Below are positions 1 through 64,000 of a DNA stretch of 64,000 bases, in pieces. This DNA is from Haloarcula salina. Its GTDB lineage: Archaea; Halobacteriota; Halobacteria; Halobacteriales; Haloarculaceae. How positions within the stretch are numbered: the stretch's first letter is position 1; each line of letters starts with the position of its first letter. The stretch covers positions 62,001 to 126,000 of the forward strand of contig NZ_WRXL01000004.1 in NCBI RefSeq assembly GCF_010119195.1. Reading direction: 5' to 3'. The notes beneath the pieces were generated by a model, which saw only the letters and a list, made by a program, of their open reading frames with translations, did not search any database and was not told where the DNA came from. Made by a program: the position numbers and the translations under genes.

Positions 1-1
1 C

Positions 2-379
2 GTCATCGCCGACGAGTCGACGGTCGGGATCGGTCAGATTCGCCCCGGCCGGACCGAGACCGTCTCGACCGAGCTGACGGTCCCCGACGGCTACAACTAC
101 TGGCTGGACGGCATCCTGCGCTCCGACGGCGTCGTCGTCGGCACCGAGAGTTCGCCGGCGAACCTCCACCCGACCGAGCGCCTTCACGAGAACGAGACGC
201 AGCGCGAAGTCGGCTTCGAGTCGAGCGACTTCGAGGAGGAACCGGCCGGCGGCTCCGGGGGTCAGCCCGACGAAGCCATGGCCACGGCCTCCGAGGGGCC
301 CGGTTTCACGGCCGTCGGCGCACTGATCGCACTGCTCGCCAGCAGCCTCGTCATCGCACGGAGACAGACCAATGAGTGA
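2..379 (+). CDS. C-terminal part of a PGF-CTERM surface protein (partial)
   Basis: The reading frame is open from the window edge and stops at 377-379, so only the last 125 or so residues are present. The tail shows the three-part archaeosortase signal: GPGF motif, hydrophobic stretch (TAVGALIALLASSLVIA), then a short basic end (RRQTNE). In this family the tail is cut by archaeosortase A and the protein is lipid-anchored at the cell surface. The part before it is Gly-rich and acidic, preceded by a beta-rich segment whose function I do not recognise. The stop overlaps the next start by 8 bases, which suggests co-transcription with the small membrane protein that follows. Confidence 0.8.
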   Translation, partial: VIADESTVGIGQIRPGRTETVSTELTVPDGYNYWLDGILRSDGVVVGTESSPANLHPTERLHENETQREVGFESSDFEEEPAGGSGGQPDEAMATASEGPGFTAVGALIALLASSLVIARRQTNE

Positions 380-671
380 CACCGAATCCAGCGACCCAGC
401 GGGACAGCACGCCGAACGCGCCGCCGCCGAGGACGCGACCGATGAGTCCGAGGGGGGACGGTCCATCGCCGTCTTCGCCCAGTGGGCGGCGTTCGCGATC
501 CTCGTCCTCGTCGCCCTCATCGCGACGCTGCAGTTCTACTTCTCGGCGTCGGCGGCCATCGACACGTTCGTCACGTCGCGGTACCGCCCGCTGTTCAACG
601 CCGCGTTCAACCTCGTCGTGTTGCTGGGCTGTGGGATCGGCCTCTCGGTGCTCGTTCGCCGCCTGGTCTGA
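372..671 (+). CDS. Small two-helix membrane protein, hypothetical
   Basis: 99 residues. The first 30 or so are acidic and probably cytoplasmic; they are followed by two hydrophobic helices (about 34-57 and 73-95) with a short loop between them, ending in RRLV. The ATG lies inside the stop region of the upstream PGF-CTERM gene (ATGAGTGA), a typical translational coupling. I recognise no catalytic motif. The pairing suggests a membrane partner of the surface protein, but that is inference from position only. Confidence 0.75.
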   Translation: MSDTESSDPAGQHAERAAAEDATDESEGGRSIAVFAQWAAFAILVLVALIATLQFYFSASAAIDTFVTSRYRPLFNAAFNLVVLLGCGIGLSVLVRRLV

Positions 672-764
672 GGCCGGTCCGCCCGCCGATCAGGTACCTA
701 CAGCCGCCGTTTCACTTTTCGGTGGATTGACACCACAGTCGTCCCTGGTACGATCGAACGACAG

Positions 765-1820
765 ATGACACGACAGACGACGCGGCGGCGGTTCGTCGCC
801 GGAGTCGGTTCCCTCGCCGCCGTCTCGGCGGCCGGCTGTTCCGGATCAGAGACGCCGGCCGCCGAGACGGAGGCCACGCCGACGGACGCCTCGGGCGGCG
901 CGGCGCCGTCGACGGGCACCGGGACGGCGACGGAAACGGAGGAAGCGGCGGATACCGAGACAGCGACGCCGGACGGTGGGGCGGTCGAGACGCTGGTCTC
1001 GATCGGCGGCGAGCGCGTCCCCGAGAACATGGCCTTCGGGCCAGAGGGGGCGCTGTACTTCGGAATCACGGCTGGCGAACTCCGGCGCGTCCCCGCCGAC
1101 CAGACCGGTGCGACGGGGCTGACGCTCGACGACACGGAACAGGTCGCCACGCTCCCGGGAGCCATCGGCGTCGAGACGGCCCCCGACGGGACGGCCTACG
1201 TCGCCGTCGCGACCCAGGACGACCGGGCCGGCGTGTGGTCGGTCGCCGAGGGCGAGGCGAGCCAGTTGACCGCGATCAGCGGGTTCCCCAACGACGTCCT
1301 GTTCGACGCCGAGCGGGACCGGCTACTGGTGACCGAATCGCGGGGCGGCGTCGTCTACGCGGTCACGACCGACGGCGAGCGGACGACCTGGCTCGACGAC
1401 GACCGCCTCGACACGGAGAGCTTCGGCGCGAACGGCCTCACCCGCGACGCCGACGGGAACGTCTACGTCGCGGTCACGCGCGCGGCGAACGAGACCGGGC
1501 GGCTCGTCCGGGTTCCGATCGAGTCCGACGGGAGCGCCGGCGAGGCGTCGACGTTCCTCGAAGGCGAGTCGATCTTCGGGGCCGACGGGATCACGGCCCG
1601 CGGCGGACATATCTACGTCGCGGCCAACAGCCAGAACCGCGTCGTCCGGGTGACGGCTGACGGGGCCACGTCGACGGTCGCGGACGCCGACGACGGGCTG
1701 GTGTTCCCCTCGGACGTGCTGTTCGGGACCGGCGAGCGGGCCGACTCGCTGTTCGTCTGCAATTTCGCGAACCAGTCGCCCGAGGACGGCGCGATTCTCC
1801 GGACGACCGTGACCGACTGA
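765..1820 (+). CDS. Tat-exported lipoprotein with SMP-30/gluconolactonase-like beta-propeller
   Basis: 351 residues. The N-terminus carries a twin-Arg motif (TRRRFVAG) followed by a hydrophobic run and a lipobox ending at Cys26 (AAGC), so the protein is predicted to be Tat-exported and lipid-anchored. Residues 30-75 are a Thr/Glu-rich linker common in haloarchaeal lipoproteins. From about residue 80 there are repeated propeller-type blades (GPEGALYFG, APDGTAYVAV, DADGNVYVAV, ARGGHIYVAA), as in SMP-30/gluconolactonase/LRE-like proteins. The substrate is unknown; a sugar lactone or simply a binding platform is possible. It stands alone, about 95 bases after the previous gene. Confidence 0.8.
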   Translation: MTRQTTRRRFVAGVGSLAAVSAAGCSGSETPAAETEATPTDASGGAAPSTGTGTATETEEAADTETATPDGGAVETLVSIGGERVPENMAFGPEGALYFGITAGELRRVPADQTGATGLTLDDTEQVATLPGAIGVETAPDGTAYVAVATQDDRAGVWSVAEGEASQLTAISGFPNDVLFDAERDRLLVTESRGGVVYAVTTDGERTTWLDDDRLDTESFGANGLTRDADGNVYVAVTRAANETGRLVRVPIESDGSAGEASTFLEGESIFGADGITARGGHIYVAANSQNRVVRVTADGATSTVADADDGLVFPSDVLFGTGERADSLFVCNFANQSPEDGAILRTTVTD

Positions 1821-1894
1821 GGGCGAGGCGATCGGTCCGGTGGCGGTGTTCCCGGACGACAACCCTTTTCAGCGGGCCAACCGAACCCGGTCGT

Positions 1895-2323
1895 ATGGCA
1901 GACGACGAACCCGAAGACGCTGAGGAACCGGCGGACGCAAGCGAGGGCGACGGGGAGGAGAAGTCCTTCCGCGAGCGGGTCGAAGAGATCCGCCAGCAGC
2001 GCGCCGAGGAGCGCGAGGAGGGCGAAGAAGGAGAGATGAGCCGCGAGGAGCGCATGGAAGAGATGATGGGCGGCGGTGGCGGCCCCGGCGGCATGGGCGG
2101 CGGCAACCCCTTCGCACAGATGATGGGCGGCATGATGGGCGGCGGTCCCGGCGGCCCCGGTCCGGGCGGCATGGGCGGCGGCCCCGGCGGCCCGCCCGGG
2201 CGCCCCGAGGAGGAAAGCGGCAGCGACAACGAGGAACTCACCCGCGAGATGCGAAAGCTCCGCGACGAGGTCCACGACGTGCGCCGCTCGCTCGACCGCA
2301 TCGCCGACGCGCTCGAAGACTGA
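1895..2323 (+). CDS. Acidic Gly/Met-rich low-complexity protein with C-terminal coiled coil
   Basis: 142 residues. Residues 1-55 are strongly acidic with charged helix-forming stretches (KSFRERVEEIRQQRAEER). Residues 56-108 are a run of Gly, Met and Pro in repeats such as GGMGGG and MMGGGPGGPGPGG. Residues 112-142 form a heptad-like coiled coil (EELTREMRKLRDEVHDVRR). There is no signal peptide. The codon pattern is coding and the composition is haloarchaeal. I do not recognise a family with a known role; the modular layout (disordered, flexible Gly/Met, coiled coil) suggests an oligomerising scaffold or condensate-forming protein. Confidence 0.7.
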   Translation: MADDEPEDAEEPADASEGDGEEKSFRERVEEIRQQRAEEREEGEEGEMSREERMEEMMGGGGGPGGMGGGNPFAQMMGGMMGGGPGGPGPGGMGGGPGGPPGRPEEESGSDNEELTREMRKLRDEVHDVRRSLDRIADALED

Positions 2324-2442
2324 GTTCGGTTTCCCTCATCGGAAACTGACGGCAGGCGCTCCGCTCGCGACGCCTGTCGCGATTCTCCGTTTCTCGATTT
2401 CCAGTGAGAGGGAAGCGGCGCTGTTCTCGCTGACTCCGTCCG

Positions 2443-2449
2443 AAAAAAA
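2443..2449 (-). terminator. Oligo-T terminator of the acyl-CoA synthetase gene
   Basis: Seven A on the plus strand read as seven T on the minus strand, about 40 bases past the stop of the acyl-CoA synthetase. Haloarchaeal transcripts commonly end at such T runs. Confidence 0.45.
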
Positions 2450-2489
2450 CCGAAGCGCCACCGCCGAGAAGAATACCGCGACCGGGCGA

Positions 2490-4106
2490 CTATCCCTCGC
2501 CGACCATCTGGTCTTCGTCGTCCCACTCGCGCTGGCGGAGTTCGTACTTCTGGACCTTTCCGGTCGCCGTCGTCGGCAGTTCCTCGACGAACTCGATCCG
2601 TCGGACGACCTTGTACGTCGCCAGTTGCTCGCGGGTGAACTGCCGGAGTTCGTCCGCGGTGACGCCGGGGTCGTCCGCGTCTCCGGAGGCGGGGACGACG
2701 AACGCCTTCGGCGTCTCGCCCCAGTCGTCGCTGGGGGCCGGGATGACCGCCACGTCGCCGACGGCGTCGTGGTCGTAGAGCGTGTCCTCTAGTTCGATGG
2801 AGGAGATGTTCTCGCCGCCGGAGATGATGATGTCCTTCTTGCGGTCGCGGATCGCGATCATGCCGTCCTCGTCCACGGTGGCGAGGTCGCCCATGTGGTA
2901 GTAGCCCTCGACGCGGTCGGAGAAGGCCTCCTCGGTCTCCTCTGGCTTGTTCCAGTAGCGGTCCATCACCTGGTTCCCGCGGACGACGACCTCGCCCAGC
3001 GTCTCGTCGTCGTGTGGCACGTCCTCGCCGTCCTCGTCGACGACGCGGACCTCCGTCCCGAGGTAGCCGATGCCCTGGCGCTTCTTGACGCCGAAGCGGG
3101 CGTCGCTGTCCTCGTCGAGGAACCGCCGGGCGTCTGAAGTGGTGATGAGCGGGCCGGTCTCGGTCGCGCCGTAGACGTGTTTGAGGTACCAGCCGAACTC
3201 GTCTTCGACGGCGCGGATGTTGGCCTCCGGCGGTGCGCTACCGGCCGTCGCGATGCGCACGTCGTTGGCCCCCTGCGTCTGCACGTCGTCGTGGTCGTGG
3301 TAGTAGTCGGCCAGTATGTTCAGGACCGTCGGCGCGCCACAGAGGTAGGAGACGTCCTCTTCGGCGACGGCCTCGAAGATGCCGCCGGCGTCGACGCCGC
3401 GGGTACAGACGTGCTTCGCGCCCATGCCGGTGACGGCGTAGATGTGGCCCCAGCCGTTGACGTGGAACATCGGGAGCGTCCAGAGGTACACGTCGTCGTC
3501 GCGGAGCTCCTGGTGGAGGGAGACGATGTAGGCGTGCAGCGTCTCGGCGCGGTGCGTCCGACAGACGCCCTTCGGATCGCCGGTCGTCCCCGACGTGTAG
3601 TTGATGGTGATGACGTCGTCTTCGGCCATCTCGGGGCGTTCGTAGTCCGTTCCGGCCGCGTCGACGATCTCGTCGAAGGACTCCCAGTCGCCCTCGACGG
3701 CGTCCGCGTCGTTCGTCACGAAGATCTCGGTGGGGACCTCGTCGCGGATCGGTTCGATCTTCTCGGCGTACTCGTAGTCGGCGTACACCGCGTCGACCTC
3801 GGCGTCGGAGAGGATGTACGCGAAGTCGTCGGGGACCAGCCGGTAGTTCAGCGGCGTGTGGACCGCCCCCAGTTGCATGCTGCCGTAGGCCGCTTCGAGG
3901 TGGTAGTGCGTGTTCGGGTCCAGCACCGCCACCCGGTCGCCTTTCTCGATACCGCGCTCGGCCAGCGCCGCCGAAAAGCCGTCTGCCCGCTCGCCGAACT
4001 CGTCGTAGGTGTAGCGCTCGCCCGTCGTGGCGACGACGGCCTCCTGATCGCCGTAGTACTCTCGTGCCCGGTCGAGGAAGTCGGTCGTCAACAGTGGCTT
4101 GTGCAT
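2490..4106 (-). CDS. AMP-forming long-chain/medium-chain acyl-CoA synthetase
   Basis: 538 residues, full length for the acyl-adenylate-forming family. The phosphate-binding P-loop motif is visible as YTSGTTGDPKGV (about 168-179), followed by the A5-type motif YGATETGPL and the A8-type hinge YHMGDLATVDEDG with IRDRKKDIIISGGENIS. The C-terminal domain ends in the conserved TATGKVQKYELR, whose Lys is the adenylation lysine. The protein activates a carboxylic acid to its CoA thioester at the expense of ATP to AMP. Chain length cannot be read from the sequence. The gene is divergent from menA, with which it shares the intergenic region 4107-4284. Confidence 0.9.
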   Translation of the reverse strand: MHKPLLTTDFLDRAREYYGDQEAVVATTGERYTYDEFGERADGFSAALAERGIEKGDRVAVLDPNTHYHLEAAYGSMQLGAVHTPLNYRLVPDDFAYILSDAEVDAVYADYEYAEKIEPIRDEVPTEIFVTNDADAVEGDWESFDEIVDAAGTDYERPEMAEDDVITINYTSGTTGDPKGVCRTHRAETLHAYIVSLHQELRDDDVYLWTLPMFHVNGWGHIYAVTGMGAKHVCTRGVDAGGIFEAVAEEDVSYLCGAPTVLNILADYYHDHDDVQTQGANDVRIATAGSAPPEANIRAVEDEFGWYLKHVYGATETGPLITTSDARRFLDEDSDARFGVKKRQGIGYLGTEVRVVDEDGEDVPHDDETLGEVVVRGNQVMDRYWNKPEETEEAFSDRVEGYYHMGDLATVDEDGMIAIRDRKKDIIISGGENISSIELEDTLYDHDAVGDVAVIPAPSDDWGETPKAFVVPASGDADDPGVTADELRQFTREQLATYKVVRRIEFVEELPTTATGKVQKYELRQREWDDEDQMVGEG

Positions 4107-4284
4107 CCCACGTTCCCGTATGGTTAATGATGATAAAGCGGTTGTGGAAGACGGCCGGTATCGCCGCCGCGTCTACGGGTCATATAGAGGGGTTCGGCGG
4201 CGCTCGCTTCGTCGGTTGCCAAACCGCGGTGAGTGGCGGGACCAACCACAGTCGCTTTGGGGACCGCGTCCCCAGTTTCGGGCA

Positions 4285-5244
4285 ATGAGTACAGCGACGG
4301 CCGACGTGTCGAAGCGAAAGGCGTGGCTGATGGCCGCGCGGCCACAGACGCTGCCGGCGGGCGCTGCGCCGGTCATCGTGGGGATGGGGCTCGCCGTCCA
4401 CTCGGGGGTCTTTGCCCCCCTCCCGGCGGCCGCGGCGCTCGTCGGAGCGCTCCTCATCCAGGTCGGGACGAACTTCGCGAACGACTACTACGACGCCGTG
4501 AAGGGGGCCGACACCGACGAGCGCGAGGGGTTCACGCGGGTGACGGCGGGCGGCCTCATCGACGCCAGCGAGGTCCGGCGGGCGATGATCCTCACCTACG
4601 CCCTCGCGGTCGTCGTCGGCGTCTACCTCGTCGCCGTCGGCGGCCTCCCCATCGTCGCCGTCGGTCTCTCTGGCATCGCGGCCGGCGTCCTCTACACCGG
4701 CGGGCCGTTCCCCTACGGCTACCGCGGCCTCGGCGACCTGTTCGTCTTCGTCTACTTCGGACTCGTCGCCGTCACCGGGACGTACTACGTGCAGGCGGCC
4801 GCGACCGCTCCGGGCGTCGGGACGTTCCCGATGGCGCTCCCCGCGGGCACCGTCACCGTCGACGCGGTGACGGCCAGCCTCCCCGCCGCGGGCCTCTCGA
4901 CGGCCATCCTCGTCGTCAACAACGTCCGCGACCGGGAGACGGACATGGCGGCGGGCAAGAAGACGCTCGCGGTCTACCTGGGCTACGCGTGGAGCCGCGT
5001 CGAGTTTCTCGCGATGGTCGGGATGGCCTACGTCATCCCCGTGCTGTTTGCCCTCGACGGCAGCTACGGTCTGCCGGCGCTCGCGCCCCTACTCTCGCTC
5101 CCGCTGGCCGCGAGCGTCTCGAAGACGGTGCTCGAACACACCGACGGCGACGCGCTGAACCCGGCGCTCGAACGCGTCGGTCAGACGCTGTTCGTCCACT
5201 CGGTGCTGTTCGCGCTGGGACTCGCCGCGCCGCAGGTGCTATGA
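4285..5244 (+). CDS. menA: 1,4-dihydroxy-2-naphthoate polyprenyltransferase MenA
   Basis: 319 residues from ATG 4285; longer in-frame starts exist upstream, but homologues begin close to the motif KAWLMAARPQTLPAG. The UbiA-family prenyl diphosphate site is NFANDYYDAVKGADTDERE, and the second Asp-rich site is NNVRDRETDMAAGKKTLAV. About eight hydrophobic helices follow, so it is an integral membrane enzyme. It prenylates DHNA to give demethylmenaquinone, the committed membrane step of menaquinone synthesis. Its stop overlaps the ATG of menC (ATGA), so menA-menC-menE form one operon. Confidence 0.92.
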   Translation: MSTATADVSKRKAWLMAARPQTLPAGAAPVIVGMGLAVHSGVFAPLPAAAALVGALLIQVGTNFANDYYDAVKGADTDEREGFTRVTAGGLIDASEVRRAMILTYALAVVVGVYLVAVGGLPIVAVGLSGIAAGVLYTGGPFPYGYRGLGDLFVFVYFGLVAVTGTYYVQAAATAPGVGTFPMALPAGTVTVDAVTASLPAAGLSTAILVVNNVRDRETDMAAGKKTLAVYLGYAWSRVEFLAMVGMAYVIPVLFALDGSYGLPALAPLLSLPLAASVSKTVLEHTDGDALNPALERVGQTLFVHSVLFALGLAAPQVL

Positions 5245-6287
5245 ACGTCGACCGCTTCTCGCTCCCGCTCTCTCGCCCGCTGGCCACGGCGAGCGGGACC
5301 ATCGACGAGCGAACGGGGTTCGTCGTGCGCTACGACCACCGCGGCGAGACGGGCGTCGGCGAGGCGACGCCGCTGCCGGGCTGGACGGAGTCGGTCGCCG
5401 ACTGCGAGAGCGCGCTCGACCGGGCGAGCGAGGCGGCGTCGACCGGCGGCCACACCGGCGCGCTCCTCGCGCTCGACGCGGGGGAGGTCCCCGCGGCGCG
5501 CCACGGCTTCGCGACGGCGCTGCTCGACGCCGACGCGCGGGCCGACGGCGTCCCGCTGTACCGCTGGTTCGATTCCGAGCGGCGCTGCGAGCGCGTCCCG
5601 GTCAACGCCACGGTCGGTGACTCGCCCCCGGCGGAGACGGCCGGCGCCGTCGAGCGGGCCGCCGAGTCCGGCTTCGAGTGCTGCAAGGTCAAGGTCGGGA
5701 GCCGCTCGGTCGCCGACGACGTGACCCGTCTCCGGGCAGTCCGCGACCGCGTCGGCGACGGCGTGACGCTCCGGGCCGACGCCAACGGCGCGTGGTCCCG
5801 CGAGGAGGCCAGGCGGGCCTTCGAGCTGTTCGCCGACCTCGGCGTGGCCTACGTCGAACAGCCGCTCCCGGCGGACGACCTGACCGGTCACGCCGCCCTG
5901 CGCGGCGGCCCCGTCGGCGTCGCGCTCGACGAGTCGCTCGTGGACCGCCGCGTCGACGCGGTGCTGAAGACCGACGCCGCGGACGTGCTGATCCTGAAGC
6001 CGATGGTGCTCGGTGGGCCCGGCAACGCCCACACGCTGGCGATGCGCGCCCGCGAACGGGGCGTCGAGCCCGTCGTCACGACCACCGTCGACGCCGTCGT
6101 CGCCCGCCTCGCGGCGCTGCACGTCGCCGCGGCGATTCCGAACGTCTCCCCCTGCGGGCTGGCGACCGGCGACCGACTGGCCGCCGACCTCGCGGCGGAC
6201 CCGTCCCGCGTCGTCGACGGCGAGATGGCGGTCCCGCAGGACACGGGGCTGGGCGTCGACTCGTCGGAGGTGCGGACCGATGCGTGA
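5241..6287 (+). CDS. menC: o-Succinylbenzoate synthase MenC
   Basis: 348 residues, enolase superfamily. The capping domain starts with FSLPLSRPLATASGTI. The barrel shows the catalytic Lys motif CCKVKVG, the metal ligands in LRADANGAW, VEQPL and LDESL, and the second Lys in ILKPMVLGGPG. It dehydrates SHCHC to o-succinylbenzoate. ATG 5241 overlaps the menA stop in an ATGA, and the 3' end overlaps menE by 8 bases. Members of this superfamily also include dipeptide epimerases, but the position between menA and menE settles the assignment. Confidence 0.9.
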   Translation: MNVDRFSLPLSRPLATASGTIDERTGFVVRYDHRGETGVGEATPLPGWTESVADCESALDRASEAASTGGHTGALLALDAGEVPAARHGFATALLDADARADGVPLYRWFDSERRCERVPVNATVGDSPPAETAGAVERAAESGFECCKVKVGSRSVADDVTRLRAVRDRVGDGVTLRADANGAWSREEARRAFELFADLGVAYVEQPLPADDLTGHAALRGGPVGVALDESLVDRRVDAVLKTDAADVLILKPMVLGGPGNAHTLAMRARERGVEPVVTTTVDAVVARLAALHVAAAIPNVSPCGLATGDRLAADLAADPSRVVDGEMAVPQDTGLGVDSSEVRTDA

Positions 6288-7785
6288 CCCGCTCGACTGG
6301 CCGACCGCTGACCTCGTGACCCACCGCGTCGGCGCCACGCCCGAGCGGACGGCGATGGTCGACGCCGACACCGGGGAGTCGTGGACCTACCGCGACCTGG
6401 ACCGAGCGGTCGACGCCGCCGCCGGGGAACTCGACCGCCGGACGGACAGGTCGGACGCCACCGTCGCGACGCTCCTGCCCACGCGGCCCGCGGTCGGCGT
6501 GCTCCTGTTCGCCGCGATGCGCTGTGGCGCGACCCTCGCGCCACTGAACGTCGAACTCGACGCCGCGGCGCTCCGCGGGCAGGTCGCGGCCGTCGACGCC
6601 GACCTGCTCGTCTGCGAAGCCTCGACCCGAGCACTCGCCGAGAAGGTAGCGACGTGCCCGGTCGTCTCGGCCGACGGCGACCTGTCGGTCCGCCCTGGCG
6701 GCGCGGGCGACGACTTCGAATCGGCCGTCACGCCGGCGGAGCTGACCCGCGACCGGACCCAGCTCGTCCTCTTCACGTCCGGGACCACCAGCGAGCCGAA
6801 GGGCGTCCGGCTGACGGTGGGGAACCTCGTCGCCAGCGCCGTCGCGTCGGCGTTCCGCCTCGGCGTGACGCCCGGGGACCGCTGGCTGGTCTGCCTGCCG
6901 ACCTACCACATGGGCGGCCTCGCGCCGTTCGTCCGGAGCGCGCTGTACGGCTCGGCGGTCGTCGTCCAGCGCTCGTTCGACGCCGCGGCGACCCGGCGGG
7001 CGCTCGCCGATCACGGGGTGACCGGCGTCTCGCTGGTCCCGACGATGCTCTCGCGCCTGCTCGACGCCGGCTGGGAGCCCGCAGACGCCCTGCGGTTCGT
7101 CCTGCTCGGCGGCGGCCCGGCGAGCGAGGACCTCGTTGGGCGCTGTCAGGACCGGGGCGTCCCGGTCTGCCCGACCTACGGCATGACCGAGACGGCCTCG
7201 CAGATCGCGACCGCGCGCCCGGAGACGGCGTTCGAGCACCGCGGGACCGTCGGTCAGCCGCTCGTGTTCACCGAGGTGACCGTCGTGGCCGACGGCGAGC
7301 CCTGCGACCCCGGCGAGCGCGGCGAGATCGCCGTCGACGGCCCGACGGTGACGCCGGGCTACCTCGACGGGGACGGCGACGCGTTCGGCGAGTTCGGCTT
7401 CCGAACGGGCGACCTCGGCTATCGAGACGCGGACGGCCGGCTCTGGGTTGCGGGCCGCGTCGACGACCGCATCGTCACCGGCGGTGAGAACGTGGCGGGG
7501 TCGACAGTCGCCGACGCGATTCGCGCCGCTCGGGGGGTCGAGGACGCCGCCGTCGTCGGCCTCCCCGACGAGGAGTGGGGCCAGCGCGTCGCCGCACTGG
7601 TCGTCGGCGAAGTGACGCCCGAGGCGGTCCGTGCGCACTGCGTGGACGCGCTCGCGTCCTACGAGGTTCCGAAGACGGTCCGAGTCGCGGACTCGCTCCC
7701 GCGGACGCCGTCGGGGACCGTCGACCGCGAAGCCGTCCGCTCGCGGCTCTCGGGAGACGGTTCCGACGCCGAGCGGTCCGGGTGA
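6280..7785 (+). CDS. menE: o-Succinylbenzoate-CoA ligase MenE
   Basis: 501 residues from ATG 6280, which overlaps the menC stop. It belongs to the AMP-forming ligase family. P-loop LFTSGTTSEPKGVRL (about 166-180), YGMTETASQI, FRTGDLGYRDADGRLWVAGR and the C-terminal TPSGTVDREAV (adenylation Lys position is Val/Asp-flanked and shows no obvious Lys). That last point is odd: the usual GK is replaced by GTVD. Otherwise all acyl-adenylate motifs are present. It converts o-succinylbenzoate to its CoA ester for MenB. Confidence 0.87.
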   Translation: MRDPLDWPTADLVTHRVGATPERTAMVDADTGESWTYRDLDRAVDAAAGELDRRTDRSDATVATLLPTRPAVGVLLFAAMRCGATLAPLNVELDAAALRGQVAAVDADLLVCEASTRALAEKVATCPVVSADGDLSVRPGGAGDDFESAVTPAELTRDRTQLVLFTSGTTSEPKGVRLTVGNLVASAVASAFRLGVTPGDRWLVCLPTYHMGGLAPFVRSALYGSAVVVQRSFDAAATRRALADHGVTGVSLVPTMLSRLLDAGWEPADALRFVLLGGGPASEDLVGRCQDRGVPVCPTYGMTETASQIATARPETAFEHRGTVGQPLVFTEVTVVADGEPCDPGERGEIAVDGPTVTPGYLDGDGDAFGEFGFRTGDLGYRDADGRLWVAGRVDDRIVTGGENVAGSTVADAIRAARGVEDAAVVGLPDEEWGQRVAALVVGEVTPEAVRAHCVDALASYEVPKTVRVADSLPRTPSGTVDREAVRSRLSGDGSDAERSG

Positions 7786-7834
7786 CCGCACGCCGAGCCA
7801 AGCGGTTTTGCCCGTCGGCGGCCTACGGGAGACC

Positions 7835-8572
7835 GTGTGTACCATCGTCCTCGCGTGGCAGGTCTTCGAAGACGCCCCGGTCGCGGTCGCGGCGAACCGC
7901 GACGAGCGCTTCGACAGACCGTCACAGCCACCGAAAGTGCGTCAATGGGGGAGCCGCGTCGTCGCGCCGGCCGACGACGAAGCAGAGGGGACGTGGCTCG
8001 GCTACAACGAGCACGGCGTCCTCGCAGCGGTGACGAACCGCTGGATCGACGACGACCTGGCCGGCGAGCGCTCGCGCGGCCTGCTCGTGCGCGACGCGCT
8101 GAGCCACGAGACGGCCGAGTCGGCCGCCCGCGCCGTCGAGCGAGCGACCAGGGAGGCCGAGTACGCGGGCTTCAATCTCCTGCTGGCCGACGAGAACGCC
8201 GCCGTCCTGCTCGAGTGGGACGGCCAGCTCGCGGTCCGGAACTTCGAGCCCGGCGTCCACGTCGTCGTCAACGTCGGCGCGGACGGCGACTACCGGATTC
8301 CCTCGCACCGCCCTGCAGTCGGCGAGGAGCAGGCGACCAACGCCGACCGACTCCGGGAGCATCTACAGCCGACGCCCGCGGAGTCGGTCGAAGAGTGGCT
8401 GGACCGCGCCGCCGAGGCCGTCGGCGACCACGAGTACGGCGTCTGCGTCCACGGCGACGGCTTCGGCACGCGGTCGTCGTCGCTCGTCACGCTCGGCGAC
8501 GAGCGCCGGTACCGGTTCGCCGACGGGCCGCCCTGCCGGACGGCGTACCGTCCGGTCGAAGGTCAGATTTAA
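7835..8572 (+). CDS. NRDE (TANGO2-like) family protein
   Basis: 245 residues from GTG 7835. The start was chosen because the family begins with Met-Cys (here MCTIVLAWQVF), and Cys2 is the presumed Ntn-type nucleophile after Met removal. The name-giving motif appears as VAANRDERFDRPS. Other conserved pieces are GTWLGYNEHGVLAAVTNR and GFGTRSSSLVTL near the end. The family's role is not firmly known; TANGO2 has been linked to Golgi organisation and to haem or lipid handling in eukaryotes. It sits 49 bases after menE in the same direction and may be read from the same transcript. Confidence 0.88.
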   Translation: MCTIVLAWQVFEDAPVAVAANRDERFDRPSQPPKVRQWGSRVVAPADDEAEGTWLGYNEHGVLAAVTNRWIDDDLAGERSRGLLVRDALSHETAESAARAVERATREAEYAGFNLLLADENAAVLLEWDGQLAVRNFEPGVHVVVNVGADGDYRIPSHRPAVGEEQATNADRLREHLQPTPAESVEEWLDRAAEAVGDHEYGVCVHGDGFGTRSSSLVTLGDERRYRFADGPPCRTAYRPVEGQI

Positions 8573-8599
8573 GCGGCCGACAGTCGGTGTATGTGATAC

Positions 8600-8950
8600 A
8601 TGAGTTCAGCAGCGTCGGAGGACGACCTCACCGAGGGAGAGCGGGCCGGGCTGGAACTGATCCGCGAGTCGGGGGGCATCCACCAGAGCGACTTCTGGAA
8701 GAACCTCGACGTGTCCTCCCGGAAGGGGAGTCGCATCGTCGAGTCGCTCTTCGAGAAGGGGCTCATCCAGCGCGACGAGACGGTGTACGAGGGGCACAAC
8801 ACCTACTACCTGACGCCGGCGGCCCGCGACCTCGACTTCTCGCTCCTGATGGCCGGCGATCAGCTCTCGCCGTTCATCGGCGACGAGGAAGTCGACCCGC
8901 ACGACGACACCTTCTCGCAGTGGGTCATGACGCTGGCCTACGAGGGCTGA
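8600..8950 (+). CDS. Winged-helix transcriptional regulator (MarR/ArsR-like)
   Basis: 116 residues. Residues 12-72 read as a winged helix: helix TEGERAGLELIRESG, HTH HQSDFWKNLDVSSRKGSRIVESLFEKGLI, and a wing IQRDETVYEGHNTYYLTPA. The remaining 40 residues are acidic with no metal-ligand pattern. It lies 27 bases after the NRDE gene on the same strand, facing menB. A role in regulating the flanking menaquinone genes is possible but not shown. Confidence 0.75.
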   Translation: MSSAASEDDLTEGERAGLELIRESGGIHQSDFWKNLDVSSRKGSRIVESLFEKGLIQRDETVYEGHNTYYLTPAARDLDFSLLMAGDQLSPFIGDEEVDPHDDTFSQWVMTLAYEG

Positions 8951-9000
8951 GGTTCGTTTTCGCACCCGATCTCCGCACGCGCTCGTGACGGCAGTCCGCC

Positions 9001-9969
<969 letters not shown>

Positions 9970-10111
9970 ACCGTGGCTGGGGACGGGCCTCGCAAAAAGC
10001 TACCTCGTGGCGGGCGTAGCGCGCGTCGCTCGGCGTCGCCGTCGAGTCGCGTTTCCGCGACCGATACTGGCGGCGCAAACGCTTTGACACCGCGCACGTG
10101 TACCAGAAACG

Positions 10112-10387
10112 ATGCCCTCCACTCGGAACCACACCGCGATACAGGCGGTCCTCGCCGTGCTGTCGGTCGTCGTCCTCGCGTACAGTCTCCTGATCGTCCA
10201 GCAGGTCCTCCTCGGGCTCATCGTCGTCGTCCTGCCCTGGTTCGTCTATGCCGTCGTGTACGTCCTCTTGCGCTTCGTCCGGGCGCTCGAACGGATCGCG
10301 TCGGCGCTGGAACGGCAGGCCGAGTCGGAGAGCGACCGGTCACGAACCGCAGAGAGCACCCAGCGCGGAGGCGTCGAGGACGAGTGA
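10112..10387 (+). CDS. Small two-helix membrane protein with cytoplasmic charged tail
   Basis: 91 residues. Two adjacent hydrophobic helices span about 8-28 and 31-53, followed by an amphipathic helix (RFVRALERIASALERQAES) and a charged Ser/Glu/Arg tail. I recognise no family motif. It is followed after 10 bases by the J-domain gene on the same strand, so the two are probably co-transcribed. Confidence 0.7.
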   Translation: MPSTRNHTAIQAVLAVLSVVVLAYSLLIVQQVLLGLIVVVLPWFVYAVVYVLLRFVRALERIASALERQAESESDRSRTAESTQRGGVEDE

Positions 10388-10397
10388 GCGCGGCCGG

Positions 10398-11354
10398 ATG
10401 ACCGAGACGTTCTACGACGTGCTCGGCGTCGCTCCGGACGCGTCGACCGCGGACATCCAGGCGGCGTACCGCGCTCGACTCAAGGAGACCCACCCGGACG
10501 TGAGCGACGACGCCGACGCGGGCGAGGCGACGCAGCGCCTCATCGAAGCCCGAGACGTGCTCACCGACGCGGACGAGCGGGCGCGATACGACCGCCTCGG
10601 CCACGCGGCGTACGTCTCGGGCGAATCCGCTGGGGCGGGCGACGGAAGCACCGTCTCGGAGGCCGCGCGGCGGGCGGGCTACGGCGGCGACGCGACCGAC
10701 GACGGAGCGGACGGGGACACGTCGGCGAACGCCGGTTCGAGCGCGGACGAGGCCCACGAGCGCGGACAATCGCGCGCCGAGCGCGAGCGCCGGGCCGGCG
10801 AGCGGGTCAGCGAGGAGCGACGGCGTCGGTCGGCGGGGGATTCGACCGCCGATGAAGGGGACGACACGGGCGACGCGGCCGGCGACTCGGACGGCGACGC
10901 GTCCCGAACTGACGACGGCTGGACCACCGGATCGACGGCGACGGACCGGACCACCGGCGGGGACGGCGTCTGGAACTCCTCGTCGACGTACAGCGTCCGC
11001 CAGCGCGCGCCGGCCACGGGCGGACGGCGGTTCGAGATGCCCACCGGCCGGGAGCTCACGCTGTTCGGGATCACCTTCGCACTCTACCCGGTGTTGCTGT
11101 TCAGCGCGCTGCTGCCGGCGTTCCCGCTGTGGGTCAACGTCGTCATCGGAATTTGTACGGTCCTGCTGATCGGCTACCTCCAGTCCGAGCCCGTCATCGC
11201 CATCGGGGTGTTCGGGACCTGGAGCCTGGCGACGGCGGCGGCGCTGGTCGTGTTGAACGTCGGCGCGCTCTCGGTACTCGGCCTGCTCGCGCTGGCCGGG
11301 ACCTGGCTCCCGTTCGGGTTCTCGCTGCTGACGGCCGCCGCGCTCCGGGTGTGA
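10398..11354 (+). CDS. J-domain protein anchored by C-terminal membrane helices
   Basis: 318 residues from ATG 10398. Residues 1-70 are a J domain with the HPD motif at 32-34 (KETHPDVSD) and the flanking YDVLGVAPDAS and YDRLG signatures. Residues 75-205 are acidic, Asp/Ser/Arg-rich and probably disordered. The C-terminus (about 225-318) has three hydrophobic helices. It lacks the Gly/Phe and zinc-finger parts of DnaJ, so it is a specialised co-chaperone that would recruit an Hsp70 to the membrane. The client is unknown. Confidence 0.83.
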   Translation: MTETFYDVLGVAPDASTADIQAAYRARLKETHPDVSDDADAGEATQRLIEARDVLTDADERARYDRLGHAAYVSGESAGAGDGSTVSEAARRAGYGGDATDDGADGDTSANAGSSADEAHERGQSRAERERRAGERVSEERRRRSAGDSTADEGDDTGDAAGDSDGDASRTDDGWTTGSTATDRTTGGDGVWNSSSTYSVRQRAPATGGRRFEMPTGRELTLFGITFALYPVLLFSALLPAFPLWVNVVIGICTVLLIGYLQSEPVIAIGVFGTWSLATAAALVVLNVGALSVLGLLALAGTWLPFGFSLLTAAALRV

Positions 11355-11375
11355 TGCGGCCGCCGATGGGAGTCG

Positions 11376-13154
11376 CTACGCGTCGGCAAGCCGGTCGGCG
11401 ACCCGCTCGGCCACTCGCTCGCGGACCGCGTGGCTGTCTCCGGCGTCGAAGCGGACCTCGATGACCTGCGTGCCGTCGCGGTCGAGCGACGCGCCGAACC
11501 GCTCGCCGAACTCGCGTCGATCGGTCGCTCGCTCGAAGTCGAGCGCGTACAGCGCCCCGGTCGGTTCGAAATCGAGGCCGTGCGGGGTGCGGAACTGCTC
11601 CTCGAAGGTCGGGTGGTCCTCGATGGGGAGCACGTGGAAGATGCCGCCGCCGTCGTTGTTGAGCAAGACGACGGTCGCGTCGACGCCGCAGCGTCCCAGC
11701 GCGAGCAGCCCGTTCATGTCGTGATAGTACGCCAGGTCGCCCGTGACGAGCACGAGCGGGTCGTCTGTCGCGCTCCCTGCTCCGAGCGCCGTCGAGGTGA
11801 TGCCGTCGATGCCGCTGGCCCCGCGGTTGCCGAGGACGGTGAGGTCGGCGGCCCGCGGCCGGCCGAAGCGGTCGGCGTCGCGGACGGGCATGCTGTTGGA
11901 GACGAACAGCGTCGTCGGGTCGGGCGCGAGCGCCGTCGCGTCCGCGAGGACGCCGCCCTCCCAGTACGTCTCGTCGAGCGTGGCCGCGACCGCGTCCCAG
12001 TGGACGCGCTCGGCGGTCGCGAACCGCTCGCGCCACGCCGTGTCGATGTCGCCGAGCGGCTCCGCAGCGAGCGCGTCCGCCGTGGCGTCCTCGTCGGCGA
12101 CGATGAGATCGGTCGCGGTGAACTCCGCCTCCGGCCAGCCGCCCGTCGGATCGACGACGACCTGCCGGCAGTCGGCGTCCCGGAGATAGCGCCGGAGCGG
12201 CTTCGAGGTTGGCGACGCGCCGAAGCGCAGGACCACGTCGGGGTCGCTCCACCCCGCGACCGCGTCGGAGCCGAGGTAGCCGTCGTAGCCGCCACAGACC
12301 GGCACGTCGAGTCGTTCGACGTGCGGCCCGAAGCGGAGGTCCGACAGCGGGTCGGCGAGGACCGGGAAGCCGGTCGCGGCCGCCAGTCGCTCCAGCGCGT
12401 CGGCGCTCAGGCCGCCGTCCGCGGGCCCGGCGACCAGCAGGCCGCGGTCGGCGGCCGCCACGGCGTCGCGAAGGCGTTCCACCGCGGCCGCATCGGGCGT
12501 CGCGCCGCCCTCGCTGGTCGTCACGAACGGCCCGTCTCGGCCCGTCTCGGCCGCCCGGTCGCCGCCGGCCCAGTCGTCGGGGACGCCCGCCGGGTGGTCG
12601 GCCGGGACTCGCGTCGGTTCCAGCGGCTTGCGGAACCGACAGTTGAGGTGGACGGGGCCGGGGTCGCTGCCGGTGCTCGCCGCGAGCGCGCGGGCCGCCG
12701 TGGTCCGGAGCATCCGAACCTTGCGGGGCTCCGCCTCCGGTTCGGGCATGTCGCGGTACCAGCGGACGGCGTCGCCGTAGAGCTTCTCCTGGTCGACGGT
12801 CTGGTTCGCGCCGCTGTCGATGAGCTCCGGCGGCCGGTCGGCCGTCAGAAGCAGGAGCGGGACGCCCGATTGGGTCGCCTCGATAACGGCCGGGTGGTAG
12901 TTCGCGGCGGCGGTCCCGGAGGTGCAGACCAGCGGCGTCGGCGTCCCGGTCCGGCGGCCGCGGCCGAGCGCGAAGAAGGCCGCCGAGCGCTCGTCGAGGT
13001 GGGAGAACACTTCCACGTCGGGGTGTTCGGCGAAGGCCACCGTCAGCGGCGTCGAGCGGCTCCCAGGGGAGAGACACACGGCGTCGACGCCGCCGGCGAC
13101 GAGTTCCTCGACGAGCGTCTCCGCCCACAGCGTGTTGACGTTGGGCGCGGTCAT
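11376..13154 (-). CDS. menD: SEPHCHC synthase MenD
   Basis: 592 residues from ATG 13154. Thiamine-diphosphate enzyme: N-terminal PYR domain with SPGSRSTPLTVAFAEH and LDERSAAFFALGRGRRTG, then CTSGTAAANYHPAVIEA and LTADRPPEL, and a C-terminal PP domain with GNRGASGIDGITSTALG and GDLAYYHDMNGLL. It joins isochorismate to 2-oxoglutarate. The ATG overlaps the stop of menF (ATGA), so menF-menD are translationally coupled. Slightly longer in-frame starts exist but run into menF. Confidence 0.93.
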   Translation of the reverse strand: MTAPNVNTLWAETLVEELVAGGVDAVCLSPGSRSTPLTVAFAEHPDVEVFSHLDERSAAFFALGRGRRTGTPTPLVCTSGTAAANYHPAVIEATQSGVPLLLLTADRPPELIDSGANQTVDQEKLYGDAVRWYRDMPEPEAEPRKVRMLRTTAARALAASTGSDPGPVHLNCRFRKPLEPTRVPADHPAGVPDDWAGGDRAAETGRDGPFVTTSEGGATPDAAAVERLRDAVAAADRGLLVAGPADGGLSADALERLAAATGFPVLADPLSDLRFGPHVERLDVPVCGGYDGYLGSDAVAGWSDPDVVLRFGASPTSKPLRRYLRDADCRQVVVDPTGGWPEAEFTATDLIVADEDATADALAAEPLGDIDTAWRERFATAERVHWDAVAATLDETYWEGGVLADATALAPDPTTLFVSNSMPVRDADRFGRPRAADLTVLGNRGASGIDGITSTALGAGSATDDPLVLVTGDLAYYHDMNGLLALGRCGVDATVVLLNNDGGGIFHVLPIEDHPTFEEQFRTPHGLDFEPTGALYALDFERATDRREFGERFGASLDRDGTQVIEVRFDAGDSHAVRERVAERVADRLADA

Positions 13155-14485
13155 TCCAGTTCGTCCAGAATCGGCCGATATTTGAGCTGTACCTCGTCCC
13201 ACTCGCGGTCGGGGTCGCTGTCTTCGACGATGCCCGCGCCGGCGAACAACGTCGCCTCGCGGTCCGTGGCGACGGCCGAACGGATGCCGACGGCGAAGGT
13301 GCCATTGCCGGCGGCGTCGACCCAGCCGATGGGCGCGGCGTACCAGCCGCGGTCGAACGCCTCGGTCTCGCGGATGGTCCGCAGGGCGGCGTCCGGCGGC
13401 AGGCCGCCGACGGCCGGCGTCGGGTGGAGCGCCTCCACCAGCGAGAGGACGTGCTCGTCGGTCCCGAGCTCGGCCGTGATCGAGGTCCGGAGGTGCTGGA
13501 CGGTGGCGAGTCGGCGGACGGTCCGGTCACCGATGCGCACCGTCGTCGCGAACGGTCCCAGTTGGTCGCGGATGGCGTCGGCGACGAGCTTCTGCTCGTG
13601 GCGATCCTTCTCGCTGTCGAGGAGCTCGGCGGCCAGCCACTCGTCCTCGGCGGGCGTGTCGCCCCGTCCCGTCGAGCCGGCCAGCGCCTCCGTCCTGACG
13701 GTGCGTCCGCGGACGGAGACAAGCCGCTCGGGCGTCGCCCCGAAGAACGTCCCGCCGGCCTCGGGCGAGAGCATGAACCGGTAGCAGTCCGGGTAGGTCC
13801 GCGAGAGCCGCTCCATCACGTCGGGGACCGAGAGGTCAGAGGCGAGGGCGACGCGGAGGCTCTGGGCGAGGACGACCTTCTGGAGGTCGCCGCGGGCGAC
13901 GCTCTCCAGCGCCGCGCCCACCTGGTCGCGCCAGCCGGCCTGCGTCGGCGTCCGCTCGCGGCGCGTGATTCCCGGCGGCCCGGGCGACTCGCGCCCGGAG
14001 AGCGTGTCGAGTCGGTCGCGCCAGTCGTCCAGGAGAGCGGCGGCCTCCGCGGCGGCGTCGGGCCCCGTCGCGGCCGTCGTGAGCCACGCGTCCTCGTCTC
14101 GGACGGTCACCTGGACCTCGGGGAGGAAGAACGCCGCGCTGGGAAAGCCGGTCCAGGGGGAGGCTCCGTCGTGGTCGCCGTTGTGGAAGGCGAATCCACC
14201 GAACAGCCGCGGCCGCGCCGCGCTCGGGAGGTCGTCGGGGACCGAACAGCCCTCGAACAGCGCCTCGACGGCGGTCCGCACGTCGGCGAACCGCGACTCG
14301 CCGTCGGCGGTCACGGTCGCCGCGCTCCCGCGGGCCGCGATCGACTCGGTGCCGGCCGCCCAGTAGAACCGGGGACGCGCGTCCGTTTCGAGGAACGCCC
14401 GCACCGGTGCGCGCTCGAGGCGACACCCACGTGCGACGACCGTTGTCTCACCAACCGTCGTCTCGTCACCACGCAGTGGTTCCAT
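13151..14485 (-). CDS. menF: Isochorismate synthase MenF
   Basis: 444 residues from ATG 14485; an ATG eight codons earlier is also possible. The C-terminal half is the chorismate-binding domain: KVVLAQSLRVAL, FMLSPEAGGTFFGATPERLV, ALAGSTGRGDTPAEDEW, LLDSEKDRHEQKLV, LRTSITAEL, LHPTPAVGGLP, FDRGWYAAPIGWVDAAGNG and FAGAGIVEDSDPDREWDE. It converts chorismate to isochorismate, the entry to menaquinone synthesis. Salicylate synthases look similar, but coupling to menD supports MenF. Confidence 0.92.
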   Translation of the reverse strand: MEPLRGDETTVGETTVVARGCRLERAPVRAFLETDARPRFYWAAGTESIAARGSAATVTADGESRFADVRTAVEALFEGCSVPDDLPSAARPRLFGGFAFHNGDHDGASPWTGFPSAAFFLPEVQVTVRDEDAWLTTAATGPDAAAEAAALLDDWRDRLDTLSGRESPGPPGITRRERTPTQAGWRDQVGAALESVARGDLQKVVLAQSLRVALASDLSVPDVMERLSRTYPDCYRFMLSPEAGGTFFGATPERLVSVRGRTVRTEALAGSTGRGDTPAEDEWLAAELLDSEKDRHEQKLVADAIRDQLGPFATTVRIGDRTVRRLATVQHLRTSITAELGTDEHVLSLVEALHPTPAVGGLPPDAALRTIRETEAFDRGWYAAPIGWVDAAGNGTFAVGIRSAVATDREATLFAGAGIVEDSDPDREWDEVQLKYRPILDELE

Positions 14486-14724
14486 CACCCAGGCCTTAGG
14501 ATTGCGCACCTTTGAGCCTAACTATACGCTCGATTCTCGACACCGGCGCGCGGTCCGACGAGCGGAGACCGACCTGTGCGACCCGCGGTGCGGTCCGGTG
14601 TGGCCGTCGCACGACTCGGCGCGACAGGGATTACGGTTGCGCGAAGTTCACATCCCGATTCGCGAACATCCTCTCACGGTTTCGGAATTGGAATTTCCGA
14701 AAGTCCGTACCGACCCCCGTCAAG

Positions 14725-14749
14725 TTTAAATAGGGCTTAGTCGAAGCCC
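14725..14749 (+). promoter_or_regulatory. TATA-like box followed by an inverted repeat, promoter of the RHH gene
   Basis: TTTAAATAG at 14725-14733 is a good haloarchaeal TATA element 28-36 bases before ATG 14761. It runs directly into the inverted repeat GGGCTT-AGTCG-AAGCCC (14733-14749). A dyad placed right at the expected start of transcription is a natural operator for the ribbon-helix-helix protein encoded just downstream; that use is inference. Confidence 0.5.
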
Positions 14750-14760
14750 CCTATGTTGCG

Positions 14761-14976
14761 ATGCCCAAGGTAGAGATCAATATCCCGGAACATCTCGAGA
14801 TGCAGATCGCTCAGCTCGTCGAGCAGGGCGAGTTCCTCAACCGCGAGGAGGCAATCGAAGACCTCCTGTCGACCGGGCTGAAGGCGTACAAGACCTCCGG
14901 CCCGCAGGACGAGGACGAGGAACCAGGCTTCGAAGAGGACGGCATGATGGGTCACGACGACGAGTACGTCTTCTGA
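14761..14976 (+). CDS. Ribbon-helix-helix (CopG-like) DNA-binding protein
   Basis: 71 residues. The beta-strand and two helices of an RHH fold are readable in MPKVEINIPEHLEMQIAQLV and FLNREEAIEDLLSTGLKAY, then an acidic tail (DEDEEPGFEEDG). RHH proteins bind inverted repeats as dimers; there is one immediately upstream, so autoregulation is likely. It is a small conserved haloarchaeal type without a partner toxin nearby. Confidence 0.8.
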   Translation: MPKVEINIPEHLEMQIAQLVEQGEFLNREEAIEDLLSTGLKAYKTSGPQDEDEEPGFEEDGMMGHDDEYVF

Positions 14977-15048
14977 GGCTGCGGCCGTGAGAGTCTGGTA
15001 TCTCTTCTCAAGCAATTCTTATGCGGCTGCCAACACATACTGTTAGCC

Positions 15049-15330
15049 ATGCACAAAGACGAACTTCTCGAACTGCACGAACAGATGGTGACGATCATGG
15101 AGTACTTCCGCGACGAGATGGACTCGGTCGACCCGGACCTCTTCGACGCCTACCAGGAACTCGACGTGCGGCCCTCGGACGTCCACAAGTCCAAGAGCGA
15201 GCACAAACACGCCGTGTTCGTCCTCGGGAACTCGCTCGCGACGGCGATGAGCGAAGACGAGTTCTCCGACGCGGGCCGCGTCAGCAAGCGCATGAAGGAA
15301 CTGGCCGAAGACGCCGAACGCAAGCTGTAA
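15049..15330 (+). CDS. UPF0058 family protein
   Basis: 93 residues, helical, matching the archaeal UPF0058 pattern: MHKDELLELHEQMVTIMEYF at the start and SKSEHKHAVFVLGNSLATAM in the middle. Function in the family is not established. A TATA-like TTCTTATG lies about 30 bases before the ATG, so it has its own, probably leaderless, transcript. Confidence 0.85.
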   Translation: MHKDELLELHEQMVTIMEYFRDEMDSVDPDLFDAYQELDVRPSDVHKSKSEHKHAVFVLGNSLATAMSEDEFSDAGRVSKRMKELAEDAERKL

Positions 15331-15417
15331 CGGTCTCTCTGCCGACGATCTAGTTCGTCTCTCTCGATTCGATTTTTCGTCTCCGTCTCCCGGCTCCGAC
15401 GCCGGAGCGGCGCGGAC

Positions 15418-15945
15418 CTACGGCTCCAGCGTGGTCTCGCCGTCGAGCTCGGTGTACATCTCCGGGTCGGTCCGGAACTTCAGGACGTTGTGGACCACGG
15501 AGTTGCGGACGTTCAGGACCACTTCGCCGTGGTCCTTGTAGAAGTCGTGAATCCAGCGCGACTCGGCGGTCCGGCTCGGGAACATCATCACCGACTTCCA
15601 CTGGTACTCGCCGTCGGAGAGGAAGTAAAAGAGCGTGTGGCGGTCGTCGCGGATGGACACCATCGCGTCGTGCCACGAGTCCGCGAAGTGCTCGGGGTTG
15701 AACTTGAACTCGAAGAGCGCGAAGTTAAACAGCGACTCGTTCGGGATGATGGCCTCCCTGAACACCCCCTCGTCGCGCATCTTCCGGATGGACTCGCTGA
15801 CGGTCACGTGAGACACGTCGATGTCGTACTCCGACTCCAGGATGTCGGCGAGTTCGCGAGACGAGCGCTGGGGGTCCGCAGAGAGCTCCCTGAGGATGGT
15901 CACGTCCCGTTCGGTGAACTCCCAGTCGGGCGTGTCGCCGTTCAT
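15418..15945 (-). CDS. Lrp/AsnC-like winged helix-turn-helix regulator
   Basis: 175 residues. The N-terminal HTH is FTERDVTILRELSADPQRSSRELADIL followed by VSHVTVSESIRKMRDEGVF, in the Lrp style. The C-terminal 110 residues (NFALFEFKFNPEHF, LFYFLSDGEYQWKSVMMF) form a distinct effector domain rather than the usual RAM domain. It lies 46 bases after the enoyl-CoA hydratase on the same strand, so the two may be co-transcribed and the regulator may act on fatty-acid or aromatic acyl-CoA genes; this is inference. Confidence 0.78.
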   Translation of the reverse strand: MNGDTPDWEFTERDVTILRELSADPQRSSRELADILESEYDIDVSHVTVSESIRKMRDEGVFREAIIPNESLFNFALFEFKFNPEHFADSWHDAMVSIRDDRHTLFYFLSDGEYQWKSVMMFPSRTAESRWIHDFYKDHGEVVLNVRNSVVHNVLKFRTDPEMYTELDGETTLEP

Positions 15946-15991
15946 ACGGCTAGTCGCGTACCGCTCGTTGTGACGTTTTCGGACGCGCGGG

Positions 15992-16786
15992 CTAGCGCCC
16001 CTCGAACGACGGCTCCCGCCGCTGGGCGAACGCGCGGGCCCCCTCCTCGTGGTCGCGGGTCGTGAACGCCAGTCCCTGCGCGGCGGCCTCGTTTTCGAGC
16101 GCCTGCTCGAGGGACGCCTCGCTGCCGCGGTCGAGCAGCCGCTTCGCCTGTCCGAGGGCGACCGTCGGTCCCTCGGCGATAGTCGTCACCATGTTCTCGA
16201 CGCCCTCCTCGAAGGATTCGGTCTCGAACAGGCGGGTGAACAGGCCGAGTTCGCGGGCCGCGTCCGCGTCGAGGAGTTCGCCGGTGAAGACCAGTTCCTT
16301 GGCCTTGTTCGGGCCGACGATTCGGGGCAGGAAGTACGACACCCCCGAGTCGATGGCCAGGCCCACCCGGCGGAAGCCGAAACCGATCTTCGCGTCCGGG
16401 CTGGCGAACTGCACGTCGCAGGCGAGCGCCAGCCCCGCACCGGCACCGAACGCTGGGCCGTCGATCTTCGCGACGACCGGGCGGTCACAGCCGTCGACGG
16501 CCAGTATCGCGTCGTGGATGGCGGCGAGGACGCTGTCGACGCGCTCGGACGGCGGCTGGTCGCTCTCGACGCCGTCGAGCATCGCCTCGATGTCGCCGCC
16601 CGCGCAGAACGCCGAGCCCGCGCCGTCGAGCACCACGCATCGGGCGTCCCCGTCGCCGATTGCCTCGAACGCGTCGGTCAGTTCCTCGGCCAGCCGCTTC
16701 GAGAGGGCGTTGCGGGCATCAGGTCGGTTCAGCGTCACCGTCGTCACGTCCCCGTCGGTCGAGCGCGTGACAAGCTCCTCTGACAT
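15992..16786 (-). CDS. Enoyl-CoA hydratase/isomerase family protein
   Basis: 264 residues, crotonase fold: LNRPDARNALSKRLAEELTDAF, GAGSAFCAGGDIEAML (oxyanion loop), DGPAFGAGAGLALACDVQFAS and VGLAIDSGVSYFLPRIVGPNKAKELVFTGELLDA. The general reaction is addition of water to enoyl-CoA or double-bond shift; the exact substrate cannot be read. The Ser/Asp at the catalytic positions resembles the PaaG/PaaF group as much as beta-oxidation hydratases. Confidence 0.86.
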   Translation of the reverse strand: MSEELVTRSTDGDVTTVTLNRPDARNALSKRLAEELTDAFEAIGDGDARCVVLDGAGSAFCAGGDIEAMLDGVESDQPPSERVDSVLAAIHDAILAVDGCDRPVVAKIDGPAFGAGAGLALACDVQFASPDAKIGFGFRRVGLAIDSGVSYFLPRIVGPNKAKELVFTGELLDADAARELGLFTRLFETESFEEGVENMVTTIAEGPTVALGQAKRLLDRGSEASLEQALENEAAAQGLAFTTRDHEEGARAFAQRREPSFEGR

Positions 16787-16892
16787 GGCCGAGTCGACTC
16801 CCGGGACGGAGATAACTGTGGTGACTGTCAGCGAGCCGCGAACCGATGTCCTTGGGCAGTACCTTTTGACGGGGTGCGGACGTTGTCACCGT

Positions 16893-18290
16893 ATGCGCCT
16901 CCACTGGCATCGACGAGACCTGCGGGCGACGGACAACGCCGGGCTCGCGGCGGCGAGTCCGTCGGACCCCGTCGTCCCCGTGTTCGTCTTCGACAGGGCC
17001 GTCCTCGACCACGCCGCACCGCCGCGAGTCGCGTTCATGCTCGACGCGCTCGACAGCCTCAGGGCGTGGTACCGCGAGCGCGGGAGCGACCTCGTCGTCG
17101 CCGAGGGCGACCCGCGAGAGGTAGTGCCGGACCTCGCCGCGGAATACGGCGCGGAGACGGTGACGTGGGGAAAGGACTACTCCGGTCTCGCGCGCGAACG
17201 CGACGCGGCGGTCCGCCGGTCGCTGGACGACGCCGGCGTCTCCCGCGAGGCCGTCCAGAACGCCGTCCTGCACGAACCGGGCGAGATCACGACCAACGAC
17301 GGCGACCCCTACAGCGTGTTCACCTACTTCGGACGGAAGTGGCACGACCGGGAGAAGGCCGCGCCCTACGACGCCCCCGACGCCGACGCGCTCGCGGCGG
17401 TCGAGGGCGACGACCTGCCGACGCTCGCGGACCTCGGCTTCGACGACCCGGAGGCAGACGTGCCGACCGCCGGGACCGGCGCGGCCCGTTCGTTGCTCGA
17501 CGACTTCCTGGACGAGGACGTCTACCGCTACGACGAGCGCCGCGACTATCCCGCCGACGAGTGCACGTCCCAGCTCTCGCCACACCTGAAGTTCGGGACC
17601 GTCGGTATCCGCGAGGTGTACGAGCGCACCGAGGCGGCGGCGGACGGCGTCGGCGGCGACCGGCGCGAGTCGGTCCGGGAGTTCCAGTCACAGCTCGCCT
17701 GGCGGGAGTTCTACGCGCAGGTGCTGTTCGCGTACCCGAGCGTCGTCACGTCGAACTACAAGTCCTACGAGAACCCCATCGATTGGGAGAACGACGGGGA
17801 CCTCCTGCAGGCGTGGAAGGACGGCGAGACGGGCTACCCCATCGTCGACGCCGGGATGCGCCAGCTCCGCGAGGAGGCGTACGTGCACAACCGCGTGCGG
17901 ATGATCGTCGCCTCCTTCCTCACCAAGGACCTGCTGGTGGACTGGCGCTACGGCTACGAGTGGTTCCGGGAGAAACTGGTCGACCACGACACGGCCAACG
18001 ACAACGGCGGCTGGCAGTGGGCCGCGTCGACGGGGACCGACGCCCAGCCGTACTTTCGCATCTTCAATCCGATGACGCAGGGCGAGGACTACGACCCCGA
18101 CGCCGAGTACATCAAGCGGTACGTCCCGGAGCTCCGGGACACCGACCCCGAGGTCATCCACGACTGGAACGAGTGCTCGCTCACCCAGCGGCGAAACGCC
18201 GCGCCCGACTACCCGGACCCGGTCGTCGATCACGGGGAGCGCCGCGAGCGGGCGCTGGCGATGTTCGAACGCGCACGAGGCGACGACTGA
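16893..18290 (+). CDS. phr: Deoxyribodipyrimidine photolyase (cryptochrome/photolyase family)
   Basis: 465 residues from ATG 16893. The N-terminal Rossmann antenna domain begins MRLHWHRRDLRATDNAGLA; the C-terminal FAD domain has TSQLSPHLKFGTVGIREVYE, QLAWREFYAQVLF, YPIVDAGMRQLREEAYVHNR, MIVASFLTKDLLVDWRYG and the flavin-binding signature NDNGGWQWAASTGTDAQPYF. The Trp chain residues for photoreduction are present. It repairs cyclobutane pyrimidine dimers with blue/UVA light, an expected function in a sunlit brine organism. The gene is divergent from the enoyl-CoA hydratase. Confidence 0.93.
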   Translation: MRLHWHRRDLRATDNAGLAAASPSDPVVPVFVFDRAVLDHAAPPRVAFMLDALDSLRAWYRERGSDLVVAEGDPREVVPDLAAEYGAETVTWGKDYSGLARERDAAVRRSLDDAGVSREAVQNAVLHEPGEITTNDGDPYSVFTYFGRKWHDREKAAPYDAPDADALAAVEGDDLPTLADLGFDDPEADVPTAGTGAARSLLDDFLDEDVYRYDERRDYPADECTSQLSPHLKFGTVGIREVYERTEAAADGVGGDRRESVREFQSQLAWREFYAQVLFAYPSVVTSNYKSYENPIDWENDGDLLQAWKDGETGYPIVDAGMRQLREEAYVHNRVRMIVASFLTKDLLVDWRYGYEWFREKLVDHDTANDNGGWQWAASTGTDAQPYFRIFNPMTQGEDYDPDAEYIKRYVPELRDTDPEVIHDWNECSLTQRRNAAPDYPDPVVDHGERRERALAMFERARGDD

Positions 18291-18477
18291 GCGGACGACG
18301 CTCGTGACGACCGGCGTGAATGTGCCGCTTCCTGACACCCGCTCGACGCCGATATCTGGCTGGGCGAGCGACGGCCGAACGGCGACTCCCTCACCGTGTG
18401 CATGAGTGGTGATACCATACGGCTCCTAAACGTTTAACAGGCAGCCGCGCGACAGGTACCGATGGAGGCGTTTTCAT

Positions 18478-19089
18478 ATGTCCGAACATTCCAATCCCGA
18501 ACTGCCACCGCTCCCGTACGACTACGACGCGCTGGAGCCCCACATCTCCGAGCAGGTGCTCACCTGGCACCACGACACCCACCACCAGGGCTACGTAAAC
18601 GGCCTCGAATCGGCCGAGGAGACACTCGCCGAGAACCGCGAGGCGGGCGACTTCTCGTCGAGCGCCGGCGCGCTCGGCAACGTCACCCACAACGGCTGTG
18701 GTCACTACCTCCACACGCTGTTCTGGGAGAACATGGACCCCAACGGCGGCGGCGAGCCGGAGGGCGACCTCCGCGACCGCATCGAGGAGGACTTCGGCTC
18801 CTACGAGGGCTGGAAGGGCGAGTTCGAGGCCGCGGCCTCGGCCGCCGGCGGCTGGGCGCTGCTGGTCTACGACCCCGTCGCCAAGCAGCTCCGCAACGTC
18901 AAGGTCGACAAGCACGACCAGGGCGCGCTCTGGGGCGCACACCCGGTCCTCGCGCTCGACGTCTGGGAGCACTCCTACTACTACGACTACGGTCCGGCTC
19001 GCGGTGACTTCATCGACGCATTCTTCGAGGTCGTCGACTGGGACAAGGCCGCCGAAGAGTACCAGAAGTCGGTCGAACACTTCGAGTAA
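18478..19089 (+). CDS. sod: Superoxide dismutase (Mn/Fe family)
   Basis: 203 residues. Metal ligands are all visible: His22 (LEPHIS), His79 (LHTLFW), Asp161 and His165 (DVWEHSYYYDYG). The conserved HHDTHHQGYV and GGWALLVYD segments are intact. It converts superoxide to oxygen and peroxide in the cytoplasm; haloarchaeal members use Mn. A TATA-like CGTTTAAC (18431-18438) lies about 40 bases upstream, and a T6 run follows the stop. It is next to a photolyase, both being light/oxidation protection functions, but each seems to have its own promoter. Confidence 0.95.
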   Translation: MSEHSNPELPPLPYDYDALEPHISEQVLTWHHDTHHQGYVNGLESAEETLAENREAGDFSSSAGALGNVTHNGCGHYLHTLFWENMDPNGGGEPEGDLRDRIEEDFGSYEGWKGEFEAAASAAGGWALLVYDPVAKQLRNVKVDKHDQGALWGAHPVLALDVWEHSYYYDYGPARGDFIDAFFEVVDWDKAAEEYQKSVEHFE

Positions 19090-19105
19090 CGGACAGCACT
19101 CGACA

Positions 19106-19111
19106 TTTTTT
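19106..19111 (+). terminator. Oligo-T terminator after superoxide dismutase
   Basis: Six T followed by CGCG, 17 bases past the sod stop codon, a usual haloarchaeal transcription end. Confidence 0.5.
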
Positions 19112-19245
19112 CGCGCGGTCGCGCCTACACCGGGAGCGTCGCGTGTGCGCGTCGGTTCTCCCGACGGTTGGACCGGTAAATATTACGAGCCACTCACACG
19201 AATCGGGTCGCTGACTGTCGGTTCCCGCCGTGGGCTAGGATACTG

Positions 19246-19254
19246 TTTTATGAG
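19246..19254 (+). promoter_or_regulatory. TATA-like box of the permuted binding-protein gene
   Basis: TTTTATGAG ends 25 bases before ATG 19279, the spacing expected for a leaderless haloarchaeal transcript. It shows the gene has its own promoter and is not part of the convergent liv operon. Confidence 0.5.
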
Positions 19255-19278
19255 AGCACGAGTGTTGTATAGGTAGGT

Positions 19279-20667
19279 ATGAGTCAGGATACCAGCCGAC
19301 GACTATTTCTGAAGCGCACCGGAGCGGTAAGCACGGTCGGCCTGCTCGGCGGACTCGCAGGCTGTTCGACGGAGCAGACGGACGGCGGCAGTGGTGGCGA
19401 CGGCGGCGACGGCGGTGACGGCGGCAGCGACGGCGGGACCGGCACCGCGACCGGCGACGGGAGCGGCGGTGGCGGCGAGTCGCCGGACGTGCTGATGGTG
19501 GTCGGATACCCCCAGAGCGGGGTCCAGCTGTTCAAGGACTTCTACGCCGATTACGGGGACGACGCCGCGGACATCCTCGTCACCGACGGCTTGCAGGACG
19601 GCGAGCTCCCGAGCAACGTCGGCAACGACATGTCGAACGTCCGCGGGACCGCGCCGTCCGCGGCCGGCCCCGGCGTCGACACGTTCACCGAGCAGTTCAC
19701 CTCCGAGTTCGACTACGAGGAACCGGGCGTGTTCACCTCGCAGGCCTACGACGCGACGGCCGTCCAGATCCTCGCGAACCTCCTGGCGGGCGAGAACGAC
19801 GGGCAGGCCATCCGCGACCACATGCGCGTCGTCGCGAATCCGGGCGGGGACGCGTACGGCCCGTCCGAACTCCCTGCCGCCGTCGAGGCGGCCGCCGCCG
19901 GCGAGAACATCCAGTACGAAGGGGCGTCGAGCACCGTCAACTTCGACGAGAACGGGGATATGGCCTCGGCGCAGTACCAGGTCTTCGGCTTCCAGGACGG
20001 CGGCGGCATCGAGACGCTCAACACCGTCGACTTCAGCAGCAGCGGCGAGATCCCACAGCCCGAGCCGAGCGGCTCCGGTAGCGACGCGGGGCGAACGGTC
20101 AGTTTCGGCGTCCTGATGCCCGAGACCGGCGACCTCGGTCCGCTCGGCAAACCGATCCGGGACGCGGCCCTGCTCCCGGCGCTGCAACTGCAGGACCAGG
20201 TCGACTTCGAGTTCGACTACCAGGTCGGTGACACCCAGTCCGTCGCGCAGGCCGGCATCGACGCGGCGAACTCCCTCGTCAGCGCGGGCTACCCCTCGCT
20301 GACCGGGGCCGCGAGCTCCGAGGTGTCCATCCAGGTCGCCCGGAACGTCCTCGTCGACAGCGGCGTCGTGGGCTGTTCGCCGGCCTCCACGTCACCGACG
20401 CTCACGGGCCTCGAAGACGACGACTACATCTTCCGCACCCCGCCGAGCGACGCCCTGCAGGGGCAGGTGCTCGCGCAGGTCGGGATGTCCGAGATGGGCG
20501 CTGAGACCGCCTCGACGCTGTATCTCAACAACAGCTACGGGCAGGCGCTCCAGGAGGCCTTCGTCAGCGCGTTTGAGGAACGCGGCGGGACGGTCGTCAA
20601 TCAGGTCGGATTCGAGCAGCAGCAGTCCTCCTACACGTCCGAGATCAACAGCGCGATGAACCAGTAG
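19279..20667 (+). CDS. Liv-type ABC substrate-binding lipoprotein with circularly permuted halves
   Basis: 462 residues. A Tat-like signal (SRRLFLKR) and lipobox Cys29 (GLAGC) are followed by a Gly/Asp linker to about 68. Then the order is unusual. Residues 69-252 match the C-terminal half of Leu/Ile/Val-type binding proteins (VLMVVGYPQSGVQLF ... STVNFDENGDM ... VFGFQDGG). Residues 253-271 are a Ser/Gly/Pro linker. Residues 272-462 match the N-terminal half (VSFGVLMPETGDLGPLG ... GVVGCSPASTSPTLTG ... SSYTSEINSAMNQ). The canonical paralogue at 52687-54054 has the reverse order. The frame is intact with a promoter and a terminator. It converges on livF and probably supplies ligand to livHMGF; ligand unknown. 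Confidence 0.88.
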   Translation: MSQDTSRRLFLKRTGAVSTVGLLGGLAGCSTEQTDGGSGGDGGDGGDGGSDGGTGTATGDGSGGGGESPDVLMVVGYPQSGVQLFKDFYADYGDDAADILVTDGLQDGELPSNVGNDMSNVRGTAPSAAGPGVDTFTEQFTSEFDYEEPGVFTSQAYDATAVQILANLLAGENDGQAIRDHMRVVANPGGDAYGPSELPAAVEAAAAGENIQYEGASSTVNFDENGDMASAQYQVFGFQDGGGIETLNTVDFSSSGEIPQPEPSGSGSDAGRTVSFGVLMPETGDLGPLGKPIRDAALLPALQLQDQVDFEFDYQVGDTQSVAQAGIDAANSLVSAGYPSLTGAASSEVSIQVARNVLVDSGVVGCSPASTSPTLTGLEDDDYIFRTPPSDALQGQVLAQVGMSEMGAETASTLYLNNSYGQALQEAFVSAFEERGGTVVNQVGFEQQQSSYTSEINSAMNQ

Positions 20668-20683
20668 ACCGCTCGCAGATCCG

Positions 20684-20689
20684 TTTTTT
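20684..20689 (+). terminator. Oligo-T terminator between convergent binding-protein and livF genes
   Basis: Six T followed by CGCC, 17 bases after the binding-protein stop, in the 27-base gap to the convergent livF stop. Confidence 0.5.
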
Positions 20690-20694
20690 CGCCG

Positions 20695-21450
20695 TTACCC
20701 GCCGAGGAAGTCCTGTCGCACTTGCTCGTCGTTCAGCAACACCGAGCCGTCGTCCTCGTAGCGGTTCTGGCCCTGGACGAGGACGTAGCCGCGGTCACAG
20801 CGACGGAGGGCTTCCTTGGCGTTCTGCTCGACCATCAGGATGGCCGTCCCGTCGTCGTTGATGCGGTCGATGCGGTCGAACATGTCCTCGACGAGGTCGG
20901 GCGCGAGGCCGGCCGAGGGCTCGTCGAGCAACAGGAGGTCCGGGTCGAGCATCAGTGCCCGCCCCATCGCGAGCATCTGCTGTTGGCCGCCCGAGAGCGT
21001 TCCGGCGTCCTGCTCGGAGCGCTCGCGGAGGATGGGAAAGCGCTCGTACACGTCCTCGATGCGGTCCTCCGGGACCTCGTCGAGGATGTACGCTCCCATC
21101 TCTAGGTTCTCGCGGACGGACAGCGAGCCGAAGACGTTGCCGGTCTGCGGGACGTAGCTGATCCCCTCGTAGATGATCTCGTCGGGGTTGCGCTCGCTGA
21201 TGTCGGTCCCGTCGAAGACGACCTCGCCGCCCATGTACGTCGTCAGCCCGAAGACGGACTTCATCACCGTCGACTTGCCGGCCCCGTTCGGCCCGACGAT
21301 GACGACGTACTCCTCGTCGGCCACGTCCATGTGCACGTCGCTGAGGACCTGCAGGTCGCCGTAGCCGGCGTCGAGGTTCCGTATCGCCAGCAGGCGCTCG
21401 GACGGGTCGGGCAGCGTGACCTCCGCCGAGACCGTCGCGCGCTGGCTCAT
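20695..21450 (-). CDS. livF: Branched-chain amino acid-type ABC transporter ATP-binding protein LivF
   Basis: 251 residues. Walker A is GPNGAGKST at 53-61; the signature LSGGQQQMLAMGRAL and Walker B DLLLLDEPSAG follow, then the switch region MVEQN. The FGSLSVRENLEMGAY and FERFPIL-type segments are typical of LivF rather than LivG. It energises import together with LivG. ATG 21450 overlaps the livG stop (ATGA); it is the last gene of the livHMGF operon. Confidence 0.9.
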   Translation of the reverse strand: MSQRATVSAEVTLPDPSERLLAIRNLDAGYGDLQVLSDVHMDVADEEYVVIVGPNGAGKSTVMKSVFGLTTYMGGEVVFDGTDISERNPDEIIYEGISYVPQTGNVFGSLSVRENLEMGAYILDEVPEDRIEDVYERFPILRERSEQDAGTLSGGQQQMLAMGRALMLDPDLLLLDEPSAGLAPDLVEDMFDRIDRINDDGTAILMVEQNAKEALRRCDRGYVLVQGQNRYEDDGSVLLNDEQVRQDFLGG

Positions 21451-22277
21451 ACCTCACCTCCCAGGTACGCCTCGAGCACGCGCTCGTCCGACGTGATTGC
21501 CTCGGCGTCCCCCTCGGCGAGGACACTCCCCTGGTGCATGACGATGATGTGTTCGCAGTTGTTCATGATGACGTCCATGTCGTGTTCCACGAGCAGGAAG
21601 GTCAGTCCCTGCTCGCGGCGGAGTTCGTGGATGCGCTCCAGTAGCTTCTCCTCCAGCGTCGGGTTCACGCCGGCGAGCGGTTCGTCGAGCAGGACCATCT
21701 CGGGGTCGGTCATCAGCACCCGCGCCATCTCCAGCAGCTTGCGCTGGCCGCCCGAGAGGTTTCCGGCGTTCTCGTGAGCGAGATGGTCGATCTCGAAGAA
21801 ATCGAGCGTCTCCCACGCGCGGTCCCGGACCGCCTCCTCGTCGGCGATCACGTCGTCGCGGAGCCCCGGCAGCACCGAGCGAATCGCCGACTCCCCGACC
21901 TGGTCGTCCGGCGCGAGCATCACGTTCTCCAGGACGGTCATGTCGGACAGCTCGCGGGCGATCTGGAACGTCCGCACGAGCCCGCGGTTCGCGAGCGTGT
22001 ACGGCGGGAGGCCGGTGATCTCCTGCCCGTCGAAGGTGACGCGCCCGCCGGTCGGCTCGTGGATACCGGTGATGCAGTTGAAGGTCGTGGACTTGCCCGC
22101 GCCGTTCGGCCCGATGAGGCCGGTGAGCGAGCCCTCGCCGACGGCGAACGTCGCCCCGTCGACGGCGACGACGCCGCCGAACTGCTTTCGGAGGCCGTCG
22201 ACCTCAAGCAGGGGGTCTTCGATGCTATCGCTGTCGACGGTCGCCGTCTGCCGCTCTGTCCCGGACGATTCACTCAT
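21447..22277 (-). CDS. livG: Branched-chain amino acid-type ABC transporter ATP-binding protein LivG
   Basis: 276 residues from ATG 22277. Walker A GPNGAGKST at 56-64 and LivG-specific TFNCITGIHEPTGGRVTFDG and VRTFQIARELSDMTVLENVML are clear, with LSGGQRKLLEMARVL and VLLDEPLAGVNPTLEEKLLE. It pairs with LivF under the LivH/LivM permease. The longer N-terminal extension in the open frame overlaps livM and is not needed. It overlaps livM by 8 bases and livF by 4. Confidence 0.9.
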   Translation of the reverse strand: MSESSGTERQTATVDSDSIEDPLLEVDGLRKQFGGVVAVDGATFAVGEGSLTGLIGPNGAGKSTTFNCITGIHEPTGGRVTFDGQEITGLPPYTLANRGLVRTFQIARELSDMTVLENVMLAPDDQVGESAIRSVLPGLRDDVIADEEAVRDRAWETLDFFEIDHLAHENAGNLSGGQRKLLEMARVLMTDPEMVLLDEPLAGVNPTLEEKLLERIHELRREQGLTFLLVEHDMDVIMNNCEHIIVMHQGSVLAEGDAEAITSDERVLEAYLGGEV

Positions 22278-23550
22278 CCGACTCACCCCCGAGATCGGCG
22301 CGGCTCCGGTCGAGGTCCACGCTCGCCGCCGGCTCGTTGCGGTGGCCGAGTAGCCCATCGGGCTGGTTCTGGATGATGTAGATGAGGACGACGCCGATGA
22401 GGACGAACCGGAGCGTGCTGACGTTGCCGACGGTGTAGGCCACCAGCGGGAACGGGTCGAGCGAGCCGAGCGCGGCGACGGCCTCGACGATGTTGCTCGG
22501 CGCGCGCGTGCCGAGCGGGACGTTCTCGCCGATGCGGGCCGGCAGGTAAAAGAGCAGACCGGAGAACGTCGCCGCGCCGAGGATGCTCCCGGTGTTGGAC
22601 CCGGAGCCGCCGATGATGAGCGCCGCGAAGACGTAGAAGGTGATTGTCGGCCGGAACTGGCTCGGGCTGATGTAGCCCGCCTGTCCGCGGAACAGGACGC
22701 CGGCCAGCCCCATCAGCGCGCAGCCGATCATGAACGTCTTGATCTTGAACACCCGGGTGTCCTTTCCGAGCGACTGGGTCACGGTCTCGTCCTCGCGAAT
22801 GGCCTTCAGCACGCGGCCGAACGGCGAGTTCGTGAGGCGGGCGAACACCCAGTAGCTCGCGCCCACGACCGCCATGAGCATGAGGCCGTACGTGAGGTTG
22901 GCGAGGTTCGGTGCGGAGACGCCGACGCCCTGGAACGCGGCGGCGACCGGCGCGCCAACGCCGTTGACGAGCGACCCGGCCACGTCGTTGGCCGACTCGA
23001 AGGAGATGCCCGTCGCGCCGCCGGTCCCGAGCGTCCGTCCGAACAGCGAGAACTCCGCGAGGCCGCTCCAGTTGACCGTCAGCCGGATGACCTCGGAGAA
23101 CGCCACCGTCACGATGGCGAGGTAGTCGGCCTTCAGCCTGAGCGCCGGCAGGGCGGCCAGTCCGCCGATGACCGCCGCCGCCAGCATTCCCCCGAGGAGG
23201 CCCACCCACAGCGGGAGGCCGAGGCCCGCCACCGCGCCGGCGGCGGGGTCGGTCGGGGCAGTCAGAATCGCCGTCGTGTACGCGCCGACGGCCATGAAGC
23301 CGGCGATGCCGATGTTGAACAGCCCGGTGTACCCCCACTGGAGGTTCAGCGCCAGCGCGAGGATCGCGTAGCCGCCGATGAGCACCGTGACGCTGCCGAT
23401 GAAGCCGGCGGCGAGGTTCGCCCACTCGGCGCCGCCGACGGAGAGCGCCAGGACGAGCATGATCGCCCAGATAGCGCCCATGAAGCCGGCGACCAGCCCG
23501 ATATCGGGGAGTGCGTCGAGGCGGTCGCGGACGGACTCGGCGACGCTCAC
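22270..23550 (-). CDS. livM: Branched-chain amino acid-type ABC transporter permease LivM
   Basis: 426 residues from GTG 23550, which overlaps the livH stop (GTGA); no ATG fits better. About ten hydrophobic helices. The LivM loop signature LKADYLAIVTVAFSEVIRL and the cytoplasmic NSPFGRVLKAIREDETVTQSLG are clear, along with FVFAALIIGGSGSNTGSILG-like conserved sequence near the end. It forms the membrane channel with LivH. Confidence 0.9.
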   Translation of the reverse strand: MSVAESVRDRLDALPDIGLVAGFMGAIWAIMLVLALSVGGAEWANLAAGFIGSVTVLIGGYAILALALNLQWGYTGLFNIGIAGFMAVGAYTTAILTAPTDPAAGAVAGLGLPLWVGLLGGMLAAAVIGGLAALPALRLKADYLAIVTVAFSEVIRLTVNWSGLAEFSLFGRTLGTGGATGISFESANDVAGSLVNGVGAPVAAAFQGVGVSAPNLANLTYGLMLMAVVGASYWVFARLTNSPFGRVLKAIREDETVTQSLGKDTRVFKIKTFMIGCALMGLAGVLFRGQAGYISPSQFRPTITFYVFAALIIGGSGSNTGSILGAATFSGLLFYLPARIGENVPLGTRAPSNIVEAVAALGSLDPFPLVAYTVGNVSTLRFVLIGVVLIYIIQNQPDGLLGHRNEPAASVDLDRSRADLGGESDE

Positions 23551-24662
23551 GCCGTCGTCACCCCCCCAAAGATGCCGGACGGGCGAAGGAGCAGGACGAC
23601 GATGAGCACGAGGAACGCCGCCGCCCGCGTCAGCCCCGACGGCAGCCAGATGAGGGCCAGACTGTCGACCAGCCCGATGAGGACGCCGCCGGCCATCGCG
23701 CCGTAGATCGACCCGATGCCGCCCACGATGACGGCGGCGAAGATGAGCAAGAGGAGGATCCAGCCGAAGTTGAACGAGATCGTTCCGCTCTCCAGGACGA
23801 GCAGGTAGCCGCCGACGCCGGCGAGGCCGCCGCCGAGGATCCACGTCAGCCGGATCACTCGCTCGGTCGGAATCCCCGTCACGCGCGCGAGGTCCTCGTT
23901 GTCGGCCATCGCTCGCATCGCCTTCCCGAGTTTGGTCCGCTGGAGGAGCAGGTGCACGGCCAGCATCAGCAGGAGGCTGACGACGAGCAGCGTGACCTCG
24001 TTGTCGGTCATCGAGACGGTTCCGAAGAACGTGATACGGAGGCCACCGCTCGCGACGCCGCTGGTCTGCGTGCCGAAGACGAAGGCGATGAGGTAGCGCA
24101 TCGCGAGCGCGACGCCGATCGAGGCGATCAGCAGCGAGATGTTTCCCGCGGCGCGCATCGGGCGGTACGTGAGTCGGTCGACGAGCAGCGTCACGCCCAC
24201 GCTCCCGACGCCGGCGACGACGAGGCCGAGGAGCACCGGGACGAACGTCGAGACAGTGCTCAGCTGTCGACCGGAGTTGAGCATGAACAGTTCCGCGATC
24301 GGCGCTCCCGTTCCGAGGCCGGCCGCGATGTAGGCGGCGACCCAGCCCAGGAACGCCCCGGCGGTCACGGTGTCGCCGTGGGCGAAGTTCGCGAAGTCGA
24401 GGATGCTGTAGGTCATCGACAGCCCGATGCCGGCCAGTCCGACCGCCAGTCCGACGAGCAAACCGTCGATGACCATCGAGAGCAGCGAGCCGAGTTCGAG
24501 CGAGCCACCCAACACCTGCATCCCGAGGAAGAACACGCTGATTCCGGAGAGCTTTACGACGAGATCGAGGACGAGGTAGCCCAGGACGGCGGCCACCGCG
24601 ACTGCCCCCGGCCGGTCGACCACCGCCGCCCGACTATCCCCAGCGTTCGCGACGAGTCCCAT
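23547..24662 (-). CDS. livH: Branched-chain amino acid-type ABC transporter permease LivH
   Basis: 371 residues. Starts with a hydrophobic segment, then the LivH motif GLAVGLAGIGLSMTYSILDFANFAHGD, the cytoplasmic loop GKAMRAMADNEDLARVTGIP, and GGIGSIYGAMAGGVLIGLVDS near the end. It is the first gene of the operon; a TATA-like GGTTATTTAGA lies about 30-40 bases before its ATG. No binding protein is placed upstream as would be usual; the only candidate is the convergent permuted one. Confidence 0.9.
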   Translation of the reverse strand: MGLVANAGDSRAAVVDRPGAVAVAAVLGYLVLDLVVKLSGISVFFLGMQVLGGSLELGSLLSMVIDGLLVGLAVGLAGIGLSMTYSILDFANFAHGDTVTAGAFLGWVAAYIAAGLGTGAPIAELFMLNSGRQLSTVSTFVPVLLGLVVAGVGSVGVTLLVDRLTYRPMRAAGNISLLIASIGVALAMRYLIAFVFGTQTSGVASGGLRITFFGTVSMTDNEVTLLVVSLLLMLAVHLLLQRTKLGKAMRAMADNEDLARVTGIPTERVIRLTWILGGGLAGVGGYLLVLESGTISFNFGWILLLLIFAAVIVGGIGSIYGAMAGGVLIGLVDSLALIWLPSGLTRAAAFLVLIVVLLLRPSGIFGGVTTA

Positions 24663-25025
24663 ATGTTATCGTTCGATGCACCTCCTGTCTAAATAACCCT
24701 CCGGAAATTCTTGCCAATTCGCCGTCGTGACGTGATTCTTCAGCCGACGAGCACCGATCCGGATCTCCGTCCATGGGCGGGGTGGTTCGGGCCCCACCGG
24801 TGAGCGTTCCCTGTCCGACGGACCTCCGGCCGACCGACGAGTCGAAACGGAGTCTCCACGGGACACCGGTCTCCTGGGAGCCGATTCGGCTGCACAGCGG
24901 TGGGTTCGGTGATCGGGAGCGGGAGGGACGCGGCGCGGGAGGAACCCCGAGACGCCGTCCGGATCGCGACGGATAACGCGCCTATTCACAGCGCTTTTAT
25001 GCGGTCCATCGATGATATACGACAG
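24663..25025. other. Intergenic region between livH and the membrane winged-helix gene
   Basis: 363 bases between divergent genes. I see a TATA-like element for livH (about 24690-24700, minus strand) and one for the gene at 25026 (CTTTTATG at 24993-25000, plus strand). No open frame here has a convincing start or composition, and I see no RNA gene. Confidence 0.4.
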
Positions 25026-26213
25026 ATGTTACGTCCGGTGGTCGCCGGTCTTGTTGCCATGCTCCTGCTCGGGAGCGGCGTGGCGCTCCCGGCCATGGCA
25101 CAGGAGGGCGACGCGAGCGCCCGCATGCAGACGCCCGACGGGTTCGATCAGACGACGTTCCGCGTGACCGTGTACGGGAACGGATCGGCCACGTGGACGA
25201 TCGAACACCGGACGCCGTTACAGAACGAGTCCGACCAGTCGCAGTTCGAGTCCTTCGCCGAGGAGTTCGAGACCACGGAGACGCCGCTGTACCGGAACTT
25301 CGTCGAGCAGTCGACGCTGCTGACGCGGTACGGGTCGAACACAACCGGCCGCGAGATGTCGGCCGGCCACTACGACCGATCGGCCTCGGTCGACCCGCTC
25401 CAGAGCACCGGCGCGGTCAGGATGTCGTTCCGCTGGGACAACTTCGCCGTCGTCTCCGAGGGCTCGGTGCTCGTCAGCGACGTGTTCGAGGGCGGCTTCT
25501 ACATCGGCGAGAGCCAGTCGTTCGTTTTCGAGCGGGGGCCGGACGTGGTCTTCGCCGACGTTCGTCCGGCACCGGACTCACAGAGCGCCCCGGACGACCT
25601 TCGCGGGAGCGAGAGCGTCACCTGGAACGGCGAGCGGTCGTTCAACGACCGCCGGCCCTACGTCGAGCTCGAACCGCGCGAGAGCGCGGCCACGGCGGCC
25701 GGCGCGACCGGTGGCGACGCGACCGACGAGCGTCAGACCGCCGGAACCCCCGCGACCGCCGGGAGCGGTAGCCCGTCCTGGCTGTTGCCCGCGCTCGCCA
25801 TCGTGGCCCTCCTCGTCGGCGGCGCGGCGGCCTGGCGCTCCGGTGCCGCGGCTCGCGTGTTCGGGGGAGACGACGGGGGTGCGGCCACCGAGACGCGTGG
25901 GGAGACAGTACCGGCCGCCGAAACGGCGGCATCCGAAGGCGGTGCCGAGTCCGAGACCGAGCCGGCGGTGTCGGACGAGGAACTGCTCACCGACAGCGAC
26001 CGCGTCATCAATCTGCTCGAAGACAACGGCGGGCGGATGAAGCAGGTCGACATCGTCGACAACACCGACTGGTCGAAGTCCAAGGTGAGCATGCTCCTCT
26101 CGGACATGGAGGAGGAAGGAGACATCTCGAAGCTCCGGGTGGGTCGCGAGAACATCATCAGCCTCGCCGGGCACGAACCGGACGCCGCCGGGTCGCCGTT
26201 CGACGACGAGTGA
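25026..26213 (+). CDS. Membrane-anchored winged-helix protein with exported sensor-like domain
   Basis: 395 residues from ATG 25026, chosen because a TATA-like box lies 26-33 bases upstream and the signal peptide then starts at the N-terminus (LVAMLLLGSGVALPAMAQ). Residues 35-215 form an exported beta-rich domain (FRVTVYGNGSATWTIEHRT). A Thr/Ala linker leads to one transmembrane helix (about 245-265), an acidic linker, then a winged helix (RVINLLEDNGGRMKQVDIVD, SKSKVSMLLSDMEEEGDI). This matches the haloarchaeal DUF7345/DUF7343 arrangement as I recall it. It looks like a one-component transmembrane regulator; targets unknown. Confidence 0.8.
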   Translation: MLRPVVAGLVAMLLLGSGVALPAMAQEGDASARMQTPDGFDQTTFRVTVYGNGSATWTIEHRTPLQNESDQSQFESFAEEFETTETPLYRNFVEQSTLLTRYGSNTTGREMSAGHYDRSASVDPLQSTGAVRMSFRWDNFAVVSEGSVLVSDVFEGGFYIGESQSFVFERGPDVVFADVRPAPDSQSAPDDLRGSESVTWNGERSFNDRRPYVELEPRESAATAAGATGGDATDERQTAGTPATAGSGSPSWLLPALAIVALLVGGAAAWRSGAAARVFGGDDGGAATETRGETVPAAETAASEGGAESETEPAVSDEELLTDSDRVINLLEDNGGRMKQVDIVDNTDWSKSKVSMLLSDMEEEGDISKLRVGRENIISLAGHEPDAAGSPFDDE

Positions 26214-26367
26214 ATACGGACCCGTTGACGCTGGGGCTTTTTCGTAGCAGAACCGACCGTAGAGAGCCGCGCCGTCGTCGACCGTCTCCAGTTCTCATGC
26301 GAAACCGACACAGGGCGGGGTCGAAACGCAATGATTATACGTTCCTCCCCGCAAGAAATCAGTGTAC

Positions 26368-26442
26368 GCTCCGTTGGTGTAGTCCGGCCAATCATATCAC
26401 CCTCTCACGGTGATGACTAGGGTTCAAATCCCTGACGGAGCA
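26368..26442 (+). tRNA. tRNA-Glu (CUC)
   Basis: 75 bases, CCA not encoded. Acceptor GCTCCGT pairs with ACGGAGC, discriminator A. The anticodon stem TCACC/GGTGA encloses the loop CTCTCAC with anticodon CTC (reads GAG). T-arm GGGTTCAAATCCC-type sequence is present. It stands alone between a protein gene and the CinA-like gene. Confidence 0.95.
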
Positions 26443-26524
26443 CTCCTTTCGACGTTCACTCGGCCAGCCGCGGCCCCGTGATTCGCGACCGACAGTATTT
26501 GTGTCTCCCGGGCCAACGGAGGGT

Positions 26525-27217
26525 ATGCGCGTCGCGGTAGTCACGGTCGGGGACGAACTGCTCGCCGGCGAGACGGTCAACACGAACGCCGCGTGGCTGG
26601 GCCGGGAGCTGGCCGAGCGCGGCGTCACCGTCGCCCGGACGACCGTGGTCCCCGACGAGACCGCCGACATCGCCCGCGTCGTCAACGAATACCACGCGGA
26701 GTACGACGCGGTCGTCGTCACCGGCGGCCTCGGGCCGACCCACGACGACAAGACCATCGAGGCAGTCGCGGCGGCGTTCGGCCGTGACGTGGTCGAGAGC
26801 GAGGAGGCCCTCGCGTGGCTGGAGGAACACGGCGGCTACACCCGTGACGATCTGACCGACGGGACGGGAGAGGTGCCAGAGGGGTCCCGCGTCCTAGCGA
26901 ACCACGAGGGCGTGGCTCCGGGCTGCGTCGTCGAGAACTGCTACGTCCTGCCCGGAGTCCCGGCGGAGATGAAGCGGATGTTCGAAGAGATCGCCTCGGA
27001 GTTCGCCGGGGAACAGCGCTACGTCCGGACCGTCGACGCCAACGAACCGGAGAGCGCGCTGCTCGACAGGCTCGCGGAGGTCCAGGAGCAGTTCCCCGTC
27101 AAGGTCGGGAGCTATCCGGGCGAGTACGTGACGGTCCGGTTCGAGGGAACGGAGGAGGAACTGGTCGAGCGGGCGGCGGCGTGGTTCGGCGAGCGCGTCG
27201 AGTCGCCGGCCGAGTAG
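26525..27217 (+). CDS. CinA-like molybdopterin-binding domain protein
   Basis: 230 residues from ATG 26525. The MoCF-type fold shows VAVVTVGDELLAGETVNTNA at the start, then VVVTGGLGPTHDDKTIEAVA and the VLPGVPAEMKRMFEE segment, all characteristic of the N-terminal CinA (COG1058) domain. The C-terminal deamidase domain of bacterial CinA is absent. In this family the domain acts as an ADP-ribose or NAD-breakdown-product pyrophosphatase, or binds a pterin; the substrate here is not determined. Confidence 0.85.
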   Translation: MRVAVVTVGDELLAGETVNTNAAWLGRELAERGVTVARTTVVPDETADIARVVNEYHAEYDAVVVTGGLGPTHDDKTIEAVAAAFGRDVVESEEALAWLEEHGGYTRDDLTDGTGEVPEGSRVLANHEGVAPGCVVENCYVLPGVPAEMKRMFEEIASEFAGEQRYVRTVDANEPESALLDRLAEVQEQFPVKVGSYPGEYVTVRFEGTEEELVERAAAWFGERVESPAE

Positions 27218-27334
27218 CTATCGGTAGAGGTAGTTCAGCCAGAGGAAGGTGAGGAGGAGGCCGCCGAGCGTGATGGCCGCCCCCGAGGCGTTGATGACAC
27301 CGGTCTGAACGGAACTCTGGAGTAGCAGTGACAT
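27218..27334 (-). CDS. 38-residue single-helix membrane microprotein
   Basis: Encodes MSLLLQSSVQTGVINASGAA at the start, then a hydrophobic helix (ITLGGLLLTFLWLNYLY) and a final Arg. The frame is clean with an ATG, ends right at the CinA-like gene's stop on the opposite strand, and has an amphipathic start followed by one membrane helix. Too short for ordinary gene callers. Function unknown; small single-span proteins often attach to larger membrane complexes. Confidence 0.6.
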   Translation of the reverse strand: MSLLLQSSVQTGVINASGAAITLGGLLLTFLWLNYLYR

Positions 27335-27414
27335 AGGAGCCACTTCTGTGTGGGGTGGCTTGAAAGGCACGCTCCCGGGCCCCTTTTGCCGCGGGGTCGC
27401 CTAGCCCCGCTCGA

Positions 27415-28485
27415 ATGCGACGAATCGGTGTCGTGGTCAACCCCATCGCGGGCATGGGCGGCCGCGTCGGCCTGAAGGGGACGGACGGCAAAGTCGAGGA
27501 GGCGCGCCGTCGGGGAGCCGAGCAGCGAGCGCCCGAGCGGGCGCGGGTCGCCTTGCAGTCGCTCGCCGACAGCGGAGCGCCCGTCGAACTGCTCACGTAC
27601 GGCGGGCCGATGGGTGCCGAGATCGCCCGCGACGTGGGCTTCGAACCCACCGTCGTCGGCGACCCGGCGAACCCCGACGGGACCACGAGCGAAGACACCC
27701 GGAACGCGGTCCGAGCCTTCGTCGAGGCCGACGCGGACGTGATCCTGTTCGTCGGCGGCGACGGCACGGCGGTCGACGTGGCCGAGGCGCTCGACGCGCT
27801 GGACGCCGACGTGCCGATTCTGGGCGTTCCAGCGGGCGTGAAGGTCTACTCGTCGGTGTTCGGCGTGTCGCCGCGAGCGGCCGGACGCATCGTCGCCCGC
27901 TTCTCCGAGACGGAACGCGCGGAGGTCAACGACATCGACGAGGACGCCTACCGGGGCGGCGAAGTGATCACGGAACTGCGAGCCGTCGCGACGGTCCCCG
28001 TCGCCGACCAGCGCCAGTCCGCGAAGCAACTGGGCGGCGGCAGCGTCGCGTCGCTCGCGGAAGGGGTGGCCGACGCCGTCGAGGAGGGGGTCACGTACGT
28101 CCTCGGACCCGGGAGCACCGTCGGCGCGATCAAGTCGGAACTGGGGTTCGAGGGGACGACGCTCGGCGTCGACGTGTGGCGCGACGGCGAGGTGCTCGTC
28201 CGCGACGCCGCGGAGAGTGACATCCTCGACGCGCTCGGCGACCGGAACGTCATCGTCGTCTCGCCAATCGGCGGCCAGGGGTTCGTGTTCGGCCGCGGCA
28301 ATCAGCAGCTCTCGCCGGCGGTGATCAGGCGCTGTGACGTCGAGGTCGTCGCCTCCCGCCGGAAGCTCGACGGCGTGGGAACGCTCCGCGTCGACACCGG
28401 CGACACCGACCTCGACGCGGAACTGCGCGGCTGGATGCGGGTGCGCGTCGGTCGCCACGAGCGCCGACTCGTCGAAGTCGTCTGA
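27415..28485 (+). CDS. ATP-NAD kinase family protein
   Basis: 356 residues. Begins MRRIGVVVNPIAGMGGRVGL; the nucleotide-binding GGDGT lies at 114-118 (VGGDGTAVDVAEALD). LGVPAGVKVYSSVFGVSPRAAG and VYVLGPGSTVG-like VTYVLGPGSTVG follow, with GGQGFVFGRGNQQLSPAVI near the end. This is the longer archaeal type, distinct from PpnK, that phosphorylates NAD or a related nucleotide. The exact phosphate acceptor cannot be read. Confidence 0.85.
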   Translation: MRRIGVVVNPIAGMGGRVGLKGTDGKVEEARRRGAEQRAPERARVALQSLADSGAPVELLTYGGPMGAEIARDVGFEPTVVGDPANPDGTTSEDTRNAVRAFVEADADVILFVGGDGTAVDVAEALDALDADVPILGVPAGVKVYSSVFGVSPRAAGRIVARFSETERAEVNDIDEDAYRGGEVITELRAVATVPVADQRQSAKQLGGGSVASLAEGVADAVEEGVTYVLGPGSTVGAIKSELGFEGTTLGVDVWRDGEVLVRDAAESDILDALGDRNVIVVSPIGGQGFVFGRGNQQLSPAVIRRCDVEVVASRRKLDGVGTLRVDTGDTDLDAELRGWMRVRVGRHERRLVEVV

Positions 28486-28575
28486 ACGCGCGTGTCACAG
28501 ACCCATGATATTTCGGACGGAGAATTTTATGGTGTATAGTCAAGATTAAGGTATCTCCCGCCCGACAAAGGACAT

Positions 28576-29610
28576 ATGGAAACGCGGAAAGTGCAGCGGC
28601 TGGGCCCGTCGACGCTCGCGATGACGTTGCCGGCGGAGTGGGCCAGCGCACACGACGTCGAAAAGGGCGACGAAGTCTCGCTGCGGATGGGCGGCAAGGG
28701 CACGCTGACCGTCATGCCCGAGTCGGTCCAGACCGAGGAGTCGGAAGCGATCATCCACGCCGAGAACCTCGACGCGGCCTCCGTCGAGCGAGCCATCGTC
28801 GCCCAGTACGTGCTCGGCCGGCGCGTCATCCACGTGGAAGCGCCGGAGGGCGAGACGCTCGAATCCTCGCACATCAACGCGGTGTACAACGCCGAGACCC
28901 AGCTGATGGGCCTGGGCGTCATCGAGGAGACGCCGGACCGCATCGCGATCCGCTGTTCGGTCGACCCCGAGGACTTCACGCTCGACAACCTCCTCGAACG
29001 GCTGGAATCGACCGGCTCGACGATGCGAAACGAGGCGATCAAGTCGCTCGCCCACGGTAACCCCGACCTCGCCCAGCGGGCGCTCAACCGGGAGCGACAG
29101 GCGAACAAGATCTTCGTCCTCCTGCTTCGCCTCATCTTCACGGCCTATCAGAACCCGAACCTCGCGCGGGCCATCGGCCTCAACGACGGCTTCCCGCTCA
29201 TCGGCTACCGCTCGATCGCGAAGAACCTCGAACTGACGGCCGACAACGCCGAGGACATCGCCGAGATCGCACTGGAGACGCAAGACCACTCGCTGGAGGT
29301 CGACAGCTCGACGATGCGGCGCATCCGCGAGTTCACCGACCAGGTCAACGAGATCACGGAGCTCGCGGTCCAGGCCGCCGTCGACCGCAACTACGACACC
29401 GCGATCGAGGTCCGCGACCTCTACCGGGAGATCGGTGACAAGGAACACGAGATCCTGAACGACCTCCCGGAGATGGGCAACGAGGACTTACTGGAGGTCC
29501 GCGAGGTGCTCGTCAGCCTCCAGGAGACGGCCGAGTTCGCCGTCCGGAGCGCCGAGATCGCGACGAACCTCGCGCTCAACGAAGAGTCCGAGCACACGAC
29601 CATCGAGTAA
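28576..29610 (+). CDS. phoU: PhoU-domain protein with N-terminal AbrB/SpoVT domain
   Basis: 344 residues. Residues 1-45 are a swapped-hairpin AbrB-type DNA-binding domain (METRKVQRLGPSTLAMTLPA then WASAHDVEKGDEVSLRMGG). The remainder holds two PhoU-like helical bundles, with repeated acidic clusters (DNAEDIAEIALETQD; ETAEFAVRSAEIATN). PhoU proteins govern phosphate uptake and Pho signalling; the AbrB fusion makes this one able to bind DNA as well. No pst genes are adjacent. A TATA-like ATTTTATGG lies about 50 bases upstream and a T6 run follows. Confidence 0.88.
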   Translation: METRKVQRLGPSTLAMTLPAEWASAHDVEKGDEVSLRMGGKGTLTVMPESVQTEESEAIIHAENLDAASVERAIVAQYVLGRRVIHVEAPEGETLESSHINAVYNAETQLMGLGVIEETPDRIAIRCSVDPEDFTLDNLLERLESTGSTMRNEAIKSLAHGNPDLAQRALNRERQANKIFVLLLRLIFTAYQNPNLARAIGLNDGFPLIGYRSIAKNLELTADNAEDIAEIALETQDHSLEVDSSTMRRIREFTDQVNEITELAVQAAVDRNYDTAIEVRDLYREIGDKEHEILNDLPEMGNEDLLEVREVLVSLQETAEFAVRSAEIATNLALNEESEHTTIE

Positions 29611-29629
29611 TCGACTTCGAGCCGGTCCG

Positions 29630-29635
29630 TTTTTT
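29630..29635 (+). terminator. Oligo-T terminator after phoU
   Basis: Six T about 20 bases past the phoU stop, before the convergent WHy-domain gene. Confidence 0.45.
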
Positions 29636-29705
29636 CGCCCTGTTCCGCGTTCGGCATCCGCGATGTCTCATCGCTTGAGCCACTGTGGACTGACGATTGC
29701 GGCAG

Positions 29706-30944
29706 TCAGCCGAGCAGTCCGCCGTCGTCCGTCTGCGTCTCGGTAGGTGTCTCCGTTTCGGTCGGTGTGGCGGTTTCGGTCGCTGTCGGTGTCTCCGTCG
29801 GCGTCGCAGTCTCCGTCGGCGTCTCGGTGTCCGAGCCGTCACCGCCGAGGAGTCCCTCGTCGGTCTGTGTGTCGGTCACGTCACCGTCGAAGAGTCCGCC
29901 GTCGGTGGCGGTTTCGGTCTCCGTGTCCGTGGGGGTCGCCGCTGACCCGTCCCCGCCGTTCGTCCCGCCTTCGTCGGTGGCGTCCGTCCCGTTGGTCCCG
30001 GTCGGGTACTGTGCTTTGTTGCCGAAGATGTCGGTCTCGATGTCGGTTCGGTAGTCGATGGAATCGAGGTCGACGCGGAACTGCTCGCCGCCGCCCTCCA
30101 GAACGAGGTAGAAGTCGATGTACACCTCGGTTCGCTGGTTTCGCTGTAGGTGGGTGACCCACCAGCGGTCCAGATTGTCGTTCCGGATGGCGGTGTCGGC
30201 CTCGATGGTCGTCTCCTCGCCCGGCCTGAGGACGTACCCGCGATCGGTCTCGCCCTGGCCCACCGTCACGTCGTTCATGGAGATGGTGTAGCCGATCTTC
30301 GAGACGGTGTAGGGGTAGAGTTTGGGATTGTAGACGTCGAACGAGAGGTCGAGCGGCGTCTCCGAGCGCGTGAGGTTCGCCTGGTCCCAGGACCCGTGCG
30401 TCTCGTTGACGTACAGCACGGGATCGGAGACGAGCGGCTGGTTCGCCTCGACGGGGCGCGTCTCGGTCGAATTGAACTGGCTGACGATGTCGGTCTCGAC
30501 GGTCCGCTCCTGGCCGAAGGCGACGGACCGGCCGCCGAGCGTGGACGACGTGGCCGTCGCGTCGATTGCCACCGTGGTCGTCTCGCTGTTCCTGACGTGG
30601 GTGTACCACCACGCCGGAATGCGGTCGTTCTGCATCGTCGTGGCGAACGGGACCGTCGTGTTTCCTGACCCGATGTCGAGACCCTGCTTCTCACCCTGTG
30701 CCATCCGCACGTCGTTCATCGCGACGCTGTAGGTGACCGAAAGCCCGCCCAGCTGGACGCCGACGGGGTTCGGATTCGACACGGTCAGGTTCGTCGCGAC
30801 GGTCGTCGTCTGGTTCGAGACGCCGGCGAAGTGGTTGTCGACGGCCGCGACGGACGGTGTCCCGAGGACGCCGAGCGCCACGCCGCCCCCGAGGACCGCT
30901 ACTGAGACGACCACGAGGACGCCCGCGAGTTTGAGCCGGTTCAT
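29706..30944 (-). CDS. Exported protein with two LEA14/WHy domains and a Thr/Glu/Asp-rich tail
   Basis: 412 residues from ATG 30944. A signal or anchor helix (LAGVLVVVSVAVLGGGVALGVLG) is followed by two tandem WHy-type beta domains. The first is around 45-150 (VATNLTVSNPNPVGVQLGG, YSVAMNDVRMAQGEKQGLDI), the second around 185-300 (LSFDVYNPKLYPYTVSKIGY, ISMNDVTVGQGETDRGYVL). The last 100 residues are a low-complexity Thr/Glu/Asp tail with repeated DGGLFDGDV / DEGLLGGDGSD / DDGGLLG units. WHy domains are linked to desiccation and salt stress; here it probably sits outside the membrane. Convergent with phoU. Confidence 0.82.
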   Translation of the reverse strand: MNRLKLAGVLVVVSVAVLGGGVALGVLGTPSVAAVDNHFAGVSNQTTTVATNLTVSNPNPVGVQLGGLSVTYSVAMNDVRMAQGEKQGLDIGSGNTTVPFATTMQNDRIPAWWYTHVRNSETTTVAIDATATSSTLGGRSVAFGQERTVETDIVSQFNSTETRPVEANQPLVSDPVLYVNETHGSWDQANLTRSETPLDLSFDVYNPKLYPYTVSKIGYTISMNDVTVGQGETDRGYVLRPGEETTIEADTAIRNDNLDRWWVTHLQRNQRTEVYIDFYLVLEGGGEQFRVDLDSIDYRTDIETDIFGNKAQYPTGTNGTDATDEGGTNGGDGSAATPTDTETETATDGGLFDGDVTDTQTDEGLLGGDGSDTETPTETATPTETPTATETATPTETETPTETQTDDGGLLG

Positions 30945-31029
30945 TACCCTTCCTTTCTCCAACGGGCGGGTATATGTCCTGTGGCTCGACCCCGAATGAA
31001 CTAAGTAGGAAACAGCGAAAGCGACGTAC

Positions 31030-31263
31030 ATGAGTTCAACCGAGTCGGGGACCGACCTGGGTATCGGTCTCGCGCTGCTGTTCGGTCTCGTCTCCGTGGG
31101 CGCGGCGGCCATGACCGCCATCAACGGCTACAACTACGCGATACTGCACTACGTTCAGGAGGTCGACACCGGGAACCTGCTGGTCACGTCCGGCGGCGCG
31201 TTCGGGGTCGCCATCCTGGCCGCGGGCGTGGCCATCGTCGCGATCCACGCCTACGACGCCTGA
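31030..31263 (+). CDS. Small two-helix membrane protein, conserved haloarchaeal type
   Basis: 77 residues with two hydrophobic helices (LGIGLALLFGLVSVGAAAMTA and FGVAILAAGVAIVAIHAY) separated by a polar loop (YNYAILHYVQEVDTGN). It resembles a haloarchaeal family of unknown function (DUF7525 as I recall). ATG 31030 is divergent from the WHy gene. Confidence 0.72.
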   Translation: MSSTESGTDLGIGLALLFGLVSVGAAAMTAINGYNYAILHYVQEVDTGNLLVTSGGAFGVAILAAGVAIVAIHAYDA

Positions 31264-31333
31264 GTCCGGCCGGCGTATCAATTCGCCGACCTGTGAAGGG
31301 AACCGTTAAAAACGCAGAGACCTATTCTCCACT

Positions 31334-31564
31334 ATGGCCGATTACAGCGAGGAAGACCGACGCATTCTCGAGTACCTCCGAGACAGCGTCTCGCGCGGCG
31401 AGAGCTACTTCCGCGCGAAGAACATCGCTGAACAACTCGGCCTCTCGTCGAAGCAAGTGGGGGCGCGGCTCCCGCGGCTCGCAGAGGAGGCCGACGAAGT
31501 CGAGATCGAGAAGTGGGGTCGGGCCCGATCGACGACCTGGCGAGTCACGACGACCACCGGATAA
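31334..31564 (+). CDS. Small winged-helix DNA-binding protein
   Basis: 76 residues: EEDRRILEYLRDSVSRGESYF, then an HTH (AKNIAEQLGLSSKQVGARLP) and a wing with SVE-like VEIEKWGRARSTTWRV. This is a conserved haloarchaeal family (DUF7123 as I recall). Acts presumably as a small transcription or chromatin factor. It has its own gap and promoter region and no obvious target. Confidence 0.78.
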   Translation: MADYSEEDRRILEYLRDSVSRGESYFRAKNIAEQLGLSSKQVGARLPRLAEEADEVEIEKWGRARSTTWRVTTTTG

Positions 31565-31628
31565 TTCTCGCGCGCCCGGCACTTGTTCGATCGGTGGATT
31601 CATCGGAGAGTAGTCCGCAGTATCAGCC

Positions 31629-32060
31629 ATGACTGTCCGGGTCGAACGGAGCATGACTGTGTCGGCCCCGCCCGAGCGCGTCTGGGAGTTTATTGCCGAC
31701 CCGGAGCGGCGCGCCGAACCGATCAGCGTCGTCGAAGACTGGGAGGTCGAGGACGAGCGCAACGCGACCTGGTTTCTCACGCTCCCGATCCCGGTGATCA
31801 ATCGAACGCTCCGCGTCGAAACCGAAGACGTGGAGCGCCGCGAACCGGAGTACGTCCGGTTCGTCGGGACGTCGAAAGTGATGCGCGTCCAGGGCGAGCA
31901 CGAACTCGAGGAAACCGAAGACGGGGGAACGCGCCTGACGAACCGCTTCGTCGTCGAGGGGCGACTCCCCGGCGTCGAGGGGTTCTTCAAGCGAAACCTC
32001 GACGGCGAGCTCCGGAACCTCGAAGACGCGCTGCGCGAGGACCTCGAAGTCGAAGCATGA
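31629..32060 (+). CDS. SRPBCC (START-like) family protein
   Basis: 143 residues beginning MTVRVERSMTVSAPPERVWE, the standard opening strand and helix of the SRPBCC lipid/ligand-binding fold, with PISVVEDWEVEDE, YVRFVGTSKVMRVQGEHEL, TRLTNRFVVEGRLPGVEGF and a long C-terminal helix. It is expected to bind a hydrophobic ligand in the cytoplasm. Its stop overlaps the nitrilase ATG (ATGA), so the pair is an operon. Confidence 0.83.
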   Translation: MTVRVERSMTVSAPPERVWEFIADPERRAEPISVVEDWEVEDERNATWFLTLPIPVINRTLRVETEDVERREPEYVRFVGTSKVMRVQGEHELEETEDGGTRLTNRFVVEGRLPGVEGFFKRNLDGELRNLEDALREDLEVEA

Positions 32061-32869
32061 AGGTCGCGCTCGCACAGATCGAGATCGCGGGCGGATCGAC
32101 CGAGCGGAACGTCGACCGCGCCGTCGCGGCCATCGAGGAGGCGGCAGCGGACGGGGCCGACCTCGTCGTCCTCCCGGAACTGTTCAACGTCGGTTACTTC
32201 GCCTTCGACAGCTACGCCCGCGAGGCCGAAGGGATCGAGGGCGAGACGCTCACACGCATCCGACGAGTGGCAGACGACTGCGACGTGGCGGTGCTGGCCG
32301 GCAGCGTCGTCGAGGACCTCGAAGCGAGCGCCGACAACGGCATTGCGGTCCCGACCAGTGAGGGGCTGGCGAACACCGCCGCGTTCTTCGACCGCGACGG
32401 CCGGCGGCGGGCGGTGTACCGCAAGCACCACCTGTTCGGCTACGACTCCGCCGAGTCGCGGCTCCTGGAACCGGGGCAGGCGCTCCCGACCGTGGACTTC
32501 GAGGGATTCACTATCGGCATCACCACCTGTTACGACCTCCGGTTCCCGGAGCTCTACCGCCGGCTGGTCGAGAGGGGCGCGACGATGGCGCTCGTCCCCA
32601 GCGCGTGGCCGTATCCCCGCGTCGAACACTGGAAGCTGTTCGGCCGGGCGCGCGCCGTCGAGAACCAGCTGTTCGTCGCGGCGGCAAACGGCGTCGGCAC
32701 GTTCGACGACGCGGAACTGCTCGGCCGCTCGACGGTGTACGACCCGTGGGGGACGACGCTGGCGAGCGCGGCCGAAGACCCGGCGCTCGTCACGGCGACC
32801 GTCGACCCGGAACGCGTCGAGCGCGTCCGCGAGGAGTTCCCGGCGCTGGAGGATCGCCGGACGGACTGA
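32057..32869 (+). CDS. Carbon-nitrogen hydrolase (nitrilase superfamily)
   Basis: 270 residues from ATG 32057. The Glu-Lys-Cys triad is visible: Glu41 (LPELFNVGYF), Lys123 (RKHHLFG) and Cys158 (TTCYDLRFPELYR). Full-length single-domain amidase of the omega-amidase/N-carbamoylase branch. It hydrolyses a small amide, N-carbamoyl or nitrile compound; the substrate is not determined. Translationally coupled to the SRPBCC gene. A T-rich stretch GGTTTTTG follows. Confidence 0.88.
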   Translation: MKVALAQIEIAGGSTERNVDRAVAAIEEAAADGADLVVLPELFNVGYFAFDSYAREAEGIEGETLTRIRRVADDCDVAVLAGSVVEDLEASADNGIAVPTSEGLANTAAFFDRDGRRRAVYRKHHLFGYDSAESRLLEPGQALPTVDFEGFTIGITTCYDLRFPELYRRLVERGATMALVPSAWPYPRVEHWKLFGRARAVENQLFVAAANGVGTFDDAELLGRSTVYDPWGTTLASAAEDPALVTATVDPERVERVREEFPALEDRRTD

Positions 32870-32953
32870 CGGTAACTGCAGTCGTCGTTTCACAAAAAGC
32901 GGTTTTTGAGCGTACGCCGCTTCTTTGCCACTCTCTGTCGCACTGTGGTCTGT

Positions 32954-34006
32954 ATGTCTTCGAGAGGCAGGGTGCTCGCCGTCGTCGCGCTCCTCTTGCT
33001 CGCCGGCTGTGCCGGCATGGGCGGGAGCGGCGCGTCGGCCGGCGACGGCGGTGGCGGCGACGGCGCACAGATGGCCGCGAGCGGCGGCGACGGCGGCTCC
33101 GGGAACCCGGGGGCGGAAGCCGCCGACCGGGCGAGCAACGGCGCGGCCGCCGTGAGTGCACAGGCCGTACGGACCGACCGCGCCATCATCCGCACCGGTC
33201 GGATGGTCGTCGAGGTCGAGAACTTCACGAGGGCCTCGTCCGCGGTCGCCGCCGCGGCCCGCGAGAGGGGCGGGTACGTCAGCGATTCCAACAGTCAGCT
33301 CCACCGCGACGGCGACGGGTCGTGGTACACGGGCTACGTCGTCGTCAGGGTCCCGAGCGACCAGTTCCGCTCGGTGCAGGAGACCGTGAGCGAGCAGGGA
33401 ACGGTCCGCTCCGAGGAGACGACCACGGAGGACGTGACCGACCAGTTGGTCGACCTCGAAGCCCGACTGGAGAACCTCCGAAGCCGACGTGACCGCCTGC
33501 GCACGTTCTACGAGGAAGCCGACGACACCGAGGAACTCCTGCGCATCGAGGAGCAACTCTCGTCTGTCCAGAGCGACATCGAGCGCCTGGAAGCGAAGAA
33601 GCGCTCGCTCGAACAGCGCGTGGCGTACTCGACGCTCCGGGTCGAGATCCACGAACCGACGCCCGGCATCGACGAGATCCGCACCCAGTACCACGAGCAG
33701 TCGCTCGTCTCCGTGTTCCTCTCGTCGGTGCAGGACGTGTACGTGTTCGGCCGCGCGACGCTCGTGACCGTCGTCGCCGCCGCGCCGTGGCTGGCGGTGC
33801 TGGCCGTCCCGGTGGTCGGCGGGCACCGCCTCCTCCGCGGGCGCTCGCTCCCGCTCGTGGGCCCCTCCGACGGCGGGACCGCTTCCGACGGCCCGCCGCC
33901 GCGAGACGATCGAACGGCAGCGAACGACGCCGAAGACGGTGGCTCTGGGCCCGGCGAGACTGACGCGAACGAGGCTGCAGACGAGTCGCCGGACGGCGAG
34001 CGGTAA
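32954..34006 (+). CDS. DUF4349 lipoprotein with coiled coil and C-terminal membrane helix
   Basis: 350 residues from ATG 32954, which gives a clean lipoprotein signal (VLAVVALLLLAGC, Cys17 or so). After a Gly/Ala-rich linker comes the DUF4349 domain (RAIIRTGRMVVEVENFTRAS, RERGGYVSDSN, YVVVRVPSDQFRSVQETVS, GTVRSEETTTEDVTDQLVDL). A coiled coil (LENLRSRRDRLRTFYEEADD, EQLSSVQSDIERLEAKKRSL) leads to VAYSTLRVEIHE, then a hydrophobic helix (VTVVAAAPWLAVLAVPVV) and an acidic cytoplasmic tail. The family is thought to act in the envelope; function unproven. Confidence 0.87.
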   Translation: MSSRGRVLAVVALLLLAGCAGMGGSGASAGDGGGGDGAQMAASGGDGGSGNPGAEAADRASNGAAAVSAQAVRTDRAIIRTGRMVVEVENFTRASSAVAAAARERGGYVSDSNSQLHRDGDGSWYTGYVVVRVPSDQFRSVQETVSEQGTVRSEETTTEDVTDQLVDLEARLENLRSRRDRLRTFYEEADDTEELLRIEEQLSSVQSDIERLEAKKRSLEQRVAYSTLRVEIHEPTPGIDEIRTQYHEQSLVSVFLSSVQDVYVFGRATLVTVVAAAPWLAVLAVPVVGGHRLLRGRSLPLVGPSDGGTASDGPPPRDDRTAANDAEDGGSGPGETDANEAADESPDGER

Positions 34007-34327
34007 CCGGCGCTCCACACCGGGCCTTTTTTGCGTGTGCGCTCGCTACAGTGTACTGCCGGCAAGGCGCTTTTCACGTCGATGCCGGCGTTAACGCCCG
34101 TCTCGCTGCTCGGCCACTCGGCGTCGCTCGTCCGCCGGAGGCTGTCCGGACAGCCTCTTTCACTTCACGCTCGGAGTTCCGGGTAACTCTCTCCTCGTCT
34201 TTCGGGATTCGCCAGCCAGTCGATCGCTCGTGAGCCGTCACGCTGTCGCGAGCGGCGCGGAGACCTATCGGATCGGATACTAACGGATAGTGACAAGACT
34301 TATTCCGGACCCGTAAGCCGAATTCGC
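34007..34327. other. Intergenic region holding a perfect 20-base palindrome
   Basis: 321 bases without a convincing gene. Holds the T6 run, and at 34138-34157 the perfect dyad GAGGCTGTCC/GGACAGCCTC followed by TTT. Close to the next gene is a TATA-like ACTTATT (about 34297-34303), 25-30 bases before ATG 34328. The palindrome could be an operator or a terminator hairpin. Confidence 0.45.
34027..34032 (+). terminator. Oligo-T terminator after the DUF4349 gene
   Basis: Six T about 20 bases after the DUF4349 stop codon, flanked by G/C. Confidence 0.45.
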
Positions 34328-35743
34328 ATGAACATCTCTCAGTCGTTACGAGAGATCCCCGGCGTTCTTCGTCGCCGGTTCGCAGTCGATCCGCGGGCGC
34401 TGACCGCGTTCCGGATGTCCCTCGGTCTCTGTCTCGTCGTCGACGTCGTCACTCGACTCACGGAACTGACCGCGTTCTACACGGACGGCGGCGTGCTCCC
34501 GCGGTCGATCCTCCGACTGCTATACCCCACCGTGGCCCCGTTTTCGCTGTTGACCGTTTCGGGCGCGGGCTGGGCCCAGTTCGGTCTGTTCGCCCTGACG
34601 GCGCTAGCAGGAGTCGCGCTTCTGCTCGGCTACCGAGTGCGACTGGCGGCCGCACTCTCACTGGTGTTGCTGGTCTCGATTCACATCCGAAATCCGTTCG
34701 TCCTCAACGCGGGCGATACCCTATTTCGACGGCTCCTGTTCTGGAGCCTGTTGCTCCCGCTGGCCGGCCGCTCCTTTCGGTCCACCGATCGGTCCCCGGT
34801 CACGCCCGTTGCGACCGCGGCGACGGCCGGGGCGCTGCTGCAGGTCGTGGTCGTCTACGGCGCGAACGCGCTCGTGAAACTCCGGGGAGAGCAGTGGCTC
34901 CGTGGGACCGCAGTGCGATACGTGTTCGAACTCGACCACATCACCGTCGGACTCGGGGATGCCCTGAGTAGCTGGCCGCTCCTGCTGACGGGCCTGAACT
35001 ACCTGTGGCTCGCGATGCTCGTCGGGTCGCCGCTGTTGATCCTCTCGACGGGTCGCCGCCGGACGGTCCTGGCCGTGGGGTTCATCGGCGCACACCTCTG
35101 CATGGCGGCGACGCTTCGCCTCGGCGTCTTCCCGCTCGTGTGCGTCAGCGGACTGCTCCTGTTTCTCCCCGCCGGTGCCTGGGATGCGGTCGAGCGGTCC
35201 GTCCCCGAAGCCGTTCGTTCGATACGCTCGCGCCGGCCTCGGCGCTCCGTCACGAGCGCCCTGCCCGCTGTTCGCGCGGCGGCGTCCGGAATCGCCATTC
35301 TCGCGGTCGTCGCCTTGCTCACCGTCAACGCCGTCGCGGTGGGCTTCGTCGACGCGCCCGCCGGAACGCCGGAGCGAATCGAGAACCGGAGCTGGGACAT
35401 GTTCGCGCCGTCCCCGCCCGTTCAGACGTGGTGGTACGTGGCCCCCGCGACGCTGGGATCGGGAGATCGGATCGACGCGCTCACCGGTGGGCCGGTCGAC
35501 AGTACTCGGCCTGCCGACGCGGCGAGCCGGTTCCCCGGGATGCGATGGAAGAAGTTCCTCGGTGACGTGCGTCGCCGGCCGCGACTCAGGCGACCGCTGG
35601 CGACGTACCTCTGCACTCGATGGAACCGGACCCACGACGACGAGATGGAGCAGGTGACGCTCGCGTTCATGACCGAGCGAACGCGGCTCGGCGCTTCGGA
35701 GCGCGTCGAGCGGACGACGCTTGGGACCTACGGCTGCGCCTGA
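34328..35743 (+). CDS. HTTM (vitamin K-dependent gamma-carboxylase-like) membrane protein
   Basis: 471 residues with about eight to ten hydrophobic helices. The HTTM opening is clear: DPRALTAFRMSLGLCLVVDV, YTDGGVLPR, LSLVLLVSIHIRNPFVLNAGD and the Arg-rich LFWSLLLPLAGRSF. Mid-region VVYGANALVKLRGEQWLRGT is also typical. The C-terminal 100 residues are soluble (FAPSPPVQTWWYVAPATL). HTTM proteins share the fold of the mammalian gamma-glutamyl carboxylase; archaeal and bacterial members have no assigned substrate. The reduced menaquinone made by the men genes is the obvious cofactor analogue, though this link is inference. Confidence 0.83.
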   Translation: MNISQSLREIPGVLRRRFAVDPRALTAFRMSLGLCLVVDVVTRLTELTAFYTDGGVLPRSILRLLYPTVAPFSLLTVSGAGWAQFGLFALTALAGVALLLGYRVRLAAALSLVLLVSIHIRNPFVLNAGDTLFRRLLFWSLLLPLAGRSFRSTDRSPVTPVATAATAGALLQVVVVYGANALVKLRGEQWLRGTAVRYVFELDHITVGLGDALSSWPLLLTGLNYLWLAMLVGSPLLILSTGRRRTVLAVGFIGAHLCMAATLRLGVFPLVCVSGLLLFLPAGAWDAVERSVPEAVRSIRSRRPRRSVTSALPAVRAAASGIAILAVVALLTVNAVAVGFVDAPAGTPERIENRSWDMFAPSPPVQTWWYVAPATLGSGDRIDALTGGPVDSTRPADAASRFPGMRWKKFLGDVRRRPRLRRPLATYLCTRWNRTHDDEMEQVTLAFMTERTRLGASERVERTTLGTYGCA

Positions 35744-35774
35744 GACAGCACCCACATCGGCCCGCCCGTCGACC

Positions 35775-37898
35775 CTACCGCTGTCGCTCGCGGTCCAGCG
35801 CCGCCTCGAAGTGCGCTGCCGTGATCCGCACGTCGTCGGCGTTCTCGGCGGCTTGCTCGGGCCCCTGTTCGGTCGCGGCCTCGCGGATGGCGAGCATCGA
35901 CGCCTCGCGGACGACGGCCTCCAGTTGCGCGCCGGAGAAGCCCTCGGTCTCGTCTGCGAGGTCGGCGACCGACACGTCGTCGGCCAGCGGCTTGCCCGCG
36001 GTGTGGACGGCGAGTATCTCCTCGCGGGCGTCGTGGTCCGGTTCGGGGACCTCGACGTGCTGTTCCAGTCGGCCGGGGCGCAGCAGGGCGTCGTCGATGA
36101 TGTCCCGGCGGTTCGTGGCGGCGAGCACGACCAGATTGGGGTTCTCGGTGATGCCGTCGAGTTCGGCGAGCAGCTGTGAGACGACGCGCTCCGTGACCTC
36201 GTTGCCCTGGCCCCGGTGGCTGGCGATGGCGTCGATCTCGTCCAAGAAGATGATGCTCGGTGCGGTCTGGCGGGCGCGCTCGAACAGTTCTCTGACCGCC
36301 TCCTCGCTCTCGCCGACGTAGCGGTCCATGATCTCCGGGCCCGCGACGTGGATGAAGTTCACGTCGCTCTCGCCGGCGACGGCGCGGGCGAGCAGGGTCT
36401 TGCCCGTCCCGGGCGGGCCGTACAGCAGGATGCCGCTGGGCGGGTCCGTGTTCGTCGCGGCGAACAGTTCGCCGTAGGCCAGCGGCCACTCGATGGTCTC
36501 GGTGAGCGTCTGCTTGACTCCCTCCAGGCCGCCCACGTCGTCGAACGTGGCGGTCGGCGACTCGGCGACGTACTCCCGCATCGCGCTCGGGTCGACGGTC
36601 GCGAGCGCCGTCTCGAAGTCCTCGCGGTGGACCGAGCCGTCGTCGCGCTCCGCCCGGAGCGCCGCCATCGCGGCCTCCGTCGTCAGCGAGGCGAGGTCGG
36701 CCCCGACGAAGCCGTGGGTCTGTGCGGCGATTCGGTTCAGGTCCACGTCGTCGGCCAGCGGCATCTCGCGGGTGTGAACGTCGAGGATCTCCCGGCGGCC
36801 GTGCTCGCCGGGGACGCCGATCTCGATCTCGCGGTCGAAGCGGCCGCCGCGGCGCAGGGCGGGGTCGATGGCGTCGACGCGGTTGGTCGCGCCGATGACG
36901 ACGACGCGGCCGCGGTCTTCGAGCCCGTCCATCAGCGTGAGCAACTGGGCGACGACGCGGTTCTCCATGTCGGCGTCCTCGTCGCGCGACCCGGCGATGG
37001 AGTCGATCTCGTCGACGAACAGGATGGCCGGCGCGTTGGCCTCGGCGGTCTCGAACGCCTCCCGCAGGCGCTCCTCGCTCTCGCCCTTGTACTTCGAGAC
37101 GATCTCGGGCCCGGAGATGGTGTCGAAGTAGGCGTTGACCTCGTTGGCGACGGCGCGGGCGATGAGCGTCTTCCCCGTGCCGGGCGGGCCGTGCAGGAGG
37201 ACGCCGCTGGGCGGGTCGATTCCCAGCCGGCGGAACTCCTCTGGCTCCGAGAGTGGCATCTCGATCATCTCGCGGATGCGGTCCAGTTCCTCGTCCAGCC
37301 CGCCGATGTCCTCGTAGCTCACCCCCGAGTCCGCCTCCGCGCTGGGGGCGTTGGGCGTCCCCGTTCCCGCGTCTTCCTCTCGCTCGCCGCTGCTACCGCT
37401 CGTTGCGTTGAGACCGGGCAGGACGGACACCCGCGTCGAGTCCGTGACCCTGACCGGGCCGGACGGTGCGGTCTCCCGGACCAGGAAGGTCCCGAGCCCC
37501 TCGATGTGCGTGCGCTCGTCGGCCTGGATGATCTGGTCGACGAGCCGTGTTCGGACCATGTGCTCGTAGTCGTTCTCGCCCGGCATCGCCTCGACCGGCT
37601 GGACGGCGATTTCGCGGGCCTCGGAGACGGATCCGCTGGTCACCGTCACGGAGTCGCCGATGTTGACGCCGGCGTTGGCCCGCGTGTCGGAGTCGATGCG
37701 GACGAACGAGCCGTCGTCGTCGGCCGGCCAGACCTTCACGACGGTCATGCCGTCGCCCTCGATGATGACCGGCGACCCGCTCAGGACGCCCAGTTCCTCG
37801 CGTGCGGACTCCGGTAACCGTGCGATACCGCGCCCGGCGTCGCGCTTGTTCGCACCCTCGACGGTGAGTTCGATACCGGCGTCACTGGAGCCGCTCAT
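35775..37898 (-). CDS. cdc48: Cdc48/VCP-type AAA+ ATPase
   Basis: 707 residues. N-terminal double-psi barrel domain ([19 protein letters not shown] and following) to about 165, an acidic linker, then two AAA domains. D1: Walker A GPPGTGKT 237-244, Walker B ILFVDEID about 292-299, [20 protein letters not shown]2: Walker A 494-501, Walker B FLDEID 551-556, [19 protein letters not shown]. It is a hexameric unfoldase feeding the proteasome or extracting proteins. It is somewhat shorter than eukaryotic p97, as expected in archaea. Most haloarchaea have several paralogues. Confidence 0.94.
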
Positions 37899-37951
37899 GC
37901 CGCCTTCTTGCGGTTCGACGCCCTTGAGGGTTCCCGTTGTGTCGCGGGAAA

Positions 37952-37961
37952 ATAATATACG
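37952..37961 (+). promoter_or_regulatory. TATA-like box of the small zinc-finger gene
   Basis: AATAATATAC lies 23-32 bases before ATG 37984, the right spacing for a leaderless transcript. It is in the gap shared with the divergent cdc48 gene. Confidence 0.5.
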
Positions 37962-37983
37962 GTCGGCCGTCAGACGTTCTCAC

Positions 37984-38118
37984 ATGGTTGTCCAAACCGA
38001 GCGGGACGAGGTCACCTGGTACAAGTGCGAGACCTGTGGCCTGATGTTCGACGACCAGAGCGACGCGCGCCAGCACGAGGAGAACTGCGACGACGAGGAC
38101 CCGTCGTACATCCAGTAG
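37984..38118 (+). CDS. 44-residue C2H2-type zinc-finger protein
   Basis: Short protein with the pattern C-x2-C then H-x4-C: WYKCETCGLMFDDQSDARQH and EENC. It reads as a single classical-type zinc finger with a short acidic tail. It matches a conserved haloarchaeal small-protein family (DUF7128 as I recall). Start chosen at ATG 37984 because a TATA box lies at the expected distance. Role unknown; possibly nucleic-acid binding. Confidence 0.75.
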   Translation: MVVQTERDEVTWYKCETCGLMFDDQSDARQHEENCDDEDPSYIQ

Positions 38119-38182
38119 CGTCGCCTGAGCGTCCGGCTATCGCGCCGTCCGCGTGGGAACCCTCAGTTCACGTCGTCGACGA

Positions 38183-38614
38183 TCAGTCCGCGTCGTCGAC
38201 GATTTCGTAGCTTCGCTCGCCCAGTTCGTCCTCCTCGAAGACGAACACGCGACCGTTCGTCACGCCGTAGTCGACGTCGACTTCCGTCCGCATCTGATGG
38301 TCGCGGACGGTGACGCCCGGGAACAGCTCGTCTTCCTCGCCGTCCTCTAAGATGACGCGGCCGACGCCGGTCGTCTCCAGGATGTCGTCGTGGGTCCTGA
38401 GATCGTTGACGTAGACGAGGACGCCCGCGGTCTCCGACTGGTCGGTGACGAGGACGTGCGTGTCCTTCCCCGGCGGGGTCCGAACGCTCCCCTCGACTTT
38501 CGTGGGGACGCCGCGGTAGAACGCCTGCCGGCCGTCGAGGTACTCCACGACGATGCCGTCCTCGGTCAGCTCGACCGAGACGGTGTCCGGCGCGATGTCC
38601 GAGCGGTTGCTCAT
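38183..38614 (-). CDS. Conserved haloarchaeal protein, DUF5796-like
   Basis: 143 residues from ATG 38614. Mostly beta, with conserved-looking VSVELTEDGIVVEYLDGRQA, FYRGVPTKVEGSVRTPPGKD and DVDYGVTNGRVFVFEEDELG. No membrane helix and no metal site. It matches the haloarchaeal DUF5796 family as I recall it; function unknown. Divergent from shikimate kinase. Confidence 0.75.
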   Translation of the reverse strand: MSNRSDIAPDTVSVELTEDGIVVEYLDGRQAFYRGVPTKVEGSVRTPPGKDTHVLVTDQSETAGVLVYVNDLRTHDDILETTGVGRVILEDGEEDELFPGVTVRDHQMRTEVDVDYGVTNGRVFVFEEDELGERSYEIVDDAD

Positions 38615-38745
38615 ACCCACCGTTCCGGCGGCGCGCTCAAAAGTGCCGCGTTGTCGACCCCGCCCGCCGCACCGCGCCGACCGGACGCCGACGGCGCGCT
38701 GGGCTACCGCAGATGGTAAATAGGTCCGCGCGGGAGTACAGGGCG

Positions 38746-39624
38746 ATGGAAGGGAAGGCAGCGGCACCGGCGGCGGGGACGGTCCTCAACGCGCTCGCGA
38801 CCCACCGCGGCTCGGCGTTCGCGATTGACGAGTACACGACGGCGACCGTGGAGTTGACGACCGAGACCGAGGGCGTCACCGGCGAGGTAGCCGGCGCGCC
38901 GGACGCCGACACGCGGCTCATCGAGCGCTGCGTCGAGTACGTCATCGACGCCCACGGCGGCCCGCAACACGTCGGCGTTCCGTCGGTCTCCGGCGGCCAC
39001 GTCCGGACCGAGAGCGACGTTCCGATGGCGTCGGGCCTGAAGAGTTCCAGCGCGGCCGCCAACGCCACCGTCATGGCCACGCTCGACGCGCTCGACGCGA
39101 CCGACCGGATGAGCCGCGAGGACATGGCCCGCCTCGGCGTCATGGCGGCCCGCGACGTGGGCGTCACCGCCACCGGCGCGTTCGACGACGCCTCCGCCTC
39201 GATGCTCGGCGGCGTCACCGTCACCGACAACGACGACGACACCGTTCTCGCCCGCGAGACGGTCGACTGGGACGTGCTCGTCTGGACGCCCCCCGAGCGG
39301 TCGTTCAGCGCGGACGCCGATATGAACCGGTGCCGACTGGTGGCCCCCGTCGCCCGCCTCGTCGAGGACCTCGCGCTCGACGGCGACTACCAGCGCGCGA
39401 TGACGGTCAACGGACTGGCCTTCTGCGCCGCGCTCGGCTTCGACTCCGACCCGGTGCTCGACGCGCTCCCCCACGTCGAGGGCGTCTCGCTCTCGGGGAC
39501 CGGCCCGTCCTTCACCGCCGTCGGCGACCGGGAGGCGCTCGAAGCCGTCAGGGACGCCTGGGACGACCGCCCGGGCCGGACGCTGCTGACAACGACACAG
39601 ACCGAGGGAACACAGACAGCATGA
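38746..39624 (+). CDS. aroK: Shikimate kinase, archaeal GHMP type
   Basis: 292 residues from ATG 38746; the ATG at 38713 would add 11 residues, but MEGKAAAPAAGTVLNALATH is the family start. The GHMP ATP-binding motif is VPMASGLKSSSAAANATV (about 92-109). LARETVDWDVLVW and the C-terminal SLSGTGPSFTAVGD follow. Phosphorylates shikimate in aromatic amino acid and chorismate synthesis, feeding the men pathway as well. Its stop overlaps the chorismate mutase ATG (ATGA). Confidence 0.9.
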   Translation: MEGKAAAPAAGTVLNALATHRGSAFAIDEYTTATVELTTETEGVTGEVAGAPDADTRLIERCVEYVIDAHGGPQHVGVPSVSGGHVRTESDVPMASGLKSSSAAANATVMATLDALDATDRMSREDMARLGVMAARDVGVTATGAFDDASASMLGGVTVTDNDDDTVLARETVDWDVLVWTPPERSFSADADMNRCRLVAPVARLVEDLALDGDYQRAMTVNGLAFCAALGFDSDPVLDALPHVEGVSLSGTGPSFTAVGDREALEAVRDAWDDRPGRTLLTTTQTEGTQTA

Positions 39625-39914
39625 GCCAGAACCCGAACCCCGAAGACATGTCGCTCGACGAACTGCGCGACGAGATCCGCACCATCGACCGCGAGATCGT
39701 CGAGAAGATCGCCCAGCGCACCTACGTCGCCGACACCATCGCACAGGTAAAAGACGAACAGGGCCTCCCGACCACCGACGAACAACAGGAGCAGGCCGTC
39801 ATGGACCGCGCCGGCGACAACGCCGAGCAGTTCGACGTCGACGCCAACCTCGTGAAGGCCATCTTCCGCCTGCTGATCGAGTTGAACAAGGTGGAGCAGC
39901 GAGAGAGTCGATAG
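39621..39914 (+). CDS. aroQ: Chorismate mutase (AroQ class)
   Basis: 97 residues, helical AroQ fold: SLDELRDEIRTIDREIVEKI, AQRTYVADTIAQVKDEQGLP and the final helix VKAIFRLLIELNKVEQRESR. Catalytic Arg, Lys (VKDEQG) and Glu/Gln residues are in place. Converts chorismate to prephenate for Phe/Tyr. Coupled to aroK by an ATGA overlap. Its last 19 coding bases recur at 41945-41963, beyond a 2-kb insert; the present C-terminus may therefore have been created by that insertion. Confidence 0.9.
   Translation: MSQNPNPEDMSLDELRDEIRTIDREIVEKIAQRTYVADTIAQVKDEQGLPTTDEQQEQAVMDRAGDNAEQFDVDANLVKAIFRLLIELNKVEQRESR
39883..39901 (+). repeat. Left copy of 19-base direct repeat bounding the inserted segment
   Basis: TGAACAAGGTGGAGCAGCG inside the 3' end of chorismate mutase, identical to 41945-41963. 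Together the two copies bracket the A/T-richer segment with the Bat-type regulator and the metallo-beta-lactamase fold gene. Confidence 0.75.
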
Positions 39915-40160
39915 TCGGAAGGTAGGTCGATAGAGGGGCTCTAACTGCGTATTAGTGATGGGCGAGTCGATTCTCGACGCCCCCGTGCGAATTTCCAGGC
40001 CCGATGAGCAGCCGGAAGATTCGACGCAAGCCTGTTGCACACGCTGCCACGACGACCGCTTCATGCAGAATACCGAATTCATCACACAACGACCGGTTAT
40101 CGTAACGCACAGAGGATACACCTAACAGGCTTTACCCGTCGAGCGAGAACGTACGGTATC

Positions 40161-40928
40161 TTGCGCGAGTTCGTCTTCACAGTCGAATACGAGAAGGGGG
40201 CTGACGAGGTGATGGACCTCTTCATCGAACACGGGGACTTGTACGCCCGGTCGATGGAAATCAATGCAACCAGCGAGGCAGTGTGGGGAATCGACAAAGT
40301 CGTCGGCCCGACTACTGTCCTCGACGAGCTCGACGACCGGCTAGAACGCGTTGTCAGTGATCCGAATACGACTGGGATGTGTGGTGCGCCCGTGACCGAG
40401 TACGAGTACACGATCCTCTCGTCGAACCCAGAGTCACGGAAGATCCACTCGCTTCGCCGGGAAGGCGACGGCCCGCGGTCGATCCCGCTTGTCGCCGCGA
40501 ACCACGTCGGCGAGGGGCTGATAATGCGATCGGAGCGTCGTGGCGATCAATTCCGATGGCGCTTACTTATTGACGAGCCCGTCGCAGCGATCCACGAGAA
40601 AGTCCGTGAGAACCTTCGGGAGGGACTGTCGCTGACCGTCGAACGGCTCGGAACACCGCCGTGTTTGCTCGAAGACGGACGCGTCCAGCAAACCCTCACG
40701 CCCGAACAGAAGTCGGCACTCGAGGCTGCGATCGAACGCGGGTACTACGAGGAGCCACGGCAGCAGTCGGTCACCGAGATTGCCGCCGACGTCGGCGTGT
40801 CGCGTTCGACGTTCCAGTACCGCCTCAATCGGGCTGAAGCGTGGTTGGCACAGCAGTTCGCCGCGGATTCACTCGATGTCGACCTCGACGTGGATCTCGA
40901 CCCCGAGGATATCGAGTTCATTCAGTGA
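40161..40928 (+). CDS. Bat-type (HTH-10) transcriptional regulator
   Basis: 255 residues from TTG 40161. This start is chosen because the family opens with MREFVFTVEYEKGADEVMD and a TATA-like CTTTAC lies about 30 bases upstream; the longer ATG-started frame has an N-terminus unlike the family. The C-terminus holds the bacterio-opsin-activator HTH: LTPEQKSALEAAIERGYYEE, SVTEIAADVGVSRSTFQYRL, RAEAWL. The middle is a sensor-like beta domain. It probably regulates the neighbouring hydrolase gene within the same inserted segment. Confidence 0.85.
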   Translation: MREFVFTVEYEKGADEVMDLFIEHGDLYARSMEINATSEAVWGIDKVVGPTTVLDELDDRLERVVSDPNTTGMCGAPVTEYEYTILSSNPESRKIHSLRREGDGPRSIPLVAANHVGEGLIMRSERRGDQFRWRLLIDEPVAAIHEKVRENLREGLSLTVERLGTPPCLLEDGRVQQTLTPEQKSALEAAIERGYYEEPRQQSVTEIAADVGVSRSTFQYRLNRAEAWLAQQFAADSLDVDLDVDLDPEDIEFIQ

Positions 40929-41006
40929 GCGAGCGCGTCGAACGCCGCGTGGGTTGGAATATGTCGAAGTAAATCCCACCCCGATGGCTCACGTAGATAG
41001 TCTCGT

Positions 41007-41768
41007 ATGTCAACGACAACTGGAACCAGCGTTCGACTGATTCGTAACGCAACCATCCTCGTGGACGTTGGTGACACGACGGTTCTCGTCGATCCGATGT
41101 TCACACCACAGGGCGAGATGCCGACGGTGACGGATAACCCGGCAGTTCCTGAATTCCTCACGACGGCGAACCAGAAACGGAACCCACTCGTCCCGCTGCC
41201 CGACGTCGACCTCTCGTACGACGCCGTGGTCGTCACGCACCGCCACCCTGACCACTGGGACGAGGCGGCCAGAGCGGAACTCGACGCAGACGTGCCGCTG
41301 TTCTGTCAGCCCGAGGAAGCGGACGAGTTCACAGACGAGGGCTTCACTGACGTTCGGCCCGTCGACGACCAGACGTCGTTCGACGGTCTCACCATTTACC
41401 GGACACCGGGTCAGCACGGGCACGGCGAACTTGCCGAGGGGATGGCTCCGGTCTCGGGCTTCGTCTTCGAGGGTGACGAGACGGTTTACGTCGCGGGCGA
41501 CACGATCTGGTACGAGCCGGTCGAGGAAACGCTCGACCGATTCGATCCGGATATGGTCGTCCTCAACGGCGGCGAAGCGCAGTTCGAGCAGGGAGAACCA
41601 ATCACTATGGGCGTCGAGGACATTTCCGCCGTCCGAGAGGCCACCGATGCCCAAATCGCCGTCGTCCACATGGAAGCGATCAACCACTGCTTGCTGTCGC
41701 GCGAGGAACTGCAGGCGGAGACGGAGGGCGTACACGTTCCAGAAGACGGGGAGCAGGTCAGCCTGTAA
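41007..41768 (+). CDS. Metallo-beta-lactamase-fold hydrolase (UlaG-like)
   Basis: 253 residues. The metal motif HRHPDH lies at 78-83 (VVVTHRHPDHWDEA); VRLIRNATILVDVGDTTVLV at the start, TPGQHGHGE, VYVAGDTIWYEP and VVHMEAINHCLLSREEL supply the other ligands. It resembles the UlaG/L-ascorbate-6-phosphate lactonase branch, so a lactone or phosphodiester is a fair guess. It lies 78 bases after the Bat-type regulator; such regulator-hydrolase pairs recur in haloarchaea. Confidence 0.87.
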   Translation: MSTTTGTSVRLIRNATILVDVGDTTVLVDPMFTPQGEMPTVTDNPAVPEFLTTANQKRNPLVPLPDVDLSYDAVVVTHRHPDHWDEAARAELDADVPLFCQPEEADEFTDEGFTDVRPVDDQTSFDGLTIYRTPGQHGHGELAEGMAPVSGFVFEGDETVYVAGDTIWYEPVEETLDRFDPDMVVLNGGEAQFEQGEPITMGVEDISAVREATDAQIAVVHMEAINHCLLSREELQAETEGVHVPEDGEQVSL

Positions 41769-41804
41769 CGCGAGAGCGGTCGTTTGACCGAGGGTACGAC
41801 TTTA

Positions 41805-41824
41805 GAACCCGTTCTTTCGGGTTC
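41805..41824 (+). terminator. Hairpin after the inserted hydrolase gene
   Basis: GAACCCG and CGGGTTC form a 7-base-pair stem around the loop TTCTTT, 37 bases past the stop. The rest of 41825-41944 has no gene that I can see. Confidence 0.5.
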
Positions 41825-41934
41825 GACACGGCACGTTTCTCCAGCATTAGCGAAGTGAGATTGCCGGCTTCGGTCACACTGCTACAAATGGGTTATTCGG
41901 ATACCGACAAAGTACATGCAAGCGTGTTACGTGA

Positions 41935-41970
41935 GTTATTGACCTGAACAAGGTGGAGCAGCGCGAGAAC
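41935..41970 (+). pseudogene. Fragment of a chorismate mutase 3' end (right repeat copy)
   Basis: Reads VIDLNKVEQREN in frame, matching LIELNKVEQRES at the end of AroQ; the central 19 bases (41945-41963) are identical at the DNA level. It has no start and no upstream AroQ sequence, so it is the displaced original gene end or an attachment-site copy. Confidence 0.65.
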
Positions 41971-42033
41971 CCTGACCATCGACCCACGGCTCGGGAATCT
42001 TTACTTCACACCGGTACGTATCCTTGTTGACAC

Positions 42034-42618
42034 ATGGCTTCGATACTCGTCTGCTACGGCACCGGAGAGGGACAGACCGCGAAAGTGGCCGACCGCATCG
42101 CCGAGGTCATCGACGAGCGCGGCCACAGCGTGACGACCGTCGACGCCGCTGACCCGCCCGCCGACCTGGCCGTCGGGCAATTCGACGCCGTCGCCGTCGG
42201 CGCGTCGATCCACATGGGCGCACACCAGGACTCGGTCCGCGAGTTCGTCACGGAGTACCGGGCGGCGCTGTCCGATCGCCCGACCGCTTTCTTCCAGCTC
42301 TCGATGTCGTCGGCGACGGACGACGAAGAGCGCCGGGCCGAAGCGGCGGGCTACGTCGAGTCCTTCCTCGACTCGACCGGCTGGCACCCCGACCGTATCG
42401 GCCTGTTCGGCGGTGCGCTTCGCTACTCGGAGTACGGCTTCCTCAAGCGCCTGATAATGAAACGCATCGCCGCCGAAGCGACCGGCGACGTCGACACCGA
42501 CCGGGACTACGAGTACACCGACTGGCACGAGGTCGAGGCCTTCGCCGCCGACTTCGCGGCCTTCGTCGAGGGGCGCCTCGGGGTGGCCGTCCCGGAATCG
42601 AGCGACGACGCGCCCTGA
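42034..42618 (+). CDS. Flavodoxin-domain protein, HemG-like protoporphyrinogen oxidase
   Basis: 194 residues. Flavodoxin start ILVCYGTGEGQTAKVADRIA with FMN phosphate loop, then FDAVAVGASIHMGAHQDSVR and TAFFQLSMSSATDDE; the extra loop and GGALRYSEYGFLKRLIMKRI match HemG (menaquinone-dependent protoporphyrinogen IX dehydrogenase). It would oxidise protoporphyrinogen with electrons passed to menaquinone, tying haem synthesis to the men genes in this window. Could also be another flavodoxin-type oxidoreductase. Confidence 0.83.
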   Translation: MASILVCYGTGEGQTAKVADRIAEVIDERGHSVTTVDAADPPADLAVGQFDAVAVGASIHMGAHQDSVREFVTEYRAALSDRPTAFFQLSMSSATDDEERRAEAAGYVESFLDSTGWHPDRIGLFGGALRYSEYGFLKRLIMKRIAAEATGDVDTDRDYEYTDWHEVEAFAADFAAFVEGRLGVAVPESSDDAP

Positions 42619-42643
42619 CGGAGACGCCGGGTCCAGAACTGTC

Positions 42644-43324
42644 TCAGTACGTCCAGAGCCGACTGATGCGGTCCTTGATCTCTGGGTTCGCCTCGCGCAA
42701 TGCCGGTACGTCCGTCTCGCCGTCGACGTTGATGACCTGGACCTCGCCCCGACGCTCCGAGTACACGTCCTGGAAGTCGTAGACGACGCCGACCACGGCC
42801 ACGTCGTCGGGGACGTCGTCGCTCTCGCGGAGGAACTCGACCTGTCGGTCCACGTTGTACTCGACCAGCCGATTGATCGCGCTCGCTCGGCCCACATCGG
42901 TCGGCAGCGCCGCGACGCCTGGCGCGAGAGTGTCCTTCAGGAGGCCGATGCAATGCTCGATTCCGGCCGGCTCGTCCAGCCCGTCCGTGAGGTCGTCGTA
43001 CGTGGCCGTCACCGCGCCACAGCCGGTGTGACCGACGACGATGGCGAGTTCGGTCCCGGTGTGTTCGATGGGATAGAGCACGTCGCCCGACACCGCCGTT
43101 CCCGCGGCGGTTCGCTGGACGACGCGGTTTCCGATGTTACCGCACGTGAACAGCCGACCCGGCTCTTCGTTTCCCCAGATCTGGTCCTGCAACACCCGCG
43201 AGTCCGAGCAACAGATCGTCACGGCGTCGGGCGCTTGGGACTCCTGAACGTCGTCGAACCGGTCACGGTACTCATCGGCATGAGTCGCGTTCGCCGCCAA
43301 GAGGTCCCGAAGCAGTTCGCTCAT
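42644..43324 (-). CDS. Beta-class carbonic anhydrase
   Basis: 226 residues from ATG 43324. Zinc ligands and the Asp-Arg dyad are visible: Cys39-Ser-Asp41-Ser-Arg43 (CCSDSRV), His99 and Cys102 (GHTGCGAVTA). CGNIGNRV and VVGVVYDFQDV complete the fold. Interconverts carbon dioxide and bicarbonate in the cytoplasm. It is convergent with the HemG-like gene. A MITE lies 97 bases before its start, on the upstream side. Confidence 0.9.
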   Translation of the reverse strand: MSELLRDLLAANATHADEYRDRFDDVQESQAPDAVTICCSDSRVLQDQIWGNEEPGRLFTCGNIGNRVVQRTAAGTAVSGDVLYPIEHTGTELAIVVGHTGCGAVTATYDDLTDGLDEPAGIEHCIGLLKDTLAPGVAALPTDVGRASAINRLVEYNVDRQVEFLRESDDVPDDVAVVGVVYDFQDVYSERRGEVQVINVDGETDVPALREANPEIKDRISRLWTY

Positions 43325-43420
43325 GCACCACATCTCACACGTAGGGTAGTAAACGTGTTCGACAGCGGCATAGTCCACGTCGACGTGACAACCGACGGCG
43401 GTCGGCCCTCGGCACGACCG

Positions 43421-43502
43421 ATAGTAGCCATTGAAAAATCACGCGCACCCGGTCGCACGACGACAGCGCGATCGGTGTGTAAACCGTTTCAATCGGTACT
43501 AT
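43421..43502. mobile_element. Palindromic MITE, copy 1
   Basis: 82 bases with inverted ends: ATAGTAGCCATTGAAA at the left and TTTCAATCGGTACTAT at the right. The inner part CACCCGGTCGCAC / GCGCGATCGGTGTG is also near-palindromic. It shares its ends and core with copy 2 at 60216-60294. It has no coding capacity. The flanks allow a TA target duplication (GATA...TATG), which would suit mobilisation by an IS630/Tc1-like transposase; that is inference. It lies upstream of the carbonic anhydrase gene. Confidence 0.75.
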
Positions 43503-43625
43503 GGAGGTGGCCGTGCTTCCGCAGGTGGCGGCGAGCCACCTGCCGCGGGTCCTTGCCGTCGAGCGCGTCCGGGCGAACTCGACGCGCACGTCGTCGTAGG
43601 GCCGAATGAGAGTCGGGGGCGAGCC
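43503..43625. other. Spacer between MITE and livF, possible gene remnant
   Basis: 123 bases, G/C-rich and coding-like in composition. On the minus strand one frame reads DALDGKDPRQVARRHLRKHG and runs into a stop inside the MITE, as if the end of some gene had been cut. There is no start and no recognisable family, so I do not call a gene. Confidence 0.3.
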
Positions 43626-44330
43626 CTACCCGCCGAGGAACCGCTCGCGGACCTCCTGGTCGTTGAGCAGTTCCGTGCCGGGCCCCTCGTAAGCGTTCTC
43701 GCCGTTGACGAGGACGTAGCCCCTGTCACACCGCCGGAGCGCTTCCTTGGCGTTCTGCTCGACCATGAGGATGGCCGTTCCGGCGTCGTTGATTTCGTCG
43801 ATCTTGTCGAACATGTCCACCACGAGGTCCGGGGCGAGACCGGCGGACGGTTCGTCGAGCAGGAGCACGTCGGGGTCGACCATCAGCGCACACCCCATGG
43901 CGATCATCTGCTGTTGCCCGCCGCTCATCGTGCCCGCTCGCTGCATCTGGCGCTCTTCGAGGATCGGGAAGCGGTCGAGGACCTCCCGAAGGCGGTCCTC
44001 GGGCACCTCCTCGAGGCTGTAGGCCCCCATCAGGAGGTTCTCGCGGACCGTCATCGTCGAGAAGAGGTTGTCCGACTGCGGGACGTAGCTGACGCCCTTG
44101 CTGACGACGGTGTTGGTGTCAGTGCCGGCGATGTCCTCCCCGTTGAGGGCGATGGACCCGTCCATGTAGGTGGTCAGTCCGAGGACAGACTTCATCGCGG
44201 TGGACTTTCCCGCGCCGTTCGGACCGACGATAGTGACGTACTCGCCCTCGCCGACGGTCATGTCCACGTCGGTGAGGATCTGGAGGTCACCGTAGCCGGC
44301 GTCCAGCCCCCGTATTTCGAGGACGCTCAC
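43626..44330 (-). CDS. livF: Liv-type ABC transporter ATP-binding protein, second system
   Basis: 234 residues. Walker A GPNGAGKST 36-44, signature MSGGQQQMIAMGCALM, Walker B DVLLLDEPSAG, and MVEQN. Very similar in layout to the LivF at 20695-21450, showing two paralogous systems in one window. It is the last gene of the long minus-strand operon and overlaps the preceding ATPase gene by four bases. Confidence 0.9.
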   Translation of the reverse strand: MSVLEIRGLDAGYGDLQILTDVDMTVGEGEYVTIVGPNGAGKSTAMKSVLGLTTYMDGSIALNGEDIAGTDTNTVVSKGVSYVPQSDNLFSTMTVRENLLMGAYSLEEVPEDRLREVLDRFPILEERQMQRAGTMSGGQQQMIAMGCALMVDPDVLLLDEPSAGLAPDLVVDMFDKIDEINDAGTAILMVEQNAKEALRRCDRGYVLVNGENAYEGPGTELLNDQEVRERFLGG

Positions 44331-45124
44331 ACGTCCACCTCCCCGAGGTAGGCCTCGATGACGCGGTCGTCGGTCTGTACCTCCTCGGGGGTGCCCGTCG
44401 TGAGCACCTCACCGCGGTGTAACACGATGACGCGGTCGCAGTGGTTCATTATCATCTCGATGTCGTGCTCGACGAACAGGAACGAGTAGCCCTGCGCCTC
44501 CAGGTCGTGGATCCGGTCGAGGATCTTCTCTTCCAGCGTGGGATTGACCCCGGCGAGCGGTTCGTCGAGCAACACCATCTCGGGGTCAGTCAGGAGCGCT
44601 CTGGCCAGTTCCAGCAGTTTCCGCTGGCCGCCCGAGAGGTTCCCGGCCGGTTCGTCGAGCAGATGGTCGAGTTCGAAGAACTCCGCCATCTCCAGTGCGC
44701 GCTCGCGGACCGACAGTTCGTCGTCGACGAACGCGTCGCCCCGGAGCCACGCGCCCGAGAGACGCTCGCCGCTCTGGTCCGGCGGCGCGAGCAGGAGGTT
44801 CTCGAGGACCGTCATCTCCGAGAGTTCCCGGGGGATCTGGAAGGTCCGGACCATGCCGCTCTTGGCGACGGCGGCGGGCCGCGACCCCGTGATGTCGGCC
44901 CCCTGGAACGTTATCGAGCCGACCTCCGGCGTGTAGAACCCGGTCAGGCAGTTGAAGAACGTCGTCTTCCCGGCCCCGTTCGGACCGATGAGTCCCGTGA
45001 TCCCCGACCCGACGGAGAGGTCGACGCCGTCGAGGGCGACGATGCCGCCGAAGTGCTTCTCGAGGTCTTCGACGGCGAGGATGGTCTCTTCCGGCGACGG
45101 TGCGACGGAGCTGTCCTCAGACAT
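44327..45124 (-). CDS. livG: Liv-type ABC transporter ATP-binding protein LivG, second system
   Basis: 265 residues from ATG 45124. Walker A GPNGAGKTT from 47; LivG-type FFNCLTGFYTPEVGSITFQG, VRTFQIPRELSEMTVLENLL, LSGGQRKLLELARAL and VLLDEPLAGVNPTLEEKILD. Overlaps livM (8 bases) and livF (4 bases), so the four genes are tightly coupled. Confidence 0.9.
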   Translation of the reverse strand: MSEDSSVAPSPEETILAVEDLEKHFGGIVALDGVDLSVGSGITGLIGPNGAGKTTFFNCLTGFYTPEVGSITFQGADITGSRPAAVAKSGMVRTFQIPRELSEMTVLENLLLAPPDQSGERLSGAWLRGDAFVDDELSVRERALEMAEFFELDHLLDEPAGNLSGGQRKLLELARALLTDPEMVLLDEPLAGVNPTLEEKILDRIHDLEAQGYSFLFVEHDIEMIMNHCDRVIVLHRGEVLTTGTPEEVQTDDRVIEAYLGEVDV

Positions 45125-46373
45125 CGTCGCTCCCTCCCGTGGCGCTTCCCGGCAGGTCGATGTCGTAGTCCTGCTCGCCGAGCAGTCCCTGCGGTCGGTA
45201 GTAGAGGATGACGATGAGGATGGCGCCGATGAGGATGAGCCGGGCCGCGGCCAACTGGATCGAGTACTGCGATGGGACGTCGATGAACCGCGTCCCGTTA
45301 CGGATCGCCCAGAACACCGTCGTCCCGAGGATGACGCCCTTGTTGTTCGCGGTGCCGCCGATGATGACGGCGGTGAACGCGAAGAACGTGATGGTCGACG
45401 CGAACTGGTCCGGCGAGACGAAGCCGATGTTGACGGCCCACAGCGCACCGGCCGCACCGGCCAGCGCCGACCCGAACATCAGGCCCTGCATCTTGTACTG
45501 GAAGGTCTCCTTGCCGAGCGCCTGGGGCACGTCCTCGTCCTCGCGGATGGCCCGCAGGACGCGGCCGTACGGACTGTTGATCGTCCGTTCGACCCAGTGG
45601 TAGCCACCGGCGAGGAAGCCGACGGCGAGGATCAGGACGAAGCGGTCGTAGTCCAGTCCGCCGTTTGGCCCTGCGGTGGGGTCGAACAGCCACAGGACGT
45701 TCTTCGTGAGTTCGACGGTCCCGCCGTCGATGGCGGGCATCACGAAGTACCACAGGCTGACCAGACCGACGCTGACCGCCATCGCGATTCGGCCGGTGCG
45801 ACCGGCCTCCCGGAACCGGTTGACGAGCCAGTAAGCGACGTAGGCGAAGACGGCCACCGAGAGGAGGCCGAAGACGGCCATGTTCACGGTGAAACTCCCC
45901 AGACTGAGGGGGAACACGTCGACGAGCGGCTTGTGGATGCCGCTGATGCCGTAGGGGCCGTTGAACAGCCAGTCTTCGTCCTTGACGACGGTGTTGAGGA
46001 TGGTCGCGATTCCGAGCGCCGTGATCGCGAGGTAGTCCTCGCGCAGTCTGAGCGTCGGAACCCCGACTGCGAGCGAGACGAGTGCGGCGGCGACCATGCC
46101 GCCGACGACGCCGAGGACCCAGCCGAACAGGCTCCCCAGCGGACCGAGGGCGGCGAACAGGCCCGGCAGGTCGAACCCGCCGATACCGCCGTACGTCGCC
46201 GCGTCCGCCGGGAGCGTCAACACCACCGTGACGTACGCCCCGACCATGAAGTAGGCCACGTGGCCGAAGTCGATCAGCCCCGTGAACCCGAACTTGAGGT
46301 TCAGTCCGATGCCGAACAGGCTGTAGATGGCGATGAACGTCACCAGCGTGATGAGGAAGTCAGCGACCGCCAT
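45117..46373 (-). CDS. livM: Liv-type ABC transporter permease LivM, second system
   Basis: 418 residues, about ten hydrophobic helices. LivM motifs LRLREDYLAITALGIATILN and NSPYGRVLRAIREDEDVPQA are clear, and FTAVIIGGTANNKGVILGT near the end. It opens with KFGFTGLIDFGHVAYFMVGA after the first helix. Its ATG overlaps the livH stop by one base. Confidence 0.9.
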   Translation of the reverse strand: MAVADFLITLVTFIAIYSLFGIGLNLKFGFTGLIDFGHVAYFMVGAYVTVVLTLPADAATYGGIGGFDLPGLFAALGPLGSLFGWVLGVVGGMVAAALVSLAVGVPTLRLREDYLAITALGIATILNTVVKDEDWLFNGPYGISGIHKPLVDVFPLSLGSFTVNMAVFGLLSVAVFAYVAYWLVNRFREAGRTGRIAMAVSVGLVSLWYFVMPAIDGGTVELTKNVLWLFDPTAGPNGGLDYDRFVLILAVGFLAGGYHWVERTINSPYGRVLRAIREDEDVPQALGKETFQYKMQGLMFGSALAGAAGALWAVNIGFVSPDQFASTITFFAFTAVIIGGTANNKGVILGTTVFWAIRNGTRFIDVPSQYSIQLAAARLILIGAILIVILYYRPQGLLGEQDYDIDLPGSATGGSDDV

Positions 46374-47572
46374 CAGACGTCACCCCACAGTCCCTCGGGT
46401 TTGATCATCAACACCCCAATGAGGATGAGGAAGGCGACTGCGATCCGATAGGTCGCAAAGTGCGACGGGAGCAGGTAGACGCTCACGTCCATGCTGACGC
46501 CGATGATCATCGCTCCGGCGACGGCTCCGTACGGCGACGAGATGCCGCCGAGGATGACCGCGGCGAATATCGGCAACAGCAGCGTAAACCCCATGTTCGG
46601 CGTGAGGTTCGTGGCGAACCAGCCGGTGAGGACGCCCGCGAGCGCGGCGAGCATGCTTGCGATCACCCAGACGAGCAACTGCACGCGGTCGGCGTCGACG
46701 CCGCGGACCTCGGCGAGGTCCATGTTGTCGGCGGTCGCTCGCATCGCTCGCCCGAACTTCGTCGTCTTCAGCGCGACGTTCAGCGCGAACATCGCTGCCA
46801 GGACCACGCCGACGATGGTGAGGTGCTTGATGCTCAGGCCGATGCGCGTCGCGACGATCGGGTCGGTGCCCTGCGGTGCTAACTGGATCAGCGCGCCCAG
46901 GACGATGGCGGTCGCGATGGCCACCGCAGTGCCGAGTATCTTCGGCGGGACGAGATACACCGTGTCGAATCCCTCCTCCCGGCGGTAGGCACGGAACACG
47001 CCGTACCCGACGGCAGTCGCGAGGATCAGGCCGCCGGCGAGGAGCCACCACGGGTATCCCCACAGGCCTGTCGTGACCACGTCGCCAGCTTGGCGCTGGG
47101 TCGTCCTGACCGTCATCCCGGCGCCGGTCACCAGGAAGTCGAAGTTCGTGTTCGAGACGCTCGCGCTCTCGTAACGGATGTTCTTCGACCCGACGAGGAA
47201 CAGCACCACGTTTCGCAAGACGAGCGCGAGCCCGAGCGAGACGATGACCATCGTGATGATGTCGGCGTCTTTCTGCCGGAACTTCCGGAAGATGGTCAGT
47301 TCGTAGGCCGCGCCGAGGGCCCCGGCGAGGACGACGCCGACGATAGCCGCCGCCGGAAGCGGGGCCGAGCCGAAGGCCGGCAGGAACGGTATCTCGGCGG
47401 GGTTGTTGAACACCAGCGCGAGGTACGCGCCGATGGTGATCATGTCGCCGTGTGCGAAGTTCGGGACCTCGGCGATGTTGTAGATGAGCGAGAGTCCGAG
47501 CGCCCCGCCGGCGATGATAGATCCGGTTATCAGGCCCTGGACGATCGCGTCAAGCAGTCCGGCGTCTACCAT
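46373..47572 (-). CDS. livH: Liv-type ABC transporter permease LivH, second system
   Basis: 399 residues from ATG 47572 (three codons after another ATG). LivH signature LGLSLIYNIAEVPNFAHGDM and the loop GRAMRATADNMDLAEVRGVD are clear; ends with GGISSPYGAVAGAMIIGVSM. It carries a longer middle insert of about 30 residues (periplasmic loop, RTTQRQAGDVVTTGLWG) than its paralogue at 23547. Follows the MFS gene after 54 bases. Confidence 0.9.
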   Translation of the reverse strand: MVDAGLLDAIVQGLITGSIIAGGALGLSLIYNIAEVPNFAHGDMITIGAYLALVFNNPAEIPFLPAFGSAPLPAAAIVGVVLAGALGAAYELTIFRKFRQKDADIITMVIVSLGLALVLRNVVLFLVGSKNIRYESASVSNTNFDFLVTGAGMTVRTTQRQAGDVVTTGLWGYPWWLLAGGLILATAVGYGVFRAYRREEGFDTVYLVPPKILGTAVAIATAIVLGALIQLAPQGTDPIVATRIGLSIKHLTIVGVVLAAMFALNVALKTTKFGRAMRATADNMDLAEVRGVDADRVQLLVWVIASMLAALAGVLTGWFATNLTPNMGFTLLLPIFAAVILGGISSPYGAVAGAMIIGVSMDVSVYLLPSHFATYRIAVAFLILIGVLMIKPEGLWGDV

Positions 47573-47626
47573 GACTCTCACCTCCGATTCCGCTGTCGAG
47601 ACTGTCGTGTGTCGAGTTGTCGAGTT

Positions 47627-48778
47627 TCATCGTGATCTCCGAGCGAGTGTCACGGCGGCGACGACTGCGAGCGCGTTGAGCGCGCCGAGCAGAACGAACG
47701 CCCCGTCGTACCCCCCCGTCACGTCCCGCACCGCGCCGGTGATCGGGGGAAAGGCGAGGGCCGCGACGTTTCCGAGCGCGACGACCGTCGCCAGCGCCGT
47801 GCCCTCCGCGTTCGTGGCGCTGGCGGCGACGTTGTAGACGGCGCCGAACGGCACGGACACCGCGAGCATGACGACGAACGGGAGGCCGACGAGCAGTAGC
47901 CCGGAAGAGCCCCCGGCGAGCAGGAGAAATCCGGCGAAGGCGACGCCGGTCGAACCGCCGATGACGCCCTCGTCGTCGAGGGGCAACCAGAAGACGGCGC
48001 TGCCACCGAGCCCTCGGCCGACTGACGCCGTGCCCAGCACCAGCGCGTTCAGCGGACCGAGGACCCCGAGTTCCTCGAAGTAGGCCGTCACGAACGTCGA
48101 GAGGGTCATGTACGAGCTGATGATCGCAACGTAACACAGCGACGCCAGCAACACCCGTCGGTCGGTCACGACCGAGAGCGGCGACACGTCGGGTTCCGTG
48201 CTCGTCGGTGCCGTCCGTCGATCCGAACGGTGGAGCCAGAGCGCGCCGAAGGCCGGCACGGCCAGCAGCGCGCCGAGCGCGTGGACGCCGGCTCCGGCAG
48301 TCACCGTCACGAACTGGGGCGCCGCGAGGAATCCCGTGGCGCCGCCTAAGGTTAGCATTCCGCCGTAGAACCCCTGTTGACGACTCGCGGTCGTCCCCTC
48401 GTAGAGCCGGGCGACGTGGGTCGCACCGACGCTGAGCAACACGCCCGCCGCGACGCCCCAGAGGAACCGGAGTCCGAGCAGCGTCCCGTAGGTCGGCGCG
48501 AAGTCGAGCGTCAGCGCCAGCACGGCTTGTGTGGCCGTCGTCCACAGTAACAGCCGGGTCGACGTGGTCCGCTCGACCAGCCGACTCGCGGGCCACTGGA
48601 CCAGGACGAACGGCAGCAACGTCGCGGACATCAGCAGGCCGAACGCCGCGTAGTCGATACCGTACCGTCCCAGGAAGTACGCCGGGACGCCGGCGTAGCC
48701 GAACATGACGTACCCCATCCCGAACACCGCGAGGTGCGGTGCGGCGCGCAACCCCCACGGGGCGCGGGACTCGGTCAT
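47627..48778 (-). CDS. Major facilitator superfamily transporter
   Basis: 383 residues with about twelve hydrophobic helices and the loop motif GLRFLWGVAAGVLLSVGATHVARLY-like region between helices; only short soluble loops. Belongs to the general MFS sugar/organic-acid type. It is in the middle of the hyuA-hyuB-liv operon, with its start overlapping the hyuB stop (ATGA), so it is likely a second carrier for the same substrate or an exporter of the product. Confidence 0.85.
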   Translation of the reverse strand: MTESRAPWGLRAAPHLAVFGMGYVMFGYAGVPAYFLGRYGIDYAAFGLLMSATLLPFVLVQWPASRLVERTTSTRLLLWTTATQAVLALTLDFAPTYGTLLGLRFLWGVAAGVLLSVGATHVARLYEGTTASRQQGFYGGMLTLGGATGFLAAPQFVTVTAGAGVHALGALLAVPAFGALWLHRSDRRTAPTSTEPDVSPLSVVTDRRVLLASLCYVAIISSYMTLSTFVTAYFEELGVLGPLNALVLGTASVGRGLGGSAVFWLPLDDEGVIGGSTGVAFAGFLLLAGGSSGLLLVGLPFVVMLAVSVPFGAVYNVAASATNAEGTALATVVALGNVAALAFPPITGAVRDVTGGYDGAFVLLGALNALAVVAAVTLARRSR

Positions 48779-50502
48779 CCGTCATCTGGACCCCCGTCGG
48801 GCGTCGAGGCGGCCGACGCCGGCCCCGTCTCGGCCTCGTAGCCGTAGGCCTCGCGAGCCGCCTCGGGCGTTATCTTCCCCAGTTCGATGTCGCGTTCGAT
48901 AGCGTCGGGGTCCCGGTCGGCGGGGTCGCCGTAGCCACCGGCTCCGGGAGTCCGAATGCTGACGATGGTCTCCGGCGGAAGCTGGTGCGTGGATTTCTGT
49001 GGCAACCGCACCTCCTCGCCGTCCGGGTCGATGCGCAGGGCGCTCCCCGACTCGCCGTCCGCTCCCCCAGCAAGGCCGTACGGCTGGTGGATGTGGCGGT
49101 CGGCGAGCAGGCTGAACGTGGCCTCGTGGCCCCGGACCTGGATATCTCGCCTGAGGCCCAGCCCGCCGCGGAACTCGCCCGCACCGCCCGAGTCGGGGCG
49201 AAGCTGGTAGCGGGTCACCCGGATGGGATAGGCCGTCTCCAGGACTTCGGCGGGCGTGTTCATCGTGTTCGACATGTGGACGTGGACGCCGTCGATGCCG
49301 TCCTTGCCCGACCGGCCGCCGAAGCCGCCGCCCTGCGTCTCGTAGAAGGCGTACGGCGAGTCGTCGCGCGGATCGGTGCCGCCGAACGTGATGTTGTTCA
49401 TCGTCCCCTGCGAGCCGGCGAGGACTCGCTCCGGGACGACGTCGCCGAACGCTCCCAGTACCACGTCGGTGACTCGCTGGGACGTTTCGAGGTTCCCCCC
49501 GACCACCGCGGCGGGCGGTTCGGGGTTGACGATGGTCCCCTCCGGCGCGGTGATCTCTATCGGCCGGTAGCAGCCGTGGTTCGGCGGGATATCGGGGTCA
49601 GTGACACAGCGGACCGCGTAGTAAGTCGCCGACGCCGTGACCGCGAAGACGGCGTTGATCGGGCCGTCTGTCTGTGGCGCGGTTCCGGTGAAGTCGACGT
49701 GGACCTCGTCCCCGTCGACGGTGACCGCCGCCTCGATAGGTAGGTCCGTGTTCCCGGCCCCGTCGTCGTCGAGGACGTCCGCGAACTCGAAGGTGCCGTC
49801 CGGGAGCGACTCGATCTCGCTGCGCATCCGGCGCTCGGAGTAGTCCTTGATCTCCTCCAGTGCGGCTTCGAGTTGCCCGCTGCCGTACTTCGAGGCGAGT
49901 TCGGTGAACCGCCGTTTCCCGGTCTCGTTTGCGGCCTCCTGTGCGCGCAGGTCGCCCCGTCGCTCGTCCGGGGTCCTGACGTTCGAGAGGATCATGTCGA
50001 AGATGTCGTCGTTGGGCTCGCCGCCCTCGAACAGCTTCACGGGCGGGATACGCAGCCCCTCCTGATAGATTTCGGTTGAGTCGGCGGAGACGCTCCCGGC
50101 GTGGGAGCCGCCGATGTCGGCGTGGTGCGCCCGATTGGCCGCGAAGGCGATCAGGTCGCCGTCGTGGTACACCGGCGTCACGAGCGTCAGGTCCGGCAGG
50201 TGTGCGCCCCCGTAGAATGGATCGTTCAGCAAGACCGCGTCGCCCGGCGACAGCGTCTCCGGCGGGAAGCGGTCGATGGCCGCCTCCACCGAAAACGGCA
50301 TCGCGCCGAGGTGGACCGGCATGTTCTCCGCCTGGGAGATCATCTCGGCGTCCGCGTCGAACATCGCGCACGAGCAGTCCCGCCGCTCCTTGATGTTCGG
50401 CGAGTAGCCGGTGCGGATGAGGTTGGCGTTCATCTCCTCGCACACCGCGATTGCGGCGTTGCGCGTCACTTCCAGCGTGACCGAATCGACGTCTCGTGTC
50501 AT
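48775..50502 (-). CDS. hyuB: Hydantoinase/oxoprolinase B-type subunit (HyuB)
   Basis: 575 residues. Hydantoinase B family hallmarks: ERRDCSCAMFDADAEMISQA, LGAMPFSVEAAIDRF, GDAVLLNDPFYGGAHLPDLT, ANRAHHADIGGSHAGS, YAFYETQGGGFGGRSGKDG and MSNTMNTPAEVLE. The B subunit with HyuA catalyses ATP-dependent opening of cyclic amides such as hydantoins, 5-oxoproline or lactams; some relatives carboxylate ketones. Four-base overlaps on both sides place it between hyuA and the MFS gene. Confidence 0.9.
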   Translation of the reverse strand: MTRDVDSVTLEVTRNAAIAVCEEMNANLIRTGYSPNIKERRDCSCAMFDADAEMISQAENMPVHLGAMPFSVEAAIDRFPPETLSPGDAVLLNDPFYGGAHLPDLTLVTPVYHDGDLIAFAANRAHHADIGGSHAGSVSADSTEIYQEGLRIPPVKLFEGGEPNDDIFDMILSNVRTPDERRGDLRAQEAANETGKRRFTELASKYGSGQLEAALEEIKDYSERRMRSEIESLPDGTFEFADVLDDDGAGNTDLPIEAAVTVDGDEVHVDFTGTAPQTDGPINAVFAVTASATYYAVRCVTDPDIPPNHGCYRPIEITAPEGTIVNPEPPAAVVGGNLETSQRVTDVVLGAFGDVVPERVLAGSQGTMNNITFGGTDPRDDSPYAFYETQGGGFGGRSGKDGIDGVHVHMSNTMNTPAEVLETAYPIRVTRYQLRPDSGGAGEFRGGLGLRRDIQVRGHEATFSLLADRHIHQPYGLAGGADGESGSALRIDPDGEEVRLPQKSTHQLPPETIVSIRTPGAGGYGDPADRDPDAIERDIELGKITPEAAREAYGYEAETGPASAASTPDGGPDDG

Positions 50503-52550
50503 CGGTTCACCTCCACGATCAGGCTGCCGTACTCGTCGACCTCGGCGCGCTGACCGGGTCGCACCACCACGGTGCTCTCCTCGCCCTCGACGACGGCCGG
50601 TCCGTCGAAGGCGGCCCCCGTCGGGAGGCCGTCCCGGTCGTAGACCCTGGTGTCGTACCGCCGCTCGTCGAAGCGCACCTCGCGGGTGTCTGCGACGGCG
50701 TCCTCGACGCTGCCGCCCGCGTCGGCCGGTCGCAGGTCCGGCGTCTCCACGACGCCCCGCGCCCGCGTCCGCAGCGTCACGAGCTCGATCGGTTCGTCCT
50801 CGTAGGCGTGGCCGTAGCGCTGGCGGTGCTTCTGGTGGAACCGGTCCCGGATCGCCGACTTCGCGTCCGCGTCGATGTCGCCGGTCGGGACGGGGACGGA
50901 GAGTTCGAACGACTGGCCGACGTAGCGCAGGTCGACCGAGCGCTCGAACTGCATCTGTCCCGCGGGGAGGTCCTCCGCGTCGAGGCGGTCACGCCCAGTG
51001 GCGACGAACTCGTCGAACTCGCGCTGGAGGGCCGCCGGCGAGACGTCCGCCCACCTGCGCACGCGCGACGCGCTGTAATCGTAGAGGATGTCGCTGATCA
51101 GGAGGCCGAGCGCGGAGAGGACCCCCGCGGTCCGGGGTACGACGATCCGTGGAATGTCGAGTTCCGCCGCGAGCGTCGCCGCGTGCAGCGGTCCGGCCCC
51201 GCCGAAGGCCACCAGACCGAAGTCGCGCGGGTCGTAGCCACGCTCGACGGAGACCACGCGCAACGCGCGCTCCATGTTCGCGTTCGCGACGTTGAGGACG
51301 CCCTGTGCGGCCTCCTCGACGGAGACGCCCAGCGGGTCGGCGAGTTGCGCCTCGAAGGCGCGCTCGACGTCGGCGACTTCCACGTCGAGTTCGCCCGAGA
51401 GGAAGGACTCGGGGTTCAGGCGGCCAAGCAACAGGTGCGCGTCGGTGATCGTCGGCCGCTCCCCGCCGCGGCCGTAGCTGATCGGGCCGGGGTCTGCCCC
51501 GGCCGACTTCGGCCCGACGCGGAGCGCGTCGCCCTCGTCGATCCACGCGATGGAACCGCCCCCGGCCCCGACCGTGTGGATGTCGATCATCGGGACGTTC
51601 ACCGGGTAGTCACCGACTTCGACGTCGGTGGCGACCAGCGGGTCGCCGCCCTCCACGAGCGAGACGTCACAGGACGTCCCGCCCATGTCCATCGTCACCA
51701 GGTCCTCCGTGCCGGCCAGTCCGGCGACGTACGTCGCGCCCTGGACGCCGGCGGCCGGACCGGAGAGCAGGGTGTTGACTGGCTGTTCCCGGGCGGCGTC
51801 TGCGGTGATGATGCCGCCGTTCGACTGCATGATCTTCAGTTCGGCGCTGATCCCCGCGTCCTCGATGCGCGATTCGAGGGTGCCGATGTAGCGGTCCATC
51901 ACCGGCTTCAGGGAGGCGTTCAGCGACGTGGTCAGCGTCCGCTCGTACTCGCGGATCTCCGGGAGGACGGAACTGGACAGCGAGTAGCTGGCGTCCACCC
52001 CTTCGTCTTCGAGCAGTTCCGCGACCCGGCGCTCGTGGTCGTCGTTCTCGAAGGAGAACAGCAGGCTGATCGCGACGCTGTCGACATCGGCCGCGGACAG
52101 GTCTCCCGCGAGGTCACGGACCGCCGCCTCGTCGAGTTCGCGCCTCACCTCGCCGCGCTCGTCCAGTCGCTCGGGGACGGTGTAGCGGCGGTGTCGCTCG
52201 ACGACGGGCGTCGGCTTCTCCGACTGGAAATCGTAGATGTCCGGCCGCGCCTGGCGGCCGATCTCGAGTGCGTCGCGGAACCCCTCGGTGGTGACCAGCG
52301 CGGTGTCGGCCCACTCGCCCTCGAGGACGGCGTTCGTCGCGACCGTCGTTCCGTGCGCGAGGAAGCCGACGTCTCCGAACCGGAGCCCTTCGAGCTCGTG
52401 GAGCTTCTCCAGTCCGTTGATCACGCCCGTCTCGGGCGTCGCTGGCGTCGACGGCGTCTTCGTCACGTCGACGACCCCGTCGCTGATCGTCACGAGGTCG
52501 GTGAAGGTGCCACCGATGTCGACACCGACGCGCGTTTCAGCGTCGTCCAT
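50499..52550 (-). CDS. hyuA: Hydantoinase/oxoprolinase A-type subunit (HyuA)
   Basis: 683 residues. Opens with the actin-like phosphate motif RVGVDIGGTFTDLVTI; FLAHGTTVATNAVLEG, YVAGLAGTEDLVTMDMGGTS (second phosphate motif), VGAGGGSIAWIDEGDALRVG and GAGPLHAATLAAELDI are all family hallmarks. It binds ATP and works with HyuB. Full-length for N-methylhydantoinase/acetone-carboxylase-like A subunits. Preceded by the binding protein after 136 bases. Confidence 0.9.
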   Translation of the reverse strand: MDDAETRVGVDIGGTFTDLVTISDGVVDVTKTPSTPATPETGVINGLEKLHELEGLRFGDVGFLAHGTTVATNAVLEGEWADTALVTTEGFRDALEIGRQARPDIYDFQSEKPTPVVERHRRYTVPERLDERGEVRRELDEAAVRDLAGDLSAADVDSVAISLLFSFENDDHERRVAELLEDEGVDASYSLSSSVLPEIREYERTLTTSLNASLKPVMDRYIGTLESRIEDAGISAELKIMQSNGGIITADAAREQPVNTLLSGPAAGVQGATYVAGLAGTEDLVTMDMGGTSCDVSLVEGGDPLVATDVEVGDYPVNVPMIDIHTVGAGGGSIAWIDEGDALRVGPKSAGADPGPISYGRGGERPTITDAHLLLGRLNPESFLSGELDVEVADVERAFEAQLADPLGVSVEEAAQGVLNVANANMERALRVVSVERGYDPRDFGLVAFGGAGPLHAATLAAELDIPRIVVPRTAGVLSALGLLISDILYDYSASRVRRWADVSPAALQREFDEFVATGRDRLDAEDLPAGQMQFERSVDLRYVGQSFELSVPVPTGDIDADAKSAIRDRFHQKHRQRYGHAYEDEPIELVTLRTRARGVVETPDLRPADAGGSVEDAVADTREVRFDERRYDTRVYDRDGLPTGAAFDGPAVVEGEESTVVVRPGQRAEVDEYGSLIVEVNR

Positions 52551-52686
52551 CTGTCATCCCTCGATAGGCGATACTGCTCGGCTGCTGGTTCGTGCGTTGA
52601 CAACTTCTCATAGTAGCTTCTAGCAGCGCTGGTGCCCGCCACGGCACGAGGGCCGCGTCGGGTTGCGATTCCGGCTTCCGACGCCT

Positions 52687-54054
52687 TCAGATCAGCTCGT
52701 TCGCCGGGATGGTCCGCTGGTCGGTGAACGACCCGTCCTCCACTTTGACGACGGCCATGTCGCTGGCGACGTCGCCGTTGGAGTCGTAGTTGACGGTGCC
52801 GCTCGGGCCGGAGTAGTCGATGGCGGAACCGCCGTCGATCTTGCTCACCCCGTCGGCGAACTGGCCGTAACTGACCGCCATGCCGTCCGGGTTCGAGACG
52901 GCCCGCATGCTCTCCTTGACCGCGCCGGAGTCGGTGGTTCCCGCGTGGTGGACCGCAAGCGCGTACGACAGCAGCGCGTCGTAGGAGTTCCACGAGTACG
53001 GCGAGAACAGGTCGGCGTCCGGATACGCCGAGGCGTAGTCGCTCTTGAAGGACTCCGTCGCGTCGCCCGTCGGCGGTTTCGTGCGCACACCGTACATCCC
53101 GTTGAGGACGTCGGACCCGACGTTGTTCAGGAAGTCGTTCGAGAGCAGACTGGTGTGCAGGACCCAGTTGCCTCCGTAGCCCTCCTCGTTCCACTGGCTG
53201 AGGATGGTCGTCCCGCTCTCGGGGTAGCCCGCGAGCGCGACGAACTCGGGGTCGTCGGCGTACAGTTCCGAGAGGACCTGCTGGTACGACGACTGGCCGG
53301 ATTCGTAGCCGACTTTCGCCGTCGTGGTGCCGGTGAAGGACTCCTCGAAGGTGTTCGCCAGCGCCTTTCCGAAGTCGTTGTTGATGTGCAGGACGGCCGC
53401 CTTCTCGACGTCCTGGTTCTGGATGATCTGGGCCATCACCTTCGCGACGAAGCGGTCGTTGGTCCGGGTGCGAAACACCAGATCGTTGTCGTCGAGCGTG
53501 CTGATCGTCGGCGACGATGACGCGGACGTGATGTGCAACGTCTCGTTCGGAATCGTCACCGACGAGGCGATACTGATCGTCACGCCGCTGGAGACGGCAC
53601 CGATTATCGAGGAGACGTTCTGGGTGTTGATCAGCGAGTTGGCCGCATTGACCCCCGCCGTCGAGTTGGTCTCGGAGTCCTCGTCGTGGAGTCTGATCTC
53701 GCGACCGAGGGGACCACCGGCCGCGTTGATGTCTTTGGCAGCCATCTGGAGCGCATTCAGCATCGGTTCACCGAAGTCACTCAGGTCGCCGCTGAACGGA
53801 ATGACGACGCCGACGTCGATCGGTTCGCTGCTCTCGGAGTCGCCGCCGTCTCCCCCGCTGTCGGTCGATCCGGAACTTCCGTCACCGCCGCCTCCCCCGT
53901 CACCGCCGTCGCTCCCGCCGCTCCCGTCGCCACCGTCACCCTGTAACTCTTCCTGACTCGAACAGCCTGCCAGACCACCGGCGGCGATCAGGCCGGTCGC
54001 GCGGAGAAACCGCCGTCTGTTAAGCCGTTCGATAAATTTGTTATCACCAGACAT
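52687..54054 (-). CDS. Liv-type ABC substrate-binding lipoprotein, canonical domain order
   Basis: 455 residues. Twin-Arg region (NRRRFLRATG), lipobox with Cys31 (GLAGC), Gly/Asp/Ser linker to about 78. Then the standard order: N-half 79-262 (VGVVIPFSGDLSDFG ... SSYQQVLSELYAD) and C-half 268-440 (FVALAGYPESGTTIL ... GTVNYDSNGDV). It delivers ligand to livHMGF further down the operon. Because hyuA/hyuB lie between, the ligand is probably a cyclic amide or related compound rather than a branched-chain amino acid. Serves as the reference for the permuted protein at 19279. Confidence 0.92.
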   Translation of the reverse strand: MSGDNKFIERLNRRRFLRATGLIAAGGLAGCSSQEELQGDGGDGSGGSDGGDGGGGGDGSSGSTDSGGDGGDSESSEPIDVGVVIPFSGDLSDFGEPMLNALQMAAKDINAAGGPLGREIRLHDEDSETNSTAGVNAANSLINTQNVSSIIGAVSSGVTISIASSVTIPNETLHITSASSSPTISTLDDNDLVFRTRTNDRFVAKVMAQIIQNQDVEKAAVLHINNDFGKALANTFEESFTGTTTAKVGYESGQSSYQQVLSELYADDPEFVALAGYPESGTTILSQWNEEGYGGNWVLHTSLLSNDFLNNVGSDVLNGMYGVRTKPPTGDATESFKSDYASAYPDADLFSPYSWNSYDALLSYALAVHHAGTTDSGAVKESMRAVSNPDGMAVSYGQFADGVSKIDGGSAIDYSGPSGTVNYDSNGDVASDMAVVKVEDGSFTDQRTIPANELI

Positions 54055-54080
54055 GGTACGTTCAATTGACCATGATAGAG

Positions 54081-54164
54081 TATTATATACGTTGTTGTTA
54101 ACGTCTCACACGTGAGAATACGGGATCCGCTGTCGTGTGAGATCGTATGATCACTGCATACGAT
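54081..54164 (-). promoter_or_regulatory. Promoter of the binding protein-hyu-liv operon with two inverted repeats
   Basis: On the minus strand GTATATAATA (54081-54090) is a strong TATA box about 30 bases before ATG 54054. Upstream are the dyads TCTCAC-AC-GTGAGA (54104-54117) and ATCGTATG-7-CATACGAT (54142-54149 and 54157-54164). Paired dyads just behind the TATA box are placed as activator or repressor sites; the ribbon-helix-helix gene next door is the first candidate to bind them. Confidence 0.55.
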
Positions 54165-54255
54165 TGCGTAAATCGTGCAGAAAACGATAGAGACGGCCCG
54201 TTTCGTTCTCCGCGCGATGTGCGATTGTGGAGACGGTGCAAAACGAGGAAGTTCG

Positions 54256-54810
54256 TCAGTCTCTCGACCCGTTATCGTGTTCGGTAATCAACACTTTGGT
54301 CAGTCCCTCCTCGATGTCGATGTCGAACGGGAGATCCACGGTGCTGCGCTCGATGAAGCGGGTCATGAACCAGCGGATGTGGTCGGACGGGAACACCACG
54401 TGATAGCGGTTCTCGTCGCTCCGGCGGACGCTGAGGAAGCCACAGAGCGAGAGCCACTCCAGTAGTTCGTCCAGCGTCTCGAACTCGCCGTCGTACTCGC
54501 GGGCGTGGTAGTCTGAGACCCTGTCGGCGCTCTCGAGGAACTCCGGGTCGGGCGTCCCGCTGCCGTCGGAGACGAAGTCCAGAAAGCAGTGGAGGAAGTC
54601 CACGTCCAGCAGCACGTGCTCTCCGCCGGAGAGCATCTTGTGATAGTCGCCCAGTTTCGTCCCGGCGTCTGTCGTCGCCGCCTGGAAGTTCGCCGCGTAG
54701 AACGTCAGCGCCCGCCGGAACAGTTCGCTCTGGCCGTGCCCGGTCCGTTCCGTGAGGTCTTCGAGCGCCTCCTTCGCGTCTTCGTCAAGTGATACCGTGG
54801 CTCTGTCCAT
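54256..54810 (-). CDS. Ribbon-helix-helix regulator with C-terminal extension
   Basis: 184 residues from ATG 54810 (another ATG two codons earlier). N-terminal RHH: MDRATVSLDEDAKEALEDLT, then GHGQSELFRRALTFYAANF. The following 130 residues are mixed helix/strand (MLSGGEHVLLDVDFLHCFLD, DELLEWLSLCGFLSVRRSDE, RYHVVFPSDHIRWFMTRFIE), a domain seen with RHH heads in haloarchaea and presumably sensing a ligand. It is upstream of, and in the same direction as, the binding protein-hyu-liv operon. Confidence 0.75.
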   Translation of the reverse strand: MDRATVSLDEDAKEALEDLTERTGHGQSELFRRALTFYAANFQAATTDAGTKLGDYHKMLSGGEHVLLDVDFLHCFLDFVSDGSGTPDPEFLESADRVSDYHAREYDGEFETLDELLEWLSLCGFLSVRRSDENRYHVVFPSDHIRWFMTRFIERSTVDLPFDIDIEEGLTKVLITEHDNGSRD

Positions 54811-54944
54811 AGTCATACGCAGTTGCACACGTTCGATACGTCTATACCTCACGGTCGTTCGGTCGACTGGTCTAGAGCGCTCCAGCGACGGTTTCAGACC
54901 ACAGAAGCGACGTTCTAGTCAGTCACTCGTCGCCGGTTGCGCGT

Positions 54945-55338
54945 TCAGTCGGTGTACCAGTACGCCCAGAGGATCAACACGCCCTGCAGGGGCAACCTGC
55001 TCCAGCGGGCCAGTACGGAGGGGTCGCCGCCACCGGGCGCCCCCTTCAATGGTCACCATGGACACGGCCATGTAGACGTTCGCGGGAAAGATCGCGACGA
55101 GTAAGGCGATCGTCGCCCACGCGGCGAGCGACCGCGTCCGTGGCACCAGCAGGCCGACCCCGACAGCGATTTCGGCGAGGCCGGAGAGATACACCAGCGC
55201 GAGCGGTGCGGGCAAAACCGGCGGCACGATCTGGACGTACAGCGCCGGGACGACGAAGTGCAAGCCTCCTGCGACGATGTACAGAACCGCCATCAGGTAG
55301 CACAACGGCCGCTTGAACGGCGTCAGGGCGACACGCAT
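54945..55338 (-). pseudogene. DoxX-family membrane protein, frameshifted
   Basis: Residues 1-99 read as a DoxX-like protein (YLMAVLYIVAGGLHFVVPALY, LSGLAEIAVGVGLLVPRTRS, FPANVYMAVSM). After VTIEG the frame becomes Arg/Leu-rich nonsense. Removing one base from the C5 run at 55040-55044 (G5 on the coding strand) restores APGGGDPSVLARWSRLPLQ and GVLILWAYWYTD with a stop at 54945-54947, a typical DoxX ending of 130 residues in total. It is either a recent frameshift or a homopolymer sequencing error. The unrestored frame runs to 54919. Confidence 0.8.
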
Positions 55339-55571
55339 CTGTCACTAGTGACGGCGACCAGCAGAAAGCAAGTTGCGATTCGGGGTGGCGCTCTCAGACG
55401 GTGTGTGGGTATTGACGGCGTCTGTCGCCTGACCTGCCTCGCTGGGCGACACCTCCGACCGTCGTCGGTGACTGGGCAGCGTTGGTTCGGCTGATCGATG
55501 ATCTCGCCGCAGAACTCACAGATGAGGGGCAACTCCTCAGAGGAGCGACGGTCGAGACTCACTGCGACCAC
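55323..55571 (-). CDS. Possible small zinc-ribbon protein, doubtful
   Basis: 82 codons. The first 43 residues look protein-like, with C-x2-C and a later C-x7-C pattern (LICEFCGEIIDQPNQRCPVT, GRRC). The remainder (Arg/Thr/Pro-rich) does not, and the end overlaps the DoxX start by 16 bases. It may be a real protein whose end has been damaged, or chance. No promoter stands out. Confidence 0.3.
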   Translation of the reverse strand: MVAVSLDRRSSEELPLICEFCGEIIDQPNQRCPVTDDGRRCRPARQVRRQTPSIPTHRLRAPPRIATCFLLVAVTSDRCVSP

Positions 55572-55639
55572 CTCGTGCTGGCCGCTCTGGAGTGGTGAAG
55601 CGAAAGCGGCGAAATAGGCCGCTGTACTTATATAGTGTA

Positions 55640-55820
55640 TGGGGTCGGAGGGATTTGAACCCCCGATCGGCTGATATCTCCGTCCTGCGCCTCGGAACTC
55701 CAGAGGGTCATCGTCGCGAACCGATGATCAGTCGGCCGCTCAGTATATCAGCCCTTGGAGTGTCGTCCCAGGCGCGTGGCCTCTGGAGTCAGCCGCCTTC
55801 CCGGACTAGGCCACGACCCC
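55640..55820 (-). tRNA. tRNA-Trp (CCA) with 107-base intron
   Basis: On the minus strand exon 1 is 55820-55783 (38 bases, ends after CTCCAG at position 37), the intron is 55782-55676, and exon 2 is 55675-55640 (starts A38, TCAGCC). The mature 74-base tRNA has acceptor GGGGTCG/CGACCCC with A73, and anticodon stem GCTGA/TCAGC around CTCCAGA. Splicing at 37/38 by the bulge-helix-bulge endonuclease is canonical. The intron holds CTGA boxes and stretches complementary to both exon sides (GGCTGATAT; CTCTGGAGT), as in the known haloarchaeal intron that guides 2'-O-methylation of C34 and U39. Confidence 0.93.
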
Positions 55821-55874
55821 GCACTCCGGCGTAAGCCGACTCGCATTAAAGGGATTTCGATTGCCGGACGGCGA

Positions 55875-56102
55875 TCAGTCGCGGTCGGTCTCTGCCCAGT
55901 CGCACTCCTGGCACTTGTAGCCGGTGACGAACTCGAGCGCGGAGGGCATGTACCCGACGGTGATGACGTTCTCGCCGCACTCGGGGCAGTCTCGGTCGGC
56001 GTCTTCGATTGGTTCTGCGTCCATGACGGAGTCGCCTTCGATGAGTTCGGCGAGGCTTTCGGGGGTCTGCATCCGCCCCTGGACCACGCGGTTGTCGCTC
56101 AT
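55875..56102 (-). CDS. Zinc-ribbon protein, conserved haloarchaeal type
   Basis: 75 residues with two C-x2-C knuckles: RDCPECGENVITVGY and GYKCQECDWAETDRD. Before them is an acidic helical segment (PESLAELIEGDSVMDAEPIE). Matches a small conserved haloarchaeal family (DUF5795 as I recall). It is immediately upstream of tRNA-Trp and downstream of a membrane protein gene on the same strand. Role unknown. Confidence 0.78.
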   Translation of the reverse strand: MSDNRVVQGRMQTPESLAELIEGDSVMDAEPIEDADRDCPECGENVITVGYMPSALEFVTGYKCQECDWAETDRD

Positions 56103-56140
56103 ACCGGAGGACCGGTCCTGACGGGCCTAAAGCTTCTCCC

Positions 56141-57028
56141 TCAGAGCCACGGCGCGCGTTCCTCGTCGGGTTCGTAGTCGACGGCGGCTCCTTCGTCGGT
56201 GTGCTCGGCGGCGGCGACGCCCTGTGACGCTCCGCCGTCGGAGAACGCGGCGGTGAGGTCGACGGCGTCCGGCCGGTACTCGCTGTGGCGCTGTCGGACG
56301 TTCTGGGGGTCGAACGACAGCAGCGCCGTGACCGCGAGGACGGCGAGAGCGACCGGCGCGTCGGTGGGCATCACGCCAAGGACCGAGAGCGCGAGCACGC
56401 CGAGCGCGACGGCGCTGCCGAACCGGAAGCGGTCGATGTCGACGGCGTTGCGGAGCCAGGGGCTCGCGAGCGCGACGGCGAGCGCGAACGCGACGCCGAC
56501 GCCGGCGGTGGCCGCGGCCCGGAGCAAGACGCCGGGTTCGAGGGTCGCGACGAACGTCGCGCCTGCGGGGTCGACGCTCGCCAGCAGGCCGAGAGCGACG
56601 ATGACCGCCGGTCGGGGCAGGTACTCGCCGATGCGGGCGCTGGCGGTCTGGGCCGCGATCGCGAGGATGACGATGCCGGCGAAGCGCTCGAGGACGGCCA
56701 GTTCGACGAGGCCCGCGATAGTCGGTGCGAGCGCGGCTTCGACGAGGGCGATCGGCAGCAGGATTGCGCCGATGAGGAGGACGGAACGCGCCTGCTGTCG
56801 GGGGCCGCCTTCGAGTTCGGCGAGGACGACGGCGACGGTGGCGGATCCGCCGAAGACGAGGAGTCCGACTTCGAGGACGCCGGTCCAGGTCGAGAGCGCG
56901 CCGGCGAGGACGAGGACCGGGAAGATACCGTCGACTAACGGTAGTCCCATCACGGTGGCCAGCAGGCGGCCGCCGCGGCCGACCCGCTGCTCGATGTCGA
57001 GGGCGATCGGATGTCTGGAGGTACTCAT
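56141..57028 (-). CDS. Multi-span membrane protein, DUF5794-like
   Basis: 295 residues with about seven or eight hydrophobic helices, for example FPVLVLAGALSTWTGVLEVG, AGIVILAIAAQTASARIGEY and VALAVLAVTALLSFDPQNVR; the last 60 residues are acidic and soluble (FSDGGASQGVAAAEHTDEGA). Opens STSRHPIALDIEQRVGRGGR. It resembles a conserved haloarchaeal family (DUF5794 as I recall). No substrate-binding motif seen. Co-directional with the zinc-ribbon gene, 38 bases apart. Confidence 0.75.
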   Translation of the reverse strand: MSTSRHPIALDIEQRVGRGGRLLATVMGLPLVDGIFPVLVLAGALSTWTGVLEVGLLVFGGSATVAVVLAELEGGPRQQARSVLLIGAILLPIALVEAALAPTIAGLVELAVLERFAGIVILAIAAQTASARIGEYLPRPAVIVALGLLASVDPAGATFVATLEPGVLLRAAATAGVGVAFALAVALASPWLRNAVDIDRFRFGSAVALGVLALSVLGVMPTDAPVALAVLAVTALLSFDPQNVRQRHSEYRPDAVDLTAAFSDGGASQGVAAAEHTDEGAAVDYEPDEERAPWL

Positions 57029-57448
57029 GTCGTGTTACGCCAGCACGTGTCCCGACTCCCGTCGGAGGGTTCTCGCGCTGTCCTGGCGTACACGACGGGC
57101 CGCGAACCAGAACCGTTTCCCGAACCCCGCGAACGTTGTGTTGCCCGACGCCGTGGCGGTCGTCGTCTGGCGGACACTCCCGTTGCACGCGGGTTCGGTG
57201 AGACGCATATCTGTAATTATCCTTCATTCGCACATAATCGTTGCGTGAGAGTCGACCACACGGAACACGATAATTCAGGCTTCTCACCCCATCTCTGGAC
57301 GAACGTCTCACCTCTGCGTGCATATCGACACGAATGGCCCGAAACAGCGGCTGCCGTGGACGGCCAGTTCTCGGCAGGGGTGTGCCAGCAGGCACCACGT
57401 AGCGGCGAGTCTCGCAACGTTTTTGCCGGGCCGTCGTGGACGATTTAC
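57029..57448. other. Intergenic region upstream of guaB
   Basis: 420 bases between divergent genes. No open frame with a convincing product. Middle part (about 57205-57290) is A/T-richer and may carry promoters for both sides; CAACGTTTTTG lies about 25-35 bases before the guaB ATG. I see no RNA gene. Confidence 0.4.
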
Positions 57449-58933
57449 ATGGCGAACGATTCCGAGCCCTTCTCCGAGAAGCTCCGTGTACCGGAGGCGT
57501 TGACCTTCGACGACGTGCTCCTGCGACCGAAGGAGTCCCGCGTCGAACCGGACGAGGCGGACACGGCCACGCGCGTCTCGAAGTCGGTCGAGCTGACCGT
57601 GCCCGTGCTCTCGGCGGCGATGGACACCGTCACCGAGAGCGATATGGCCATCGCGATGGCGCGACAGGGCGGTCTCGGCGTCCTCCACCGCAACATGGAC
57701 GCCGACGAGATGGCGACCGAGATCGAGCGGGTCAAACGCGCCGACGAGCTCATCATCCGCGACGTCGTCACGGCCAGTCCGAGCCAGACCGTCCGCGAGG
57801 TCGACGAGATGATGGAGCGCGAAGGCGTCTCCGGCGCACCGGTCGTTGCCGACGACAGCGAGGAAGTGCTGGGTATCATCTCCGGGACGGACATCCGGCC
57901 GTACCTGGAAGTCGGCGAAGACGACGCCGTCACCGACGCGATGACCGACGAGGTCGTCACCGCACCCGAGGACGTGACACCCCGCGAGGCGCTCGAACTG
58001 ATGTACGACCACAAGATCGAGCGCGTCCCGATCATCGACGACGAGAACCGACTCGTCGGACTGGTCACCATGCAGGGCATCCTCCAGCGCCGTGAGTACG
58101 ACCAGGCCGCTCGCGACCACGACGGCGCGCTGCGCTGTGGCGCGGCCGTGGGGCCGTTCGAGGTCGAGCGCGCGCAGACGGCAGACGAGGCCGGCGTCGA
58201 CGTGCTGTTCATCGACTGCGCGCACGCCCACAACGCGAACGTCATCGACAGCGCCCGCGAGATCAAAGCGGAAGTCGAGGCCGACGTGGTCGTCGGTAAC
58301 ATCGGGACCCGCGAGGCCGCCGAGGCCGTCGTCGACTTCGCCGACGGCGTGAAGGTCGGCATCGGCCCGGGTTCGATCTGTACGACCCGCGTCGTCACGG
58401 GTTCGGGAATGCCCCAGATCACCGCCGTCGCGCAGGTCGCCGACGTGGCGAGCCGGCACGACGTGCCCGTCATCGCCGACGGCGGCATCCGCTACTCCGG
58501 CGACGCGATCAAGGCCATCGCCGCCGGCGCGGACGCGGTCATGCTCGGCTCGTACTTCGCCGGCACGGACGAGGCACCGGGCCGCGTCATCACGATGAAC
58601 GGCAAGAAGTACAAGCAGTACCGCGGCATGGGCAGCGTCGGCGCGATGAACGAGGGCGGCGGCGAGCGCTACCTCAAGGACGACGAGGAGGGCGAGGAGT
58701 ACGTCCCCGAGGGCGTCGAGGCGGCGACGCCGTACAAGGGCTCGCTCCAGTCCGAACTCCACCAGCTCGTCGGCGGCATGCAGTCCGGGATGGGCTACGT
58801 CGGCGCGGCCACGATTCCCGAGTTCAAAGAGCGCGCGGAGTTCGTCCGCGTCTCCGCAGCCGGCCAGCAAGAGAGTCACCCCCACGACGTGATGATCACC
58901 GACGAAGCGCCCAACTACAGCCCCGACAGCTGA
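57449..58933 (+). CDS. guaB: IMP dehydrogenase
   Basis: 494 residues from ATG 57449. N-terminal [20 protein letters not shown] and [20 protein letters not shown] start the TIM barrel; two CBS domains occupy roughly 95-210 ([40 protein letters not shown]). The catalytic loop is [18 protein letters not shown] with Cys311. The flap region [13 protein letters not shown]-like [13 protein letters not shown] follows. Oxidises IMP to XMP for GTP synthesis, using NAD. Confidence 0.95.
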
Positions 58934-58975
58934 GGCTGTTGAGGCGTTCGAGCGCCAGAAACGTCGGAGCAGCCG

Positions 58976-59092
58976 TTACAGGGCCGTTTCGCAGGCCGGA
59001 CTACACGCCTCTTTCTCGGCCGCGTTCGAGTCCGGATACGCTTTGAACGATTCGCCGCAGTTGGCACAGTCGAACGTATCGAAGTCGGACAT
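58976..59092 (-). CDS. 38-residue zinc-ribbon microprotein
   Basis: Encodes MSDFDTFDCANCGESFKAYP and SNAAEKEACSPACETAL, a C-x2-C plus C-x3-C zinc ribbon. The frame is clean, the knuckles are intact and the composition is acidic. Convergent with guaB, 43 bases after its stop. Too short for standard callers. Possibly nucleic-acid or protein binding; function unknown. Confidence 0.65.
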   Translation of the reverse strand: MSDFDTFDCANCGESFKAYPDSNAAEKEACSPACETAL

Positions 59093-59146
59093 GACACCGG
59101 GCGGTATCTTCGCCGCGGACTAAATTATTGTGGACAGCGGTCCGTC

Positions 59147-59371
59147 TCAGTCGTAGTACTCCTCGTCCAGCGGAAGGTCCACCGTCGACTCGGTGACGCT
59201 CCCGACCGTGGCCGTGAGCGCGAGCGTGTCGCTGCACTCGGGACAGATGACTGCGACGTCGACCATCAGGCTCTCGCCCGATTCGTAGATATCCAGTACG
59301 TCGGCGTCCGACGGGTAGAGGAATTCGGCCGACAGTTCGTGTTCGTGGTCGCGAGCGTACTCGTAGGTCAT
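59147..59371 (-). CDS. Small acidic protein with one CPEC knuckle, hypothetical
   Basis: 74 residues, acidic, mostly beta by pattern: MTYEYARDHEHELSAEFLYP, SLMVDVAVICPECSDTLALT, SVTESTVDLPLDEEYYD. Only one Cys pair is present, so a zinc site would need a dimer. Same strand as the zinc-ribbon microprotein 54 bases downstream, so the two may be co-transcribed. No family recognised. Confidence 0.62.
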   Translation of the reverse strand: MTYEYARDHEHELSAEFLYPSDADVLDIYESGESLMVDVAVICPECSDTLALTATVGSVTESTVDLPLDEEYYD

Positions 59372-59461
59372 GCGTCCCCCGATACAGACGCCGCTGTGTT
59401 GACAGTTTCGGCGGTGGATCGAACGGAAGACACACAGCGTCGGTCGCCGTATCCCCTTCCC

Positions 59462-59902
59462 ATGGGTGACATCACCGTCGAGACAGGATCGTGGAGCGAC
59501 TTCGAAGAGGCCGCAAGCGAGATTCGAATGACGGTGTTCGTCGAGGAGCAGGGCGTCGCCGCGAGCGAGGAACTGGACGGAAAAGACCCAGACGCGGTGC
59601 AGTTTCTCGCCCGCGACGGCGACGACCCGGTCGGGACTGCCCGCCTCCGCTTTCCTGAACCGGAGGTGGGCAAGGCCGAGCGGGTCGCGGTTCGGGAGTC
59701 CGCCCGCGGCGCCGGCGTCGGCGCGGCCCTGATGCGGGCCGTCGAGGAGGCCGCTCGCGAGAACGAGGCCGAAAGCGTCGTCCTGCATGCACAGACCCGC
59801 GTCGAGGGTTTTTACCGGAATCTGGGCTACGAGACTGACGGCAGCGAGTTCGAGGAGGCAGGGATTCCTCACGTCGAGATGCGCAAGCCACTGGACGGCT
59901 GA
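59462..59902 (+). CDS. GNAT family N-acetyltransferase
   Basis: 146 residues from ATG 59462. ElaA-like GNAT: IRMTVFVEEQGVAASEELDG, DDPVGTARLRFPEPEVGKAE, the acetyl-CoA motif RVAVRESARGAGVGAALMRA, then VVLHAQTRVEGFYRNLGYET and a short tail. Transfers an acetyl group from acetyl-CoA to an amine; the acceptor is unknown. Divergent from the small CPEC protein. Confidence 0.87.
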   Translation: MGDITVETGSWSDFEEAASEIRMTVFVEEQGVAASEELDGKDPDAVQFLARDGDDPVGTARLRFPEPEVGKAERVAVRESARGAGVGAALMRAVEEAARENEAESVVLHAQTRVEGFYRNLGYETDGSEFEEAGIPHVEMRKPLDG

Positions 59903-60016
59903 GCTGCGGGCAACCCAGACGCCATCGACTGGTGTCCGGTTCGAGTAGGGCAACAGCACCGGCTGATCGACGCGTCGCGCTCGAAGAGTCAATCGGTTGG
60001 AGGGACGGTTCGCGAG

Positions 60017-60331
60017 CTATTCCCGGACGACCAGGTACACCACGACGACGAGCACGCCTGGGATTAGGCCGATGAAGAAGCCGAGGGCGGTGAGCACCCC
60101 CCACAGCACGGCCTTGTCGTCGCCGCGACCCTTCGCGTCGGAGTACACCCAGTAGGACGCGCCGACCAGTATCGCCAGTCCGATAACGAAGATGAACAGG
60201 ACGATCAGCAGTTATAGTAGCCATTGAAAGTCAGTGCACACCCGATCGCACGATGGCAGTGCGATCGGGTGTACATCGTTTCAATTGTTACTATAGGCGG
60301 CGCCGGGGACCTGTAATGGCGTGAATACCAT
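60017..60331 (-). pseudogene. Small membrane protein gene split by a MITE
   Basis: The body (60213-60017) reads LLIVLFIFVIGLAILVGASY then WVYSDAKGRGDDKAVLWGVL and a second membrane helix ending VVVVYLVVRE, a haloarchaeal two-helix type. Upstream of its first codons there is an in-frame TAA and no start, because the MITE sits there. Beyond the MITE a short piece starting at ATG 60331 reads MVFTPLQVPGAA, which fits as the lost N-terminus. The exact junction and frame through the element cannot be restored by eye. Confidence 0.65.
60216..60294. mobile_element. Palindromic MITE, copy 2
   Basis: 79 bases with ends ATAGTAGCCATTGAAA and TTTCAATTGTTACTAT, and a perfect inner stem ACACCCGATCGCAC / GTGCGATCGGGTGT. 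The whole element can fold into one hairpin. Flanked by TA on both sides (TTATAG...CTATAGG). Same family as 43421-43502. No open frame. It interrupts the small membrane protein gene on the minus strand. Confidence 0.78.
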
Positions 60332-60484
60332 ACATCCGGGCTTCAAGCGCGTCCGGTAAATGCATTCTGGAGCGTCTGACGGTGGAAGGGCGGCGACTCG
60401 GGACCACGGGGGCGCTTGCGGCGGCCGGCGGACTGAAGCTCGACGGCCAGTACTTACATCCACCGCGAGACGAATCTCCTGCCA

Positions 60485-60754
60485 ATGAGTGACGAGACCA
60501 CGATTCCCGTCTCCGAGGCGCTCGTGGAGGAACTCGACCGCCGGAAGGGACCGGAGACGAGCTACGACGACCTGCTCTGGGATCTGCTCGCGAGCGCCGA
60601 CGCCGAGAGAACGGCTGACGACGACGAACCCGTGAGACGCGGAAACGACCCCGACAGAGAGCAGATCAGGCAGATGGCCGAGGAGATGACGCACGTCGAC
60701 GCGGCGGACGTGGACGAGATATTCGAGACCGACGACGAGAGCCGCGAGGGGTGA
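60485..60754 (+). CDS. Small antitoxin-like or RHH-like protein
   Basis: 89 residues. TTIPVSEALVEELDRRKGPE followed by TSYDDLLWDLLASADA reads like the strand-helix-helix of haloarchaeal RHH/antitoxin-type proteins (DUF7557 as I recall). The rest is acidic with a second helix (DREQIRQMAEEMTHVDAADV). There is no toxin gene next to it. A TATA-like TACTTAC lies about 30 bases upstream. Confidence 0.65.
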   Translation: MSDETTIPVSEALVEELDRRKGPETSYDDLLWDLLASADAERTADDDEPVRRGNDPDREQIRQMAEEMTHVDAADVDEIFETDDESREG

Positions 60755-60782
60755 GCCGACCGCGGCGAATCTCGGATAGATG

Positions 60783-61003
60783 CGGGCCGGAAGGGATTCG
60801 AACCACCTGCACGTCGCTCGTTGCCGCTCGCTCGTGCCGTCATGCAAACCCTTCGTAACCGCTCCGCTCTTCACGAACTGTTCGTCGCAGAAGCGGGCCG
60901 GAAGGGATTTGAACCACGGTCGGACGTGCTCGCTTCGCTGTGCGCGACCTCCCTGCTTCAACCCCTTCGGCGTTTTCACTGCTCACATTCGTCCGCAGGA
61001 AAA
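60783..61003 (-). repeat. Two tandem units of tRNA-Lys 3'-end fragment plus spacer
   Basis: The last 22 bases of tRNA-Lys (plus strand CGGGCCGGAAGGGATTTGAA and on) recur at 60783-60804 (one mismatch, T to C) and 60894-60915 before the intact gene at 61004. Spacing is 111 and 110 bases. The intervening spacers are alike in part (GCAAACCCTTCG against TCAACCCCTTCGG; then a C/T-rich stretch ending CGCAG). This is a stepwise array at a tRNA 3' end, the usual target of archaeal integrases. No gene is called in 60755-61003. Confidence 0.75.
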
Positions 61004-61077
61004 CGGGCCGGAAGGGATTTGAACCCTCGACCGACGGCTTAAGAGGCCGTCGCTCTGCCAGACTGAGCTACCGGCCC
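61004..61077 (-). tRNA. tRNA-Lys (CUU)
   Basis: 74 bases on the minus strand. Acceptor GGGCCGG pairs with CCGGCCC, discriminator G. D-arm TAGCTCAGTCTGGCAGAGC, anticodon stem ACGGC/GCCGT with loop CTCTTAA (anticodon CTT), T-arm GAGGGTTCAAATCCCTT. No intron. Its 3' end is repeated twice downstream. Confidence 0.95.
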
Positions 61078-61183
61078 AGTGCACTCAATGCTCTGGACGG
61101 CCTGGTAAAATAGGTTTTCATTCTCTCGTCGCCTGTCGGTTTGGACCCAGTTCGCATGCCTATCGCGACCGCTCGGTCGACAG

Positions 61184-61429
61184 TCAGTTCTCGACGATCT
61201 CTCTCGTTCGCTCGGCGTCGATGCCGAACAGGAGGCCGGCCAGGAAGAGCAGTTCGTTGCCCTGGTAGTACCGCTCGATGACGAAGTTCACGAGGCCGAT
61301 CTCGGGGGCTGCGACGCCGAAGATCACCAGCAGGAGGGCGACGAGCGCGGCGAGACCGGCGACCCACCGGACGACGAGTCCCGAGAGGAAGCCGACGACC
61401 AGGACGACGAGGGCGGTGATGAGACTCAT
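61184..61429 (-). CDS. Small membrane protein, hypothetical
   Basis: 81 residues with two or three hydrophobic helices (SLITALVVLVVGFLSGLVVR, AGLAALVALLLVIFGVAAP, LLFLAGLLFGIDA) and a short polar end (ERTREIVEN). The soluble loop holds NFVIERYYQGNE. I recognise no family. It stands alone between tRNA-Lys and the DHH gene, divergent from the latter. Confidence 0.7.
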   Translation of the reverse strand: MSLITALVVLVVGFLSGLVVRWVAGLAALVALLLVIFGVAAPEIGLVNFVIERYYQGNELLFLAGLLFGIDAERTREIVEN

Positions 61430-61636
61430 CGGTCGCCTCTCGTCGACCGGGAGTCGAACCGTCGGTACCGTGTGAGCATCGCCCTTACGTGCGTCCGACC
61501 GGCGTAAATACGTAGCCCCTGATGCCGCCCGGAGACAGAGCGAGCGTCCCGACCGTTTCCGTCTCGGAAGCGCGGCCGTCCCGGATGATTCGGGCCGCGT
61601 GTGGACAGACGGACAGGTATGTGGTGCAATGGATGC

Positions 61637-61643
61637 AATATAA
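61637..61643 (+). promoter_or_regulatory. TATA-like box of the DHH phosphoesterase gene
   Basis: AATATAA, 31-37 bases before ATG 61674, in an otherwise G/C-rich gap (61430-61673) that shows no gene. Confidence 0.5.
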
Positions 61644-61673
61644 GAGGCTCCAAGCCAACCGATTCAGACACTA

Positions 61674-63140
61674 ATGAGCGCAGCCAGCGGCATCACGATG
61701 GCGTCCATGTCGACGTACGCCATCCTCGGGTGTGGGAGCGTCGGCCACGCCGTGGCGGAGGAACTCGTCGAGGAGGGCAAGGACGTCCTCATCCTCGACG
61801 CCGACGAGGGGCGAGTCGAGGCGTTACGTGACCAGGACCTCAACGCACAGCAGGCCGACATCGCCGAGATGGACGTCGTCGAGACGGTCGCCGACCGCGA
61901 CGTCGTTCTCATCATGTCGCCCGACGTGAGTGCCAACGCCGAGGCGGTGCGGAACATCCGCGAGTCCGGCGGCGAGCAGTTCATCGTCGCCCGCGCGGAC
62001 GACCCGGTCTCGGCCGACGAACTCACCGAACTCGGCGCGGACGTGGTCATCAATCCCTCCGCGGTCATCGCGGACTCGGCCCTGCGGGCCCTCGAAACGG
62101 GCGAGCTTGAGTACAAGGCCTCGCAGCTCGGCGACGTGATCGACGGGACCGAAGACCGCATGGGTATCCTCATCCATCGGTCGCCGGACCCGGACTCCAT
62201 CGCCTCGGCGGCGGCGCTGCGAGCCATCGCCGAGAGCCGCGACGTGGAGGCCGACATCATCTACGAGGGGGAGATCGGCCACCAGGAGAACCGCGCGTTC
62301 GTGAACCTCCTCGGCATCGAACTGACCTCGAGCGAGGAAGTGGACTTCGACGCGTACGACACGTTCGCCCTGGTGGACGTGGCCAAGGGCGGCGAACCCG
62401 ACATCGACGTCGTCGACATCGTCATCGACCACTACGAACACGAGCACGAGTACGACCACGACGCCACGTTCTCGGACATCCGGCCGAACATCTCCGCCAC
62501 CTCGACCATCCTGACGAAGTACATCCAGGAACTCGACCTCAGCCTCGACCAGAGCGTCGCGACCGCGCTCCTGTACGGCATCCGCGCCGAGACGCTCGAC
62601 TTCAAGCGCGACACGACGCCCGCGGACCTCACCGCCGCCGCCTACCTCTATCCGTTCGCCGACCACGACACGCTCGAACAGGTCGAATCGCCGTCGATGA
62701 GTCCCGAGACGCTCGACGTGCTCGCCGAGGCCATCCGCAACCGCGAGGTCCAGGGCAGTCACCTCGTCTCGAACGCGGGGTTCATCCGCGACCGCGACGC
62801 GCTCGCACAGGCCGCACAGCACCTCCTGAACCTCGAAGGCATCACGACCACGGCCGTCTTCGCCATCGCCGACGACACCATCTACCTCGCCGCCCGCTCG
62901 AAGGACATCCGGATGAACATCGGGAAGGTCCTCTCGGACGCCTTCGGCGACATGGGCGAGACCGCCGGGCACTCGACGGACGCCAGCGTCGAGATTCCGC
63001 TCGGCATCTTCACCGGGCTGGACACGAGCGACGACAATCGCGACACGCTGTTAGAACTCACGGAAGAAGCGGTCAAGCGAAAGCTGTTCGAGGCGATGGG
63101 CGTCGACAGTTCGAGCGGCGAGAGTTCGAACGGCAGCTAG
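61674..63140 (+). CDS. TrkA-N domain fused to DHH/DHHA1 phosphoesterase
   Basis: 488 residues (in-frame ATGs at codons 9 and 12 are alternatives). Residues 12-130 are a Rossmann TrkA-N/RCK domain with GCGSVG (19-24) and ILDADEGRVEAL. Then a DHH domain (ILIHRSPDPDSIASAAALRA, DTFALVDVAKGGEPD, DIVIDHYEHEHEYDH, RAETLDFKRDTTPADL) and a DHHA1 end (RDRDALAQAAQHLLNLEGIT, IYLAARSKDIRMNIGKVL). The DHH type cleaves small phosphodiesters (cyclic di-nucleotides, nanoRNA). The Rossmann part may sense NAD(H) or a cyclic nucleotide. Ends by overlapping the convergent PRC-barrel gene by four bases. Confidence 0.88.
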   Translation: MSAASGITMASMSTYAILGCGSVGHAVAEELVEEGKDVLILDADEGRVEALRDQDLNAQQADIAEMDVVETVADRDVVLIMSPDVSANAEAVRNIRESGGEQFIVARADDPVSADELTELGADVVINPSAVIADSALRALETGELEYKASQLGDVIDGTEDRMGILIHRSPDPDSIASAAALRAIAESRDVEADIIYEGEIGHQENRAFVNLLGIELTSSEEVDFDAYDTFALVDVAKGGEPDIDVVDIVIDHYEHEHEYDHDATFSDIRPNISATSTILTKYIQELDLSLDQSVATALLYGIRAETLDFKRDTTPADLTAAAYLYPFADHDTLEQVESPSMSPETLDVLAEAIRNREVQGSHLVSNAGFIRDRDALAQAAQHLLNLEGITTTAVFAIADDTIYLAARSKDIRMNIGKVLSDAFGDMGETAGHSTDASVEIPLGIFTGLDTSDDNRDTLLELTEEAVKRKLFEAMGVDSSSGESSNGS

Positions 63141-63442
63141 GCCGGGACTTCCTCTTCTTCGCCGTCGGTGTCGGGCTGTCGGAGCCGCTCGACGATGTCG
63201 CTGACGATGACCACGTCGCCGACGGCCTGAACCCAGCGGTAGGGGATGATGACGCCGCGGGCCTTTCGGACTTCGTCGTCGAACAGTTCCGTGTTGAGCT
63301 GGTGGAGCGCCAGCCCCGTGACTTCCTGCCGGTCGAGTTCGAGCCGCAGGTCTTCGACCTCACCCACGAACACGCCGTTTTTCGAGTAGACCTCCCGGCC
63401 CACCAGGGCCGTGATCTCCTGTGGTAAATTCTCCGTTCCCAT
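63137..63442 (-). CDS. PRC-barrel domain protein
   Basis: 101 residues from ATG 63442. QEITALVGREVYSKNGVFVG and EVEDLRLELDRQEVTGLALH make the PRC-barrel strands, then IIPYRWVQAVGDVVIVSDIV and an acidic end. Stand-alone archaeal PRC-barrels are linked to RNA metabolism and, in haloarchaea, to cell-division factors (CdpB type). Start supported by a TATA box at the right distance. Its stop overlaps that of the DHH gene on the other strand (CTAG). Confidence 0.85.
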   Translation of the reverse strand: MGTENLPQEITALVGREVYSKNGVFVGEVEDLRLELDRQEVTGLALHQLNTELFDDEVRKARGVIIPYRWVQAVGDVVIVSDIVERLRQPDTDGEEEEVPA

Positions 63443-63464
63443 ACGCGTCCGGTCGGTCGGGCGG

Positions 63465-63472
63465 TTTATAAA
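63465..63472 (-). promoter_or_regulatory. TATA box of the PRC-barrel gene
   Basis: TTTATAAA lies 23-30 bases before ATG 63442, as expected for a leaderless transcript. The rest of the gap to 63714 shows no gene. Confidence 0.6.
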
Positions 63473-63714
63473 GTTTCTTTGCTGACCGCTCGTGTCAGCG
63501 ACGCGACTATCGAGTCGGTCGGAACCATCGGTACTTCGACGTGTCGACAAGTCCATCCCACCGCGCAGAAACGTAGCGTGTGGGTACCGTACCACCCCCA
63601 CGGGTTCCCCACAGGATAGTACTCTCGATACCGACATATTAATCGACTGGTGAAATTCCCAGGTTTGATACCGTCCACCACAACGCTCATCTCTCTGCTG
63701 GCGTACCTGTCGGT

Positions 63715-64000
63715 ATGCCTTCGCTGGTGGTCCACTACGCGTTCGTGGGGCTGCTCGCCGCGACGCTGCTGGGCGCGGCGTTCGACAAGCGCTCGCTCCT
63801 GCTGTCCCTCCTGGTCGTGACGTTCCCGGACGTCGACGCGTTCATCGGCCTGTACTTCCAGGTCGGCCATCGGGCCGCGACGACGAACCTCGTCATCCCA
63901 GCCGCCATGGCGCTCGTCATCGCCGCGGACCTGTACGTCAGGGAGGAGTCCTATATCAGGGGGCGCTGGGGCGCGTACGGCGTCCGCGTCGCGTGGTTCT
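63715..64000 (+). CDS. Membrane-bound metal-dependent hydrolase (YdjM/DUF457-like), partial
   Basis: Open to the window edge, 95 codons seen from ATG 63715. SLVVHYAFVGLLAATLLGAA, LLSLLVVTFPDVDAF and VGHRAATTNLVIPAAMALVI fit the YdjM-type hydrolase family: His near the start, the Pro-Asp-Val-Asp motif and His-Arg-Ala in the second helix are the metal ligands of the family. Two or more hydrophobic helices. The C-terminal part is missing. Confidence 0.75.
   Translation, partial: MPSLVVHYAFVGLLAATLLGAAFDKRSLLLSLLVVTFPDVDAFIGLYFQVGHRAATTNLVIPAAMALVIAADLYVREESYIRGRWGAYGVRVAWF

Follow-up and report, generated by a model that had tools for sequence, protein, structure and literature searches.

Circularly permuted Liv-type substrate-binding proteins of the Halobacteriales, with a chain cut that probably recurred at one loop

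The gene at 19279-20667 (+ strand) of the window, a 64,000-nucleotide stretch of Haloarcula salina DNA, encodes a substrate-binding protein (SBP) whose two halves stand in reversed order. We consider it very likely that this is a working permuted amino-acid SBP, that its chain order (form B) arose repeatedly at one loop, by what is probably a duplication route, and that it was permuted again into a further order (form C). The more specific reading, that the Liv-type SBP was permuted about five times at that loop with the transporter inherited, and that one lineage was re-permuted at another loop, is probable. The reading frame is intact over 462 codons, and the protein runs Z-linker-X-Y (residues 69-252, a 19-residue linker, residues 272-462) where canonical relatives run X-Y-Z. 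Here X denotes the first beta-alpha unit (272-309), Y the remainder of the N-terminal half (310-462), and Z the C-terminal half (69-252).

The protein begins with a Tat-type lipoprotein signal recognized from the sequence, MSQDTSRRLFLKRTGAVSTVGLLGGLAGC (19279-19365, +), followed by a Gly/Asp/Ser-rich tether of residues 30-68 (19366-19482, +) that leads from the lipid anchor to the fold. Module Z (19483-20034, +), which is C-terminal in canonical relatives, contributes the DGL aspartate to the ligand pocket. The linker (residues 253-271; 20035-20091, +) bridges the old C and N termini. Module X (20092-20205, +), the canonical first beta-alpha unit and the extreme C-terminus of permutant C, is followed by module Y (20206-20664, +), which carries the pocket Ser, Thr, Asp, and Tyr and meets its stop codon at the junction that joins Y to Z in canonical proteins (the Y|Z loop). 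A T-run picked out by eye at 20684-20689 (+), where the SBP and livF genes converge, is a possible terminator. An earlier sequence-only reading had listed an intact frame with signal, lipobox, promoter and T-run; the open frame, the twin Arg, the LAGC lipobox and the T-run were all found again.

Against the Pfam family PF13458 (Peripla_BP_6), the window protein scored 79.8 bits (cut-off 31.7) with its halves reversed: residues 273-461 correspond to profile positions 1-188 (E 3.9e-22), and the canonical order, with the N-terminal half of the profile first, is not the order of this protein. A phmmer search of the PDB aligned residues 272-460 with 3td9 residues 15-201, residues 69-190 with 205-327, and residues 212-230 with 324-342. 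The closest sequence matches were Leu/Ile/Val-type SBPs and metabotropic glutamate receptors (mGluRs). The comparison sequence within the window, a distant paralogue at 52687-54054 (- strand; 31-34% identity per half), matches PF13458 in canonical order, its residues 78-440 covering positions 1-341. The swap of halves claimed by the sequence-only reading is borne out by the profile order, the PDB matches and 99 orthologous genes, and since the swapped order is seen again in that many distinct orthologs it lies far beyond chance.

Given the window protein and 50 relatives, AlphaFold2 predicted a single compact type I Venus-flytrap (pLDDT 88.6, pTM 0.87), compared with pLDDT 90.5 and pTM 0.89 for a canonical ortholog. 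The list of helices and strands in the permuted model is that of the canonical model rotated, with the cut falling between canonical helix H185-191 and strand E198-202. Foldseek aligned the canonical model to LivK (3td9) over 377 columns with a TM score of 0.82 and the permuted model over 195 columns with a TM score of 0.40; only half of the permuted model is covered because the aligner is sequential, as expected for a permutant. The predicted structure is a two-lobed alpha/beta flytrap, and each half matched in the PDB is a LivK/LBP half. Structure prediction, which the sequence-only reading had named as a check, thus came out for the permutation, in that the two halves are predicted to form one fold.

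In mGlu1, Ser165, Thr188, Asp208, and Tyr236 bind the alpha-amino-acid groups of the ligand (PMC2680970). The equivalents of these four residues, placed through an alignment with mGlu6/7, are invariant in 34 permuted (A1) and 15 canonical (A3) proteins, as is the aspartate of the DG motif, a fifth amino- or carboxylate-binding residue whose match to mGlu1 Asp318 is by motif only. Because the pocket residues aligned to mGlu1 are invariant, the ligand of the permuted SBP is most likely an alpha-amino acid. In three Haloarcula ortholog pairs dN/dS was 0.04-0.13 in both halves, and in one more distant Haloarcula pair it was 0.28-0.30. A circular permutation in which the whole fold is kept, as the sequence-only reading proposed, is therefore supported by the profile order, the structure prediction, the conserved pocket and purifying selection. 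Every B gene (99 of 99) encodes a twin-Arg motif, and 91 encode a lipobox. The Tat pathway exports folded proteins, and one might speculate that folded export eases tolerance of an odd chain order.

Across the family and order (Halobacteriales) we gathered 171 distinct genes, comprising 67 in canonical order (XYZ), 99 of the B form (ZXY), and five of the second permutant, C (YZX); these three were the only orders among the 171 genes, all of which hold all three modules. The B genes come from 95 genomes. Permuted forms occur in 36 genera and nine families of the Halobacteriales, among them Haloarcula, Halorubrum, Haloferax, Halobellus, Halogeometricum, Haladaptatus, Halorussus, Natrialba, Natronorubrum, and Haloquadratum. 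Of 32 Haloarcula genomes sampled, 28 possess the permuted gene (74-90% identity). In three of the other four, livF is represented only by a 49% paralogue, and in the fourth, a genome that is 71% complete, livF is absent at the threshold used, so the whole locus seems to be missing from these genomes. A 295-genome sample of the phylum gave 24 strong matches, all inside the Halobacteriales and none beyond. Both canonical and permuted forms were found in four sampled genomes, and one GTDB genus (g15) shows all three orders. The database search suggested by the sequence-only reading thus placed the permuted order well beyond the window gene, not as a one-off but as an old and widespread haloarchaeal form.

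The Y|Z loop of canonical genes spans exactly three residues from helix end to strand start (67 of 67). All 99 B genes stop one to five residues into it: the tree rows of clades B1, B2a, B2b, and B3 end two residues into the loop and those of B4 two to five. In most B genes Z opens with the matching 'PD' of the loop, so nothing was lost or doubled at the cut. In the window gene the cut reads 'SAMNQ / SPDVLMVVGYP', directly past the helix, with zero residues lost or duplicated. The exact cut proposed from the sequence, between SELYAD and FVALAGYP of the paralogue, lies in the same loop but needs adjusting, as the sequence of the paralogue is SELYADDPEFVALAGYP and the equivalent 'SPD' is retained in the permuted Z. 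The linkers that bridge the old termini differ by clade, being IPQPEPSGSGSDAGRT in B1, LTEEDQNATAEAPVGVDSFEA in B3, and NPDGAGPSADSGPGG.GRE in B4; the B2 linker resembles that of B4. Structurally, the Y|Z loop crosses over from strand 2 to strand 3 of the lobe 2 sheet, and the C cut falls between strands 1 and 2 of lobe 1. Since both cuts precede a strand, the tether leads into the beginning of a strand in each case, just as in the canonical protein. We infer that the Y|Z loop is a permissive site of tether entry, which would account for the recurring cut.

A phylogenetic tree of 95 SBP genes was constructed with an IQ-TREE mixture model after all proteins were rearranged to X-Y-Z order. It contains five changes between canonical and permuted order, each of them required by well-supported branches, and in addition two changes from B to C. 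Trees of X+Y alone and of Z alone each gave five changes. The LivFGMH transporter tree gave six canonical/permuted changes, at least four of them forced, and LivF+G alone gave five. In approximately unbiased (AU) tests, for which some groups were picked post hoc from the tree, a single permuted clade was rejected on the SBP tree (difference 74 log units, p 0.009) and on the transporter trees (LivF+G, p 0.007; all four proteins, p 2.6e-96). Uniting B2+B3+B4 on the SBP tree gave p 0.04, whereas uniting B3+B4 (p 0.125) and keeping C as one clade (p 0.21) were not rejected. On the transporter tree, B3+B4 (p 0.0003) and B2+B4 (p 0.002) were rejected; B1+B4 (p 0.067) and B2a+B2b (p 0.41) were not. 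B2a and B2b may therefore be one event, as may the two C groups. One origin of the permuted order is excluded by these formal tests, which reject a single clade on both the SBP and the transporter trees; about five is the most parsimonious number, although not a proven one.

Both trees recover the same key sister groupings: the canonical genes L203, L115, L205, and L214 join B3 (Halorubrum and others), and canonical L067 joins its close relative B2b (L043). Canonical genes L095, L122, and L123 are neighbors of B4 in the SBP tree but lie within the B4 clade in the transporter tree, a difference that suggests reversion or SBP swap, and some reversions from B to canonical order are possible. The C form was seen in only five metagenome-assembled genomes (MAGs; L061, L062, L063, L064, and L065; also L281). 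Its chain begins at Y, continues through Z, and finishes with linker and X. Because the C linker is of the B4 type, C appears to be a permutant of a permutant; it is nested within the B4 clade of the SBP tree (support 100/99) and falls into two subclades with slightly different ends. We conclude that C came from B by one or more further permutations.

In the window the SBP gene is convergent to livF (20695-21450) and livG (21447-22358), encoding ATP-binding subunits, and livM (22270-23550) and livH (23547-24662), encoding permeases, all on the - strand. The same convergent arrangement with livF-livG-livM-livH is found for canonical, B, and C forms alike in nearly all genes, and livF and livG lie at the locus for 144 of the 171 SBP genes. 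Linkage to LivF, LivG, LivM, and LivH points to an SBP of a Liv-type importer. B would have arisen from canonical genes with this identical gene arrangement, the cut falling always in one alpha-to-beta loop. The route was probably tandem duplication in place, in-frame fusion and trimming, and fusion and trimming would have been tolerated since the Y|Z loop lets the tether in. Permutation by duplication has been proposed before (PMC3320104), and it fits best here because complete tandem B copies occur in Haladaptatus-type genomes (f17g46): L173 (positions 3917 and 5415), L174 (2403 and 3992), L175 (3932 and 5450), and L178 (3998 and 5437) each have two B-form SBPs in tandem, so the liv locus does undergo tandem duplication. 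No fused multi-copy intermediate was found among the 171 genes. The upstream and downstream flanks of permuted genes held no leftover halves, only the complete tandem copies of the Haladaptatus type, and the very long open frames around some matches contained one module set each. The tandem duplication with loss of outer halves that the sequence-only reading put forward is thus plausible, but neither a fused intermediate nor a leftover half turned up in the 171 genes or their flanks.

Alternatively, a canonical gene might have come apart at the Y|Z loop, its halves then being rejoined in reverse. The clean cut, with neither overlap nor loss at the new ends, would suit such a fission and fusion. 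We nevertheless regard it as unlikely: none of the 171 loci has a half as a separate intact gene, the only broken canonical gene is one with a single stop codon, a Z half cut loose would have no export signal, and the Haladaptatus-type tandem copies show that duplication occurs. Quite unlikely, too, is a single permutation whose scatter across the trees reflects many reversions, or gene conversion by resident canonical paralogues that replaced both halves of permuted genes but spared the junctions. The one loop cut everywhere, the coexistence of both forms in four sampled genomes, the similar B2 and B4 linkers, and the nesting of canonical L095/L122/L123 among B4 transporters speak for it. Yet each SBP half independently yields five changes, and the transporter genes, which would not have been co-converted, yield five to six and reject one clade; gene conversion as the sole cause is unlikely on these grounds. 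The B1 and B3 linkers are also unlike that of B4, whose motif persists across many genera, and a permuted ancestor would, judging from the SBP tree, require more reversions than the five gains.

That the permuted gene is a remnant without function, or encodes a receptor unconnected with the neighboring importer, seems very improbable. Its convergent position outside the livFGMH operon could be taken that way, but purifying selection, the intact Tat signal and the invariant pocket argue against a remnant, and canonical orthologs occupy the identical convergent position. Moreover, where the permuted SBP is absent, in four Haloarcula genomes, livF is represented only by the 49% paralogue or is not found at threshold. 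An assembly artefact or local misjoin in the window genome has next to no chance of explaining the gene: we found zero evidence for one, and it is refuted by the recurrence of the permuted order in 28 of 32 Haloarcula genomes and in 36 genera, in independent assemblies that include complete chromosomes.

As a working permuted SBP, the protein would be exported by Tat and held by its N-terminal lipid anchor, and its two lobes would close on an amino acid that would then be handed to LivH and LivM. Since the chain begins at strand 3 of lobe 2 and not at strand 1 of lobe 1, the tether would sit on the other lobe, and since a linker of about 19 residues bridges the old termini, a fourth lobe crossing is expected.

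The sequence-only reading knew of no described natural permutant of this family. A permuted type I SBP is, however, known: TpMglB-2 (Tp0684) of Treponema pallidum is a crystallized natural permutant with intact glucose binding, for which, with its homologs, the class 'Type Ic / Cluster Bc' was proposed (PMC4990184). It has another cut and belongs to a sugar-binding family. The haloarchaeal protein resembles TpMglB-2 in being a natural permutant of a lipid-anchored type I SBP, and in TpMglB-2 ligand binding and closure are retained while the permutation adds a fourth lobe crossing (PMC4990184). TpMglB-2 is, however, glucose-binding, bacterial (spirochetes and Gram-positives), and cut past the third strand of lobe 1, whereas the haloarchaeal permutants belong to the Liv amino-acid family, are archaeal, have close canonical relatives and show evidence of several origins. 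They do not belong to the glucose/galactose-binding (MglB) subfamily. Nor are they Type Ic proteins, in which the first three strands of lobe 1 lie at the C-terminus (PMC4990184): in B the whole 190-residue N-terminal half is moved, in C no more than the first beta-alpha unit. With canonical LivJ/LivK-type SBPs (PF13458; PDB 3td9, 4gnr, and 4n0q) they share the fold, the pocket and the association with LivF/G/M/H, differing in the order of the halves and in the position of the tether, which in canonical proteins is on strand 1 of lobe 1. DNA methyltransferases are described in PMC3320104, which cites Jeltsch 1999 and Bujnicki 2002, as having several natural cyclic orders for which permutation by duplication was proposed; by comparison, in the haloarchaea one cut is found repeatedly among sister loci that have close canonical counterparts, and a second permutation is stacked upon the first. 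No haloarchaeal or Liv-family permutant was found in a search of open-access literature. The recurrence, the fixed cut, and the paired canonical relatives make the haloarchaeal case unusual among the known permutants.

Most natural permutants are isolated, which makes their route and reason hard to test. In the haloarchaea, close orthologs of both orders adjoin one transporter lineage, and L067 and L043 would make a good experimental pair. Recurrence together with such pairs makes it testable whether mutation, folding or the position of the tether picks the cut, and also allows one to ask if the permease is sensitive to the chain order of its SBP. If the proposed history is true, these genes are replicates of the natural evolution of chain topology with function held constant. 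Profile-based annotation labels the permuted genes as ordinary SBPs, which calls for caution. Comparison of window positions 16062-19089 with loci L027 to L035 showed a photolyase and a superoxide dismutase gene upstream in one half of Haloarcula; in the other half these genes were not found upstream, and the SBP-liv block is constant. A canonical ortholog in MAG QH_7_65_31 (L076:6535-6730; the genome also of L107 and L276) contains one in-frame TAA shortly past the Y|Z loop, which may mark a pseudogene, a polymorphism or a MAG error.
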